Assembly: GCA_946482005.1 (NCBI GenBank)
Contig: CAMLPV010000002.1
Coordinates: 62,001-126,000 of the forward strand
From: an uncultured Gilliamella sp.
GTDB taxonomy: Bacteria; Pseudomonadota; Gammaproteobacteria; Enterobacterales; Orbaceae
DNA length: 64,000 nt
Direction of reading: 5' to 3'
The notes beneath the pieces were generated by a model. That model was not told where the DNA came from, ran no database searches, and saw only the letters and a program-made list of their open reading frames with translations. A program made the translations under genes and the position numbers. Of the stretch, positions 1 to 64,000 are shown piece by piece (position 1 is the first letter of the stretch; each line of letters opens with the position of its first letter).

Positions 1-2
1 TT

Positions 3-1322
3 CTGGTTCAATCTGTTGGTAGTAATCCGAAAACATTAGCAAAATATAAGAGTGATCAATTTAAACAACCGGCTAGTACTCAAAAAGTTATTACGGCTTT
101 AGCTGCACAACTCGAATTAGGTAGTGATTTTCGCTTTAAAACGCTTATGAAAACGAATGGTTCAATAAGCAATAAACAGTTGAATGGTGACCTTATCATT
201 CAATTAAGTGGCGATCCCACCTTTTCAAGTGATAGATTAAAAATAATGCTTACTGAACTGCGGCAAAAAGGTATTGAAAAAATTGCAGGAAATATCATTT
301 TAGATACTTCAGTTTTTGCCAGTCATGATAAAGCCGCTGGTTGGTCATGGAATAATTTAACTGCTTGTTATAATGCACCTCCATCTGCAGCAATCATAAA
401 CGATAACTGTTTTTATGCAACAATCACACCAGGAAAGGTAGGCTCTAAAGCATCTGTTTCAGTCGCATCTTATATTCCGGTAGTGGTATCTGCTGATATC
501 AAAACAATTGCCGCCAATAGTAAAGATTTAAATGATAAATATTGTGAGTTAGATGTAAGCTATTTTGATAAAAATCGTTATCACCTATCTGGATGTGTTG
601 CTTCTGGTAATAATAAAATACCATTAAAATTTGCGATACTTGATGGAACAGCTTATTTTTCTGCAATATTAAAAAAAGAACTCAAATCACAAAAAATAGT
701 TTATACAGGTAAAATTTTAGAGAAAAACCAACAAAACAATTCACAACTGATTCAATTAAGTTCCAGTGAGTCAGCCCCACTTTCTGAATTACTGACTGTT
801 ATGTTAAAAAAATCAAATAATTTATATGCTGATGCTATTTTTAGAACACTCGGAGCACATCATTACAACATTGCTGGAACTTGGCGTAATAGTAGCGATG
901 CAGTTAAACGAATTTTACTTAAAAAAGCAGGTATTAATCTTGAAAATTTAGTCATTGTGGATGGTTCAGGATTATCCCGATTAAACTTAGTTAGTGCAGA
1001 CAAATTAATGGAAATATTACAATATATTTCGGCGAATAATGCGCAATTAGGGATTATCGACATGTTGCCAATTGCTGGCGTAGATGGAACGTTGCAAAAT
1101 CGTAAAAGCTTTAATCAATTACCCTTTAAGGAAACCATTCGAGCCAAAACCGGTTATATTCAAGGTAGTTATAATTTAGCTGGATTTATTCAAAAATCCG
1201 ATGGTCAATATTTGGCGTTTGTGCAGTTATTATCAGGATATCACGCAGATACACAAGGTGAACCGAAAAATGGTGCAATAATGCGTTTTGAATCAGAATT
1301 TTATAAGAATTTTATTGATTAA
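3..1322 (+). CDS. dacB: D-alanyl-D-alanine carboxypeptidase/endopeptidase PBP4 (5'-truncated by window)
   Basis: Periplasmic class C low-molecular-weight penicillin-binding protein that trims peptidoglycan side chains and cross-links. The reading frame is open back to base 3, so the first visible ATG at 147 is internal. The catalytic SxxK motif (Ser-Thr-Gln-Lys) falls at codons 25-28, upstream of that ATG. SxN (Ser-Asn-Asn, in KKSNNLYAD) and KTG (AKTGYIQG) follow in the correct order, with the long insert between SxxK and SxN that is typical of PBP4. The signal peptide and first residues lie outside the window. The gene ends before a strong hairpin and converges with an ABC transporter gene. 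Identity is secure. Confidence 0.95.
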   Translation: MVQSVGSNPKTLAKYKSDQFKQPASTQKVITALAAQLELGSDFRFKTLMKTNGSISNKQLNGDLIIQLSGDPTFSSDRLKIMLTELRQKGIEKIAGNIILDTSVFASHDKAAGWSWNNLTACYNAPPSAAIINDNCFYATITPGKVGSKASVSVASYIPVVVSADIKTIAANSKDLNDKYCELDVSYFDKNRYHLSGCVASGNNKIPLKFAILDGTAYFSAILKKELKSQKIVYTGKILEKNQQNNSQLIQLSSSESAPLSELLTVMLKKSNNLYADAIFRTLGAHHYNIAGTWRNSSDAVKRILLKKAGINLENLVIVDGSGLSRLNLVSADKLMEILQYISANNAQLGIIDMLPIAGVDGTLQNRKSFNQLPFKETIRAKTGYIQGSYNLAGFIQKSDGQYLAFVQLLSGYHADTQGEPKNGAIMRFESEFYKNFID

Positions 1323-1333
1323 TAAATGAATTA

Positions 1334-1368
1334 AGGACACATATATGTACTAGCTTTATATGTGTCCT
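1334..1368. terminator. Strong hairpin between convergent dacB and ABC gene
   Basis: A perfect 12-bp stem (1334-1345 with 1357-1368, arms AGGACACATATA/TATATGTGTCCT) and an 11-nt loop sit between the two convergent stop codons. The T-tract is weak on both sides, so it may act as an mRNA end stabiliser as well as a bidirectional terminator. Confidence 0.6.
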
Positions 1369-1396
1369 ACTACTCTTTGTTCTGATAAATCAATAA

Positions 1397-3232
1397 TTAA
1401 ATGTTTTCACCTAAGAATCCACCACTCTGATGTTTCCAAAGTTGAGCATACAGTCCATTTTTATCAAGCAGTTCTTGATGAGTTCCTTGTTCAATAATTC
1501 TTCCTTGATCAAGAACAACTAATCTATCCATTGCCGCGATGGTTGATAATCGGTGAGCAATGGCAATAACGGTTTTACCTTCCATTAAAGTATATAAACT
1601 CTCTTGAATAGCTTGCTCAATTTCAGAATCCAACGCACTGGTCGCTTCATCTAATAATAGAATTGGGGCATTTTTTAATATAACTCTGGCAATTGCAATG
1701 CGCTGTCGTTGTCCACCTGATAATTTTATGCCTCGCTCTCCTACAAATGCGTCATAGCCTGTTCTACCGTTTGCATCAATAAGTGTATGAATAAAGCTAT
1801 CAGCATGAGCTTTTTTTGCTGCTATAATCATCTCTTCTTCAGTGGCTTGATTGTTACCGTAAAGTAGGTTTTCTCGTACTGAGCGGTGTAATAGGGATGT
1901 ATCTTGAGTTACCATACCGATTTGGGCTCGTAAGCTTTCTTGGGTAACGGTTGTAATTTCTTGTCCATCAATAATAATTTTACCACTTTGTAAATCATAA
2001 AAGCGTAATAATAAATTAATAAGCGTGGATTTACCTGCTCCAGAGCGACCTACTAATCCTATTTTCTCACCTGGATTAATTGTTAAATCCAAATCTTGAA
2101 TGATAGAGTTTTGTCTTTTGGTATCATAATTGAAGTTAATGTGTTGAAAGTCAATTTTACCTTGTTTTACAACAAGTTCAGTTGCATTAGGTTGATCATT
2201 GACTGTTTTAGTTGAAGAAAATGTATTGATACCATCTTTCACTACACCAATATTTTCAAATAGAGCAGCCATTTCCCACATGATCCAATGAGAGAAACCG
2301 TTTAATCGTAATGCGACGGCGGTTGTTGTTGCAATTGCTCCAACACCAACTAACTGATTTGTCCATAACCATAAAGCAACACCAGTCGTACAGAGTATTA
2401 ATGTAATGGATAAAAGGTGGTTAACAATTTCAAAACTGCTGACTAAACGCATTTGCCGATTAACTGTAACTAAAAACTCATCCATTGATTCTTGAGCGTA
2501 TTTAGCTTCATTACCTGCATGTGAGAACAGTTTAACTGTCATGATATTGGTGTACGCATCGGTGACTCTTCCTGTCATGGTAGAACGTGCATCGGCCTGC
2601 ATACTGGCAACTTTACCTAGGCGTGGAATAAAATAGTACATTGCAATCCCATAAAGCACAGTCCAGCCGAGAAAAGGCATTAATAACCAAAGATCTAATT
2701 GTCCAATGATAGCCGCCATGGTAATAAAGGAAATAAGTACATAGATAAAAATATCTGCGACTAAAAAACAAGTATCTCTAACCGCAAGCGCTGTTTGCAT
2801 AACTTTTGTTGATATTCTTCCTGCAAATTCATCTTGGAAAAAGCGCATATTTTGATTAAGAACTAATCTGTGCAAATTCCAACGCATTCTCATTGGGAAA
2901 TTTCCAGCAAGACATTGATGTTTAATAATCGTTTGTAAACTAATGATTAGCGTACTGGCTAAAATTATTAAAGCGAATAAAATTAATGTAGTTTTTTCTT
3001 GCTGCCAAAATTTAGATGGTTCAACTTCTGCAAGCCAGTCAACCACTTTACCTAATGCAGCAAATAAAAAAGCTTCAAAAACACCACTTAATCCACTTAG
3101 TATGATTAATAACAGCATGAACACGCGAGTGCCTTTGGTTGATTGCCATATAAAACTAAAAAAGTTTTTAGCCGCTGGTTGAGGATCATCTTTAGGATAA
3201 GGTGACACCAATTTTTCAAAAAATCGATACAT
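1397..3232 (-). CDS. ABC exporter, fused membrane domain and ATPase
   Basis: A 611-residue half-transporter of the MsbA/multidrug-exporter type that should work as an inner-membrane homodimer. Residues ~35-330 form the six-helix exporter domain. The ATPase domain follows, with Walker A (GRSGAGKST) near residue 395, the signature LSGGQRQR near 504, Walker B (ILLLDEATSALD) near 523 and a switch histidine (AHRLST). The substrate cannot be read from the sequence. E. coli MsbA itself is ~580 residues, and this N-terminus does not look like MsbA, so a generic lipid or drug exporter is the safe call. It is a single gene with no partner half-transporter beside it. Confidence 0.85.
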   Translation of the reverse strand: MYRFFEKLVSPYPKDDPQPAAKNFFSFIWQSTKGTRVFMLLLIILSGLSGVFEAFLFAALGKVVDWLAEVEPSKFWQQEKTTLILFALIILASTLIISLQTIIKHQCLAGNFPMRMRWNLHRLVLNQNMRFFQDEFAGRISTKVMQTALAVRDTCFLVADIFIYVLISFITMAAIIGQLDLWLLMPFLGWTVLYGIAMYYFIPRLGKVASMQADARSTMTGRVTDAYTNIMTVKLFSHAGNEAKYAQESMDEFLVTVNRQMRLVSSFEIVNHLLSITLILCTTGVALWLWTNQLVGVGAIATTTAVALRLNGFSHWIMWEMAALFENIGVVKDGINTFSSTKTVNDQPNATELVVKQGKIDFQHINFNYDTKRQNSIIQDLDLTINPGEKIGLVGRSGAGKSTLINLLLRFYDLQSGKIIIDGQEITTVTQESLRAQIGMVTQDTSLLHRSVRENLLYGNNQATEEEMIIAAKKAHADSFIHTLIDANGRTGYDAFVGERGIKLSGGQRQRIAIARVILKNAPILLLDEATSALDSEIEQAIQESLYTLMEGKTVIAIAHRLSTIAAMDRLVVLDQGRIIEQGTHQELLDKNGLYAQLWKHQSGGFLGENI

Positions 3233-3408
3233 AATAGACCTAATTAGTAAAATGATATTTTATTGGTAAATATATCAATGATATATGGAATATGAGATTA
3301 GGGCTAATGGATATAATTCATCCTGGTGCCCAAATTTAAGTGAAATTTTAAATAAACATTGCTTAGCTATCTACCTGTCATTAAAGGATTTATGAACATA
3401 AAAAAATA

Positions 3409-3440
3409 GTGAGGAATATGTCTGGTTAATATTTCCTCAC
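3409..3440 (-). terminator. Terminator after the orphan repressor gene
   Basis: Inverted arms GTGAGGAA/TTCCTCAC lie just after the stop of the minus-strand repressor gene. Read on the minus strand the hairpin is followed by TATTTTTTTA, a good intrinsic terminator tail. Confidence 0.7.
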
Positions 3441-3485
3441 TTTAGCAATTATATATTGAAAAACAGTAGATTTCTATTTATTGGT

Positions 3486-4226
3486 TTAAAAAACGTCTTT
3501 AATTATTTGTACAACACGACCAACTATATTGTACTTATCAAAATGTGCTTTAGGTACTTCTATTGTTGGATATTGTTCATTATTACATATTAAAATCCAA
3601 CTACTTAAAGTTAGGCGTATTTTTCTTAACAAGGTAAAATTTTCATATTCGATTAAATATATTGCTCCATCAACCATCTCCGTTATATCTGTGTTTATAA
3701 TAAGTCCGTTATTATTTTCAATTTCAGGAGACATTAAATCACCTTTTGCCCAATAGATAATTAATTTTTTTATATCTAAACCACGATGAGATGCCCAACC
3801 TTCCACAACTGGGTAATTCATTACAGGTGGTGTTTCTCTAATATAGCGTTGATATTGTGCTTCTTCTTTGGTTGGTAATTGTTTTTTATAAACAGGAATA
3901 CGGTAAATATTTTCATTATATACATCATCGTCATCGTCTTTTGGGTCAAATACTTCAAGTCTGTAACCCGTGGCAAGCCAGTTAAATGAAACATTACATT
4001 TCTCAGCAATTACCTCTAGACGAGTAAGTGAGGGATAGGTTTTTCCCGATAAATAATCCCTGATAACAGTTTCTGACATATCACATTTCTTCGCAAAAGC
4101 AGAAACAGATAAACCTTGCATTGAATTATATAGTCTGTCTTTGAAGGTTTTGACATTTTTATTTTTGATCATATTCATTTCTGTCTCGTTTTTCTTTTTT
4201 TCATCCGTATGGTAATTATAGTGCAT
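3486..4226 (-). CDS. Phage-type repressor with HTH and LexA/S24-like C-terminal domain, nucleophile lost
   Basis: A 246-residue two-domain regulator. Residues ~28-90 form an XRE-type helix-turn-helix (LSVSAFAKKCDMSETVIRDYL). After an acidic linker (five Asp near residue 100), residues ~135-246 resemble the S24/LexA domain of CI-type repressors. The usual GDSM catalytic motif reads GDLM at 162-165, putting Leu where the nucleophilic Ser should be; a Ser follows Met instead. The candidate dyad Lys (LLRKI, ~202) is kept. Self-cleavage is therefore doubtful. Start is uncertain: Met17 and Met19 are alternatives, and the first 16 residues are low-complexity. No phage genes lie nearby, so it appears to be a stranded or domesticated repressor. 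Confidence 0.8.
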   Translation of the reverse strand: MHYNYHTDEKKKNETEMNMIKNKNVKTFKDRLYNSMQGLSVSAFAKKCDMSETVIRDYLSGKTYPSLTRLEVIAEKCNVSFNWLATGYRLEVFDPKDDDDDVYNENIYRIPVYKKQLPTKEEAQYQRYIRETPPVMNYPVVEGWASHRGLDIKKLIIYWAKGDLMSPEIENNNGLIINTDITEMVDGAIYLIEYENFTLLRKIRLTLSSWILICNNEQYPTIEVPKAHFDKYNIVGRVVQIIKDVF

Positions 4227-4588
4227 ATTTTTTAACTTTTATATACACGGTATTGGGAATAATGTGTGTTTTAATGTGTTTTTCTTCGATTTAATGTTTT
4301 TAATTCGTGTTATATCGCGATTGGTCCTTTTTTTTACGGTTTTGGGTTTTTGAACCAATATTTAGAAAAAAACTTTTGTAATTTTTTTTCCGCTTTAAAT
4401 CTGCAGTTTTATACGGCATTTGTATTATTTTTATGAGTAATAATATTTTTTTTCCTTTTTTTTGATATTTATCTAATTAGCAAAAGAGCTGAATTTCATT
4501 GGTAATCTATTTTAGTGAGATGATTTTTAATATTTTGTTCGTTTTTTTACCGATTCGTTTTTATAAAACAAAAAAACAAATAAAAACG
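4227..4588. other. AT-rich non-coding stretch upstream of the orphan repressor
   Basis: About 360 bp, extremely T-rich on the + strand, with no open frame that looks coding. It presumably carries the repressor promoter and operators, but I could not pick a convincing operator palindrome. Confidence 0.5.
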
Positions 4589-4616
4589 TTGACTAAAGCG
4601 AAAAAAAATGGATAAT
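4589..4616 (+). promoter_or_regulatory. Sigma-70 promoter for a candidate small RNA
   Basis: TTGACT at 4589-4594 and GATAAT at 4611-4616 are 16 bp apart, five of six matches to consensus in each box. No protein gene follows for 200 bp. Confidence 0.55.
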
Positions 4617-4622
4617 AAGCAG

Positions 4623-4706
4623 GGTAAGGATTTTTCATTGTTTTCTTTCCTTATATTCCTTATATTTCATGTTGGCCTGTATAGTTTTATACAGGTCTTT
4701 TTTTTA
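4623..4706 (+). ncRNA. Candidate small regulatory RNA (~85 nt)
   Basis: Between a near-consensus promoter (4589-4616) and a strong intrinsic terminator (stem CCTGTATA/TATACAGG at 4676-4683 and 4688-4695, 4-nt loop, then TC and a run of T) lies ~55 nt of C/U-rich, weakly structured sequence with no open frame. A single-stranded pyrimidine-rich body plus a terminator with a long U tail is the usual build of Hfq-dependent sRNAs. The tatA promoter follows the terminator, so this is not simply the tatA leader. I do not recognise the RNA family. It could instead be an attenuated leader. Confidence 0.45.
4676..4705 (+). terminator. Intrinsic terminator of the candidate small RNA
   Basis: An 8-bp perfect stem with a GTTT loop, followed by nine T in ten bases. 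It has no protein gene upstream on the + strand, which is what makes the preceding segment look like an RNA gene. Confidence 0.75.
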
Positions 4707-4743
4707 CCCATAATCTAGTTATGAAATCCTTTCACAAAAAGAG

Positions 4744-4749
4744 TATAAT
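4744..4749 (+). promoter_or_regulatory. -10 box of probable tatA promoter
   Basis: A consensus TATAAT lies ~75 bp before the tatA start; the -35 region is poor. A Shine-Dalgarno-like AAGAGGA sits ~6 bp before the ATG. Confidence 0.4.
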
Positions 4750-4821
4750 GAAACTCCGTTAAACTTACGTCTAAGAATAAAGTTTAAATAGATAAGAGTA
4801 GTTAATTAAGAGGATTTTATT

Positions 4822-4986
4822 ATGTCATTTAGTATCCCACACCTTTTAGTGTTTCTTGCTGTGGTCGTTCTATTATTTGGTACTAAAAAATTACGTAATT
4901 TAGGTTCAGATCTTGGTTTCGCATTAAAAAGCTTCAAAAAAGCGATGAATGACGATGAAATTGAATTAAAGAAAGATAATAAGTAA
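4822..4986 (+). CDS. tatA: Twin-arginine translocase subunit TatA/TatE (54 aa)
   Basis: TatA forms the pore that carries folded proteins across the inner membrane, together with TatB and TatC. The 54-residue product has one N-terminal membrane helix ([14 protein letters not shown]), then the diagnostic hinge [14 protein letters not shown], the amphipathic helix [10 protein letters not shown] and a short charged acidic/basic tail. The length and motifs fit TatA/TatE; the first few residues before the helix are shorter than in E. coli TatA. It is preceded by AAGAGGA. Unlike the enterobacterial tatABC operon, no tatB or tatC follows; ubiI starts 12 bp later. TatE-type paralogue is the alternative call. 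Confidence 0.85.
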
Positions 4987-4998
4987 CGATTGATTAGT

Positions 4999-6183
4999 AT
5001 GGATACTCACTTTGATATTGTAATCGTTGGCGGTGGTTTAGTTGGGCTAGCAACAGCTTGTGCACTTAGTCAATGTGATTTAAAGATAGCGATCATAGAT
5101 GCTAAGGTTCATCATAATGAATCTTTTCTACAAAATGAAATCGGTATAAGGGCTTCAGCAATTAATGGTGCTAGCCAAAGGTATTTTTCTCAAATAGGCA
5201 TTTGGGATGATTTATTAAATAGTCATCGTGTGCAAGACTTTACCGAAATAGGTGTATGGGAAAAAAACGGTATAGCGCATCTTTCAGCTCACGCAAAAGA
5301 TTATGGTTATCCAAATCTAGGCTATATCATCGAAAATAATCTGATCTCTCACTGTTTGTATCACTTTGCTAAAGAAAATCACAATATAACCATTTATAAT
5401 CTTGCTGCCATTGATAATTGCTATAATGATGATTATGCATTTTTAACCTTGGCAGATAATACTATTTTACAAGCTAAACTTATTATCGGCGCTGATGGTG
5501 CACACTCTTGGTTGCGTAAACATGAAAAAATTTCAGTTTTTGAACGTAACTATCTTCATCATGCAGTAATTACAACCGTTGAAACTCAGTATCCTCACCA
5601 ATCTTGTGCTAAACAAATTTTTTATCCAAATGGTATTGTTGCATTTTTACCTCTTTGGCAACCAAATAAAAGTTGCTTGGTATGGTCAACCAAACCTAAC
5701 CAAGCAACAACTTTAACATCGCTTACAGAATCAGAGTTCTGCCAAGAGCTGTTTAAATTAACGGGTGATAAAGTAGGTAAATGCCAATTAATTAATCAAC
5801 GGATGGTTTTTCCACTAAAAGCGCGTTTTGCCAAACAATTCGTTAAACATCGAACAGTGCTTATTGGTGATGCCGCACATACTATTCATCCTTTGGCAGG
5901 GCAAGGAGTGAATTTAGGCTTTCAAGATTCAGCTTTATTAGTTTCGACAATTAAGCAATTACATGATAAACACAAAGATATAGGACTTGCTGATAATTTA
6001 AAATCTTTCCAATTTACTCGCCGTAAAGATACGTTAGTAATGTTAACTGCGATGCGAACTATTCAAGACATGTTTAATGGTGATAACGTGTTGAAAAAAA
6101 TGTTAAGAACTGCGGGCATGAATGCGATAGACAATTGTTCACCCTTGAAAAAACAACTTATTAAATACGCAATGCATATTTAA
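4999..6183 (+). CDS. ubiI: FAD-dependent ubiquinone-biosynthesis hydroxylase, UbiI-like
   Basis: A 394-residue flavoprotein monooxygenase of the UbiH/UbiF/UbiI family, which hydroxylates the aromatic ring of polyprenyl-phenol intermediates in aerobic ubiquinone synthesis. Visible motifs: N-terminal dinucleotide fold VGGGLVGLATA, the middle motif GADGAHSWLRK, and the second FAD motif IGDAAHTIHPLAGQGVNLG. The C-terminal pattern around LRTAGMNAIDNCSPLKKQLIKYAM resembles UbiI (VisC) more than UbiF or UbiH. I take ATG 4999; a TTG at 4990 in frame is less likely. It follows tatA by 12 bp and probably shares its transcript. Family is secure; the choice among the three hydroxylases is moderate. Confidence 0.85.
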   Translation: MDTHFDIVIVGGGLVGLATACALSQCDLKIAIIDAKVHHNESFLQNEIGIRASAINGASQRYFSQIGIWDDLLNSHRVQDFTEIGVWEKNGIAHLSAHAKDYGYPNLGYIIENNLISHCLYHFAKENHNITIYNLAAIDNCYNDDYAFLTLADNTILQAKLIIGADGAHSWLRKHEKISVFERNYLHHAVITTVETQYPHQSCAKQIFYPNGIVAFLPLWQPNKSCLVWSTKPNQATTLTSLTESEFCQELFKLTGDKVGKCQLINQRMVFPLKARFAKQFVKHRTVLIGDAAHTIHPLAGQGVNLGFQDSALLVSTIKQLHDKHKDIGLADNLKSFQFTRRKDTLVMLTAMRTIQDMFNGDNVLKKMLRTAGMNAIDNCSPLKKQLIKYAMHI

Positions 6184-6198
6184 TCGAATCTAAATATT

Positions 6199-6227
6199 TA
6201 AATCCTGCAAAATTTTTACAGGATTTA
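6199..6227. terminator. Bidirectional terminator between ubiI and the OYE gene
   Basis: Arms TAAATCCTG/CAGGATTTA around an A/T-rich loop, in the gap of two convergent genes. Confidence 0.65.
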
Positions 6228-6239
6228 ATAATAGTTGAG

Positions 6240-7280
6240 TTATTTGAAAGCAACTTGATAAGAAGTTGGTACAAATGGTGAAGAGGGTACATGTATCGCC
6301 CAATATGGGTCTTTTAATAATCCTCGCCCAATTGCCACTAAGTCAGCATCCCCAGTACTTAATACATAATCTGCTAGGTATGGATCTTCTAACATACCAA
6401 CAGCTATAACTGGTAAATTGATTGCTTGTTTGATCGCACGAGCCAAATATACTTGATATCCAGCATGAAACTGCGGTGTATGAGCTGGATCTAATTGCCC
6501 ATCGCCACCACCACTTACATCCAAAATGTCAGCGCCTGCCTCAGCAAAACGTTTTGCTATTTTGCGTCCATATTCTATATCATAGCCATTTTTACTATAC
6601 TCTTGTGCAGAAAAACGGATAATAAGTGGCATATCACTAGGCATTACCGATTTAGCAGCTTTTATAACTTGTTCACCAAATAATAATTTATCTTGACCGT
6701 ATTCATCGGTTCTGTGATTAGTTTTTGGTGAGCTGAATTGATGAATTAAATACCCATGAGCGCCATGAATTTCGATGGCGTCAAAACCTGCTTCAACTGC
6801 CCGTTTTGTTGATTCTTTAAATTTTTGAATGATATCAATAATTTCATCTTTTGATAATTCTCTTGGCATTTGATACTGCCATTTTGGATTAGCTTCGTTG
6901 GAACCATCATAAAGAATAGGTGAACAAGAGACAACATCTGAAGCTCCTAAAGCTTTTCGACCTGCATGAGCAATTTGGATAGCGATTTTACCATTTTGAG
7001 CATGTACAGCATCAACAATTCTTTTAAATTGATCACGCTGCTCATCATTCCATAATCCAAGACAATTTGGTGAAATACGACCATTAGGCGCTACATTTGT
7101 CATTTCAACAATAATTAAGCCTACACCACCAATTGCTCGAGATACATAGTGAACAAAATGCCAATCATTAGGCATGCCATCGGTAGCTTGATATTGGCAC
7201 ATAGGGGGCATTACGATGCGATTTTTTAGTGATAAATTTTTGATACTAAAGGGAGTATTGAGAAAACAGATTTTAGCCAT
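6240..7280 (-). CDS. namA: NADPH-dependent flavin oxidoreductase, old yellow enzyme (NamA/YqjM type)
   Basis: A 346-residue TIM-barrel FMN enzyme that reduces activated C=C bonds and electrophiles with NADPH. Diagnostic residues of the YqjM subgroup are present: Cys28 in MPPMCQYQA, which modulates FMN; the substrate-binding His pair in EIHGAHGYLIHQFSSP; and the C-terminal phosphate-binding AIGRGLLKDP. Length and N-terminus match the family. Monocistronic, with AAGGAGT before the ATG. The physiological substrate in such bacteria is not known. Confidence 0.88.
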   Translation of the reverse strand: MAKICFLNTPFSIKNLSLKNRIVMPPMCQYQATDGMPNDWHFVHYVSRAIGGVGLIIVEMTNVAPNGRISPNCLGLWNDEQRDQFKRIVDAVHAQNGKIAIQIAHAGRKALGASDVVSCSPILYDGSNEANPKWQYQMPRELSKDEIIDIIQKFKESTKRAVEAGFDAIEIHGAHGYLIHQFSSPKTNHRTDEYGQDKLLFGEQVIKAAKSVMPSDMPLIIRFSAQEYSKNGYDIEYGRKIAKRFAEAGADILDVSGGGDGQLDPAHTPQFHAGYQVYLARAIKQAINLPVIAVGMLEDPYLADYVLSTGDADLVAIGRGLLKDPYWAIHVPSSPFVPTSYQVAFK

Positions 7281-7577
7281 AAATGACTCCTTAGGTAACT
7301 TAGTAAAAGTATTAAGTTAGTTTATTCATCAGTAAAAGTAAATATCAATGTCTTAATTCAATTGAGTTTAAAATTGTTTATCAATTTCAATGAGTAAAAT
7401 GTAAGAGCACTTCAATTAAAAAAATGTGATAGCTTGGTCATTTGTTTACTTATTTGAAAAGAAGTTTTTGTTATCATTTCTACTTCCCCCCCAAACGCCT
7501 AATAATTTTTTTAAAGGAATAATAAGTTACTTGTGATTAAAGTTAGAAACTAAACGATAATTTAATTATCAAATCAT
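7281..7577. other. Intergenic region upstream of the OYE gene
   Basis: About 300 bp of AT-rich DNA holding the promoter region of the minus-strand oxidoreductase and the end of the MFS gene. A run of seven C near 7490 stands out, but no gene or clear hairpin was found. Confidence 0.4.
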
Positions 7578-7620
7578 TTGTAAAAAAGTTTCAGGTTAAC
7601 TATATGTTTTAGTATAAAAT
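7578..7620 (+). repeat. Dispersed ~40-bp repeat, copy 1
   Basis: Matches the element at 26948-26990 almost base for base, and more loosely the cores of the tandem array at 37731-38083. It contains two half-sites in direct orientation, GTTTCAG and GTTTTAG, 18 bp apart. Its right half overlaps the last codons of the MFS gene, read on the opposite strand. Confidence 0.75.
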
Positions 7621-8774
7621 AGCCAACAAATGATACCCATCAACCCCAATATTGTTCCTGATACCACAATGGCTATCCACCCATAATGACTAAATAAATA
7701 GGTTGAACCAACAGAGCCAAGCATTCCACCAATAAAATAACAGACCATATAACCTGTATTCATTCTGCTACGAGCTTCAGGTCTTATTTGATAAATTGCA
7801 CTCATATTTGAAACATGTGTGACTTGTACTGAAAAATCTAATATAACCACACCTAAAATTAATGCAATGATTGAGTATTGCGCCAATGAAAGTGGTAACC
7901 ACGATAACAGTAATAAACCTAATCCTATTGTGGTAGCAAGCCAACCTTTACCTTTGTCTGATAATTTACCTACTATAGGTGAACCCAATGCACCCGCCGC
8001 TCCAGCAATTCCGAATAGACCAATAATGAAATCTGAGTAGTGATAAGGATCATTACTTAATAAAAAAGCAAGTGGTGTCCATAATAAAGAAAACAATGCA
8101 AACGATATAACTGCTAACAATGAACGAATTCTAAGGATAGGTTCTTGTTTGTATAATGAGCCAATTGACCATAACAGTTGAAAGTAATTGATATTAATTG
8201 TATTACGGTAAGTAGGCAGTGAGATCCAAAGTAATAGGGTAACAATACTCATGATACTTGTGGCAATCCAATATACGTAATGCCAATCGGCAATAGTTGA
8301 AATAGCGCCAGCAAAAGTTCTACCCAATAAAATGCCAAGTAACATTCCACTCATTAAAGTGCCAACGATTTTACCACGGTGTTCCGGTTTGGATAGGGTA
8401 GCTGCAAAAGGAATTAAAACTTGTGCAACGGTTGAAAATAGCCCCGTCATGGATGTACCTATTATTAGCATCCATAAATTTTTTGATAAAGCACTGACGA
8501 TAAGCCCACAAGTGGATAATACCATTAAAATAATAATTAAGTGTTTTCGCTCAAATTTATCACCAAGAGGTGTGATAAAAAGTAAACCAACAGCATAACT
8601 AAACTGTGCTGCCATTATGATTGAACCAGCATGCTCAACTGCAATATTTAAATCATGAGTAATTGAATGTAGTAGTGGTTGAGCATAATAATTGCTGGCA
8701 ATAGTTACACCAATGGCAAATGCCATTAAAAAAACTAACCAACTGGATAAACCTTGAGATTGTTTGCTTTGCAT
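7596..8774 (-). CDS. MFS transporter, 12-helix drug/sugar-efflux type
   Basis: A 392-residue inner-membrane major facilitator with ~12 hydrophobic helices. Motifs: ASNYYAQPLL in the first helix region, the loop 2-3 motif PLGDKFERKH, and PIVGKLSDKGKG in the second half. This build matches the YgaY/YtbD-like group of efflux permeases; the substrate is unknown. I start at Met17 of the open frame (ATG at 8774) because the first 16 residues of the longer frame precede the usual N-terminus. The last six codons and stop lie within a dispersed repeat, so the C-terminus was apparently remodelled by it. Confidence 0.82.
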   Translation of the reverse strand: MQSKQSQGLSSWLVFLMAFAIGVTIASNYYAQPLLHSITHDLNIAVEHAGSIIMAAQFSYAVGLLFITPLGDKFERKHLIIILMVLSTCGLIVSALSKNLWMLIIGTSMTGLFSTVAQVLIPFAATLSKPEHRGKIVGTLMSGMLLGILLGRTFAGAISTIADWHYVYWIATSIMSIVTLLLWISLPTYRNTININYFQLLWSIGSLYKQEPILRIRSLLAVISFALFSLLWTPLAFLLSNDPYHYSDFIIGLFGIAGAAGALGSPIVGKLSDKGKGWLATTIGLGLLLLSWLPLSLAQYSIIALILGVVILDFSVQVTHVSNMSAIYQIRPEARSRMNTGYMVCYFIGGMLGSVGSTYLFSHYGWIAIVVSGTILGLMGIICWLFYTKTYS

Positions 8775-8846
8775 AAAATAAATGTTACAAAAAAATAATG
8801 ATGAATTATATATTAAAAACAAGATTGCTTCTGCTTGACAGCAATT

Positions 8847-9893
8847 TTAAGCAGATTGTTTTAATAAGTTATAAACGGGTGTAGCGAGTCCTATTTTGGC
8901 ATTATCTGATTCGAGTTTATACCAATAGCCAGAAGATTCATCCAAACATTTTGTGAAATTGGTAATAACACAATAAATTGGAACAATATTTAAATGAAAA
9001 TGGCTAAATGTATGTCTGAACGAGTTTAATGGTTTAGGTTCAGTTGATACTATTCCTTTTTTTTCTAACCACTCTTTTAGCTCTTGCTCGCTTGAAAATT
9101 CTGGGAGGCAATATAAGCCTCCCCATATACCTGTTGGTGGTCTTTTTTCTAACCAAATGGCACGATTATATTCTAGCATTAAAAAATAAGCGGTTTTTTC
9201 TAGCTTAGTTGTTTTAGGTTTTGGTGTTGGATATTTTTGCCAACTTTCCGTTTTATAAGCAATACAATCTTCATGCAATGGGCACTGTGTGCACTTAGGC
9301 TTTGTACGAGTACAAACCATTGCCCCAATATCCATCATTGCTTGATTAAATTTAGCAATATTTTGTTCAGGCGTAACTTGTTCACTTAATTGCCAAAGTT
9401 TATTTTCGATTGTTTTATTTCCAGGCCATCCATCAACAGCAAAATATCGAGTTAAAACACGCTTTACATTACCATCTAAAATTGGGTAATGTTGATTTTG
9501 TGAAAGCGATAAAATTGCTCCAGCGGTTGAACGACCAATTCCTGGTAAAGCCACTACATCATCAAATTTGGTTGGAAATAAACCATTAAACTTATTATTA
9601 ATAACTTGTGCTGCTTTGTGTAAGTTACGAGCACGAGCATAATAACCAAGCCCTGTCCAAAGATGTAATACATCATCAATAGGTGCTTTTGCTAAATCCG
9701 TTATTTTTGGAAATAGCTTAATGAAATTATTAAAGTAGGGGATAACAGTTGCAACTTGTGTCTGTTGCAACATTACTTCTGATAACCACACATGATAAGG
9801 TGTTTTCTCAATCTGCCATGGTAGCGTTTTTCTGCCGTACTGTTCATACCATTTTAATACAGCCTTTGCAAAGGAGGGCATTGTTACAGGCAT
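8847..9893 (-). CDS. mutY: Adenine DNA glycosylase MutY
   Basis: Removes adenine mispaired with 8-oxoguanine in base-excision repair. All signatures are visible in the 348 residues: catalytic Glu39 (SEVMLQQTQ), helix-hairpin-helix LPGIG at 116-120, catalytic Asp140 (ILDGNVKR), and the 4Fe-4S cluster cysteines 194, 201, 204 and 210. The C-terminal NUDIX-like domain that reads 8-oxoG is present ([10 protein letters not shown]). The ATG overlaps the pheA stop by one base (TAATG), so translation is probably coupled to pheA. In E. coli mutY lies elsewhere, next to yggX. Confidence 0.96.
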
Positions 9894-11044
9894 TACATTA
9901 CAGCAGTAATTGTGTCACTTGGATAACAACCCAATACTTTTGTGTATAAGGTAATTTTGGCTAACTCTTTTAATGCATTTTGCATTTCTTCAGAATAGAG
10001 ATTACCTTGTAGATCAATATAGAACATCTCTTCCCATGGAGTGCCATGAATTGGACGAGATTCAAGTTTAGTCATGACAATATTATGATTACGTAACACA
10101 GAAAGAGCATCAACAAGTGCACCGGATTGCTGTCCTGTTTTCATTAATATTGTGGTTTTAGCTGGGATTTGATCAGATACATGAACTGGCTTACGAGATA
10201 ACACTATAAATCGAGTGATATTCTCTTTTTGATTAGCAAAACTATGTTCAAGAACTTGTAATCCATAAAGTTCACCGCCATCTTTATTACCCATAGCTGC
10301 AAAATTAGGCTTGTTTGACTTAGCAACCATGTCCATTGCTGATGAAGTGCTATCGCAAAAGACAATCTTCCAATGCGGATATCCTTCCAAAAAGTGAGAA
10401 CATTGTTGGAATGGTTGTGGGTGACTATATACAGTGTCAATTTGATCTAATTGAGTATTTGGAAGCGCCAAAATACAGTGATCAATCGGTAATGATAACT
10501 CTCCGATAATATGCAAATTCGTTTTTTGTAGTAAATCATAAACTTCGTTAATGGATCCGGAACTGGAGTTTTCAATTGGTACAACACCATAATCAACAAC
10601 GCCTTTCTCTATTTGTTCGAAAACATCTTTAAAAGTCGCACAACTTGATTCAACTATCTGTTCTAAATGGGCGCTAGCATAGCGTCGAGCAGCTGAATGA
10701 GAATAAGAACCTATGGGTCCTAGAAAAGCAATTTTTGCGGTCGTAATAGAACCATGATTTATTTTTTCTTGTAGGATTTTTTGTTGTAAAAGTACAGAAT
10801 CTTCGATAATTATTTGATATAAGTGTTTGATAAAAATATCATCGAGATGATATTTTTTACCGTGTTCAATTAGTGATTTAATCAATGAACGCTCACGTTC
10901 CATGTCGCGTACGGGTATATTTGCCTTAATTTTAGTATTAATTACTTGTGTCGAAAGCTCACGACGTTTAGCAATCAGTTCTAAAAGAGTTTTATCAAGT
11001 TCGTTAATTTTATCTCGTAAAGGTAATAAGTGATCTACTTTCAT
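9893..11044 (-). CDS. pheA: Bifunctional chorismate mutase/prephenate dehydratase
   Basis: Makes phenylpyruvate from chorismate in phenylalanine synthesis. Residues ~1-90 form the AroQ-type mutase ([18 protein letters not shown]). Residues ~105-285 form the dehydratase ([17 protein letters not shown]; the ENSSSG loop). The rest is an ACT regulatory domain with the phenylalanine-binding GALVDAL and ESRPIHG motifs, so feedback inhibition should be intact. It lies downstream of raiA as in E. coli, but the leader before it encodes no Phe-rich peptide, so pheL attenuation seems absent; a TATAAT at 11076-11081 (minus strand) may be its own promoter. Confidence 0.95.
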
Positions 11045-11094
11045 TTTTATTAGATTTTTTTAAAAGGTTAACGGTATTATAGCAAGCTACAAAT

Positions 11095-11122
11095 AAAGGT
11101 ACTACTTAAAGTAGTACCTTTT
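11095..11122 (-). terminator. Terminator between raiA and pheA
   Basis: An 11-bp perfect stem, AAAGGTACTAC/GTAGTACCTTT, with a 5-nt loop follows raiA. Read on the minus strand it ends in TTTATTT. The pheA -10 box lies just beyond it. Confidence 0.7.
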
Positions 11123-11145
11123 AAAAAAATAGAGCTTTTTATTTA

Positions 11146-11478
11146 TTAGATTTCTTCTTCCAAAATTGCGCCTTTAATACTTTCCGTTGCTCGACGAGCT
11201 TCACCTTTATGTTGAATTTTATTCAGTTGTTTTTCAAGTTTACCAATAAGATCGTTAATAGCGGCATACATGTCAATATGTTTTGCAGATGCGACTAGTG
11301 GTGTTCCTTTGGTGGCAATTGTAGCATCAATGATAAATCCATCGGGCTCTTTAGATAATATAAAATGAGGATTGATTAACAGCGCTCTCCATTTATCCAA
11401 CTTCGAAAATTTATCTTCTAAATAACTACGAATTGCGGGGGTAATATCCATTTGTTTACTGGTAATACTTAAAGCCAT
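11146..11478 (-). CDS. raiA: Ribosome-associated translation inhibitor RaiA (YfiA)
   Basis: A 110-residue stationary-phase and cold-stress factor that binds the 30S decoding channel and blocks translation. The sequence is full-length for short HPF/RaiA proteins and keeps [28 protein letters not shown] and [17 protein letters not shown]. Its C-terminal acidic tail (EEEI) favours RaiA over short HPF. A strong AAAGGAGGT Shine-Dalgarno precedes the ATG. The raiA-pheA order matches E. coli. Confidence 0.93.
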
Positions 11479-11738
11479 AATCGACCTCCTTTATAATTTC
11501 AAACAACTAAGTTGATTTTTTAAGCTTCCATTAATACATTGGCAAATTATTTTTATTTCGTCAATAAGAACTTTGCTATTAACATGAGTTTTTGTGATTT
11601 AAATCTAAAAAAAAGATTTTATTAATCATGTATTTTATGACTATATGACTATGAACCTGCATTTTGCTTTGCTTTACTATATACTGTAGGTAACTACTAT
11701 TTTTATTTATTTTTATAAGATCTTTTAATGAGGAAGAT

Positions 11739-12476
11739 GTGAGCTATTTAGATAATGTTAAGATTGTTTTGGTTGAAACATCCCACACGGGTAATATGGG
11801 GTCTGCCGCCAGAGCAATGAAAACCATGGGTTTATCCAATCTTTGCTTAGTCAATCCAGTGATAAAGCCTGATTCACAATCAATTTCATTAGCGGCAGGT
11901 GCTAGTGATATTATTAAAAATGCAATAATTTTTTCATCTTTAGAAGAGGCAATCGCTGATTGTTCACTTGTGATAGGTACTAGTGCTCGTCCTCGCACTT
12001 TACAATGGCCTAATTTAACACCAAAAGAGTGCGGTGATAAAATCATTGGTGAGGCTGTTAATGCCCAAGTTGCGTTGGTTTTTGGTCGTGAACGAGTGGG
12101 GTTAACCAATGATGAATTGCAAAAATGCCATTTTCATGTTGGTATTCCAGCTAATCCTCAGTACAGTTCTTTGAATCTAGCTATGTCAGTACAGGTATTA
12201 TGTTATGAAATTCGCATGTCAATGCTAAATTTGCAAGATAATCAATCAGAGCAAGCAAATTTAAATGCACATACATCCGAATACCCTAAAGATATCGATG
12301 TTGAGCGTTTTTATCAGCATTTAGAGCAAACTTTATTGCAAACAGAATTTATCAATGCCAATCATCCAGGTCAAATTATGGGGCGTTTGCGAAGATTATT
12401 TACTCGGGCACGTATTGAACAACAAGAACTGAATATTTTACGTGGTATTCTAACGTCGATTGATAAAAAGTTATAA
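11739..12476 (+). CDS. trmJ: tRNA (cytidine/uridine-2'-O-)-methyltransferase TrmJ
   Basis: SPOUT-class enzyme that 2'-O-methylates position 32 of tRNAs. The 245 residues carry the N-terminal [20 protein letters not shown], the SAM-binding knot loops [15 protein letters not shown] and [11 protein letters not shown], and the C-terminal R-rich helix ([14 protein letters not shown]) that distinguishes TrmJ. It starts at GTG 11739, supported by AGGAAG just upstream; no in-frame ATG fits as well. In E. coli it precedes iscR, which is absent here. Confidence 0.92.
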
Positions 12477-12492
12477 TTTTTAAGCATGAAAA

Positions 12493-12520
12493 TAAATACC
12501 CACAAAAGAGTGGGTATTTT
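12493..12520. terminator. Bidirectional terminator between trmJ and cysS
   Basis: Arms AAATACCCA/TGGGTATTT flanked by A-rich and T-rich runs, so it can work in both directions between convergent genes. Confidence 0.8.
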
Positions 12521-12558
12521 TAAATAATAACCGATTATGGTAAGGTTAATTTAATGGA

Positions 12559-13950
12559 TTAACTTTTTTTCCGCCAAGTTGTACCATTTGCGCCATCCTC
12601 CAACACAATATTCATTGCGTTAAGTTTATCACGCGCTTCATCAGCTTGAGCCCAATTTTTGTTAGCACGAGCTTCATTACGTTGTTTTATTAATGCTTCA
12701 ATTAATTCTGCATCGGCGTCATCTGGCTGATTACCTTGTAAGAATTTTATTGGATCTTGTTCAAGTAGACCAAGTACGGCTGCTAAATAACGTAATTCGG
12801 CTGCTAATTCGTTGGCAAATGACATATCGTTATCAGCTTTAGCTTTATTGATTTCTCGAGCTAAGTCAAATAAGGTTGAATAAGCTTCAGGAGTATTGAA
12901 GTCATCGTTCATCGCATGACAGAATTGACGGTAATAATCGCTCTCTTTTATCGTATATGGATAATTTGCATCAGTATCACGAAGTGCTGTATAAAGGCGC
13001 TCTAAAGCCATTCTCGCTTGTTTTAAATTTTCCTCACTGTAATTAAGCTGACTACGATAATGACCCGATAGTAAAAAGTAACGGACAGTTTCAGCATCAT
13101 AGTGTTTTAATACATCGCGAATAGTGAAAAAATTATTAAGTGATTTTGACATCTTTTCTTGGTCTATCATCACCATCCCTGAATGCATCCAATAATTAAC
13201 ATATTGTCCATCATGGGCACATGTAGATTGAGCAATTTCATTTTCATGATGAGGAAACATCAAATCTGAACCCCCACCATGAATATCAAAGTGATTACCT
13301 AATTGAAAACTGTTCATCGCAGAACATTCAATATGCCAACCTGGACGACCTTTACCCCATGGGGAATCCCAGTTAGGCTCGTTAGGTTTTGACATCTTCC
13401 AAAGTACAAAATCCATTGGATTACGTTTAACATCAACTACATCAACGCGCGCTCCAGCCTGAAGTTGCTCCAAATTTTGACGCGACAAAATACCGTAATT
13501 TGGATCGCTATCAACTGAAAACATTACATCACCATTATCGGCAATATAAGCATGATCTTTTGCAATTAATTCTTCTATTAATTGAATAATCTGTGGCATT
13601 TGCTGTGTAGCACGAGGTTCGACATCAGGGCGCTTAATATTGAGTGCATCAAAATCGGCATACATCTCTTGTAACATACGTTCGGTTAGTTGTTCACAAG
13701 TTTCACCGTTTTCTAGAGCTCGTTTTATAATTTTGTCATCCACATCGGTGATATTGCGCACATAAGTTAATTGATAACCTAAAAAGCGCAAATAACGTGT
13801 TACAACATCAAATGCGACAAAGGTGCGACCATGACCAATATGACAAAGGTCATAAATAGTGACACCACAAACATAGAGTCCAATTTTATTGGGATGAATT
13901 GATTTAAAGGTTTCTTTTTCTCGAGTTAATGTATTGAATATTTTTAACAT
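12559..13950 (-). CDS. cysS: Cysteinyl-tRNA synthetase
   Basis: Class I aminoacyl-tRNA synthetase charging tRNA-Cys. The 463 residues contain the HIGH signature (LCHIGHGRT), zinc and substrate ligands YVCGVTIYD and [17 protein letters not shown], and the KMSKS loop (EKMSKSLNN). The start at 13950 (MLKIFNTL) is the family start; a longer frame to 13998 adds 16 unlikely residues. Complete, and single-gene by context. Confidence 0.95.
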
Positions 13951-14063
13951 TACAATCTTTAGGTTTAGTTTAATGAAGTTTGTTAAATAATATAACAAAA
14001 ATATGGTTATCGCGAAATTATTTATTATAATGCTTCTATATACTTCAATTATAATTTTATCAT

Positions 14064-14354
14064 ATGCCCGGCGAATTTATTGTTAATATTGTAGAATCTA
14101 TCATTGAAGAAATTGGTAGAGGATTTTTGGAATTAGGTGGGTCAAAAGATACTTTTAAAAGAAAACTATATTGGACTTCTTTTATTATTTTAAATATTGT
14201 TGTGTTTGTATCTCACTTAATATTTAAGTGGCCTATTACTATAACAGATGGTTTGTTCTCATTTTTCATTTCATCTTTACTTTCATTTTTCATTATAACT
14301 CTTTGTTGGGGTATATGGCGCTTCATTAAAGATTTTAAGAAATGTAAAATATAA
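14064..14354 (+). CDS. Small two-helix membrane protein, unknown
   Basis: A 96-residue frame with an amphipathic start, then two hydrophobic segments (~36-55 and ~62-85) and a basic end ([11 protein letters not shown]), so probably an inner-membrane protein with a positively charged cytoplasmic tail. I do not recognise the family. There is no convincing Shine-Dalgarno before the ATG. It sits alone between cysS and a YeaQ-type gene and is followed by a good terminator, which supports it being expressed. Confidence 0.55.
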
Positions 14355-14425
14355 CTTAAAGTTTACAGAAATAAATGGTTGCAAGTATCTAGTCGATAAT
14401 AATCTCAATTTACTTTTTAATAAAT

Positions 14426-14454
14426 AATTGGCGGGTAATCCCCCGCCAATTTTG
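14426..14454. terminator. Terminator between the 96-aa gene and the YeaQ-type gene
   Basis: A 10-bp GC-rich stem AATTGGCGGG/CCCGCCAATT followed by TTT; usable from either side. Confidence 0.8.
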
Positions 14455-14468
14455 TGTAAAACAAAATA

Positions 14469-14711
14469 TTATTTCATTAGGCGGTAGATATAAATAAGCA
14501 ATATTGCACCTAAGACTGAAATAAACAAGCTAGGGAAATTAAATCCTGTCACAGTGCCCCAACCAAAGAATGTACTTATATATCCACCAACGATGGCGCC
14601 TGCAATTCCTAATAAAATCGTTTTAAATACTCCTACGCGTCCAAGTGGCATAAAAAACTTTGCAATCCAACCGGCAATTAATCCTAGAATAGCCCAACTT
14701 AAAATACCCAT
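14469..14711 (-). CDS. GlsB/YeaQ/YmgE family stress-response membrane protein
   Basis: An 80-residue protein of the transglycosylase-associated family (a historical name; no such enzyme activity is expected). Three hydrophobic segments are rich in glycine: ILSWAILGLIAGWIAKFFMP, ILLGIAGAIVGGYISTFFGW and SLFISVLGAILLIYIYRL. Both the length and the LGLIAGWIAK start are typical. Members are often induced by general stress in enterobacteria. It is a single gene with AAGGAAA before the ATG. Confidence 0.88.
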   Translation of the reverse strand: MGILSWAILGLIAGWIAKFFMPLGRVGVFKTILLGIAGAIVGGYISTFFGWGTVTGFNFPSLFISVLGAILLIYIYRLMK

Positions 14712-15044
14712 GATAATTTCCTTTGTTTGATTAAGGTTAAATTTAGTTTACAAACACAGTTTAAAAATCTAAGAAATGTTGATATTTAATGTAATAGCTT
14801 TAACAATATTGATTAAAATTAATAAATCAAAATTTAAAAATATTAATAAATAACAGTCATAAAATGGAGATAGAAGATTTAATCCTAAGACTAAAGAATG
14901 ACTATATGAATTGAGTGTATAAAAGTGTATTCATATAGTAATTGATAAATATTCTATAATTATTTGTAACAAAAGTTAAGGTCTTTTATTGCGTTTTCAA
15001 ACTTTTAACATGCTTCTTTTAAATAATCACTTTGATTTAAGTCG
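14712..15044. other. Intergenic region without visible gene
   Basis: About 330 bp, very AT-rich. It should hold the promoter of the YeaQ-type gene; no coding frame or conserved RNA was recognised. Confidence 0.4.
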
Positions 15045-15065
15045 AAGGGAGATTAATTCTCCCTT
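15045..15065 (-). terminator. Hairpin after lysC
   Basis: Arms AAGGGAGA/TCTCCCTT, 8 bp, directly after the lysC stop. The T-tract on the minus strand is weak, so termination is probable but not certain. Confidence 0.5.
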
Positions 15066-15076
15066 TGAATGAGTTG

Positions 15077-16438
15077 TTATTCAAAAATAGATTTATGTAA
15101 AATTTTGATAATTGCTTCTGCATCATTACTTTTTGCTAAAAGGCACAGATTGTGGGTACTTGCACCATAACAACAAAGTCTTATAACAAAATCATCTAAC
15201 ACGCCGAATACTTCTTTTGCTATACCTTTTGTCGTCGTTAGGTTATTACCAATGATGGCAATAAGAGCTAAATCTTCCTCAACATCTACATGACAAAGAG
15301 TTGAAAGTTCGTCAAATAATTCTTTTGTTAATAAACTGTTACCATTAGTGCAAGTGCCTGTAGTGTCAATCGTTAAAGCGATGCTGACTTCAGATGTGGT
15401 AACTAAATCAACGGATATATTATGTTTAGCTAATATAGTAAATACCCTAGCAAGAAAACCTTGAGCATGCAGCATATTTAAACTGGTTAAGGTTAGTAAT
15501 GTCTGTTTGCGTCGTAATGCTAGCGCCCTAAATACAGGTAATTTTGATGTGATACTATTAGTATTATAAACAATTGTGCCACCATCTTGTGGTGCTTTGC
15601 TTGAACCTACAAAAACAGGAATATTACTTCGTACTGCTGGAACCAACGTTGCTGGATGTAAAACTTTTGCTCCAAACGTTGCCATTTCTGCAGCTTCCGC
15701 GAAAGATATTTCATCAATTCTTTTTGCCGCTGGCGTAATACGTGGGTCATTGGTATAAATTCCTGCAACATCAGTCCAAATGTCTATTTGCGTTGCATTT
15801 AATGCTTCACCAAGTAACGCTGCTGTATAATCACTTCCGCCGCGCCCTAATGTTGTCGTCTTACCTGTACTTTCACTGCCAATAAAACCTTGAGTAACAA
15901 TTAGCGCATTAGTATTTAAAGATTTTAAATGTGCACAACAAAGCTGTTTGATTTCTTCAATTTTAGGTTGAGCTTTACCAAATTTATCATCAGTACGCAT
16001 AACTTTACGTACATCAAACCATATGGCACTTTTTTGTTTTTCTCTTAATACCTCAACAAATAGTTTTGAAGACATAATTTCACCATGACTGACTAACTCA
16101 TCAGTTAATGCTGGTGACGTTGCTAAACTTGCAGCTTCCGATAAAGAGGCTATATTTGCAATGATTCGATCAATTTCGGCTCTTAACGTAGGGTTTTCAG
16201 GGAGTTGCTCTAAAATATTGTATTGAATTGATTGAATTTTGGCTAAATGCTGAGCTCGAACCTCCGCATCACGGCCTTCAGCTAATGCAACTAATAAGTT
16301 CGTAATACCTGCAGAAGCGGATAATACAACAACTTTTACACTAGGGTTATTGATAACAATATTAGCACTATTTACCATTGCTGAATAATCAGCAACACTA
16401 GTACCACCAAATTTAGCAATTACAAATGATGTTTCCAT
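15077..16438 (-). CDS. lysC: Lysine-sensitive aspartokinase III
   Basis: Phosphorylates aspartate, the first step to lysine, threonine and methionine. The 453-residue monofunctional enzyme starts KFGGTSVAD, carries SELVSHGE-like TDELVSHGEIMSS, the nucleotide-binding TLGRGGSDYTAALLGEALNA and WTDVAGIYTNDPRI, and ends in tandem ACT domains (~300-453). Monofunctional LysC rather than ThrA or MetL is shown by the absence of a homoserine dehydrogenase domain. The upstream lysine riboswitch confirms the assignment and predicts repression by lysine. Confidence 0.95.
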   Translation of the reverse strand: METSFVIAKFGGTSVADYSAMVNSANIVINNPSVKVVVLSASAGITNLLVALAEGRDAEVRAQHLAKIQSIQYNILEQLPENPTLRAEIDRIIANIASLSEAASLATSPALTDELVSHGEIMSSKLFVEVLREKQKSAIWFDVRKVMRTDDKFGKAQPKIEEIKQLCCAHLKSLNTNALIVTQGFIGSESTGKTTTLGRGGSDYTAALLGEALNATQIDIWTDVAGIYTNDPRITPAAKRIDEISFAEAAEMATFGAKVLHPATLVPAVRSNIPVFVGSSKAPQDGGTIVYNTNSITSKLPVFRALALRRKQTLLTLTSLNMLHAQGFLARVFTILAKHNISVDLVTTSEVSIALTIDTTGTCTNGNSLLTKELFDELSTLCHVDVEEDLALIAIIGNNLTTTKGIAKEVFGVLDDFVIRLCCYGASTHNLCLLAKSNDAEAIIKILHKSIFE

Positions 16439-16521
16439 GGATTCCTCATATTAAAAATTTTATTTTTAACAGAGTTAGAGCGAGGGTATGTTCAATTTAC
16501 AGTTATAATTTAAAAAGTACA

Positions 16522-16695
16522 AACCGCGAAGCGCTCCACCTGTTAAGGTGACAACCCAAGGGATTCAGCCCTTGCAGTCGATTTGATTGCTTTCTGGATA
16601 CTCAATCAAACCTCGGCATTGCATCCCCTCAATCATTTATCACCGATTCCAGTATCTAAAATAATCTACCTGAGCAATGCGCCTCTTCGTTCTCG
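16522..16695 (-). promoter_or_regulatory. Lysine riboswitch (L-box) controlling lysC
   Basis: Read on the minus strand the leader contains the conserved L-box blocks in order: GAAGAGGCGCATTGC, GGTAGATT, GAGGGGATGCAATGCCGAGG, GGGCTGAATCCCTTGGGTTGT, CACC...AGGTGGAGCGCTTCGCGG. The terminal CTTCG segment pairs with the initial CGAAG to close P1. This is the arrangement known upstream of lysC in enterobacteria and Pasteurellaceae. The ~80 nt between the aptamer and the lysC start hold the expression platform. Ends are approximate. Confidence 0.93.
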
Positions 16696-16812
16696 TAACG
16701 TAAGTTACAATTTAAGTGCTATATAGAATTAACGATTTTACTAAATGTGTCAATAGGTTAAATAGGAAAAATTATTTATTAAATATTAAATATTAAATTG
16801 CTATATCAATAG

Positions 16813-17271
16813 TTATAATTCTTGTTCAAATAGTTGAATAATAGTTTGATATAAACTTTTGACCGTACAAGATTTGGTCGGTGTACTAAAAATTGTATCA
16901 TCGCCTGCAATTGAACCTAAAATGCCTTCTGATTTACCAATTGAATCAAGTAAGCGAGCGATAAGTTGAGCTGCTCCTGGACTGGTACGAATGACTACCA
17001 TTGAGCTATTATAATCAATATCAACAACCAAATTTTTTAATGGACTACTGGCCGTTGGTACACTCATTTCAGCCGGCAAGCAATAGACCATTTCTGATTT
17101 TGCGTTGCGCGTTCTAACCGCCCCAAATTTGGTTAACATCCGTGAAACTTTGGATTGATTAATGTTATCAAATCCTTGCTCTTGTAAAGCTTGCACAATG
17201 CTTATTTGAGAACTAAACTTTTCTTGTAGAAGCATTTCTTTAAAAGCTTTAGTAAGATCTTCTTGTTTCAT
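16813..17271 (-). CDS. argR: Arginine repressor ArgR
   Basis: A 152-residue arginine-dependent hexameric repressor. The N-terminal winged helix (residues ~1-70) has the recognition region [22 protein letters not shown]. The C-terminal domain (~80-152) carries the oligomerisation and arginine-binding pattern [17 protein letters not shown] and [10 protein letters not shown], including the Asp-Asp pair that contacts arginine. Length is standard (E. coli 156). Single gene, start preceded by AGGAAA. Confidence 0.95.
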
Positions 17272-17467
17272 ATTTTTCCTTTAGGATTAATTGATTGCTG
17301 TTTTGGGTGAAAGCAGCAATAATTTTCTGTTGCTTAATATATCGGTAAAAAATCTAAGTTAATTAGTGAGTTTTATAAACATTTTTTTGAAATAAATTGA
17401 GTATCAAACTACCAAGTTTTAGACTTTAAATTCTTTAAACATAATTATGCATAAGATTTGCATAAAA

Positions 17468-18046
17468 TCAAATATTCGATTTGTTACTGCTTTTAGGGCG
17501 AAAAGATTTTACTATGTGCTCATGCGTTTCAATGTAAGGTCCTTCTAATAATTCTAAGCAATAAGGAACACTGGCAAAAATTCCATTAACAATTATTTTG
17601 CCATCACTATCTTTTACACCTTCAAGCGTCTCTTTTATCGATTTTGGTCTACCCGGTAAGTTCAAAATTAAACATTTTTTGCGAATAACGCCAACTTGTC
17701 TGGAAAGAATGGCAGTAGGTACAAAATGCAAACTAATTTGACGCATCTGTTCACCAAATCCTGGCATAACTCGATCGGCTATTGCTAAAGTTGCATCTGG
17801 GGTGACATCTCTAATGGCAGGTCCTGTACCGCCAGTGGTTAAAATCAAATCACAATGTAGTTTATCAACGAATTCACATAATGTTTGTTCAATAATAGGT
17901 TGTTCATCTGGAATTATTCGGGTTTCGGTAATAAATGGAGTTTTCAATGCTGATTGTAACCAAGATATTAATGATGGAATACCTTCATCGTCATAGATCC
18001 CTTTTGCCGCTCTATCAGACACAGAAACTAAACCAATTTTGAACAT
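17468..18046 (-). CDS. mogA: Molybdopterin adenylyltransferase MogA
   Basis: Adenylylates molybdopterin before molybdenum insertion. The 192 residues start KIGLVSVSDRAAKGIYDDEGIP and contain the fold's signature TTGGTGPAIRDVTPDAT, then PGFGEQMR and NLPGRPKSIKE, all as in E. coli MogA (195 aa). Its presence implies the cell uses molybdoenzymes; no other moa, moe or mob gene is in view. Confidence 0.94.
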   Translation of the reverse strand: MFKIGLVSVSDRAAKGIYDDEGIPSLISWLQSALKTPFITETRIIPDEQPIIEQTLCEFVDKLHCDLILTTGGTGPAIRDVTPDATLAIADRVMPGFGEQMRQISLHFVPTAILSRQVGVIRKKCLILNLPGRPKSIKETLEGVKDSDGKIIVNGIFASVPYCLELLEGPYIETHEHIVKSFRPKSSNKSNI

Positions 18047-18287
18047 AGTACTTATTCCTTAGGTGATTATTTATCTATATTAATTAGAAATTAAGACCAC
18101 ATATATATGGCCAATGGTTCGCTAAAATTAATGTACGCTAAAAGTTGAAAATTATAACTCATTTATATTCAATATAAAGAAAACTAAAAAGACCTTTACA
18201 ACCGCTGATTATGTTGTCAATATTGCTGCTCATTAATAATTGAGTTTATATAATTTCAATCATAACTTATTCAATTAGGATTTTACC

Positions 18288-19229
18288 ATGTCATCTATTC
18301 CTGCGCTTGAATTGGTCGCGCTTAAAAAAATTTATAAAAATGGTGTAGAAGCATTAAAAGGTATTGATTTAACGGTTCAAGCAGGTGATTTTTATGCATT
18401 GCTTGGTCCAAATGGTGCCGGAAAATCAACAACTATTGGCATAATTAGCTCACTAGTAACCAAAACTTCAGGTGAAGTGCGAATTTTTGGTTATGATTTA
18501 GATACTGATATTGTCAATGCCAAAAGGCAATTAGGCTTAGTACCACAAGAATTTAATTTTAACCAATTTGAAGAAGTGATTCAGATCGTCACTAATCAAG
18601 GAGGCTATTATGGATTGCCACGTAAGTTAGCATTAGAACGTGCAGAAAAATATCTAAGAATTTTAGATTTATGGGATAAACGCCATAGCCGAGCAAACAT
18701 GTTATCTGGTGGTATGAAAAGACGTTTAATGATTGCAAGAGCATTAGTTCATGAGCCTAAATTATTAATTCTTGATGAACCCACCGCGGGGGTTGATATT
18801 GAGTTGCGGCGCTCGATGTGGGACTTTTTACGTGAAATCAATCGTCAAGGCATTACCATTATATTAACTACCCATTATCTAGAAGAAGCAGAAATGCTAT
18901 GTCGCAATATTGGTATAATTCAACATGGGCAATTAATAGCGAACTCTTCTATGCGTGAATTATTAGCTAATAGCCAATCTGAAACTATTATTATTGATTA
19001 TGTACCAACAAGTGAACCCATTGTTTTAACAGATTATAGTTATGTAAATGTTGATACGGGCATGTTAGAAGTTAAAGTTGATAAACAACGTGGCTTAAAT
19101 CAGTTGTTTGAGCAACTTAATTATCAAAACGTCAAAGTGATTAGCGTGCGTAATAAGACTAATCGATTAGAAGAGTTATTTGTTGATTTGTTGCGCAATA
19201 ATAATCCAAAAGGAGCTGATAATGTGTAA
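18288..19229 (+). CDS. yadG: ABC transporter ATP-binding protein YadG
   Basis: Cytoplasmic ATPase of an ABC-2 type exporter. In 313 residues: Walker A GPNGAGKST near residue 40, Q-loop LVPQEFNFNQFE, signature MLSGGMKRR, Walker B LLILDEPTAGVD and switch His (LTTHYLEEAE). A ~75-residue C-terminal extension follows, as in YadG. It overlaps the permease gene by 8 bp (ATGTGTAA), so the two are translated together. Substrate unknown. Confidence 0.92.
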   Translation: MSSIPALELVALKKIYKNGVEALKGIDLTVQAGDFYALLGPNGAGKSTTIGIISSLVTKTSGEVRIFGYDLDTDIVNAKRQLGLVPQEFNFNQFEEVIQIVTNQGGYYGLPRKLALERAEKYLRILDLWDKRHSRANMLSGGMKRRLMIARALVHEPKLLILDEPTAGVDIELRRSMWDFLREINRQGITIILTTHYLEEAEMLCRNIGIIQHGQLIANSSMRELLANSQSETIIIDYVPTSEPIVLTDYSYVNVDTGMLEVKVDKQRGLNQLFEQLNYQNVKVISVRNKTNRLEELFVDLLRNNNPKGADNV

Positions 19230-19992
19230 TTTATATTGGATTGCCTTAAAAAGTATTTGGCGTAAAGAGGTGACAAGATTTTTAAGAATTTGGCTGCAAA
19301 CATTGATACCACCAGTTATTACTATGTCACTTTATTTTATTATATTTGGTAATTTAATTGGCTCTCGTGTTGGGAATATGGGTGGCTTTAGTTATATGTC
19401 ATTTATTGTTCCTGGTTTAATCATGATGTCTGTAATTACAAATTCTTATACCAATGTCTGTTCTTCATTTTTTAGTGCTAAATTTCAACGTAATATTGAG
19501 GAATTATTGGTTGCACCAGTACCAACGCATATTTTGATTTGGGGATATGTTGGTGGAGGTGTGATACGTGGAATTTTAACTGGAATTTTAGTGACGATAG
19601 TATCGTTATTTTTTGTTCGTCTTGAAGTGCATTCTTGGCTCTTTGTTATTTGCACTTTATTATTAACTTCAATTTTGTTTTCATTAGCAGGTTTACTAAA
19701 TGCCGTATTTGCTAAGACTTTTGACGATATTAGTATTATTCCAACATTTGTATTAACGCCATTAACTTATCTTGGCGGGGTATTTTACTCAATATCCATG
19801 CTACCCACTTTTTGGCAATGGGTATCAAAACTAAATCCAATCGTTTATATGATTAATGGTTTTCGCTATGGTTTTTTAGGTGTGACCGACGTATCACTAT
19901 GGATCACATTTTCAATGTTAATTTTGTTTGTAACCGTGCTCTATATAATTGCATGGCGACTCATTGAAAGTGGGCGAGGGCTAAGAAGTTAA
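19222..19992 (+). CDS. yadH: ABC-2 type permease YadH
   Basis: A 256-residue inner-membrane partner of YadG, with about six hydrophobic helices and the ABC-2 permease pattern (NIEELLVAPVPTHILIWGYV; LGGVFYSISMLPTFWQW; NPIVYMINGFRYGFLG). The start at 19222 is set by AGGAG seven bases upstream; the open frame continues 14 codons further but those overlap yadG. A GC-rich terminator follows. Confidence 0.92.
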   Translation: MCNLYWIALKSIWRKEVTRFLRIWLQTLIPPVITMSLYFIIFGNLIGSRVGNMGGFSYMSFIVPGLIMMSVITNSYTNVCSSFFSAKFQRNIEELLVAPVPTHILIWGYVGGGVIRGILTGILVTIVSLFFVRLEVHSWLFVICTLLLTSILFSLAGLLNAVFAKTFDDISIIPTFVLTPLTYLGGVFYSISMLPTFWQWVSKLNPIVYMINGFRYGFLGVTDVSLWITFSMLILFVTVLYIIAWRLIESGRGLRS

Positions 19993-20009
19993 ATTAACTA
20001 GAAAAACAA

Positions 20010-20029
20010 CCGCCGAATAAAATCGGCGG
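20010..20029. terminator. Terminator between yadH and eda
   Basis: Stem CCGCCGA/TCGGCGG with a 6-nt A-rich loop between convergent genes; flanked by A-rich sequence on both sides. Confidence 0.75.
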
Positions 20030-20036
20030 AAAATAA

Positions 20037-20675
20037 TTACTTGGCACCAGCAACTGCTTCTTTTGCCAGTTGAGTAATTTTAGCAAAATCACCATTAGCA
20101 ATAGCATCAGTTGGAATAAACCAAGTTCCACCAACACAAAGTACATTATTGAGCGCTAAATAGTCTCGATAATTTTTAGGGTTTACACCACCAGTAGGGC
20201 AAAACTTCATATATCCACAAGGACCAGCAAAAGCTTTTAATGCAGCTACGCCGCCATTGATTTCTGCTGGGAAGAACTTTAATGCAGTTAAGCCATATTC
20301 TTGGGCTGTTAATAATTCAGAAATAGTCGCAATACCGGGAATGACTGGAACAGGTCCTTCAACTGCTGCTTTTAAAATAGCGTCAGTTATGCCAGGAGTA
20401 ATAATAAATTCAACTCCCGCTTCGGTTACTTGTTTAAGTTGCTCAACACTTGTTACTGTACCCGCACCAACTACAGCTTCTGGAACTTCTTTAATGATTT
20501 TTTTAATTGCTTCAAGCGCACATTCTGTTCGTAGGGTAACTTCAAGAACTTTTACACCACCAGCAATTAAAGCTTTTGCTAATGGTACTGCATCTTCTAG
20601 TCGTTCAATAACGATAACAGGAACAACAGGCCCCATAGTTAGAATTTCTTCAGCACTTCTTTTCCAGTTTTTCAT
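20037..20675 (-). CDS. eda: KDPG/KHG aldolase
   Basis: Cleaves 2-keto-3-deoxy-6-phosphogluconate to pyruvate and glyceraldehyde 3-phosphate in the Entner-Doudoroff and uronate routes. The 212-residue TIM barrel keeps the Schiff-base Lys133 (ALKFFPAE), catalytic Glu in EVTLRT and the phosphate loop [11 protein letters not shown], all at E. coli positions. No edd or zwf flanks it, so it may serve hexuronate breakdown rather than a full Entner-Doudoroff operon. Confidence 0.95.
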
Positions 20676-20702
20676 TTGTATCTATCCATCTTTATTAAAA
20701 GC

Positions 20703-20729
20703 AATAATCCCTAAATAATAGGGATTATT
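20703..20729 (-). terminator. Terminator after accC
   Basis: Arms AATAATCCCT/AGGGATTATT lie between the accC stop and the eda start; the T-tract is moderate on the minus strand. Confidence 0.65.
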
Positions 20730-20733
20730 TTTG

Positions 20734-22080
20734 TTACTCATAAATGCCTAATTTTTTCTCTAAATAATGAATGTTTGTTCCACCTTTTTGGAAACCTTTA
20801 TCATTCATAATTTCAATGTGAAGATCAATATTCGTTTTAATACCATCAATCACTAGTTCAGCTAATGCGTTTTTCATTCGTGCAATAGCAACATCACGAG
20901 TTTCACCATAAGCAATTAGCTTACCAATCATTGAATCATAGTAAGGTGGTACTGTGTAACCTGCATAGATATGTGATTCCCAACGAATACCAAAACCACC
21001 TGGTGCATGAAAGCGAGTAATTTTCCCAGGCGAAGGCATAAATGTTTTAGGATCTTCGGCATTTATACGGCATTCAATAGCATGACCTTTGATTTCAATA
21101 TCACTTTGTTTGATTGATAGATGTTTGCCTGCGGCAATTAAGATCTGTTCTCTAATCAAATCCACACCCGTTATCATTTCAGTAACTGGATGTTCAACCT
21201 GAATACGCGTATTCATTTCAATGAAATAAAATTCACCATTTTCAAATAAGAATTCAAATGTTCCTGCACCACGATAACCAATTTCAATGCATGCATTAAC
21301 ACAGCGTTCACCAATGAATTTGCGCATTTTAGAGGTAATGCCAACCGCTGGTGCTTCTTCAACAACTTTTTGGTGACGTCTTTGCATTGAACAATCACGT
21401 TCACCTAAATAAATAGCATGACCTTGACCATCAGAAAGCACTTGGATCTCAATATGACGAGGATTTTCAAGGAATTTTTCCATATAAACCATATCATTAT
21501 TGAAAGCGGTTTTTGCTTCTAATTTGGTCATTTTAATTGCTTGTTCAAGATCTTTTTCTTCCCGAACAATACGCATACCACGACCACCGCCACCACCGGA
21601 CGCTTTGATAATAACCGGATAGCCTATTTGTTTAGCGATCTGCTTATTATTTTCAATATCATTACTTAAAGGACCATCAGAACCCGGTACACAAGGTACG
21701 CCAGCTTTTTTCATGGCATGAATTGCTGACACTTTATCACCCATTAACCGTATAGTCTCAGGTTTTGGTCCAATAAAAACAAATCCAGAACGTTCCACTT
21801 GCTCGGCGAAGTCAGCGTTTTCTGATAAAAAACCATATCCAGGATGAATTGCTGCTGCACCAGTAACTTCGGCGGCAGAAATTAATGCGGGGATATTGAG
21901 GTAGCTTTTAGCGGAAGCTGCTGGACCAATACAGACAGTTTCGTCTGCAAGTAATACATGTTTTAAATCTTTATCTGCCGAAGAATGAACAGCGACAGTT
22001 TTAATTCCAAGTTCTTTACATGCTCGTAGGATACGTAGAGCAATTTCTCCACGGTTAGCAATAAGAATTTTATCAAGCAT
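20734..22080 (-). CDS. accC: Acetyl-CoA carboxylase, biotin carboxylase subunit
   Basis: Carboxylates the biotin on AccB with ATP and bicarbonate, the first half-reaction of fatty-acid synthesis. The 448 residues show the expected order: [33 protein letters not shown], the flexible glycine-rich ATP loop [23 protein letters not shown], and [14 protein letters not shown] with catalytic residues. Same length as E. coli AccC. It follows accB by 33 bp, as in the classic accBC operon. Confidence 0.97.
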
Positions 22081-22113
22081 ATTCGATCTCTTAATCTTAT
22101 AAATAAGTTAATA

Positions 22114-22581
22114 TTACTCAATGATGAATAGTGGCTGATCAAATTCAACAGGTTGACCATTCTCAACTAAAATAGCTTTAATTGTACCCGCTTTTTCAGA
22201 TTCAATTTGGTTCATCATTTTCATCGCTTCAACGATACAAAGTACATCACCGACATTGACAGTTTGACCAACTTCTACAAAAGCTTTCGACTCTGGGCTT
22301 GGCGTGCGATAAAACGTTCCAACCATTGGTGATTTTATAGTTGTACCTGTTGGAGCTGGAGCAATAGGATCCGCTTCAGCCACACTTTCACTAACTGAGT
22401 TAGGAGCAACAACAACTGGTGCTGCTTGAGGGATTTGAATGTTTTGTATTGGCGCTGAATAGTTTGTTGTAGGTATTGATCGACTAATTCGAACCGATTC
22501 TTCACCTTCAGAGATTTCAATTTCTGAAATACCTGACTCTTCAACTAATTCAATTAATTTTTTAATTTTGCGTATATCCAT
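22114..22581 (-). CDS. accB: Biotin carboxyl carrier protein
   Basis: A 155-residue carrier subunit. N-terminal helix region (residues ~1-35), a Pro/Ala-rich flexible linker (~40-80), then the biotinyl domain (~81-155) with the biotin-accepting Lys121 in [11 protein letters not shown] and the thumb motif [12 protein letters not shown] typical of acetyl-CoA carboxylase carriers. First gene of accBC. A possible short upstream peptide and promoter lie in its leader. Confidence 0.96.
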
Positions 22582-22683
22582 GAATTACACCGTGTTTATT
22601 TGATATAAGTAACAATTAATTTAATGCATCCTTAATATCTAAAAAGTAATCTTTTAAAGTGATAATAAGGCAGTAACTCAACA

Positions 22684-22722
22684 TTAACGCGGAAGCATAC
22701 ACTGTAAAATAGATTTTGTCAT
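22684..22722 (-). CDS. Possible 12-codon leader peptide upstream of accB
   Basis: A 12-codon minus-strand frame (Met-Thr-Lys-Ser-Ile-Leu-Gln-Cys-Met-Leu-Pro-Arg-stop) is preceded by a strong AAAGGAGA Shine-Dalgarno 10 bp upstream. A TATAAT at 22749-22754 would start transcription ~20 bp before the ATG. The good ribosome site on so short a frame is unusual in this AT-rich gap and suggests a regulatory upstream ORF of the accBC transcript, ~100 nt before accB. I know of no named family, and chance cannot be excluded. Confidence 0.4.
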   Translation of the reverse strand: MTKSILQCMLPR

Positions 22723-23992
<1,270 letters not shown>

Positions 23993-24058
23993 TTATTTTC
24001 TAATTATTGATTAATCATAATTTTTATGAAATCGATAATTAATAAACATCTCACTTTT

Positions 24059-24079
24059 TCCGCCGACATAGTCGGCGGA
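24059..24079 (+). terminator. Hairpin between mreB and mreC (partial terminator or processing site)
   Basis: A perfect 9-bp GC-rich stem TCCGCCGAC/GTCGGCGGA with a 3-nt loop lies 67 bp after the mreB stop. No T-run follows, so full termination is unlikely. Confidence 0.5.
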
Positions 24080-24132
24080 GTCATATCTTGAATTAATTAG
24101 ATTTTAAGCATATAACAGGTAAGTACTGGATA

Positions 24133-24975
24133 ATGAAATTACTTTTTTCTAAACGTTCTCCTCTTAGTGTGCAGTTATTTATATCTTTGCTATTATCTAT
24201 TATATTGATAATATTAGATTTAAATTATCGTCCGTTTAAAGAAGTTCGTTACTATTTAGATACAATGATTTCGCCATTGTATTACATTTCAAATGCACCA
24301 AAAGCGACCTATGACACACTTTATGAGATGTCAAAGACGCGTGAAGCGTTAGAAAAAGAAAATGCAAATTTAAATAATATACTGCTTGAAAAAAAGACAG
24401 ACCTGTTATTGCTTGAGCATCTTAGACATGAAAACGATCGATTGAGAGAATTGCTTGGGTCTCCTTTAAGACATGATGAACATAAAATGGCAGCTCAAGT
24501 TATATTAGCTGATACGGATCCTTATGTTTATCAAGTCGTTATCAATAAAGGTAAAAATGACGGTGTTTATATAGGTCAACCTGTCGTTGATGATAAAGGT
24601 ATCGTTGGGCAAATTTATGAAACCGCTCAAAAAACAAGCCGAGCAATTTTAGTTTGTGATTATCAACATGCAATACCTGTACAAATATTAAGAAATGATA
24701 TTTCTATGGTGGCAGTTGGTAATGGATGCAGTAATGATTTAACACTCGATTTTTTACCAAACAATGTTGATATCAAAGTCGGCGACATATTAGTAACTTC
24801 TGGACTAGATGGCCGTTTTCCTGAAGGCTATCCCGTTGCAGTAGTAAGTTCTGTCAAACTTGATATTAGCGATTCAACACCGGTCATTTCGGCAACGCCG
24901 ACAGCCGATCTAAAACGTTTACGCTATCTATTATTACTATGGGGAGATCAAGGAGTAAAACATGAGGGCTCGTAA
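24133..24975 (+). CDS. mreC: Rod-shape determining protein MreC
   Basis: Bitopic inner-membrane protein that links MreB to the periplasmic PBP2/RodA elongation machine. The 280 residues have an N-terminal membrane helix (~13-30), a coiled coil (~60-105, rich in EN/LE heptads), then the beta-rich periplasmic domain (AAQVILADTDPYVYQVVINKGKNDGV; GQIYETAQKTSRAILVCDY). E. coli MreC is longer (367) mainly by a disordered tail absent here. It overlaps mreD by 14 bp. Confidence 0.93.
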   Translation: MKLLFSKRSPLSVQLFISLLLSIILIILDLNYRPFKEVRYYLDTMISPLYYISNAPKATYDTLYEMSKTREALEKENANLNNILLEKKTDLLLLEHLRHENDRLRELLGSPLRHDEHKMAAQVILADTDPYVYQVVINKGKNDGVYIGQPVVDDKGIVGQIYETAQKTSRAILVCDYQHAIPVQILRNDISMVAVGNGCSNDLTLDFLPNNVDIKVGDILVTSGLDGRFPEGYPVAVVSSVKLDISDSTPVISATPTADLKRLRYLLLLWGDQGVKHEGS

Positions 24976-25447
24976 TAGCATATTAATTATTTGGTTCACT
25001 TTGTTAATAGGCTTATTTTTTCAAATTATACCTTGGTCACCTTCATATGATATGTTTAAACCACATTTGTTTTTATTAATTATTGCTTATTGGTTAATTA
25101 CTTTACCTTATCAGATTGGCATAGGTACCGCATTTGTTTTTGGTTTATTGATAGATTTATGCTCGGGAACAGTACTGGGCGTACATGCTTTCATCTATTC
25201 TTTAATTGCCTATTTACTTGTATTCAAATACCAATTGTTGAGTAATTTAGCTTTGTGGCAACAGGCTTTTATCTTATTTGGTATTTCGGTATGTTATAAT
25301 GCATTAATCTTTATATTTCAGGTAAGTATTTATCATACAATTACTATGTCGCCTTATATACTATTATCAAGTTGTGTTGATGGGTTTTTATGGATATGGA
25401 TATATCTGCTATTGCAAAGCATAAAACAAAACTTTGCAATTAATTAG
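24962..25447 (+). CDS. mreD: Rod-shape determining membrane protein MreD
   Basis: A 161-residue inner-membrane protein with five to six hydrophobic segments. The family pattern is visible: WSPSYDMFKPHLFLLIIAYW near the N-terminus and GLLIDLCSGTVLGVHAFIYSL in the middle. The ATG lies inside the end of mreC with AAGGAG just upstream. Part of the elongasome with MreB and MreC. Confidence 0.93.
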   Translation: MRARNSILIIWFTLLIGLFFQIIPWSPSYDMFKPHLFLLIIAYWLITLPYQIGIGTAFVFGLLIDLCSGTVLGVHAFIYSLIAYLLVFKYQLLSNLALWQQAFILFGISVCYNALIFIFQVSIYHTITMSPYILLSSCVDGFLWIWIYLLLQSIKQNFAIN

Positions 25448-25461
25448 GGGAATGTTTCTGT

Positions 25462-26937
25462 ATGTCTGTTGAATTATTAATGAACGTAACTCCGTCTGAA
25501 ACGCGAGTTGCCTATATTGAAGATGGTGTATTGCAAGAAATTCATGTTGATCGTGAATCGCGTCGAGGCATTGTCGGTAATATTTATAAAGGAAAAATTA
25601 TTCGTATTTTGCCTGGTATGCAGGCAGCATTTGTCGATATTGGTCTTGAAAAGGCAGCATTTTTGCATGCATCCGATATCATGCCCCATACTGAATGTGT
25701 GTCAGATTCAGAACAAGAGCAATTTCAAGTAAAAGATATTTCTGAACTTGTCCGTCAAGGACAAGATTTAATGGTACAAGTCGTTAAAGATCCATTAGGA
25801 ACTAAAGGCGCTCGACTCACAACTGATATTACTTTACCGTCCCGTTATTTGGTGTTGATGCCAGGTCAAAATTCTTCACACGTTGCTACTTCTCAACGCA
25901 TAGAAAGTGAAGAAGAGCGTCAAAGACTAAAACATATTGTTGAACAATATGTAACCCCAGACGGTGGTTTTATTGTTAGAACTGCTGCCGAGGGTGCAAG
26001 TGCTCATGAGCTTGAGCAAGATGCAAACTTTTTAAAACGGTTATGGACTAAAATTCAAGAACGAATGGCACGACCTACCAGTAAAAATTTAGTTTATGGT
26101 GAGTTAGCTTTATCTCAACGAGTGTTAAGAGACTTTGTTGGTGATCCAATTGAGCGTATTTTAGTTGATTCTAAATTGACTTACGATCTTCTTGTCGATT
26201 TTACTCAAGAGTTTATGCCAGAAGTGACTGATAAACTCTTTCATTATCGTGGTAATATCCCAATATTCGATCTATATGATACTGAAAATGAGATTCAACG
26301 AGCATTAGATCGCAAAGTTAAACTGAAATCGGGCGGTTATTTAATTATTGATCAAACCGAAGCCATGACAACAATTGATATTAACACTGGTGCATTTGTT
26401 GGTCATCGAAATTTAGAAGAGACAATCTTTAACACTAATATAGAGGCAACCATTGCTATTGCGCGTCAATTAAGATTACGCAATTTAGGTGGTATTATTA
26501 TTATCGATTTTATCGATATGCAAGAAAATTTGCATCGAGAACGTGTATTACAATCATTGCAGGATTCTTTGTCGAAAGATCGAGCTAGAACAACTATTAA
26601 TTCATTTTCTACATTAGGACTAGTAGAAATGACACGTAAACGAACTCGTGAAAGTATTGGGCATATTTTGTGTGAAGAATGTCCTGCTTGTAAGGGTAGA
26701 GGAATAGTCAAATCAGTTGAAACTGTTTGTAATGAAATTTTACGTGAAATTGTAAGAGTATATAAAGCTCATCGTTCTGAATATTTTTTAGTCTATGCGT
26801 CATCTGCTGTTGCGAATGCTTTAACGATTGATGAATCACATGCACTTGCTGAAGTTGAAGTCTTTGTTGGTAAAAGAGTTGAAGTGAAAATTGAACCACT
26901 TTATATTCAAGAACAATATGATGTGGTATTAATGTAA
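25462..26937 (+). CDS. rng: Ribonuclease G
   Basis: Endoribonuclease of the RNase E/G family that matures the 16S rRNA 5' end and degrades selected mRNAs. In 491 residues: an N-terminal S1 domain (~38-120, GNIYKGKIIRILPGMQAAFVDIG), the 5'-sensor/RNase H-like region, the DNase I-like catalytic Asp motifs (MTTIDINTGAFVG; IIIIDFIDMQ) and the Zn-link CPACKGRG. Length matches E. coli Rng (489). It follows mreD by 14 bp; the maf (yhdE) gene found between them in E. coli is absent. A dispersed repeat lies 10 bp after the stop. Confidence 0.96.
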   Translation: MSVELLMNVTPSETRVAYIEDGVLQEIHVDRESRRGIVGNIYKGKIIRILPGMQAAFVDIGLEKAAFLHASDIMPHTECVSDSEQEQFQVKDISELVRQGQDLMVQVVKDPLGTKGARLTTDITLPSRYLVLMPGQNSSHVATSQRIESEEERQRLKHIVEQYVTPDGGFIVRTAAEGASAHELEQDANFLKRLWTKIQERMARPTSKNLVYGELALSQRVLRDFVGDPIERILVDSKLTYDLLVDFTQEFMPEVTDKLFHYRGNIPIFDLYDTENEIQRALDRKVKLKSGGYLIIDQTEAMTTIDINTGAFVGHRNLEETIFNTNIEATIAIARQLRLRNLGGIIIIDFIDMQENLHRERVLQSLQDSLSKDRARTTINSFSTLGLVEMTRKRTRESIGHILCEECPACKGRGIVKSVETVCNEILREIVRVYKAHRSEYFLVYASSAVANALTIDESHALAEVEVFVGKRVEVKIEPLYIQEQYDVVLM

Positions 26938-26947
26938 AGCAATTACA

Positions 26948-26990
26948 TGTTAAAAAGTTTCAGGTTAACTATACGTTTCAGTATAAAAAT
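26948..26990 (+). repeat. Dispersed ~40-bp repeat, copy 2
   Basis: Near-identical to the copy at 7578-7620. Half-sites GTTTCAG and GTTTCAG are 18 bp apart in direct orientation, followed by TATAAAA. It lies between rng and tldD, 10 bp after the rng stop. Confidence 0.75.
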
Positions 26991-27052
26991 AACATAATAA
27001 TGGATATATATATTCAAAAATATAGCATTATAAATTAAAATTTAAGGAATTT

Positions 27053-28510
27053 ATGATAGTAACTCAAGTGAGTGAACGGCTACTCAACCCTAATAACTTA
27101 AGCCAACGTGATATTTCACATTTGCTTGATATGTTAAGTTCAAGGCAAATTGATTTTGGTGATTTATACTTTTTATCTGGTTATTACGAAAGCTGGGTAC
27201 TGGAAGATAGCATTATTAAAAATGCTTCGTTCCATCGTGATCAAGGTGTTGGCGTTCGTGCAGTTGTTGGCGAAAAAACCGGTTTTGCCTATACTGATCA
27301 GCTCTCTTTAAATCGTTTAGAACAGAGTGTATTGGCAGCCAATTCAATCACTAAACAGCAAACTCCAATTGTTGTCACACCTTTTAAAACGGCTAAAATG
27401 GTACCCATGTATGCATCAATCAATCCAATTAACTCTTTTTCTCAAGAGCAAAAGATTGCATTGTTACGACATATTGATCAGTTAGCAAGGTCAATTGACA
27501 AAAATGTAATTGAAGTATCAGCCAGTTTAACTGGTAGTTATGAAGATATTTTGATTGCAGGTACTGATGGTACACTATGCGCCGATGTCCGTCCATTAGT
27601 ACGTTTATCTGTATCGGTCATTGTCGAAAAAGACGGGAAACGTGAGCGAGGCGGTAGTGGCGGAGGGGGCCGTTTTGGTTATGAGTATTTTTTAAATATT
27701 AATCCTAAAACGTCTGAAAGCTTTGCTGATAGTTATACTCGAGAAGCTGTGAGATTAGCATTAGTTTCATTGTCAGCTAAAGCTGCCCCTGCAGGTACAA
27801 TGCCTGTAATTTTAGGTGCGGGTTGGCCAGGAGTACTACTTCATGAAGCGGTAGGACATGGTTTAGAAGGGGATTTTAATCGCAAAAACAGCTCGGTATT
27901 CTCAGGAAAAATTGGTGAAAAAGTCACCTCAGAACTCTGTACTATTGTAGATGATGGAACAATTGAAAATCGCAGAGGTTCATTATCAATTGATGACGAA
28001 GGTACCGTAAGTCAAAAAACCGTTCTTATCGAAAATGGTATTTTAAAAGGTTATATGTTTGATAAGACTAATGCTAAATTGATGAACACACATTCAACCG
28101 GCAATGGTCGTCGTGAAGGATATGCATGCTTACCTATGCCAAGAATGACTAACACTTATATGTTAGCTGGAGAATCTACTTTCGACGACATTATCAATAG
28201 CGTTGACTATGGTCTTTATGCACCTAATTTTTCGGGTGGTCAGGTTGATATCACTTCTGGTAAGTTTGTATTTTCAACATCAGAAGCCTATTTAATTGAA
28301 AAAGGAAAAATAACTACCCCAGTTAAGGGCGCAACATTAATTGGTTCCGGCATTGAAACCATGCAACAAATATCGATGGTAGGGAATGATCTCACATTAG
28401 ATTCAGGTGTTGGTATTTGTGGCAAAGCTGGACAAAGTGTTCCTGTAGGGGTTGGTCAACCCACTTTAAAAGTGGATAATTTAACCGTTGGCGGAACGAT
28501 TAATAACTAA
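27053..28510 (+). CDS. tldD: Metalloprotease TldD
   Basis: Subunit of the TldD-TldE protease that acts on unfolded peptides and on CcdA and microcin B17 in E. coli. The 485 residues carry the zinc site [11 protein letters not shown] near ~270 (HExxxH), followed downstream by the Cys-containing region ([15 protein letters not shown]), and have the family C-terminus ([21 protein letters not shown]). E. coli order rng-yhdP-tldD is shortened here by loss of yhdP. TldE (PmbA) is not in the window. Confidence 0.96.
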
Positions 28511-28540
28511 TAACTATAAATAAAATGGGAAATTAAATAG

Positions 28541-29209
28541 ATGGAAACAATCATCAATCTTTATCATGCTTTTATTAACTTGGATATTGCAATCTTATCC
28601 AATCCGAATGTGCTTTGGACGCTTTATGGGATGTTGTTTGTCGTCATTTTATTAGAAAATGGCGTATTACCAGCAGCATTCTTACCGGGTGATAGTTTAT
28701 TATTCCTAACTGGGGTTTTGATTAGTCGTGATGTTTTTCATTTTGGTTTAATAAATGTTATTTTAATTTCTGGTGCGGCTTTAGGTACTTGGTTAGGTTA
28801 CATACAAGGTCTCTGGTTAGGTAATACTAAGCTGGTTAAGGGGTGGATGGAGCATGTTCCTGAAAAATATCATAAAAAATCAGAAGTGTTATTCCATAAA
28901 TATGGATTGCAAGCTTTATTCATTGGACGCTTTATTGCTTTTGTACGTACGTTATTACCTATGATGGCGGGAATCTCAGGGCTACATAGTCGAAAATTTC
29001 ATATTTATAACTGGATCAGTGCGACATTATGGATTTTTCTAATTGTGACATTAGGTTACTTATTTGGTTTATCACCATTTTTTGATAAATATGAAAAACA
29101 AATCATGTCTCTTCTTATGTTGATTCCTGCCTTTTTATTGGTACTAGGATTAATTTTTTCACTATGGCTTGCATTTAAACGTTGGTTAGCAAATAAGAAG
29201 CAATCTTAA
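28541..29209 (+). CDS. yqjA: DedA-family membrane protein YqjA
   Basis: A 222-residue inner-membrane protein of the DedA superfamily, required in E. coli with YghB for envelope proton-motive-force homeostasis, cell division and drug resistance. It has the DedA motifs ENGVLPAAFLPGDSLLFLTGVL and GRFIAFVRTLLPMMAGISGL, plus YIQGLWLG and a C-terminal helix with a basic end. The start ANPxVxxxLYxxxF-like region and overall length match YqjA rather than DedA or YohD. Follows tldD by 30 bp. Confidence 0.9.
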   Translation: METIINLYHAFINLDIAILSNPNVLWTLYGMLFVVILLENGVLPAAFLPGDSLLFLTGVLISRDVFHFGLINVILISGAALGTWLGYIQGLWLGNTKLVKGWMEHVPEKYHKKSEVLFHKYGLQALFIGRFIAFVRTLLPMMAGISGLHSRKFHIYNWISATLWIFLIVTLGYLFGLSPFFDKYEKQIMSLLMLIPAFLLVLGLIFSLWLAFKRWLANKKQS

Positions 29210-29246
29210 AATTTAATATTGAAGATAAATTTATAAAGAAGAGGGC

Positions 29247-29631
<385 letters not shown>

Positions 29632-29637
29632 GTCAAT

Positions 29638-29666
29638 GAGTATAACTTAATGTATGATTTTGTCCA
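29638..29666 (-). promoter_or_regulatory. rnpB promoter
   Basis: On the minus strand TGGACA (29661-29666) and TATACT (29639-29644) are 16 bp apart, placing the start of transcription at the mature 5' end of rnpB. Confidence 0.7.
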
Positions 29667-29832
29667 GTAATGTCTGTTTTTGAATAGGCAGGTGGGTAAA
29701 GTATATACTTTTTTATACTGATATTGCCGGAAAAGGTAGGATCATACTTAATGATGCATCAATTAATTAACTTGCTCACTCTAATAGCACATTATAACAA
29801 TGTGCTATTGGTATTAGATAAAGTAAGTTTAA

Positions 29833-30195
29833 CTACCATCTTTTTTGTTCATGATTTTCATTATAATTATACCAAGTTACAACACCTTTCGAAATGATAA
29901 CATCCAGTGTTCCGCTGATAGTATTAGATTGGGTTTCGCCAATAATTAAATGGCTAGTTGAACTCTTTCTAATATATTTGTATGTCCATTGCACTTCATC
30001 AGAATTAATCACTTTCTTACTTACTGGTTCACCAAATAATGATATTATTTGTGACTCAGTTGTTGAACCTTCAACTATACTACTAACTTTGTCTTTACTT
30101 AGTGGTGTACCTTGTTCAATAAAATTATTTTGTGAACAACTCGATAATATTATTATTGAGAATAAAGCGATAAAGAACTTATTAACATTTTTCAT
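29833..30195 (-). CDS. BamE/SmpA-like small lipoprotein
   Basis: A 120-residue lipoprotein. The signal peptide ends in the lipobox LSSCS (Cys20), so the mature protein should be lipid-anchored, probably in the outer membrane (residue +2 is Ser, not Asp). The mature part has the BamE/OmlA-like pattern of a helix start (EGSTTESQIISLFGEP) followed by strands (VQWTYKYI; GTLDVIISKGVVTWYNY). It is not bamE itself by sequence; function unknown. Next gene upstream is the Ner-like regulator on the same strand, 140 bp away. Confidence 0.75.
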   Translation of the reverse strand: MKNVNKFFIALFSIIILSSCSQNNFIEQGTPLSKDKVSSIVEGSTTESQIISLFGEPVSKKVINSDEVQWTYKYIRKSSTSHLIIGETQSNTISGTLDVIISKGVVTWYNYNENHEQKRW

Positions 30196-30335
30196 TATAT
30201 TGTAGCCTGATAATTAATGTTTTTTCTCCATGTATATGAATGATAACATATGTTTGGTAACGTTCAAGATCAACTAAAATTTAATCTGAAATAAATATAG
30301 AAAATGTTTCATTTCTATATGTTTCCATAGTTTCA

Positions 30336-30656
30336 TCATTCTTTATTAATTTTTTTTCGTTTACTCGTTGATTTTCGTTTTTTCTTCTTCTTTGTGGTGG
30401 TTGTAAGTCGTAATACGCGTTTTATTGGTTCGTTGGTGATTGAATCAATATAACGGCTTGGCCAAATTTCATTAGGCTCTACATCTAGCGCTTGGGCAAT
30501 AATGAACTCTCCTTTTGTCCAAGGTCGAGCTAAAGCATTACTAAGCGTTGATGAACTTAGACCTGATTGTCGAGATAGATTAGCAAGAGTTGTCCCCTTC
30601 TTTTTTAGTGCGGCAATAATGTCTGCAGGATGCCAATCACTAGAATTTATTTTCAT
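30336..30656 (-). CDS. Ner/SfsB-type DNA-binding protein with basic tail
   Basis: A 106-residue protein. Residues ~6-70 match the phage Mu Ner/enterobacterial SfsB (Nlp) fold: DWHPADIIAALKKKGTTLANLSRQSGL, then SSSTLSNALARPWTKGE and AQALDVEPNEIWPSRY. The C-terminal 30 residues are a Lys/Arg run (KKKKKRKSTSKRKK) that should bind nucleic acid non-specifically and is longer than usual. It is transcribed divergently from a second Mu-type DNA-binding protein, the same face-off as in Mu early regulation, but no other phage gene is nearby. Confidence 0.85.
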   Translation of the reverse strand: MKINSSDWHPADIIAALKKKGTTLANLSRQSGLSSSTLSNALARPWTKGEFIIAQALDVEPNEIWPSRYIDSITNEPIKRVLRLTTTTKKKKKRKSTSKRKKINKE

Positions 30657-30833
30657 TTTTTATTTCCTCTTTGTTTATAACCTTGTATATCTATGTTATG
30701 CTTTGATGTTACTAAAACAAGTAAGTTTATAATCTAACTATAGTTATTTATGATTTCTTGTTTCTTATTTATTGTATCAAAGTTTCTTTAATTTCTGTAT
30801 TTTTTTCTTATTGTGTTAAAATGGGATGATAAA

Positions 30834-31190
30834 ATGAAAGAATGGTTCTCATCAAAAGAGCTATTAAGTATTGCCGGGATGCCATCAACGATACAAGGTG
30901 TTAATCGTAAAGCAAGATCAGAAAATTGGACTGCACGCAAAAGAACAGGTGTTCGAGGAAAGGCTTTAGAATATCATATAAATAGCTTACCTCTTAGCGT
31001 CAAAAGAGCATTGTATCTTGAGGAAGAAAGTGCAACTTATGTTGTTCCGCCAATTGACCCATTGCAAATATGGATGACAGCATTTGAACAGTTATCTGTT
31101 GATGAAAAATCAATTGTTATATCATGGTTGATGCGAAATGGTATTAAAGATTTTATAAGTTTTATTTATAAAGATAAAAAAGATAGTTAG
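30834..31190 (+). CDS. Stand-alone Mu transposase/repressor-type DNA-binding domain protein
   Basis: A 118-residue protein. Residues ~1-65 resemble the N-terminal winged-helix domain shared by MuA transposase and the Mu c repressor (WFSSKELLSIAGMPST; VNRKARSENWTARKR; LEYHINSLP). The catalytic DDE core of a transposase is missing; the remaining ~50 residues have no recognised domain. I start at ATG 30834; a GTG at 30813 is the alternative. Divergent from the Ner-like gene and 70 bp upstream of proQ. It may be a domesticated regulator or a phage remnant. Confidence 0.75.
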   Translation: MKEWFSSKELLSIAGMPSTIQGVNRKARSENWTARKRTGVRGKALEYHINSLPLSVKRALYLEEESATYVVPPIDPLQIWMTAFEQLSVDEKSIVISWLMRNGIKDFISFIYKDKKDS

Positions 31191-31259
31191 TGTTATTGCG
31201 CAAGCTGCGATATACTCTAACGCTAGTAAAAAATTAATTTAGTTGCTATGGAATAAACA

Positions 31260-31808
31260 ATGGAAAGTCAGTTTCAATTAACAAATAGTAAAGATATTAT
31301 TGCATATTTAGCTCAACAATTTCCTAATTGTTTTACTCTCGAAGGTGAAGCGAAACCTTTAAAAATTGGAATTTTTCAAGATATCCTTTCACGCTTGGAT
31401 AGTGAAGCACTAAGTAAAACTAAACTTCGCGTTGCTTTACGCGGTTATACCATGAGTTGGCGTTATTTATACAGCATTAAAGAAGGCGCTCATCGTATAG
31501 ACTTAGATGGAAATCCAGATGAGATTATAAGCAAAGAACAAATGGAATATGCCCAACAACAGCTAAAAGAAAGTAAGCAGAAAGCAAAAGAGCGTTTAAA
31601 AGAACGGACACAAAAAGAAAAACGTAAAAACCCACGTCCGCCTGTGAAAAAAGCGAAGACTTTAAAAGTGGGTGACTATGTTAAAGTAATATTAGGCAAT
31701 AAACCGTTAAAAGTACAAATCATTAATATTGAAAAAGAGCATATCAAAGTTAATGTTGGCTCTGGAATGGAATTAACTGTTAAACCTGAGCATATTATTA
31801 CCAAATAG
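31260..31808 (+). CDS. proQ: RNA chaperone ProQ
   Basis: Global RNA-binding protein of the FinO/ProQ family that stabilises sRNAs and mRNA 3' ends. The 182 residues have the FinO domain (~10-120: YLAQQFPNCFTLEGEAKPLKIGIF; LRVALRGYTMSWRYLYSI), a charged Lys/Arg/Glu linker (~105-130) and the C-terminal Tudor/SH3-like domain (KVGDYVKVILGNKPLKVQI). It is shorter than E. coli ProQ (232) mainly in the linker. Nine bp before prc, as in E. coli. Confidence 0.95.
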   Translation: MESQFQLTNSKDIIAYLAQQFPNCFTLEGEAKPLKIGIFQDILSRLDSEALSKTKLRVALRGYTMSWRYLYSIKEGAHRIDLDGNPDEIISKEQMEYAQQQLKESKQKAKERLKERTQKEKRKNPRPPVKKAKTLKVGDYVKVILGNKPLKVQIINIEKEHIKVNVGSGMELTVKPEHIITK

Positions 31809-31817
31809 AGAATTTGA

Positions 31818-33893
31818 ATGAATAAATTACTCAAAGGCACCATTAAATTAAGCCTAGCATTATGTATTGTAAGTTTGAGTGTCCAGGCCAAACAACCTGC
31901 CACCGATCCATTACCAGTACTTAAACAAGATGATGTACACCAAGTCGTTGCTAAGCGAGTAACGAATTTTTTTACTCAAGCGCACTATCGTAACTTTGCA
32001 TTAAACGGTGCATTTTCAGCTAAAATTTTTGATCGCTATTTTAAAATGCTAGATGGTAGTAAAGCGATATTTATTCAAAGTGATGTCGATACTTTCCGCA
32101 ATCGACAAGAGTTATTAGGTCAAGAATTATTCGATGGTAATTTAAAAACTGCTTACGATATCTATAATCTTGCAATGCATAAACGTTATGAGCGTTATAA
32201 GTATGCACTTAAAGTTTTACAATCTCCAATGGATTTTTCTACCGACGATGAAATTGATTTTAATCGTGAAGATATATCTTGGCCAACCACTGAAAAAGAG
32301 CTCGACTCTTATTGGGATAAGCGCGTTAAATATGACGAACTTAGCTTATCTTTATCTGGCAAAGATGAAAATCAAATTCGAGAAACGTTAACTAAACGTT
32401 ATAATCGAGTTTTAAAAACCATTGAACAATCAAATAATGAAGATGCTTTTCAAGTATTTATGAATGCATTTGCGCGAGAAATTGATCCCCATACCAGTTA
32501 TTTAGCACCACGCAAAAAACGTGATTTTGATACTGAAATGAGTTTATCTTTTGAAGGTATCGGTGCAACGCTTAGCCAACAAGATGATTATACAGTAATC
32601 ATGTCTTTTGTGACTGGCGGTCCGGCTGAGAAAAGTAAATCGATTGCCGTAGGTGATAAAATCATTGGTGTTGGGCAAAGCAATTCTCCAATAGAAGACG
32701 TAATTGGTTGGCGTTTAGATGATATCGTCGACAAAATTCGTGGTCCTAAAGGAACTGTTGTTAAACTCGAAATATTGCCTGCGGGTAATAACAGCAAACC
32801 AAAAGTTATTGAGCTGACTCGAGATAAGATTCACTTTGAAGATCGTGAAGCAAAATTAAATATTGTTGATAATCAAAGAGGAAAAGTTGGTGTTATTGAT
32901 ATACCAAGTTTTTATATGGGTTTAACCGACAAAGTTGAATCACTTTTATTGGAAGCCAATAAAGCTAAGTTACAAGGTCTGGTTATCGATTTACGTAATA
33001 ATGGTGGTGGTTCGTTAGCTGAAGTTATCTCTTTGACAGGACTTTTTATTGATTATGGACCAGTAGTTCAAGTTCGCGATAATCTTCAAAAAGTTATTGT
33101 TTATGATGATAAAAATAAAGGCATCGAATATACAGGCCCGATTGTTGTAATGGTTAATCGTTATAGTGCTTCGGCCTCTGAGATATTTGCCGCAGCATTG
33201 CAAGACTATGGCAGAGCTGTAATAGTTGGTGAAACAACTTATGGTAAAGGGACGGTACAAACCTCTCGAAATATTGCTTATCAAACTGATGCTAGACTTC
33301 ATCCTAATTGGCCAGAGCTTGGTGGTGTTCAGTATACCGTGCAAAAATTTTATCGTATCAATGGCGGTAGTACACAACTTAAAGGTGTCGAGCCCGATAT
33401 TGAAATGAGTAAAACTAAATATGATGATGAAACTGGTGAACGTTTCTTAGATAACGCTTTGCCATGGGATAAAATTCCATCATCTGAATATTTAACTCTG
33501 ACTAATATAAAAACAATATTGCCTTATTTAAAGTCCGAACATTTAGCACGAATTTCAAATAATCCAGAATTTGTCTATATTGATCAAGATATTAAAGAGC
33601 TTAATGATAAAAAAGATCGTCGATATATTGTGTCTCTCAATAAAAAGAATCGTGAAGCAGAACAAAAAAGTTATGAAGATCGCGATTTAAAAAGAATGAA
33701 TGAACGTTTAGCTCGAGAAGGCAAACCTCCTATTACTAAATTAGAAGATTTACCTAAAGATTATAAGCAACCCGATGCTTATCTAAACGAATCAGTTGAG
33801 ATATTGTTAGATTTGATATCTAAATACCCAAATATTGACGATAAAAAATTAACTCAAGAGATTATTTCACTTAGATCACCTATTAAAAACTAG
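31818..33893 (+). CDS. prc: Tail-specific (C-terminal processing) protease Prc
   Basis: Periplasmic S41-family protease that degrades the peptidoglycan hydrolase MepS and processes PBP3. Of 691 residues: signal peptide ~1-24 (cleavage after VQA), N-terminal NlpI-interacting vault, PDZ domain (~240-330, SFEGIGATLSQQDDYTVIMSF), and the protease core with catalytic Ser in RYSASASEIFA (~452) and Lys in TTYGKGTVQ (~477). The C-terminal DUF3340 helix bundle is present. Its adaptor NlpI is encoded 8 kb further on. Confidence 0.96.
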   Translation: MNKLLKGTIKLSLALCIVSLSVQAKQPATDPLPVLKQDDVHQVVAKRVTNFFTQAHYRNFALNGAFSAKIFDRYFKMLDGSKAIFIQSDVDTFRNRQELLGQELFDGNLKTAYDIYNLAMHKRYERYKYALKVLQSPMDFSTDDEIDFNREDISWPTTEKELDSYWDKRVKYDELSLSLSGKDENQIRETLTKRYNRVLKTIEQSNNEDAFQVFMNAFAREIDPHTSYLAPRKKRDFDTEMSLSFEGIGATLSQQDDYTVIMSFVTGGPAEKSKSIAVGDKIIGVGQSNSPIEDVIGWRLDDIVDKIRGPKGTVVKLEILPAGNNSKPKVIELTRDKIHFEDREAKLNIVDNQRGKVGVIDIPSFYMGLTDKVESLLLEANKAKLQGLVIDLRNNGGGSLAEVISLTGLFIDYGPVVQVRDNLQKVIVYDDKNKGIEYTGPIVVMVNRYSASASEIFAAALQDYGRAVIVGETTYGKGTVQTSRNIAYQTDARLHPNWPELGGVQYTVQKFYRINGGSTQLKGVEPDIEMSKTKYDDETGERFLDNALPWDKIPSSEYLTLTNIKTILPYLKSEHLARISNNPEFVYIDQDIKELNDKKDRRYIVSLNKKNREAEQKSYEDRDLKRMNERLAREGKPPITKLEDLPKDYKQPDAYLNESVEILLDLISKYPNIDDKKLTQEIISLRSPIKN

Positions 33894-33928
33894 GTGAATA
33901 AATATTAAAACGATTGGAGATAATAAAC

Positions 33929-34018
33929 ATGTGTACAGATTTGAAATACGCTTTAATGACGACAACTGCAATTGTATCGGTTTTGATTGTGTTTGGCGCC
34001 ATTGTTTGCATGAATTAA
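33929..34018 (+). CDS. ynhF: YnhF-family 29-residue membrane peptide
   Basis: A 29-codon gene preceded by TTGGAGA seven to eight bases upstream. The product begins MCTDLKYALMTT and then forms a single membrane helix (AIVSVLIVFGAIVCM). E. coli YnhF is also 29 residues and begins STDLKFSLVTT after Met, so length, the TDLK(F/Y) start and helix position all agree. A one-helix inner-membrane peptide of unknown job. It lies 36 bp after prc; in E. coli it is near purR, so the context is new. Confidence 0.8.
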   Translation: MCTDLKYALMTTTAIVSVLIVFGAIVCMN

Positions 34019-34056
34019 AAAAGCTTGATTAATTCGCTTGGGATTATTATAGTATG

Positions 34057-34081
34057 CAACCTGCTCTTCTAAAGCAGGTTG
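34057..34081. repeat. Hairpin between ynhF and tRNA-Ser
   Basis: Perfect 9-bp inverted repeat CAACCTGCT/AGCAGGTTG with a 7-nt loop. No T-tract follows on either strand; it may still end the prc-ynhF transcript or protect its 3' end. Confidence 0.5.
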
Positions 34082-34090
34082 TAAATAGAT

Positions 34091-34178
34091 GGTGAGGTGT
34101 CCGAGTGGTTGAAGGAGCACGCCTGGAAAGTGTGTATACGGCAACGTATCAAGGGTTCGAATCCCTTCCTCACCGCCA
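34091..34178 (+). tRNA. tRNA-Ser (GGA)
   Basis: 88 bases with encoded CCA, long class II variable arm, and anticodon GGA in loop CTGGAAA. Acceptor GGTGAGG pairs with CCTCACC. Almost identical to E. coli serW/serX. Confidence 0.98.
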
Positions 34179-34329
34179 TATTAATTTTTAGTTATTGGAA
34201 GTGAAAAGCCTTTTGGCTCATCGTGATTGTTATTAGTCACTTTCAATATTAATTTAGTGCATTTCCTCATTATAATGTGATCGGAAGTGACGAGTAATAC
34301 CTTCCCTCTCCTTAATCATTGGAGCCATT

Positions 34330-35223
34330 ATGGAAAACTTACGCACGGTTCAGGATTTTATACGCTGGACATCATCACAACTTAGTCTATCAGATGTTTT
34401 CTTAGGTCACGGTACAGATAATCCTATCGATGAAGCTAAACAACTTATCTTAGCCACTTTGGGTTTATCATTGTTTATTCCTACCGAATTTTATTCTGCA
34501 AATCTTACCAATGACGAAAAACAAGCGCTTTTCGATATTATCCAAAAACGGATTAGTGATCGAGTGCCAACGCCATATTTAACTAATCAAGCTTGGTTTT
34601 GTGGACACAGTTTTTACATTGATGAACGTGTATTGATTCCACGTTCTCCGATTGGTGAATTAATTGATAATCATTTCCAATCTTTATTATCACAGCCACC
34701 CCAACAGATTTTAGATCTCTGTACAGGTAGCGGCTGTATTGGTATTGCTTGTGCTTATGCTTTTCCTGAGGCACAAGTTGATATCACTGATATTTCATTA
34801 GAAGCGTTGGATGTAGCACAACAAAATATTGACTTGCACGAAATGAATTTTCGAGTTACACCAATGCTATCTGATTTATTCAATGATATTCCAGCAAAAC
34901 AATATGATCTAATTGTTACTAATCCTCCTTATGTTGATAATGAAGATATGGACGATTTGCCTGATGAATTTTCCTATGAACCTAAATTAGCACTTGAAGC
35001 CGGATTTGATGGTTTAGACATCGTTAAACGAATTTTAAGTGATGCAATTAATCATCTATCACCACAAGGAATATTAGTTTGTGAAGTAGGAAATAGCTGG
35101 GTTAGCTTACAAGAGCAATATCCTCAAGTTCCTTTTAATTGGTTGGAGTTTGAACGTGGCGGATTAGGTGTTTTTTCTATCACGCGTGAAGAATTAATTC
35201 AATATCAACACTGTTTTAAATAA
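34330..35223 (+). CDS. prmB: Ribosomal protein L3 glutamine methyltransferase PrmB
   Basis: N5-methylates a glutamine of ribosomal protein L3. The 297-residue protein has the N-terminal helical domain, SAM-binding [19 protein letters not shown] and the NPPY catalytic motif ([12 protein letters not shown]) shared with PrmC/HemK. PrmB rather than PrmC is indicated by the N-terminal start ([23 protein letters not shown]) and by aroC directly downstream, as in E. coli. Start preceded by GGAGCC. Confidence 0.95.
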
Positions 35224-35251
35224 GCTGTTTTTAATATACGGAAAAATTATT

Positions 35252-36325
35252 ATGGCTGGAAACTCAATTGGAAAATTATTCAAAGTTACAACATTTGGAG
35301 AGTCACATGGCATTGCGCTAGGTTGTGTTGTTGATGGCGTTCCGCCTGGTCTTGCTTTGACTGAATCAGATATGCAATATGATCTTGATCGTCGTCGTCC
35401 TGGTTCATCGCGTTATACCACTCAAAGGCGTGAAGCTGACCAAATAAAAATCTTATCAGGCGTTTTTGATGGGGTCACAACGGGAACCAGTATCGGCTTA
35501 TTAATCGAAAATACCGATCAACGTTCACAAGACTACAGCCAAATTAAAGATATTTTTAGACCGAGTCATGCTGATTACACTTATCAACATAAATATGGGA
35601 TTCGCGATTACCGAGGAGGGGGGCGTTCTTCCGCGCGCGAAACTGCTATGCGAGTTGCGGCAGGTGCAATAGCAAAAAAATATTTGCATGAAAAATTAGG
35701 AATTACCATTCGTGGCTACCTAGCTCAAATGGGTGAGATAAAATGTCAATTAAAAGATTGGCAACAAGTTGAACAAAATCCATTTTTTTGTGCGGATGAA
35801 AGTAAACTTGATGAGCTAGATCAATTATTAAGATCATTAAAAAAAGAAGGCGATTCAATTGGTGCTAAAGTTTGTATTGTTGCTGAAAATGTACCTGTTG
35901 GTTTGGGTGAGCCTGTTTTTGATAGATTAGATGCTGAACTAGCTCATGCGCTCATGAGTATTAATGCCGTAAAAGGTGTAGAAATTGGTGATGGTTTTGA
36001 TGTTATCAATAAACGTGGTAGTGAAAACCGTGATGAAATAACGCCACAAGGTTTTTTATCTAATCATGCTGGTGGTATTTTGGGGGGAATTAGCTCAGGG
36101 CAAACTATTTTAGCCAGTATTGCATTAAAACCAACGCCGAGTATTGAAATTGCTGGTCAATCAATTAATATTCATGGTGAAAGTGTTGAAGTATCAACAC
36201 ATGGCAGGCATGATCCATGCGTAGGTATAAGAGCCGTGCCAATTGCTGAAGCAATGGTTGCTATTGTTTTAATGGATCACTATCTTCGTTATCGAGCTCA
36301 GTGTAATGATGTAAATGAATTATGA
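35252..36325 (+). CDS. aroC: Chorismate synthase
   Basis: Last step of the shikimate pathway: EPSP to chorismate, needing reduced FMN. The 357 residues contain the three family signatures: [18 protein letters not shown] near the start, the Arg-rich [24 protein letters not shown], and the C-terminal [17 protein letters not shown]. Complete. It overlaps yfcA by 4 bp (ATGA). It supplies the substrate of PheA encoded at 9.9 kb. Confidence 0.97.
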
Positions 36326-37074
36326 GTTATGAACTACTTTTATTATTATTTGCTATTGCTGCTTTAGCTGGATTTATCGATTCAATTGCTGGTGGTGGAG
36401 GATTATTAACCGTACCAGCATTATTGGCGGTTGGTTTACCACCAGCAAGTGCATTGGCCACCAACAAATTGCAAAGTTGTGGTGGTTCATTTTCTGCGAG
36501 CCTCTATTTTATACGGCAAAGGATGGTTGATTTAAATCAACAAAAATGGGCAATTGTAGCGGCTTTTGTCGGTTCAGCCATCGGTACTATATCGGTAATG
36601 CATATCCAAACCGATTTTTTGAAATTATTGCTGCCAATATTAACGATTAGTGTAGGGTTATATTTTTTATTATCCCCAACGATTGGTGAAAGTGATCGTA
36701 AAAGTCGTTTTTCTGTTCTCCAATTTGCTCTTATTCCTGCATTAGGTATTGGCTTTTATGATGGCTTTTTTGGACCAGGTGCCGGATCATTTTATGCTTT
36801 AGCATATATTACATTGGCAGGATTTAATCTAACCAAAGCTACCGCCCACACTAAAGTACTTAACTTCACCTCAAATTTAGCTGGTTTACTATTTTTTATT
36901 ATGGGCGGGCAAGTGGTATGGTCGATTGGTCTTGTCATGCTGGTTGGTCAGTTTATTGGAGCAAGGTTAGGCGCTAAAATGGTTATTGCTAAAGGGCGTA
37001 AATTAATAAGACCAATGCTTATTACGGTTTCTACTATTATGAGCATTAAACTGATTTATGAAAATTTCTTTTAA
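36322..37074 (+). CDS. yfcA: TSUP-family membrane protein YfcA
   Basis: A 250-residue TauE/SafE-type permease with about eight helices in two repeats. Each repeat starts with the family motif: [20 protein letters not shown] (~15-35) and [14 protein letters not shown] (~145-160). Members move sulfonates, sulfite or organic anions; the substrate of YfcA is not established. Translationally coupled to aroC by ATGA overlap, E. coli-like order with mepA missing. Confidence 0.9.
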
Positions 37075-37475
37075 AACAAGTTGTTCAATTTGTTGAATCC
37101 TGTATAACAGCAAAAAAAGAGATATTGCAGAATTCATATAAGGTTAGTTTGCGATTTAAGTAGTAATAAACCTACTACAATAATCGCAAAAGCAATTATG
37201 TTTATAAAACCAGCCTTTTTAACTTGTTTTAATATTGAAATGTCGATTGATTTTAAATAAATTATTAGAACTATAAACTTCACGAAAAAATAAAAAATTA
37301 ACCAATATTATTCTTAAATCCTGTCTTTTACTCAAATTTCTCAATACTATTTTTCAAACTTTACTGCAAATAATAAATGAAATTTACTGAAGTCTATATT
37401 ACAAGTTATTATTTAAAACAAATTGATGTGTTTTTAGCTTATAAAATAGGAATTGAATACATTAAACAAAACCCA
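37075..37475. other. Start of a gene-free island
   Basis: About 400 bp after yfcA with no coding frame. One long interrupted hairpin (37151-37187, outer arms GCGATT/AATCGC, inner arms GTAGTA/TACTAC) stands out; its role is unknown. Confidence 0.45.
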
Positions 37476-37565
37476 GAGTTTATCCCTATGTGCATAGGGA
37501 ACAGACGCCACAACTACTCAATATAGTATGGGTGCGCGGTTTATCCATATGTGTATAGGGAACAA
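37476..37565 (-). CRISPR. Minimal orphan CRISPR array, type I-E-like: two 29-bp repeats and one 32-bp spacer
   Basis: Repeat A at 37476-37504, spacer at 37505-37536, repeat B at 37537-37565. Both repeats share GTTTATCC, TAGGGAACA and a TATGTG loop region, the layout of type I-E repeats (GTTTATCCCC...GGGGAAC in enterobacteria) but with an AT-rich stem. Repeat A has a perfect 7-bp stem CCCTATG-TG-CATAGGG; repeat B has two stem mismatches. Read on the minus strand repeat B ends in ATAAACCG, identical to the E. coli I-E crRNA 5' handle, so minus is the likely crRNA strand. The 29/32 geometry is exact. No cas gene lies in the window. Confidence 0.75.
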
Positions 37566-37730
37566 ACCAATTATAATCTATGGTTTTATTTTGAAAATAG
37601 TGGCATGCAAATTTCTACCAACTTTTTGCATATTTTTTGAGTAATCTTATGATTTTATAATGTCATCGGAGTTAAATATGATATAAGCCGAAAATATTTA
37701 TTTTCACAATATATATCTATTTAGAACCAT

Positions 37731-38083
37731 TGTAAAAAAGTTTGAGGTCACGCCTATGTTTTAGTAAAAAATTTTTACTAAAATCAGTCATTAACGGATA
37801 ACAATAATAAAATAACACAAAGCAGATAATTAATTTAAAAAATATGGTGTTTATCATTCTCGTTTTTAACTGTTATTCATCTTTTTGTAAAAAAGTTTGA
37901 GGTCACGCCCACGTTTCAGTAAAAAATTTTTACTAAAATCAGTTATTAACAGATAGTAATAATAAAATAATAGAAATCAGATAATTAATTTAAAAAATAT
38001 GGCGTTTATCAGTCTCGTTTTTAACTGTTATTTATTTTTTGTAAAAAAGTTTGAGGTCACGCCTACGTTTCAGTAAAAATTTA
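37731..38083 (+). repeat. ~155-bp tandem repeat, two full copies and a partial third
   Basis: Copies start at 37731, 37886 and 38040 (periods 155 and 154). Each begins TGTAAAAAAGTTTGAGGTCACG, followed by half-site GTTTTAG or GTTTCAG; the first two continue into a 9-bp palindrome (TAGTAAAAA-A-TTTTTACTA in copy 1) and ~100 bp of AT-rich DNA ending in CTCGTTTTTAACTGTTAT. By eye the two full copies are ~90% identical. The ~40-bp core is related to the single repeats at 7578 and 26948. No open frame lies in the unit. Confidence 0.85.
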
Positions 38084-38282
38084 TTAATAGTATGTTTCAT
38101 ACATTTTATCGAATCATCTTTTGATAAAGATTATCTAAAGTTTAAATCAAATGGTATTAAATTCATTGCATACAATTTTTGCTATGTAAGTTATGATGTA
38201 TAGGATATTTTAGATAAGCAAATAATTATAAAGCTTGTTTAATTTAACCTATTTTACTTTTGACGATAATCTATTTGATGTT

Positions 38283-39206
38283 ATGAAATTACAACAATTA
38301 CGTTATATTTTAGAAATTGCTCGCTCAGGTTCAATTAATGAAGCGGCTAAAAATTTATATATTACTCAACCGAGTTTATCAACCGCCGTAAAAGAGTTAG
38401 AGGCTGAATTTGGTATTGAGATTTTTGTTCGAACATCAAAAGGGGTTTCACTTTCAACTGATGGTGTAGAGTTTTTAGGGTATGCTAAACAAGTTTTAGA
38501 TCAAGCTGAACTATTAGAACAGCATTATGCTAAAAAAGAGCCCTCTAAACAGCTGTGTAGCATTTCAACTCAGCACTATGCCTTTGCGGTAAATGCATTT
38601 GTTAATTTGATTAAAAAAAATCACACAGATGAATATGAATTTACCTTAAGAGAAACCCGAACTTACGATATTATTACTGATGTAGCTAATTTACGTAGTG
38701 AAATTGGCATTTTATATATTAACGATTTTAACCAAAAGGTGATCTTGCGTTTATTGAAAGAACATCGGCTAACGTTTAACCCGTTATTTGAAGCAGATCC
38801 TCACGTATTTATCAGTACTAATCATCCTTTATCTGATATGAAATCGTTAACTTTACATGATTTAGAAGAGTATCCTTACTTATCGTTTGAACAAGGTGAG
38901 TATAATTCGTTTTATTTTTCGGAAGAGATTTTGAGTACGGAATACCATAAAAAAAGTATTCATGTTAGTGATAGAGCAACTTTGTTCAATTTACTACATG
39001 GGCTAAATGGTTATACTATAAGCACGGGAGTATTGAGCACGGATTTAAATGGCTCTGATATTTTATCTATACCGCTCAAAGTCAAAGAAAAAATCTTAGT
39101 AGGGTGGATCACATCTCAAAAAGTACAATTGAGTATGTCGGCACAAAATTATATTGAAGCACTTAAAAAGCTCATTCAAGAAGAATATGGCTTTACCCTT
39201 AAGTAA
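38283..39206 (+). CDS. LysR-type transcriptional regulator
   Basis: A 307-residue regulator. N-terminal winged helix (residues ~1-60: LRYILEIARSGSINEAAKNLYITQPSLSTAVKELE), linker helix, then a periplasmic-binding-protein-like sensor domain (~90-300). Start taken at ATG 38283; an in-frame TTG at 38235 would add 16 residues. The ligand cannot be inferred, and no divergent target gene is present: upstream lies the repeat island and downstream rpsO. The protein has an unusually acidic and Tyr-rich sensor domain (DADPHVF-like EADPHVFIS; SFEQGEYNSFYF), recalling LysR proteins of Firmicutes. Confidence 0.9.
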   Translation: MKLQQLRYILEIARSGSINEAAKNLYITQPSLSTAVKELEAEFGIEIFVRTSKGVSLSTDGVEFLGYAKQVLDQAELLEQHYAKKEPSKQLCSISTQHYAFAVNAFVNLIKKNHTDEYEFTLRETRTYDIITDVANLRSEIGILYINDFNQKVILRLLKEHRLTFNPLFEADPHVFISTNHPLSDMKSLTLHDLEEYPYLSFEQGEYNSFYFSEEILSTEYHKKSIHVSDRATLFNLLHGLNGYTISTGVLSTDLNGSDILSIPLKVKEKILVGWITSQKVQLSMSAQNYIEALKKLIQEEYGFTLK

Positions 39207-39232
39207 TACCAATGCAAAAGGAACAAATCAAA

Positions 39233-39260
39233 TTGCTATTTCAGTAAATTCTAGTATAAT
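39233..39260 (+). promoter_or_regulatory. rpsO promoter
   Basis: TTGCTA (39233-39238) and TATAAT (39255-39260), spacing 16 bp, then GC-rich TGCGCAC. The 5' leader also contains a palindromic ATTCATATA/TATATGAAT hairpin. Confidence 0.6.
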
Positions 39261-39355
39261 TGCGCACGATTCATATATCTAATATATGAATATCGAGGAG
39301 TGTCTGAATTAGAGATCGGTCATTCCATATTTTATGTTAATTTAAGAGGTTTATT

Positions 39356-39625
39356 ATGTCTCTAACTGTAGAAGCTAAAGCGAAAATCGTTGCCGACTTT
39401 GGTCGTGGTACTAACGACACTGGTTCAACTGAAGTTCAAGTTGCACTTTTAACTGCACGTATTAATGACTTACAAGGTCATTTTTCTGAACATAAGAAAG
39501 ATCACCATAGCCGTCGTGGTTTGTTACGCATGGTATCTAGCCGTCGTAAATTATTAGATTATTTACGTCGTAAAGATTTCGATCGTTATAGCCAATTGAT
39601 TCAAAAATTAGGTTTACGTCGCTAA
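39356..39625 (+). CDS. rpsO: 30S ribosomal protein S15
   Basis: An 89-residue primary 16S rRNA-binding protein of the small subunit platform. Every family block is present: [21 protein letters not shown], the rRNA-binding [25 protein letters not shown] and [13 protein letters not shown]. Preceded by AAGAGGT. Standard length, and followed by an intrinsic terminator before the pnp leader, as in E. coli. Confidence 0.98.
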
Positions 39626-39642
39626 TTTATAATCTACTTGAA

Positions 39643-39663
39643 AAGAGGCTTAGGCCTCTTTTT
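39643..39663 (+). terminator. rpsO terminator
   Basis: Arms AAGAGGC/GCCTCTT with a short TTAG loop and a T5 tail, 17 bp after the rpsO stop. The equivalent site in E. coli is leaky and lets some transcripts run into pnp. Confidence 0.85.
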
Positions 39664-39708
39664 CGTTGTGAAAAATTAGGGCTCTGATATAATGCTGAGC
39701 TCAAAAGT

Positions 39709-39796
39709 AAAAGATTATATCTCATGTTTCGCGCGACTAATGAGAGCTCTATAATTTATAGATTTGTCATTAGTCGTGACAGTGAAATAATCTTTT
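39709..39796 (+). promoter_or_regulatory. pnp leader hairpin, probable RNase III/PNPase autoregulation site
   Basis: A long stem-loop: base arms AAAAGATTAT (39709-39718) and ATAATCTTTT (39787-39796), inner arms CGACTAATGA/TCATTAGTCG, apex near ATAATTTATAG. Same place and shape as the E. coli pnp leader helix cut by RNase III and then trimmed by PNPase to control pnp mRNA decay. A TATAAT at 39687-39692 upstream is a likely pnp promoter. Confidence 0.75.
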
Positions 39797-39899
39797 GTTG
39801 ATTATCCCCACATTGTTGAAGTCAGTATCATAACTTAAGTTGTGCTGCTCTCTATCAAAATATTAAACTTCAACAAAATTACTACAAGAGGACATTATT

Positions 39900-42014
39900 T
39901 TGTTTAATCCGACATATCAAAAATTTCAATATGGTCGTCATACCGTTACTTTAGAAACAGGCATTATGGCTCGTCAAGCAACTGCTGCCGTAATGGTTAA
40001 TATGGATGACACGGCTGTATTTGTAACTGTCGTTGCTGATAAAAAAGTTAAAGAAGGTCAAGACTTTTTCCCTTTAACAGTTAACTACCAAGAACGTACT
40101 TATGCTGCTGGACGTATTCCAGGTGGATTTTTTAAACGTGAAGGCCGCCCAAGTGAAGGTGAAACTTTAATTGCTCGTTTAATCGACCGTCCACTTCGTC
40201 CTTTATTTCCAGAAGGTTTTGTTAATGAGATTCAAATCATTGCAACAGTCGTATCAGTTAACCCAGATGTTAGCCCTGATTTGGTTGCGATGATTGGTGC
40301 TTCTGCTGCACTATGCTTATCTGGTGTGCCTTTCCATGGACCAATTGGTGCTGCACGTGTGGGCTTTATTAATGATGAATTTGTTTTAAATCCATCAGTA
40401 AAAGAGCTAGCAACAAGCCGTTTAGACTTAGTGGTTGCTGGTACTAAAAGTGCGGTATTAATGGTTGAATCTGAAGCTGATTTATTAACTGAAGATCAAA
40501 TGTTAGCAGCGGTCGTATTTGGTCATGACCAACAACAAGTTGTCATTGATAATATTAATGAGTTTGTCGCCAAAGCTAATTGCGAAAAATGGGATTGGGT
40601 TGCACCAGTTAAAGATGAAGCGCTTTATAATGCCGTTTCTGAATTAGCAAAAGACCGCTTAGGTGAAGCTTATCGAATTACTGAAAAACAAGCGCGCTAT
40701 GCTCAAATCGATACAATTAAAGAAGATGTTCTTGCGGCCCTTAAAGCACAAGACGAAGAACTTGATGAAAACAAAGTCATCAATATTATTGTTGATTTAG
40801 AAAGTCAAATCGTTCGTCAACGCGTTATTGCTGGTGAACCTCGTATCGATGGTCGTGAAAAAGATATGATTCGTGCGCTTGATATTCGTACAAATGTATT
40901 ACCAAGAACTCACGGTAGTGCACTATTTACTCGCGGTGAAACTCAAGCATTAGTAACAGCCACTTTAGGTACTGAACGTGATGCTCAAATTATTGATGAG
41001 TTAACTGGTGAATACACTGAACGCTTCTTATTGCATTATAACTTCCCTCCATATTCAGTTGGTGAAACGGGTATGGTTGGTTCGCCAAAACGTCGTGAAA
41101 TTGGTCATGGTCGTTTAGCTAAACGTGGTGTTGCAGCAGTAATGCCAAGCATTGAAGAGTTCCCTTACACTGTTCGTGTCGTTTCTGAAATTACAGAATC
41201 AAATGGTTCATCTTCAATGGCTTCTGTATGTGGTGCGTCATTAGCTCTTATGGATGCGGGTGTACCAATTAAATCATCTGTAGCTGGAATCGCAATGGGT
41301 CTAGTGAAAGAAGGTGATAAATTTGTTGTTTTATCTGATATTTTAGGTGATGAAGATCATCTTGGTGATATGGACTTTAAAGTAGCGGGTACTCGTGAAG
41401 GTGTGAGTGCATTGCAAATGGATATCAAGATTGAAGGTATCACTAAAGAAATTATGCAAATTGCGCTTAATCAAGCAAAAGGCGCTCGTTTACACATTTT
41501 AGGTGTGATGGAACAAGCGATTAATAAACCTCGTCAAGAGATTTCAGAATTTGCACCGCGTATTTATACTATGAACGTCAATCCGGATAAAATTCGCGAT
41601 ATCATTGGTAAAGGTGGCGCAACCATTAGAGCCTTGACCGAAGAGACCGGAACTACTATTGAAATCGCTGATGATGGTACTGTTAAAATTGCTGCTTCAG
41701 ACAGTAATAAAGCGAAAGATGCAATGGAGCGCATTAACAATTTAGTTGCTGAGGTTGAACTTGGTAAAATTTATACAGGTAAAGTAACACGAATTGTTGA
41801 TTTTGGTGCTTTTGTATCAATTATTGGTGGTAAAGAAGGTCTTGTTCATGTGTCACAAATCGCCGACCATCGTGTTGAAAAAGTTTCTGATTATCTAAAA
41901 GTCGGACAAGAAGTGAATGTTAAAGTTTTAGAAATTGATCGACAAGGTCGAATTCGTTTGAGCATGAAAGATGCTGTTGAACCAACGACAGAAACAGCTC
42001 AAACTTCCGAATAA
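39900..42014 (+). CDS. pnp: Polyribonucleotide nucleotidyltransferase (PNPase)
   Basis: 3'-5' phosphorolytic exoribonuclease of the degradosome. The 704 residues contain two RNase PH domains (~1-230 and ~310-545; catalytic [19 protein letters not shown]), a KH domain (~555-610, [13 protein letters not shown]) and an S1 domain (~620-690, [18 protein letters not shown]). The start codon is TTG, preceded by AAGAGGA; no in-frame ATG lies before GIMARQ, so the weak start seems genuine. E. coli is 711 residues; the Ala-rich tail is shorter here. Confidence 0.97.
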
Positions 42015-42037
42015 AAAATTATTCACTAGGAGTTAAG

Positions 42038-42898
42038 ATGAGACAGTTCAACCTGATGAGAATTCTAAGCTTTTCATTAGCGATTATTCTTATGTCAGGT
42101 TGTTCTAATTCTCAGCCTTTACTTGCTGTTCCTGAGCAAGTTTCGTATGATGATGAATTGAAAATTGCACAGATTAGTCAACAGTTATCTCAAAAAGATA
42201 TTGATGCAGTAACGCGGATACAGCTTATATTTCAACGTGGCGTTGTCTACGATTCACTGGGCTTTAAAGCATTTGCACAAAGTGATTTTAGTTATTTGAT
42301 GGAATTCAATCCTGAAATTCCAGACATTTATAATTTCATGGGAACTTATGCTTTACGTGAAGGGGATTTTGACAATGCCTTAATGTCCTTTAATACGACA
42401 ATTGAACTTGATCCAACATATGTTTATGCTTATTTAAATCGTGCCATTACTTTATACCGTACTGGCCATTATCAATCAGCAGAACGCGATGCATATCAAT
42501 TCTATCAATTTGATGTGAATGAACCGATCAGAATTTTATGGCTTTATTTGATTGACAGAGAGATAGATAATGAAGCTGCACAAAATAAGCTACAAAAACG
42601 TTATGATCTAATAAATGATAAAACGATTTATAGTAGCGATATTATTGCATTTTATTTAGGTAAGATTAATGAATCTAAGTTAATGCAAAATCTTCAACAA
42701 GGCGTTGAAAGTAACCGGCAGTTAGCCGAACGTCTTTGCGAAGCCTACTTTTATTTAGGTAAATATTATCAAAGTAAAGGTAATAACGAGCGTGCTAAAA
42801 TGTTATTTAAATATGCTTTAGCTAATAATATTTATAACTTTGTTGAACATCAACAGGCGCTCTATGAAATGAAGTTACTTGAAGAAAATGAAAAGTAA
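42038..42898 (+). CDS. nlpI: Lipoprotein NlpI, Prc adaptor
   Basis: Outer-membrane TPR lipoprotein that brings MepS and other hydrolases to the Prc protease. Signal peptide with lipobox LMSGCSN (Cys22). The mature part contains tetratricopeptide repeats: QLIFQRGVVYDSLGFKAFAQSDF, DIYNFMGTYALREGDFDNALMSFNTTIELDP and AYLNRAITLYRTGHYQSAERD, with a C-terminal pair near ~235-280. 286 residues against 294 in E. coli, and the pnp-nlpI-deaD order is the same. Confidence 0.95.
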   Translation: MRQFNLMRILSFSLAIILMSGCSNSQPLLAVPEQVSYDDELKIAQISQQLSQKDIDAVTRIQLIFQRGVVYDSLGFKAFAQSDFSYLMEFNPEIPDIYNFMGTYALREGDFDNALMSFNTTIELDPTYVYAYLNRAITLYRTGHYQSAERDAYQFYQFDVNEPIRILWLYLIDREIDNEAAQNKLQKRYDLINDKTIYSSDIIAFYLGKINESKLMQNLQQGVESNRQLAERLCEAYFYLGKYYQSKGNNERAKMLFKYALANNIYNFVEHQQALYEMKLLEENEK

Positions 42899-43252
42899 CA
42901 TGGGTCATGCCAGTTTAAAAGTGAAAATATTGTTATAGCGTAGTTCTGATTTGCCAAAAAATATATTCTCAACATTTGATAATACAGTTAGTTTTATCAT
43001 CTTTTAAATAAATATCATTTAACTTTAAATTTATTTATTTTATATACATTGGATTGTAGTTGAGTCAATATCGGCAGTTAGTTATTGGGGTGAGTTGTAA
43101 ATTTTCAATTTAGTGAGCTGGCATAAATTTATATAAACTTTCTTTGTTTGAAACAGTAATAATTTAACGATTACTGTCATTCGTTGATCAAAATGCTTAA
43201 ATTGGTTAACAGAAAGTAAGTTTGTATATTCAAAATTTTTAAGCGAGTTTAC
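42899..43252. other. nlpI-deaD gap, probable long deaD 5' UTR
   Basis: About 350 bp without a credible gene. The E. coli deaD mRNA also has a long cold-shock leader and a tiny gene (yrbN) here; I see only an 8-codon ATG frame at 43193, which is too weak to call. Confidence 0.45.
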
Positions 43253-45022
43253 ATGACAAAAGAAATTTCTTTTATTGACCTTGGTTTATCTGAGGATATC
43301 CTTAACGCATTAAATGATCTTGGTTTTAGCAAACCATCACCAATCCAATCTGAATGTATTCCTCTATTATTAGCAGGTAACGATGTATTGGGTATGGCAC
43401 AAACAGGTAGTGGTAAAACCGCTGCATTTTCAATTCCTTTTTTAATGAATATTGATGCAAACCTAAAAGCACCACAACTTTTAGTTTTAGCGCCAACGCG
43501 TGAACTTGCGATTCAAGTTGCTGATGCTTGCACAGAATATTCAAAATATATGAAAGGAATAAAAGTATTAGCATTATATGGTGGTCAACGTTATGACGTT
43601 CAATTGAGAGCATTAAAGCAAGGACCTCAAATTGTGGTCGGTACACCAGGACGTTTACTTGATCATTTAAATCGTAAAACGTTAGATCTTTCTAATCTTA
43701 AGGGATTAGTGCTAGATGAAGCTGATGAAATGCTAAGAATGGGCTTTATTGATGATGTTGAAAGCATCATGGCGACAATTCCTGAAGATCATCAAACAGC
43801 ACTATTTTCAGCGACAATGCCTGCGCCAATTCGTCGTATTACTAAACGATTTATGCATAATCCTAAAGAAGTACAAATCAAAGGCACTAACCAAACTGCA
43901 CCAGATATTGAACAGAGCTATTGGCTTGTTCGTGGTATGCGAAAAAATGAAGCGATTGTTCGCTTTTTAGAAGCTGAAGATTTTGATGCGGCAATTATTT
44001 TTGTTCGTACAAAATCAGCGACTTTAGATGTTGCAGAAGTGCTCGAAAAACATGGTTACAGCTGTGCTGCTTTAAACGGTGATATGACACAACAATTACG
44101 TGAACAAACATTAGATCGATTACGTAATGGTCGTTTAGATATTTTAATTGCAACCGACGTTGCAGCTCGTGGTTTAGATGTTGAGCGTATCAGCTTAGTT
44201 ATCAACTATGATATCACCTTAGATTCAGAATCTTATGTTCACCGTATCGGACGAACAGGGCGAGCAGGTCGTGCCGGTCGTGCAATTTTATTTGTTGACA
44301 GCCGCGAACGTCGTTTACTTAAAAATATTGAGCAAACAATTAAGAAAACCATTCCAGAAGTGGGCTTACCGTCAAAAGATCTGCTTGAAGCACGTCGTTT
44401 AGCGAAGTTTACTGAACAAGTTCAAAAACAACTTGAAAGTAGTGATTTACCACAATATCAAACCTTGTTAGCGCAAATACAAGCTGATAGTGGAGCTGAT
44501 CTTGAAACGATTGCTACAGCGTTATTAAAATTAGCTCAAGGTGAACGTCCATTAATTTTACCACCAGACCCAGTATTTAAGCCTTCACGTGAAATGCGCG
44601 ATCGTGATAATCGTGGAGGTGAGCGTCGTTTACGTGGTGATAATCGTGAAACGCCAAAACGTCGAGAACGCCGTGATGTTGGTGAAATGGATATGTACCG
44701 TATTGAAGTGGGTAAAGAAAACGGTGTTGAAGTACGTCATATTGTAGGTGCAATTGCAAATGAAGCAGATATCAGTAGTCGCTACATTGGTAATATTAAG
44801 CTCTATGAAACTTACTCAACTGTTGAGTTACCAAAAGGTATGCCAAAAGATATTTTAAAACATTTTGAAAAGGTAAGAGTACTTAACCAACCGATGAAAA
44901 TGAGCTTAGTTAGTGGTAATACTTCGGAAACTAAGCGTGGTCGTAAAAGCACTAAATCTGATGCTGGTGATAACAAAAGTTCACCTAAAAAACGTGGTCG
45001 TCCAGCAGCGCCTAAGTTTTAA
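43253..45022 (+). CDS. deaD: ATP-dependent DEAD-box RNA helicase DeaD (CsdA)
   Basis: Cold-shock helicase for ribosome assembly and mRNA decay. In 589 residues: Q motif ([18 protein letters not shown]), motif I AQTGSGKT near 50, DEAD near 157, SAT near 190, motif [17 protein letters not shown] near 330, then the DbpA-like RNA-binding domain (~480-560, [25 protein letters not shown]) and a basic tail ending [11 protein letters not shown]. The RNA-binding domain and length identify DeaD rather than RhlE or SrmB. Confidence 0.96.
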
Positions 45023-45067
45023 TACATTTTAGTGTTAATACATTTTAGTGTTAATACTTTTTAGTTT
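45020..45067 (+). repeat. 16-bp tandem repeat over the deaD stop codon
   Basis: TAATACATTTTAGTGT occurs twice without change (45020-45035, 45036-45051) and a third time degenerate. The first TAA is the deaD stop codon. Confidence 0.8.
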
Positions 45068-45078
45068 TGATTGTTGCA

Positions 45079-45110
45079 AACCTCTATCTTTATGGTAGAG
45101 GTTTTTTTTA
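45079..45110 (+). terminator. deaD terminator
   Basis: Arms AACCTCTA/TAGAGGTT, 9-nt loop, then seven more T. It reaches the stop codon of the convergent MFS gene. Confidence 0.85.
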
Positions 45111-46502
45111 TTGTTTTTGTTTTAGATTGTTGCCTGCATTTTTAGGTAAAGTAATGAAATCAATCATCGCCAGTAAAGTCATGCCTGCCACCATAAACAG
45201 CGCTAATTGAAAATCTTCAACCATTAAACCCGTTTGGCTATGCCCATTATAGCTGGAAGCAATAAATAGAAATAACGCACTTAAAACAATACCCAGTACG
45301 TTATTTAATTGTTGAAAAATGGTTGATAAGATGTTGGCGCTTTGTATTTCGTTTTTATCAATTTCTGAAAAACTAAGTGTTGTGATTGTGGTAAATTGGA
45401 TAGAACGTGCACCACCTGAAAAGAATAGAACCAATATAATCCATATGATTGGTGTTTCTGGTGTGAAAAGAGCACATAATACAAAACTAAATGACAGTAA
45501 CAAACCATTAACAATAAGAATTTTACGGAATCCAAACTTGTGTATTAATGGAGTATTAACGGTTTTAAGGATAATATTGCCTGCAAATAGTGAAAGTAGT
45601 AACGAACCAGCGGTTAATGGCGACCATCCAAAGCCGACTTGAAACATAAGAGGTAAGATAAATGGTGCACTGTTTAAACCAATTCGTATTAATGAACCGC
45701 CAAAAAAGGTCATTCTAAATGTGCGTTTTGAAAACGCGTACAGGCTGATTAATGGGCATTGCGTATGCGTAAGATGATAATAGGCAAAGATTAATACTAA
45801 ACTACCGACAAAAGAAATGGCAAGACCCAGCCAGAGGCTATGATTTGAATGAGAAACCATTTCTAGCCCATAAACAAACAGTAATAAGCCTAAACCACAA
45901 GCGATAAAGCCCACACTATCAAATGTACGCTTTTCAGGTTGCTCTTTGGGTAACAGTCGATGAGCGAAAAACAGAGCGATAAAACCTAAGGGAATATTAA
46001 GAATAAATATCCAATGCCAAGTGAGATATTGAGCAAAGAATCCACCAATAATTGGTCCCATCAATGGCGCAATTAAGCCGGGCCAAACTAGAATCGAAAT
46101 TGTGCTAACCAGATGCTGTTTTTCGGTTCGACTTAACACAACAGTTCTGCCTACTGGTACCATTAAAGATCCACCTAATCCTTGAATTAACCTTGCGATG
46201 GTAAACATGGTCAGACTAGTCGATAAAGCACACAATATTGACGCTAACATGAATAATACAATCGAAATGGAGAAAGTCCGATACGCTGTAAAACGATTTG
46301 CTATCCAGCCACTTGCAGGTAAACCAATTGTAAGCGCTAACATATAAGCGCTAATACCAATAGATAAATCTTGTGGATTAGTTAAAAATGATTTTGCCAT
46401 TGCAGGTATTGCAGTGGTGATTACCGTCGCGTCCAGATTTTCCATGAAGAACGTTGCGGCAACTAAAATCGCCATTTTTCTGACGTGATTATTTTGCTGC
46501 AT
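45108..46502 (-). CDS. DHA2-family multidrug MFS transporter, MdtD-like
   Basis: A 464-residue inner-membrane drug:H+ antiporter with ~14 hydrophobic helices. Family marks: FFMENLDATVITTAIPAMA in helix 1 (DHA2 motif D1), GLPASGWIANRF after helix 2 (motif A region), LIQGLGGSLMVPVGR, and GPLIGG-type PLMGPIIGGFFAQYLTWHWIFILNIP (motif C region). The profile matches E. coli MdtD (YegB) best. No MdtABC pump genes are nearby, so transported compounds are unknown. Confidence 0.87.
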   Translation of the reverse strand: MQQNNHVRKMAILVAATFFMENLDATVITTAIPAMAKSFLTNPQDLSIGISAYMLALTIGLPASGWIANRFTAYRTFSISIVLFMLASILCALSTSLTMFTIARLIQGLGGSLMVPVGRTVVLSRTEKQHLVSTISILVWPGLIAPLMGPIIGGFFAQYLTWHWIFILNIPLGFIALFFAHRLLPKEQPEKRTFDSVGFIACGLGLLLFVYGLEMVSHSNHSLWLGLAISFVGSLVLIFAYYHLTHTQCPLISLYAFSKRTFRMTFFGGSLIRIGLNSAPFILPLMFQVGFGWSPLTAGSLLLSLFAGNIILKTVNTPLIHKFGFRKILIVNGLLLSFSFVLCALFTPETPIIWIILVLFFSGGARSIQFTTITTLSFSEIDKNEIQSANILSTIFQQLNNVLGIVLSALFLFIASSYNGHSQTGLMVEDFQLALFMVAGMTLLAMIDFITLPKNAGNNLKQKQ

Positions 46503-46649
46503 TGTATTATTTAATTGATTGAGAAAAATAGAAATAAGGTTCTAATATACCCCAAAAGTTTGAGTTATGATAAAGCTTTTTACATTTTGCCCTTAGTTAT
46601 GATTAAGAGTATACTATATGTAAAATTAATCGGTAAATAGAGGTATAGC

Positions 46650-46946
46650 ATGACAGATTCTTTAAACAAATGTAAAGCGAATGAAACTCCAGCGTGTTGT
46701 TGTGTAGATGTTGGTACTATTATTGACAATGAAGATTGCAGCGCTGAGTATGAGCATGTCTTTGCAACAGAATCAGAAGCCCAAGCTAAATTAGCATCAT
46801 TGACACAAGCTGCCAAAACGGTTGAAACAGAACCTTGTGAAATTAACAGTAATATTGAAAAAGTTAATGATGGTTTTAAATTATCTGCAACATTTACTTT
46901 TTGCTGTGGTGCAGAATGTATGATCTTCCAATTAAAATTACGCTAA
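46650..46946 (+). CDS. yfcZ: YfcZ/YiiS family protein (DUF406)
   Basis: A 98-residue cytoplasmic protein rich in Cys (CCCVDVGTIIDNEDC; FTFCCGAECMIFQLKLR). The DVGTIIDN and FXFCCXAEXMIFQ blocks are characteristic of YfcZ and YiiS. Function unknown; the clustered Cys may bind metal. It sits 10 bp upstream of sixA; in E. coli yfcZ lies close to sixA with fad genes between, so the linkage is partly kept. Confidence 0.88.
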   Translation: MTDSLNKCKANETPACCCVDVGTIIDNEDCSAEYEHVFATESEAQAKLASLTQAAKTVETEPCEINSNIEKVNDGFKLSATFTFCCGAECMIFQLKLR

Positions 46947-46956
46947 TAAAAGATTG

Positions 46957-47412
46957 ATGAAAGTTTGTATTATGAGACATGGTGAAGCAGGATTTTCTGC
47001 TTCATCCGATGCAAGTCGAACCTTGACTGATTATGGTATTGAACAAGCAAAGCAAGCTGGAATTTGGCTTAAAGAGCAAAATTTCCATTTTGATTTAGGT
47101 TTAGTTAGCCCCTATTTACGAGCACAACAGACGTTAACAGAATTATCATCACAGGTCAGTGTTGCAAAAGTGACAACCGATAAATTCTTAGTCCCAGGCG
47201 GTAGTGCATCTTATATAGCTGATACATTAACGATGCTAGTAACCAATGGTGTTAATAATGTAATTGTTGTCTCACATCTACCATTAGTGGGATATCTTGT
47301 TAATGAACTTTGTCCGCATGTTTCGCCACCTATGTTTCCAACTGCTGCAATTGCTTGTGTGGAGCTATCATTAGATGCTTCTGGAAAGCTTGAATGGTTT
47401 CATCAAGCGTAG
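46957..47412 (+). CDS. sixA: Phosphohistidine phosphatase SixA
   Basis: A 151-residue histidine phosphatase that removes phosphate from histidine phosphocarriers (NPr of the nitrogen PTS in E. coli; ArcB in early reports). The RHG motif (CIMRHGEAG) holds the catalytic His near residue 8; the second conserved His is in VVSHLPLVGYL. ATG 46957 preferred over TTG 46954. The end overlaps the start of recB by 19 bp, so the two are probably co-translated. Confidence 0.93.
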   Translation: MKVCIMRHGEAGFSASSDASRTLTDYGIEQAKQAGIWLKEQNFHFDLGLVSPYLRAQQTLTELSSQVSVAKVTTDKFLVPGGSASYIADTLTMLVTNGVNNVIVVSHLPLVGYLVNELCPHVSPPMFPTAAIACVELSLDASGKLEWFHQA

Positions 47413-50400
47413 TAAAAAAACTTAACCTTTTTGATTTACCTTTAACCGGTCGAAGTTTAATTGAAGCATCGGCAGGAACGGGTAAAACTTATTCACTCGC
47501 CTTTATCTATTTAAGGCTGTTACTTGGTATTGGGCAAAATAGTTATCCAAAGCCTCTTGATGTTAGCCAAATTCTTGTTGTAACTTTTACTAAAGCCGCG
47601 ACGCAAGAATTACGCTCACGTATTCGTCAAAATATACAAGAATTAAGACTTGGTTTAATCCAAGGGCATCATCAAGATCCTATTTATCAAAAATTAATTG
47701 ATTTAATTGATTTAATTGATGATCGCCAGTCAGCAGTGCAAAAGCTTACTGATGCCCAACAGGCAATGGATGAAGCGGCGATCTATACTATTCATAGTTT
47801 TTGCCAACGAATATTAACCAGCCATGCATTTGAATCAGGTGTATTATTCGAACAAAAGTTAGTAGCCGATGAATATCAATTGCAATTACGTGTAGTACAA
47901 GACTTTTGGCGTCATTATTTCACGCCATTAGATAAATCGCTTGCTTATCTTATTATTGATACTTGGAAAGATCCTGCCACATTATTGAGAGATATTAACC
48001 CTTATTTGGGATTAGGTATCGAGGATGATGATAAATCAAATCCAGATATCCGAGCAACGATTGAAGCTTTTTATGAAAAAAATCATAAAAAAATAGAAGA
48101 GATTAAACAAGATTGGTTGATTGCTGTTGCTGATTTGAGCGAAATTATTACTCAATCTGGTGTGAGTAAACAATCTTATAGTAGTCGAAATTTACCCAAT
48201 TGGTTAAATAAAGTATCGACATGGGCAAACAAAGCAACACAAACGTTTGAATTACCTAATGAACTTGAAAAGTTTCGTCAATCAGTATTAAACGAAAAAA
48301 CCAAAGATGGAAAAAGTGCTCCTTGTCACTCTATTTTCGAAAAAATCGAGTCACTTTATCAACAACCCCTTAATTTACGTAGTCAAATCTTAATGGATAT
48401 TGTTGGTATCATTCAAAAAGGGATCTATAAGGAAAAACTAAAAAATGGCGCTATAAGTTTTGATGATCTTATTTGGCAACTTAATCGAGCTCTGTTTGTA
48501 AAAAATGGCAAACGACTGGCGAAAAGTATTGCGTCACAATATTGTGTTGCCTTAATTGATGAATTCCAAGATACCGATCCATTACAATATCAAATATTTA
48601 ATCGAATTTATGATAGCCAGCAGTCCGATCGTGGATTGTTATTTATTGGTGACCCAAAGCAAGCTATATATAGTTTTCGTGGTGCTGATATCTTCACTTA
48701 TTTGGAAGCTAAACGATCGACGGGTGAAAATCATTATACGATGGATGTAAATCATCGTTCTTCTGCAACAATGGTGAATGCGGTTAATCAGCTATTTGCC
48801 AATCATGATAACCCATTTGTGTTTGATGAGATTCCTTTTTTACCAATGCAGGTGGCAGAAAGAAATCAAAAAAAAGCATTGTTATTAAATAATGAAGAAG
48901 TCTCCGCATTAACGGCTTATCTATTACCGCAGGAAATTTCAACAAATGCTGATTATCAAGAATATATGGCAAGTTGTTGTGCGAAGCAGATTGTGACTTT
49001 ATTGTCGAGTTCTTCAATACTAGTGGATAATGAGGAAAAACAACGTCCGGTAATGACGGCAGATATTGCTGTTTTAGTACGTACAGGACGTGAAGCTGAA
49101 ATCATCAGACAAAAATTAGCATCGTTGGGCGTTAAAAGTGTTTACTTATCAAATCATAGTAGTGTTTTTTCATCAACGGACGCAAAAGATGTACTTAACC
49201 TATTGCAAGCAGTGTTAATGCCCGAAAACGAATCAACACTGCGCTTAGCCTTAATGACATCACTGTTTGGTCAAACAATGACTGAACTTGAGCAAATTAC
49301 TGATGACCAAGATAAGTGGGAAAGTTTGGTTGAAGAATTTAAGCAATACCAAGCTATTTGGCTACATTATGGAGTTTTAGTCATGTTACGCCGAATGATG
49401 AAACGACGTCATTTAGCTGAAAATATCTTAGCACGTCAAGATGGTGAACGAACTTTAACGAATATAATGCATCTAGGAGAATTGCTTCAAGAAGCTGCGG
49501 ATGAATTAGACAGTCCTCATGCTTTAGTTCGTTGGTTGACCAAACAAATAGTCAGTCCAGATCTTAATTTAGAAAATCACGAGCAACGTCTTGAGAGCGA
49601 TGAAAACTTAGTTAAAATTATTACAATCCATAAATCAAAAGGGTTAGAGTTTCCTATTGTTTGGTTGCCTTTTATCTCATTGTATCGATCATCTGACAGT
49701 CAATTTTATCATGATAAAGATAATGACTATAAGTTAACTTATGCATGGTTATTGACGGATGAAATTAAGCAACAAATAGAAGATGAACGTCTTGCTGAGG
49801 ATTTACGTTTATTGTATGTTGCTATGACGCGCTCGGTATATCATTGTAGCATCGGTCTTGCTTCTTTGAAAAAAAGTCAGTCAGCTATTAATCATCTTTT
49901 GAAAAATGACTTAAGGGCTATTGGTAATATGGCAAACTTAATTGATGTCGAATTGCCAATTAATGGTGAACACTATGTTCCTCCTATGTTATCGGTTCCA
50001 ACACTATCTGCTAATGTTTTTACACGTAAGCTCTCAAACTGTTGGCGAGTAACCAGTTATACTGAATTACAGCAACATCAAAATGCCTTATTGAATTATA
50101 ATCTTGATATCATTAATGATTGGGATGAACCGCAATTTAAATCCACTAGTGAAGAACTTGTTGAATTGCAATATGACATTCACCATTTCCCTAAAGGGGC
50201 ATATGTTGGTACTTTAATGCACAGTATTATGGAACATATTTCATCCGATAACATTGATGAATTATGTACTGAGATGGTGAAAAAACTCAATCTTGAGTCT
50301 AATTGGAATAGTATTGTTGCCAATTGGATGAGACAAGTATTGGCGACTGAATTGGGTCAGTCAGGATTAATATTATCAAACATATTAATGGGTAGATGTA

Positions 50401-50864
50401 TTAACGAGTTACAATTTTATCTACCTATACGTCAATCTGTAACTTGCCAGCAATTAGATTCTCTGTGCAAGAAATATGATGATTTATCTCAATCACGTTC
50501 TGAATTATCCTTTGATTCTGTGCAAGGTATGTTAAAAGGATTTATTGATTTAGTCTTTGAATTTGAAGGAAAATATTATGTGGTCGATTATAAGTCAAAT
50601 TGGTTAGGTGATAATATTGACTGTTATGGACAAAATGCACTGAAAAAAGTGATGATAGAACATCGTTATGATCTGCAATATCAGCTTTATAGTTTGGCAT
50701 TACATCGATTTTTGAAAAGTAGGATATCTAATTATCAATATCAGACCCATTTTGGTGGGGTATATTATCTCTTTTTACGGGGTATGCCTGATCAGGGTAT
50801 TTTTTATCATCGACCTCAGCAAGAATTTATAGAAAAACTCGATCAATTATTTGAAGGCCATTAG
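47394..50864 (+). CDS. recB: Exodeoxyribonuclease V beta subunit RecB
   Basis: Helicase-nuclease subunit of RecBCD, which processes double-strand breaks. 1156 residues (E. coli 1180). UvrD/Rep-like helicase motifs: Walker A EASAGTGKTYSLAF (~23), VVTFTKAATQELRSRI, TIHSFCQRIL, Walker B ALIDEFQDTDPLQY (~387), GDPKQAIYSFRGAD, KIITIHKSKGLEFPIVWLPF (~740) and LLYVAMTRS (~806). The C-terminal nuclease has GFIDLVFEF...YYVVDYKSNWLG (~1048-1070) with the metal ligands Asp, Asp and Lys. recC and recD are not adjacent, unlike E. coli recC-ptrA-recB-recD. Confidence 0.96.
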   Translation: MVSSSVVKKLNLFDLPLTGRSLIEASAGTGKTYSLAFIYLRLLLGIGQNSYPKPLDVSQILVVTFTKAATQELRSRIRQNIQELRLGLIQGHHQDPIYQKLIDLIDLIDDRQSAVQKLTDAQQAMDEAAIYTIHSFCQRILTSHAFESGVLFEQKLVADEYQLQLRVVQDFWRHYFTPLDKSLAYLIIDTWKDPATLLRDINPYLGLGIEDDDKSNPDIRATIEAFYEKNHKKIEEIKQDWLIAVADLSEIITQSGVSKQSYSSRNLPNWLNKVSTWANKATQTFELPNELEKFRQSVLNEKTKDGKSAPCHSIFEKIESLYQQPLNLRSQILMDIVGIIQKGIYKEKLKNGAISFDDLIWQLNRALFVKNGKRLAKSIASQYCVALIDEFQDTDPLQYQIFNRIYDSQQSDRGLLFIGDPKQAIYSFRGADIFTYLEAKRSTGENHYTMDVNHRSSATMVNAVNQLFANHDNPFVFDEIPFLPMQVAERNQKKALLLNNEEVSALTAYLLPQEISTNADYQEYMASCCAKQIVTLLSSSSILVDNEEKQRPVMTADIAVLVRTGREAEIIRQKLASLGVKSVYLSNHSSVFSSTDAKDVLNLLQAVLMPENESTLRLALMTSLFGQTMTELEQITDDQDKWESLVEEFKQYQAIWLHYGVLVMLRRMMKRRHLAENILARQDGERTLTNIMHLGELLQEAADELDSPHALVRWLTKQIVSPDLNLENHEQRLESDENLVKIITIHKSKGLEFPIVWLPFISLYRSSDSQFYHDKDNDYKLTYAWLLTDEIKQQIEDERLAEDLRLLYVAMTRSVYHCSIGLASLKKSQSAINHLLKNDLRAIGNMANLIDVELPINGEHYVPPMLSVPTLSANVFTRKLSNCWRVTSYTELQQHQNALLNYNLDIINDWDEPQFKSTSEELVELQYDIHHFPKGAYVGTLMHSIMEHISSDNIDELCTEMVKKLNLESNWNSIVANWMRQVLATELGQSGLILSNILMGRCINELQFYLPIRQSVTCQQLDSLCKKYDDLSQSRSELSFDSVQGMLKGFIDLVFEFEGKYYVVDYKSNWLGDNIDCYGQNALKKVMIEHRYDLQYQLYSLALHRFLKSRISNYQYQTHFGGVYYLFLRGMPDQGIFYHRPQQEFIEKLDQLFEGH

Positions 50865-50892
50865 GCATTAACTCTTTAATTAACTAACATTC

Positions 50893-50919
50893 AGGCACGA
50901 TTAAATCGTGCCTTATTTT
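50893..50919. terminator. Terminator between recB and lacZ
   Basis: Arms AGGCACGAT/ATCGTGCCT with a TAA-type loop, then TATTTTA, between convergent genes. Confidence 0.8.
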
Positions 50920-50939
50920 AGTCAGATAATTTCTGTTTG

Positions 50940-54047
<3,108 letters not shown>

Positions 54048-54139
54048 TCATTATTTATTTGCAATTTCACTTAATAAACTGGCTTTTTTATTCATTATAA
54101 ATAGTTTTTATTTTATTTAAGTGATCTAGTTAACATTTT

Positions 54140-54155
54140 ATGTAATCGATTACAT
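54140..54155. promoter_or_regulatory. GalR-type operator upstream of lacZ
   Basis: A perfect 16-bp palindrome ATGTAATCGATTACAT. Its core fits the known GalR/GalS operator pattern TGTAANCGNTTACA, and galR is encoded 2.3 kb away. It lies in the lacZ-porin divergent gap, nearer lacZ. Confidence 0.8.
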
Positions 54156-54211
54156 TTGTATTTTTTTATTTTTTCAAAAAATAGGACATTTAATAATAAT
54201 TTCAATATTAA

Positions 54212-54227
54212 TGTGACATCAGTCACA
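54212..54227. promoter_or_regulatory. CRP binding site in the lacZ-porin gap
   Basis: TGTGA-N6-TCACA with both half-sites perfect (TGTGACATCAGTCACA) and A/T flanks, the cAMP-CRP consensus. It could serve lacZ, the porin, or both. Confidence 0.8.
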
Positions 54228-54296
54228 TTATGTATATTTATATTATTAATGATTAATTTTATTAGTTATATTAAATAAGCTTATTTATTAAGCATC

Positions 54297-54327
54297 GGAT
54301 TGCTACCGTAAAATTATGGGCAAAACC
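54297..54327 (+). promoter_or_regulatory. Ribonucleic antiterminator (RAT) of the BglG/LicT type in the porin leader
   Basis: GGATTGCTACC at the start and GGGCAAAACC at the end reproduce the known RAT consensus (GGATTGTTACTG...GGCAAAACC in bgl). It folds with GGATTG against CAAAACC and an upper stem CCGTA/TATGG. The last six bases are also the start of the terminator stem, so the two structures are mutually exclusive, the hallmark of antitermination by PTS-regulated BglG/SacY proteins. No such protein is encoded in the window. Confidence 0.88.
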
Positions 54328-54364
54328 TAAAGAATAGTTATCGCTATTTTTTAGGTTTTTTTTT
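54322..54364 (+). terminator. RAT-controlled leader terminator before the porin gene
   Basis: A ~15-bp stem with one G-U pair (arms AAACCTAAAGAATAG and CTATTTTTTAGGTTT), 6-nt loop and a nine-T tail, 40 bp before the porin start. A further short hairpin GTCTCAAA/TTTGAGAC follows it. Confidence 0.9.
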
Positions 54365-54379
54365 GTCTCAAATTTTTGA

Positions 54380-56197
<1,818 letters not shown>

Positions 56198-56221
56198 ATA
56201 ATCTTATCTGAAAAATAAGCT

Positions 56222-56265
56222 AAATGTCGGAAACACATAATTTTTAGGGTTTTCGACATTTTTTT
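56222..56265 (+). terminator. Porin terminator
   Basis: Arms AAATGTCGGAAA/TTTTCGACATTT and a T tail, 25 bp after the porin stop. Confidence 0.8.
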
Positions 56266-56291
56266 AATTTAGTTTTTTAAACTAATACCGA

Positions 56292-57296
56292 TCATTTTAT
56301 TTGGGTAACAGAATGTCGCTTAGTTAAAGTTGGAGTAAAAACATTAATTAAATTGGCAGGTAGCACTTCTTCTTTTGCTAATAGCAATGCGAGTTCCGCA
56401 GCTTGCTCAGCCATAGTTTGCAATGGATAGCGAATGGTTGTTAGTTTAGGATGTAAATACCGAGCAAGTAATAAATCATCAAAACCAATAATCGAAATAT
56501 CTGACGGAATTTTTATATCATTATCATATAATACAGAAATAGCGCCCGCTGCCATAGAGTCATTGTAACAAGCAATAGCAGTAATTTGTTGATTACGCTC
56601 TAAAAGAGACATCATAGCTTGTTCTCCACCTATTTCATTTGGTGAAGAAATAGCAATCAAATTATCGTTTATGTCAATATTATGTTCTAATAGCGCATCT
56701 TTATAGCCTTGTAAGCGGTCGGATGAGTCTGATATATCATGGTTTGAACACAAATAACCAATGTTGGTATGTCCATGTTGTATTAAATGTTTAACAGCTA
56801 AGTAAGAACCATAACGGTCATCAAGTGCAATGCAGCGTTTTTCAAAACCTTTCACTATACGATTAATTAATACCATCCCAGGAACTTGCTGCATCAATCT
56901 TATTAAAGTACTGTCGGAAAGCATTTTTGCATGGACAACCAACGAAGAGCAACGATGCTCAATTAATTGAGTTATAGCATTATATTCTTTATTTTCATCG
57001 TGATAACCATTACCGATCAATAAAAAATGTCCGGTTCGGTAAGCTACTTTTTCAACTGCACTGACCATTGCACCAAAAAAAGGATCTGAAACGTCTGCGA
57101 CAACAATACCAATGGTTTTTGAATTTTGCTGAGATAACGCACGAGCGTTTGCATCTGGATAATAATTTAATTTTTCCATAGCAGTTTTTACAATCTCACG
57201 CTTATTATTGCTAACATTGTTTGCATTATTGATAACACGAGATACTGTTGCAACCGAAACATTGGCTAATTGTGCAACATCTTTTATTGTCGCCAT
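56292..57296 (-). CDS. galR: Galactose-operon repressor GalR/GalS
   Basis: A 334-residue LacI-family repressor. The DNA-binding start ATIKDVAQLANVSVATVSRVINN, the hinge NANARALSQQ, and the core VADVSDPFFGAMVSAVE, GNGYHDENKEYNAI, INRIVKGFEKRCIALDDRYG and GFDDLLLARYLHPKLTTIRYP follow E. coli GalR/GalS closely, so galactose is the likely inducer. It lies between the porin and the alpha-galactosidase, and GalR-type operators lie before lacZ and the alpha-galactosidase. GalR versus GalS cannot be settled from one copy. Confidence 0.92.
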   Translation of the reverse strand: MATIKDVAQLANVSVATVSRVINNANNVSNNKREIVKTAMEKLNYYPDANARALSQQNSKTIGIVVADVSDPFFGAMVSAVEKVAYRTGHFLLIGNGYHDENKEYNAITQLIEHRCSSLVVHAKMLSDSTLIRLMQQVPGMVLINRIVKGFEKRCIALDDRYGSYLAVKHLIQHGHTNIGYLCSNHDISDSSDRLQGYKDALLEHNIDINDNLIAISSPNEIGGEQAMMSLLERNQQITAIACYNDSMAAGAISVLYDNDIKIPSDISIIGFDDLLLARYLHPKLTTIRYPLQTMAEQAAELALLLAKEEVLPANLINVFTPTLTKRHSVTQIK

Positions 57297-57639
57297 AAAA
57301 CTCCTTTTTAATTTGATATTATTACTAACACTTTATATCCATAATATTTAAAGTTTATCCATTTAAAATATTGTAGTTTACCAACGATTAAAGCAAAAAT
57401 GGTCCGCAAAGAGGGGAGAGAACCTATACTTGAAATATTTTTGTTTATATCTTTTAGCTAATTCAGTCGGTTGAACCCTGAATATATGAGATAAGATCTT
57501 ATAATAATGGAAAAATTTTTATTTGCCAATCACTGTATTATTGGCTGAATCGTTTCAAATTCAATATATTATAAAAGAGAATGAATGCTTTCATTCCCTT
57601 TACTATTCAATAATTTTATATTTTTTATATTTTTTTGAT
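57297..57639. other. galR/alpha-galactosidase gap
   Basis: About 340 bp with the galR promoter region. A hairpin at 57579-57596 (arms GAATGAA/TTCATTC, followed on the minus strand by TCTTTTA) probably ends the alpha-galactosidase mRNA. I found no clear GalR operator here, so autoregulation is not supported. Confidence 0.5.
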
Positions 57640-59757
57640 TTATTTGGTTGTGATCTTGATAAGCATAGCCGTTGCTGGATCAAGCACAGGTAATGGTAAT
57701 CCTATATTCATTAACCAATCGCCAGAAAGTGTTGTTTGAGATTTCATCCATAGTGGTAGTACTTTCATTGCATGACCACTGATTTTAGGATCAATATTGT
57801 CTGGCATATCAAGAATTTCTATTTGATATTGCTTATCCGTTAATAATCCTGTCAAACGTAAATTACCACTCAATGCATAAGTTGGTAATGCTAATTGAGC
57901 GATAATAAACGCTGCTTCTTTTTGATCTTTGCTAACAACCCCATAACTTTGCATCGAGCGAGGATCATCGACATCCAAACGAACACTATTACCGCTATGT
58001 AATAGTGGACGCAATTGTTTGTGTAAATTAATATAATGAGCAAAGGCTTTTTGTTCTTTTTCAGACTCTTTAACAGGATCAAGTTCAACACCCATATGAC
58101 CAAACAGTGCAGTCAAACCACGTAAATTCATATGTAATTCGCGGAATGTAGTATGGCATAAGGCCCCACCAATGTGAGCGCCCATTACCTCAGGAGGGAA
58201 GAAGTAACTCATACCACGCTGAATGATCTGTCGATCTAATGCATCGTTAGAGTCTGATGTCCAGAAACGTTGAGTACGTTTTAATATTTCATAATCAATA
58301 CGTCCTCCACCGGAAGAGCAAGATTCAATTTCAACATGAGGGAATTTTTCTTGTAAAATATCAATTAAACGATATAACGCTTCAGTTTGTCCAACAATGG
58401 CTGGATTACCATTGTGGCCTGCTTGCACAATTTCACGATTCATATCCCATTTGATATAGTCAATGTCATAGCTTCCAAGCAACCATGTTAATCTTTCAAG
58501 CAAATACTCAAAAACCACTGGATTTTGTAAATCAAGTAAATATTGATGACGACCTTCAGGTTGATTATAACCATGCAGTTCTAGTAACCAATCAGGGTGA
58601 GCGCGATAAAGATCGGAGTTTTTATTAATCATCTCTGGCTCGACCCAAATACCAAATTCCATACCCAAATCTTTAATATGTTTAATCACGGGTTCTAAGC
58701 CGTTTGGATATTTTCGTTTATCCAAATACCAATCTCCCAATCCTTGATAATCATCGTCACGTTTACCAAACCAGCCATCATCAATAATAAATCGTTCAAC
58801 CCCCATATGTGCAGCCTTAGTTGCCATTTGTATAATATAGTCCGGATTATGATCAAAAAAGATACCTTCCCAAGTATTAAGATGGACTGGGCGCGGTTTA
58901 TTTTGGTTAAATTTAATAATGTTGCCACGTAAAAAATCATGGAAGTGCTGACTCATCTCATTCAAGCCTTGATCACTATAAGTTGCATACAACCAAGGAG
59001 TTGAAATTGACTCGTCTTTACCTAATGTAATTTCACCTGCCATATATAAGGCTTCGGCCTGAATAAAACGTTTACCATTACTTTTTACCGCAACCTGAAT
59101 TCGATGATTTCCACTCCAACCTAAATGAACACCCCATACTTCACCAGATTGTTCTTTAAAACCATCGGTACCTACTACCATACCCGGAAAATACTCGTGT
59201 GAAGTACGTCCACGACGGTTTTCTTGCAAATAACCACAATGTTCGATTTTAGTACGATGAGGAAAGAACTCTTTAATCCAACGTCCACTAAAGGCCATTA
59301 ATTCTTGTGCTCTTTCTGGAATGGGAAGAGTGATTGATAAGCGATTGACCTGATAAGGTTCATTGCCTAAATTAATTAAACTATTTTGGCATTGTAATAC
59401 ACCGCTGTTATCTAAAATAAAATGGCTGGTGAAACGTAGGTTAGCAATATTATCTTCACTAATAATAGTGATTTCATTTTCTGTTTGAATAACTTCTTTG
59501 GTGATAAAAACAGGAGACCAATCTTTACCATTGCGATGACCTTCAAGTCCTGGTGTACTAAAATTACCTAAACCTTCTTCAGGGCATAAAGTAAACGGTA
59601 CGTCAACATCAATACGCGCGTTAGGAACAGCAGGGGTTAACATTTCCAGTTTTTCGAGTTGAATGTTTTGTAAGCGTTTACCAAAATAGCTAAGTTCAGC
59701 ATAAGGTGTTGTACGAAATAGGATATCTACATTGTTATTATTAAGACGATAGTTCAT
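57640..59757 (-). CDS. Alpha-galactosidase, GH36
   Basis: Hydrolyses terminal alpha-1,6-galactose from melibiose, raffinose and related sugars. The 705 residues have the N-terminal beta-sandwich, the (beta/alpha)8 barrel with nucleophile Asp near 437 in YIKWDMNREI and acid/base Asp near 500 in WTSDSNDALDRQ, plus LNTWEGIFFDHN and IDDGWFGKRDDD, all GH36 (RafA/AgaA) marks. No signal peptide, so cytoplasmic; a permease must bring in the substrate but none is in the window. A GalR-type operator lies ~100 bp upstream. Confidence 0.94.
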   Translation of the reverse strand: MNYRLNNNNVDILFRTTPYAELSYFGKRLQNIQLEKLEMLTPAVPNARIDVDVPFTLCPEEGLGNFSTPGLEGHRNGKDWSPVFITKEVIQTENEITIISEDNIANLRFTSHFILDNSGVLQCQNSLINLGNEPYQVNRLSITLPIPERAQELMAFSGRWIKEFFPHRTKIEHCGYLQENRRGRTSHEYFPGMVVGTDGFKEQSGEVWGVHLGWSGNHRIQVAVKSNGKRFIQAEALYMAGEITLGKDESISTPWLYATYSDQGLNEMSQHFHDFLRGNIIKFNQNKPRPVHLNTWEGIFFDHNPDYIIQMATKAAHMGVERFIIDDGWFGKRDDDYQGLGDWYLDKRKYPNGLEPVIKHIKDLGMEFGIWVEPEMINKNSDLYRAHPDWLLELHGYNQPEGRHQYLLDLQNPVVFEYLLERLTWLLGSYDIDYIKWDMNREIVQAGHNGNPAIVGQTEALYRLIDILQEKFPHVEIESCSSGGGRIDYEILKRTQRFWTSDSNDALDRQIIQRGMSYFFPPEVMGAHIGGALCHTTFRELHMNLRGLTALFGHMGVELDPVKESEKEQKAFAHYINLHKQLRPLLHSGNSVRLDVDDPRSMQSYGVVSKDQKEAAFIIAQLALPTYALSGNLRLTGLLTDKQYQIEILDMPDNIDPKISGHAMKVLPLWMKSQTTLSGDWLMNIGLPLPVLDPATAMLIKITTK

Positions 59758-59855
59758 AATGACTCCAAGATTGTGGTTCTTTATCTATGTAAAATAATTA
59801 CATTTCTATAAAAATAAAATGATTAATTTTTTAATTTGTGATTAAGATCTCACAA

Positions 59856-59877
59856 AAAATGTAATCGATTTCATTTT
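59856..59877. promoter_or_regulatory. GalR-type operator upstream of the alpha-galactosidase gene
   Basis: AAAATGTAATCGATTTCATTTT is palindromic except for one symmetric T/T position. Core TGTAATCGATTTCA differs from the lacZ operator by one base. Confidence 0.7.
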
Positions 59878-59982
59878 TTTGTGTTGCTAGTTATTTTGTA
59901 GAGACATATATTGTGAAATGAATGTGCGAAAAGTTATTTTTTTATGTTATTATGGTTAAAAAATGGATGGATTGAGTTAAAT

Positions 59983-60594
59983 ATGATGAAAAAACATAAT
60001 ATTATTATAATTTCTTTTCTTGGTTTTGTGTTTAATGCTAATGCTGCAGATAAATATGTGACAGATGATATAGATATCTACTTACGTCGTGGTCCTAGTA
60101 CTAATTATGGTTTCTCTGGCGCGGTTAAAACTGGCCAAAAAGTGACTTCTCTTGAAAAAAGTGACGATGGTAAATACACAAGAATCCAAATTAGTAATGG
60201 TAAGATAGGGTGGATTGAGACCAATAAACTTAATGATGAGCCAAGTTATCGAGAACGCCTTCCCGAGTTAGAAGCAAAATTAGCCGAATATCAAGATAAA
60301 GTGAATAATGTCGATGAACATCAACGAAAAATCGTAAATGAATATGAGCAAAAATTGCAATCTGCGGAAGAATTAATTGAAACTCTTCAAAATAAAAATG
60401 CCGATCTTGATAAACAAGTCAAACAACAGAGAACTCAAATAGATTCGATGTTAAATCAAGTTGATGATAAACGACTCGATCTTATTCTTACATGGTTTAC
60501 TTATGGCGGTCTTGTTGCTGGTGGAGGTCTAGTATTAGGTCTAATTTTACCAATGATAATGCCTCGTCGTAAAAAAGATCGTTGGATGCGTTAA
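59983..60594 (+). CDS. ygiM: SH3-domain membrane protein, YgiM family
   Basis: A 203-residue envelope protein. Signal peptide (~1-23, cleavage after NANA), bacterial SH3 domain (~25-90, DIYLRRGPSTNYGFSGAVKTGQKVTSLE), a long coiled coil (~95-165) and a C-terminal membrane helix (~172-192) ending in RRKKDRWMR. This SH3-coil-anchor layout is that of YgiM. ATG 59983 gives a proper signal peptide; an ATG at 59944 adds 13 residues. Its stop overlaps the cca start (TAATG), as ygiM and cca are neighbours in E. coli. Confidence 0.9.
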   Translation: MMKKHNIIIISFLGFVFNANAADKYVTDDIDIYLRRGPSTNYGFSGAVKTGQKVTSLEKSDDGKYTRIQISNGKIGWIETNKLNDEPSYRERLPELEAKLAEYQDKVNNVDEHQRKIVNEYEQKLQSAEELIETLQNKNADLDKQVKQQRTQIDSMLNQVDDKRLDLILTWFTYGGLVAGGGLVLGLILPMIMPRRKKDRWMR

Positions 60595-61691
60595 TGTCTC
60601 AAATCTATCTAGTTGGAGGGTGTGTTCGGGATAGATTGTTAGGATTACTGAGCGTAGACCGTGATTGGGTTGTTGTTGGAGCAACGCCTGAGGAATTATT
60701 ATCTTTAGGCTATCAACAGGTTGGTAAAGATTTCCCTGTATTTTTACATCCAGTTACAAAAGAAGAATATGCATTAGCGAGGACAGAACGCAAAGCAGGA
60801 AATGGCTATACTGGATTTATTTGTGATTTCAGTAAAGACATTACTTTAGAACAAGATCTTATCCGACGAGATCTTACCATCAATGCTATTGCTATGGATG
60901 AAGAAAATAATATTATTGATCCTTACCATGGCGTTGAAGATATCAAACGTAAACTGTTACGTCATGTCTCGCCAGCTTTCCGTGAAGACCCTTTACGAGT
61001 TTTGCGAGTCGCGCGTTTTGCGGCACGTTATCATCAATTAGGTTTTGTTGTTGCAACAGAAACAATGAATCTTATGAAAGATATGGTTTTAGCTGGAGAA
61101 ATTAGTTATCTAACCCCAGAACGAGTCTGGAAAGAGACTGAAAAAGCCTTATCTACTTTAGATCCTCAAATCTATTTTCAAGTTTTGGAACAATGTGGGG
61201 CACTTGCTATATTGTTTCCATCATTAGTCTTATCCAATACGGTTATTGATGCTTTAAAACACTCTGTTTCATTAACTAACGATTTAACCATCCGTTTTAG
61301 TGTTCTTTGTTCGCAATTATCAACTAGGCATGCAGTTGAAGATTTATGTAGTAAAGTCAAATCACCCAATAATTATACTAAGCTTGCCATAATGGTTAAG
61401 CAATACTATAAAGATGTCCAGTCGGTGCAAACACTCACAGCTGAACAAATTATCTGTTTACTAAATAAAATTGATGTATGGCGTAATCCTCAACATCTTT
61501 CTCAATTGATTATGGCAAGCGAGGCTTTAGCTAAAACAGCATCCTTTCCACAAGCACAATATTTAGAAAATGCTTATAAACTAGCTAATAGTGTTAATGT
61601 GCAAAAAATTATTTCTGATGGGTTTACTGGAAAAGAAATTCAAATTGAACTACAAAAAAGGCGAATTGAATTGTTATTAAACCGGATTTGA
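60594..61691 (+). CDS. cca: CCA-adding tRNA nucleotidyltransferase with eroded HD domain
   Basis: Repairs and adds the 3' CCA of tRNAs. The 365-residue protein has the class II nucleotidyltransferase head: YLVGGCVRD, the catalytic DRDWVVVG, RRDLTINAIAMD and the ATP/CTP-selecting REDPLRVLRVARFAARY. E. coli Cca has 412 residues and a C-terminal HD phosphohydrolase domain; here the stretch holding the HD residues (LCHDLGKG there) reads LCSQLSTRH and ~25 residues next to it are missing. The phosphatase and 2',3'-cyclic phosphodiesterase activities are thus probably lost. Start set by TAATG coupling to ygiM. Confidence 0.93.
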   Translation: MSQIYLVGGCVRDRLLGLLSVDRDWVVVGATPEELLSLGYQQVGKDFPVFLHPVTKEEYALARTERKAGNGYTGFICDFSKDITLEQDLIRRDLTINAIAMDEENNIIDPYHGVEDIKRKLLRHVSPAFREDPLRVLRVARFAARYHQLGFVVATETMNLMKDMVLAGEISYLTPERVWKETEKALSTLDPQIYFQVLEQCGALAILFPSLVLSNTVIDALKHSVSLTNDLTIRFSVLCSQLSTRHAVEDLCSKVKSPNNYTKLAIMVKQYYKDVQSVQTLTAEQIICLLNKIDVWRNPQHLSQLIMASEALAKTASFPQAQYLENAYKLANSVNVQKIISDGFTGKEIQIELQKRRIELLLNRI

Positions 61692-61741
61692 TTGCATCTT
61701 AATCGATCGTAACTTTTTTTCAAAATATCTAAAAAAAAGTG

Positions 61742-61770
61742 TTGACGATTTGCCGGAACTTAAGCATAAT
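61742..61770 (+). promoter_or_regulatory. Promoter of the tRNA cluster
   Basis: TTGACG and CATAAT 17 bp apart, followed by a GC-rich GCGCC discriminator typical of stringently controlled stable-RNA promoters; first tRNA begins 39 bp on. Confidence 0.8.
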
Positions 61771-61808
61771 GCGCCTCGCAGTGTTGGTTATGACGTTGCG
61801 AATGAGAT

Positions 61809-61885
61809 GGCTACGTAGCTCAGCTGGTTAGAGCACATCACTCATAATGATGGGGTCACAGGTTCGAATCCCGTCGTAGCCACCA
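61809..61885 (+). tRNA. tRNA-Met (CAT), elongator
   Basis: 77 bases with CCA; anticodon CAT in CTCATAA; nearly identical to E. coli metT. Acceptor begins G1, paired (GGCTACG/CGTAGCC), so it is elongator rather than initiator. Confidence 0.97.
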
Positions 61886-61922
61886 TTAAGATTAAGTTGT
61901 ACTTTTACCGAGAGTATATAAT

Positions 61923-62007
61923 GCGGGTGTGGCGAAATTGGTAGACGCACCAGATTTAGGTTCTGGCGCCGCAAGGTGTGTGAGTTCAAGTCTCTCCACC
62001 CGCACCA
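61923..62007 (+). tRNA. tRNA-Leu (TAG)
   Basis: 85 bases with CCA and a long variable arm; anticodon TAG in loop TTTAGGT. Close to E. coli leuW. The T-stem has one T-T mismatch (GTGAG/CTCTC). Confidence 0.93.
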
Positions 62008-62033
62008 TTTTAATCTTAATGTCTATCCTTTAT

Positions 62034-62108
62034 TGGGGTATAGCCAAGCGGTAAGGCAGCGGGTTTTGATCCCGCCATGCCCAGGTTCGAATCCTGGTAC
62101 CCCAGCCA
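62034..62108 (+). tRNA. tRNA-Gln (TTG), copy 1
   Basis: 75 bases with CCA; anticodon TTG in loop TTTTGAT; identical to the copy at 62293-62367. Confidence 0.96.
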
Positions 62109-62184
62109 TTCCATTCTGCGTAATTTTTTAAGATGCTTTAGTCCGTTTAATTTTTAGGTTTATACCTCTTTATTGATTATTTAT

Positions 62185-62267
62185 ACGGGTGTGGCGAAAT
62201 TGGTAGATGCCCAGATTTAAGTTCTGGCGCCGCAAGGTTGTGAGTTCAAGCCTCTTCATCCGTACCA
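62185..62267 (+). tRNA. Degenerate tRNA-Leu (TAA), derived from the TAG copy
   Basis: 83 bases. It is a duplicate of the Leu(TAG) gene at 61923 with anticodon TAA by a single G-to-A change. It lacks one base before the anticodon stem (position 26) and one in the variable arm, its D-stem has a G-T pair and its T-stem is weaker (GTGAG/CTCTT). The first base pair changed from G-C to A-T in step. Either a remoulded Leu(UAA) tRNA or a decaying pseudogene. Confidence 0.7.
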
Positions 62268-62292
62268 TTTAATCTTAATAATTATCTTTTAT

Positions 62293-62367
62293 TGGGGTAT
62301 AGCCAAGCGGTAAGGCAGCGGGTTTTGATCCCGCCATGCCCAGGTTCGAATCCTGGTACCCCAGCCA
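62293..62367 (+). tRNA. tRNA-Gln (TTG), copy 2
   Basis: Identical to copy 1 over 75 bases, and the ~27 bp before it resemble those before copy 1, so the Leu-Gln pair was duplicated as a unit. Confidence 0.96.
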
Positions 62368-62432
62368 TTTTATCCTGTATAATATATTAAAATTTTTAAA
62401 TCTGATATATACTATTTTATCAATAGTTCAAT

Positions 62433-62517
62433 ACGGGTATGGCGGAATTGGTAGACGCGCTAGATTCAGATTCTAGTTCCGAAAGGTGTGCGAGTTCAAA
62501 TCTCACTACCCGTACCA
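62433..62517 (+). tRNA. tRNA-Leu (CAG)
   Basis: 85 bases with CCA; anticodon CAG in loop TTCAGAT; acceptor ACGGGTA/TACCCGT fully paired. More diverged from the other two Leu genes. Confidence 0.94.
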
Positions 62518-62532
62518 TATATTTTTTTATAA

Positions 62533-62607
62533 TGGGGTATAGCCAAGCGGTAAGGCAGCGGATTCTGATTCCGCCATTCCAAGGTTCGAATCCTTGTACC
62601 CCAGCCA
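62533..62607 (+). tRNA. tRNA-Gln (CTG)
   Basis: 75 bases with CCA; anticodon CTG in loop TTCTGAT; last of the array. Confidence 0.96.
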
Positions 62608-63593
62608 TAAATATGCATTCCTTTCTTATATTCGGTCAACTCTTTCACAATGTTATTTGAGTCCATAAATAGCATTAATTCATATTTTTTTGTAACTATT
62701 TAGTTGCTCTAACAGATACATTGATTTGATATTGATTATCCTTGTTCTTCTCCTTTTAAATGCAATTTATATTTATGAACATTTATTACTAATGTATGGT
62801 TAATAATATAAATTATGATTACCTAATTCCATTTAGTCAAAAAGCTTGTATTAACTTAATCGTTACAGTGTTGGGTTAAGATAACTAAACTAAAAATAGT
62901 TGTATAAAGTCTATGTTTATCTACTTTGAAATTAAAAACACCTTGAACATTGTTAGTATAATTCCAATAGTCGATAAAACATAATTTTCTTGGTAATGTT
63001 GAATTTTTTGACCATAAAGTGATGTCTTTCATTTATGGTGAAATAAAATATCAATAGGCTGTAGAATGCCATCAGATACTCAATAATGAAAAAATTAAAG
63101 ATCGAAAAATGGTAATCTCAAAATAAATTTAGGCTCAATTAGTGTGAAATCTAAGCGTTAGAAAAGAATAATTAAAAGTCTTTGTTCTTACACAAGTAAA
63201 AAATTAGCTCAAATTCCTATAGAATTTATGATTGATTAGATAAAATCTATTTGTCGTTATTATAGAACTTTTATATCGCAATTTTTCTATAATTATTTAA
63301 CAGAAGTACTATATTAATTATCAAGTCAGAATAAATTAGTAACCTAGTGGAAAAATGTTAGAAGCGTATAAAACCAAAATATAGTATAAGTAATCAAATA
63401 ATATGACACAAATCAAATATAGAAAAGTATTAAGTAATCAGCATTATTTTCATATTGATTTATGTGTTTCTAATAAGTAATTTATATGTAGATAGTATAT
63501 AAATTGCCAATAAAACAGAGATTTTTAAAATTAATCATTATCCACGATAGAACGTGAATAATGAATATATTATAAAAAAGCTCATACCTAGAT
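62608..63593. other. ~1-kb gene-free region after the tRNA array
   Basis: AT-rich DNA broken by stops in all frames; no frame of useful length, no repeat shared with the other islands, no terminator seen. It could be a decayed gene or insertion, which is common beside tRNA genes, but no remnant was identified with confidence. Confidence 0.45.
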
Positions 63594-64000
63594 TTAAAAA
63601 CTGTCTGTCGTTTTATATCCTCCACCACCTGACGATGAACTTGATGAGTAACTACCGCGACTTGATGATGAACTACTACTGGATGAAGAACTACTACGGT
63701 ATGAAGACCCCCAAGAAGATGATTTTGATGAATAGCTCAATAATGATCCGATACTGCTTTGATGTACCGAAGTTCTTCTTTCGATTTTTATTCGTACTCT
63801 ATAGCTAAGTAGTGTCTCAACAATGGTAATTGGAAAAACATCATTGTTTAATAATTTATTTAATAGTTCATTCAGATTATACGAAGATATCCTATATTCA
63901 TATAAAAAACTGGAAATATTGTATTCCTTAAAAAGATTAAGTGTTTCATTAAAACGCTCATAGGTTTTCATTAAATCTGAAGTTGTATTACGAAGATGAA
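63594..64000 (-). CDS. Unknown protein with Ser/Gly-rich C-terminus (5'-truncated by window)
   Basis: The frame is open to the right edge, so the Met at 63971 is probably internal. The visible ~134 residues begin with a helical, Asn/Leu-rich part (FNETLNLFKEYNISSFLYEYRI; LNELLNKLLNNDV), then a short basic strand (YRVRIKIERR). The tail, from ~residue 65 of the visible part, is almost only Ser, Tyr, Gly and Arg, including a run of 12 Ser and a GGGG before the end. Such tails occur on surface or membrane-anchored proteins, but the family is not recognised. Confidence 0.65.
   Translation of the reverse strand, partial: HLRNTTSDLMKTYERFNETLNLFKEYNISSFLYEYRISSYNLNELLNKLLNNDVFPITIVETLLSYRVRIKIERRTSVHQSSIGSLLSYSSKSSSWGSSYRSSSSSSSSSSSSRGSYSSSSSSGGGGYKTTDSF

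Follow-up and report, generated by a model that had tools for sequence, protein, structure and literature searches.

A one-spacer type I-E CRISPR locus of Gilliamella is probably a worn array of the genome's own system

Introduction

Two short repeats enclosing a single spacer, with no cas gene nearby, raise the question of what such a locus is: an orphan array, the relic of a longer one, or a solo crRNA gene that serves another purpose. A locus of this kind lies between a TauE/SafE permease gene and a LysR regulator gene of Gilliamella, a bee-gut bacterium. It was first described from its letters alone, as an orphan one-spacer array that was either a relic or a solo crRNA locus (hereafter the sequence-only reading). 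The source genome, G000, is a draft assembly of 2,515,732 bases in 34 contigs and is 81% complete; the window is the whole 64 kb stretch that was analysed, G000:C2:62001-126000. The features of the locus, in window positions, are as follows.

36322..37074, plus strand: TauE/SafE family permease, flanking gene
37476..37504, minus strand: repeat A, leader-distal (terminal), CTGTTCCCTATGCACATAGGGATAAACTC; hairpin intact, 3' end changed to ACTC
37505..37536, minus strand: sole spacer, 32 bp, identical in the relative G034
37537..37565, minus strand: repeat B, leader-proximal, TTGTTCCCTATACACATATGGATAAACCG; canonical ATAAACCG end, T at position 19 breaks the stem
37566..37640, minus strand: leader, with homology to those of other Gilliamella arrays
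37570..37597, minus strand: promoter-like TTTTCA-16-TATAAT ending right before repeat B, by consensus match only
38235..39206, plus strand: LysR-type regulator, flanking gene

Repeats, spacer and leader of the locus

The geometry put forward by the sequence-only reading proved correct: on the minus strand, positions 37476-37565 hold two 29-bp type I-E repeats around a unique 32-bp spacer, with a period of 61 bp. When the I-E core pattern GTTCCCTNNNNNNNNAGGGATAAAC was searched in the 64 kb window with up to three mismatches, exactly two matches were obtained, repeats A and B themselves; in 100 shuffles of the window the mean was 0.12 matches, and none of the shuffles reached two. Repeat B ends in ATAAACCG and repeat A in the changed ATAAACTC, as described. 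RNA folding likewise agreed with an intact hairpin in repeat A (-8.5 kcal/mol, like the genus consensus repeat) and a broken stem in repeat B (-1.9 kcal/mol). In repeat family, hairpin and handle the locus is that of a type I-E array, with the hairpin weak in B and the handle altered in A. The closest named relatives of the flanking TauE gene were three Gilliamella records with 90-92% identity in the best segment, and the next record reached 67%.

The AT-rich stem that had been singled out is present, but it is not a peculiarity of this locus. The loci that we fetched contain 29 distinct arrays of at least two repeats, the window array included; this set is not a census, since many loci were chosen by resemblance to the window region, and arrays cut at locus ends look short. 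Of the 28 other arrays, 14 carry a CCCTAT..ATAGGG stem in their first repeat, none of them in G000, which makes the AT-rich stem a normal subtype within the genus. Arrays with the genus repeat CTGTTCCCTATRCACATAGGGATAAACCG occur in G009 and G007 (R = A) and in G020 (R = G). Against this sequence repeat A has two differences, at positions 28-29 (TC for CG), and repeat B also has two, at positions 1 and 19.

Overlooked in the sequence-only reading were the leader at 37566-37640, the cas operon and six further arrays. We built a profile from 26 Gilliamella leaders, of which five are from G000, leaving out the window array, its copy in G034 and two arrays that show no leader likeness. It matched the window at 37567-37637 on the minus strand with 41.8 bits (E = 7.1e-12). 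The second-best match in the window scored 9.6 bits, and the training leaders themselves score 22.8-57.7 bits. This match identifies a leader homologous to those of other arrays, as in a type I-E array. Additionally, a blast of the array region found six other places in G000, five of which cover the part adjoining repeat B. The TATAAT at 37570-37575 has counterparts directly before the first repeat in 25 of the 29 Gilliamella arrays compared. Sites of the TTTTCA-16-TATAAT type occurred 8 times in 501 bases, where 3.1 were expected, so that this site is weak evidence for a promoter.

The cas genes and sister arrays of the genome

The absence of cas genes from the window that had been noted agrees with genome-wide searches for cse1, cas1 and the cas3 core, in which matches over the cut-off were found on contig C4 only. 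There, cse1, cse2, cas7, cas5e, cas6e, cas1e and cas2e occupy L011:4083-9989, each above an NCBIfam cut-off, and cas3 lies about 10 kb from cse1 on the opposite strand (C4:74974-76092). A five-repeat array follows directly after this I-E cas set. The search for larger arrays that the sequence-only reading had proposed revealed arrays of one repeat family, with up to 14 repeats, on C1 (14 repeats), C4 (5), C5 (5) and C20 (2, 4 and 6); with the two repeats of the window, the seven arrays of G000 comprise 38 repeats and 31 spacers. Because G000 has a complete I-E cas set, cognate to the array, and six sister arrays of 2-14 repeats, the term 'orphan' does not hold, and the window locus belongs, as an outlying array, to the I-E system of G000 itself. 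The array is on contig C2 and the cas genes are on C4. Short arrays are not unique to the window, as C20:15669-15754 likewise consists of two repeats and a leader.

In its 29-bp repeat, 32-bp spacer, leader of about 75 bp, TATAAT adjoining the first repeat and ATAAACCG handle, the locus resembles the other type I-E arrays of Gilliamella; it differs from them in having only two repeats, both imperfect, with the leader-proximal stem broken. Separation of the array from cas genes is shared with degenerate or orphan CRISPR loci, such as CRISPR2 of Enterococcus (PMC4580645), and with the arrays far from their cas genes treated in a portion of PMC12814883. Unlike the orphan loci, the window array belongs to a genome that encodes matching cas genes, on another contig.

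Palindromic cores by themselves can look like repeats, and the sequence-only reading had named scattered hairpins without spacers, or a plain REP-type palindrome pair, as what would speak against an array. However, when G000 was searched with the repeat pattern at up to two mismatches, 36 of the 38 matches beyond the window belonged to the six other regular arrays; outside them were only C4:85562, which is part of a CreR-like unit, and C5:81717. This distribution and the leader profile match refute the REP palindrome. With the exact 61-bp period and the cas genes added, the probability that the locus is a palindrome pair or a chance repeat is practically negligible.

Some of the other arrays merit a remark. 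Alone among the seven arrays of G000, the six-repeat array at C20:21022-21351 (L012 about 9023) lacks a homologue of the usual leader. Near the C5 array there are stray single repeat-like sequences at C5:81717-81741 and C5:75930-75954 (the latter with three mismatches), which are possibly further remnants. Elsewhere in the genus, I-E repeat matches at up to two mismatches were found without a cse1 match in G016 (13), G018 (4), G021 (3) and G022 (2), and G016 has a cas3 core match above the cut-off despite this; these four genomes possibly carry true orphan arrays or partial systems.

The same gap in related genomes

We compared 35 genomes of the genus, G000 included. The TauE gene was present in 34 of them (G032 had no match), and the DNA downstream of it was compared in 32 relatives, with G031 left out. 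In G034 the same 90 bases were found, both repeats and the spacer being identical to those of the window. The flanks of the two genomes differ at 0 of 401 and 2 of 162 positions, and the unchanged spacer is thus no test of decay, because these genomes are too close. In G013 and G001 the gap contains this leader too, with a single repeat and no spacer. The single repeat of G013 has lost one base and ends in AATAAACTC, and its leader has lost the TATAAT; that of G001 begins with CTACTCTC and ends in AAACCA. The comparison across strains that had been suggested therefore supports a relic: one spacer in two genomes, and a leader with one damaged repeat in two others.

In 28 other relatives the gap showed no array or leader likeness (blast to 1e-4) and no repeat at up to three mismatches except one chance-like match in G028, a search that more damaged remnants would escape. 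The locus is common to four genomes only, G000, G034, G013 and G001. An 11-repeat array with a leader occupies the same gap in G004 (L144, G004:C1:1595700-1598700). We rejected it as a simple ortholog, since its orientation is opposite to that of the window array; it might conceivably represent an in-place inversion of the array at this site.

Between the leader and the lysR gene, a unit of 155 bases is repeated in tandem at window positions 37730-38086 (2.3 copies, 91% matches). Among the relatives, only a short part of this repeat was seen in G013, and more than one copy in G001.

Loss or gain of spacers

From these observations we favour, with a probability of about 0.83, the explanation that the locus is a decaying, leader-bearing type I-E array of G000's own system that has been worn to one spacer. 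The array was probably longer at one time and lost its spacers by collapse from repeat to repeat, because repeat A shares its changed ACTC end with the repeat of G013: T28 and C29 are common to both, while repeat B keeps the C and G of the genus consensus. G12 is also common to repeat A and G013, and repeat B and G001 have A; position 12 is variable in the genus. Recombination between repeats would have deleted the spacers, and in G013 and G001 it would have taken all of them, leaving the leader and one damaged repeat.

The series could also be read in the opposite direction. If the leader with a single repeat, the state of G013 and G001, were the older one, the lineage of G000 and G034 would have acquired one spacer. 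This would require one event on that branch, against separate losses in G013 and in G001; the leader is retained, and I-E integration is generally known to duplicate the leader-proximal repeat. However, repeats A and B would then be recent copies of one repeat, and repeat B would have had to change at four of 28 bases (the 29th excluded) on a single lineage if the ancestor was a G013-like repeat. At the divergence between G000 and G013 the probability of this ranges from 0.007 (5.5%, from one flank) to 0.07 (11.2%, from the flank on the leader side). Moreover, two of the four required changes, at positions 12 and 28, give B the state seen in G001. We consider such a gain unlikely. An older array whose terminal repeat was already changed needs no such coincidence, and for this reason we favour loss, even though it requires two separate events, in G013 and in G001. 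The well-preserved leader of the window counts against decay, as it could mean that the leader is still in use.

A related idea is that the tauE-lysR site serves as a lasting landing place for arrays, which dwindle there to a leader and one repeat and can grow again; it appears quite unlikely to us. If true, G000 and G034 would show how a near-empty array gains its first spacer in nature, and the array of G004, with its 11 repeats in the opposite orientation, would be a re-established one.

If decay is the correct explanation, the remaining unit may still be expressed to some extent. A pre-crRNA could start at the leader promoter, which would place the 5' end of the RNA close to repeat B. The ATAAACCG handle could come from repeat B and the 3' hairpin from repeat A, each of which Cas6e would have to release by cleaving the repeat concerned; the stem is intact in A and not in B. 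Repeat symmetry matters for Cas1-Cas2. Since the leader-proximal repeat B has a broken stem, both poor processing and poor acquisition are predicted: cutting by Cas6e and integration of new spacers should be weakened, and the locus would yield at most a weak immune crRNA. On its own the window array, being a worn array, has little significance. With the single-repeat remnants of two relatives, it forms a small natural series that may illustrate how a secondary I-E array can vanish while the cas system stays.

Origin and possible targets of the spacer

The spacer gave only short weak matches in blastn against phages and plasmids (E 9-10), and two 20-base parts of it had no match in viral contigs. 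Its first 25 bases, with up to three mismatches, were found in the 35 genus genomes only in the array copies of G000 and G034. As a positive control, we searched the viral contigs for three of the 30 remaining spacers of G000, using the first 20 bases of each, and again obtained no match, so the lack of a match for the window spacer is uninformative.

A solo regulatory crRNA of the CreR/CreA kind would steer Cascade to a chromosomal promoter by a partial match. The locus resembles these regulators, as presented in parts of PMC12737573 and PMC12948488, in having a single guide between two imperfect repeats, from which a complete guide could in principle be made, and such a guide seems to be present upstream of cse1 in G000. 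For binding by E. coli Cascade, an AAG PAM and about five seed bases suffice, position 6 being of lesser weight, according to a section of PMC5904413. We therefore scored matches preceded by AWG to spacer positions 1-12 without position 6 (11 scored positions) and compared them with 100 shuffled seeds. The best match was 6 of 11 upstream of cse1 (85 of the 100 shuffled seeds were equally good), and 5 of 11 around the locus itself (100 of 100). In the 15-kb cas stretch and across the window it rose to 8 of 11, a score reached by 44 and 96 of the 100 shuffled seeds, respectively. In contrast to the CreR/CreA regulators, no seed match above the shuffles was thus observed in the region upstream of cas or in the neighbourhood of the locus. 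In the whole genome of G000, the PAM-plus-seed pattern gave three sites with one mismatch, none of which matched the full spacer at more than 18 of 32 positions. Two are inside ORFs, and the third lies 34 bases before the end of its stretch and has no ORF of at least 300 bases within 400 bases.

The spacer is also absent in G013 and G001. A role as a solo regulatory guide is, in our judgement, very improbable, although weak off-target binding guided by the spacer may occur, since five seed bases can suffice. The two options left by the sequence-only reading are separated by these results: the relic gains support from the four-genome comparison and the broken leader-proximal stem, and the solo crRNA for another purpose is not supported, as no target above the shuffles was found upstream of cse1 or beside the locus, in contrast to the likely solo guide near cse1. 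The locus is probably an eroded remnant of an ordinary immune-memory array and not a new kind of guide-RNA gene.

The literature on Gilliamella with CRISPR and spacer includes PMC12586679. A search for Gilliamella together with 'CRISPR arrays' and 'type I-E' returned no paper in one open library, a result that is not proof that the locus or the mini-array described below is unpublished.

A CreR-like mini-array upstream of cse1

The unit near cse1 mentioned above lies outside the window.

G000:C4:85562-85586 and neighbours (L011 about 3510-3590), minus strand: CreR-like mini-array, antisense, about 500 bases upstream of cse1

In G000 its degenerate repeat (ATGTTCCTTATCTTGATAGGGATAAACCT) is separated by 23 bases from a second hairpin, GTTCCCCAC..GTGGGG. 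We examined 1.2 kb of upstream DNA per genome, cut to 503 and 703 bases by contig ends in two cases, and found the unit in 11 of the 20 Gilliamella genomes that carry cse1; the nine without it include G013. In a first test with the 10 units then known, no PAM was required, and position 6 was set aside after a mismatch there had been seen in G000. The longest seed match was at an AAG in eight of the 10; those of G000 and G020 were elsewhere, and the unbroken match of G001 was only seven bases. With AWG made a requirement, the best-matching site in the interval from the unit to cse1 was preceded by AAG in all 11 genomes, on the same strand, with 9-11 matches at the 11 positions, and shuffled seeds were equally good in 0-5 of 500 cases.

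Spacers swapped in from other genomes reached a median of 6-7 matches. Their maximum came within one match of the genome's own score in G003, G004, G008, G020, G024 and G034, and equalled or exceeded it in G000, G001, G006 and G007, whose spacers have near-identical partners. The unit of G000 has two target sites, at L011 positions 3676 and 3653, and the seed differs between most of the genomes that carry the unit. CreR, as described in sections of PMC12737573 and PMC12948488, is an RNA akin to a crRNA that directs Cascade to the cas promoter, and by its sequence the mini-array upstream of cse1 looks like such a regulator. This suggests a seemingly widespread self-regulating guide in Gilliamella, whose seed and target would change together between species.
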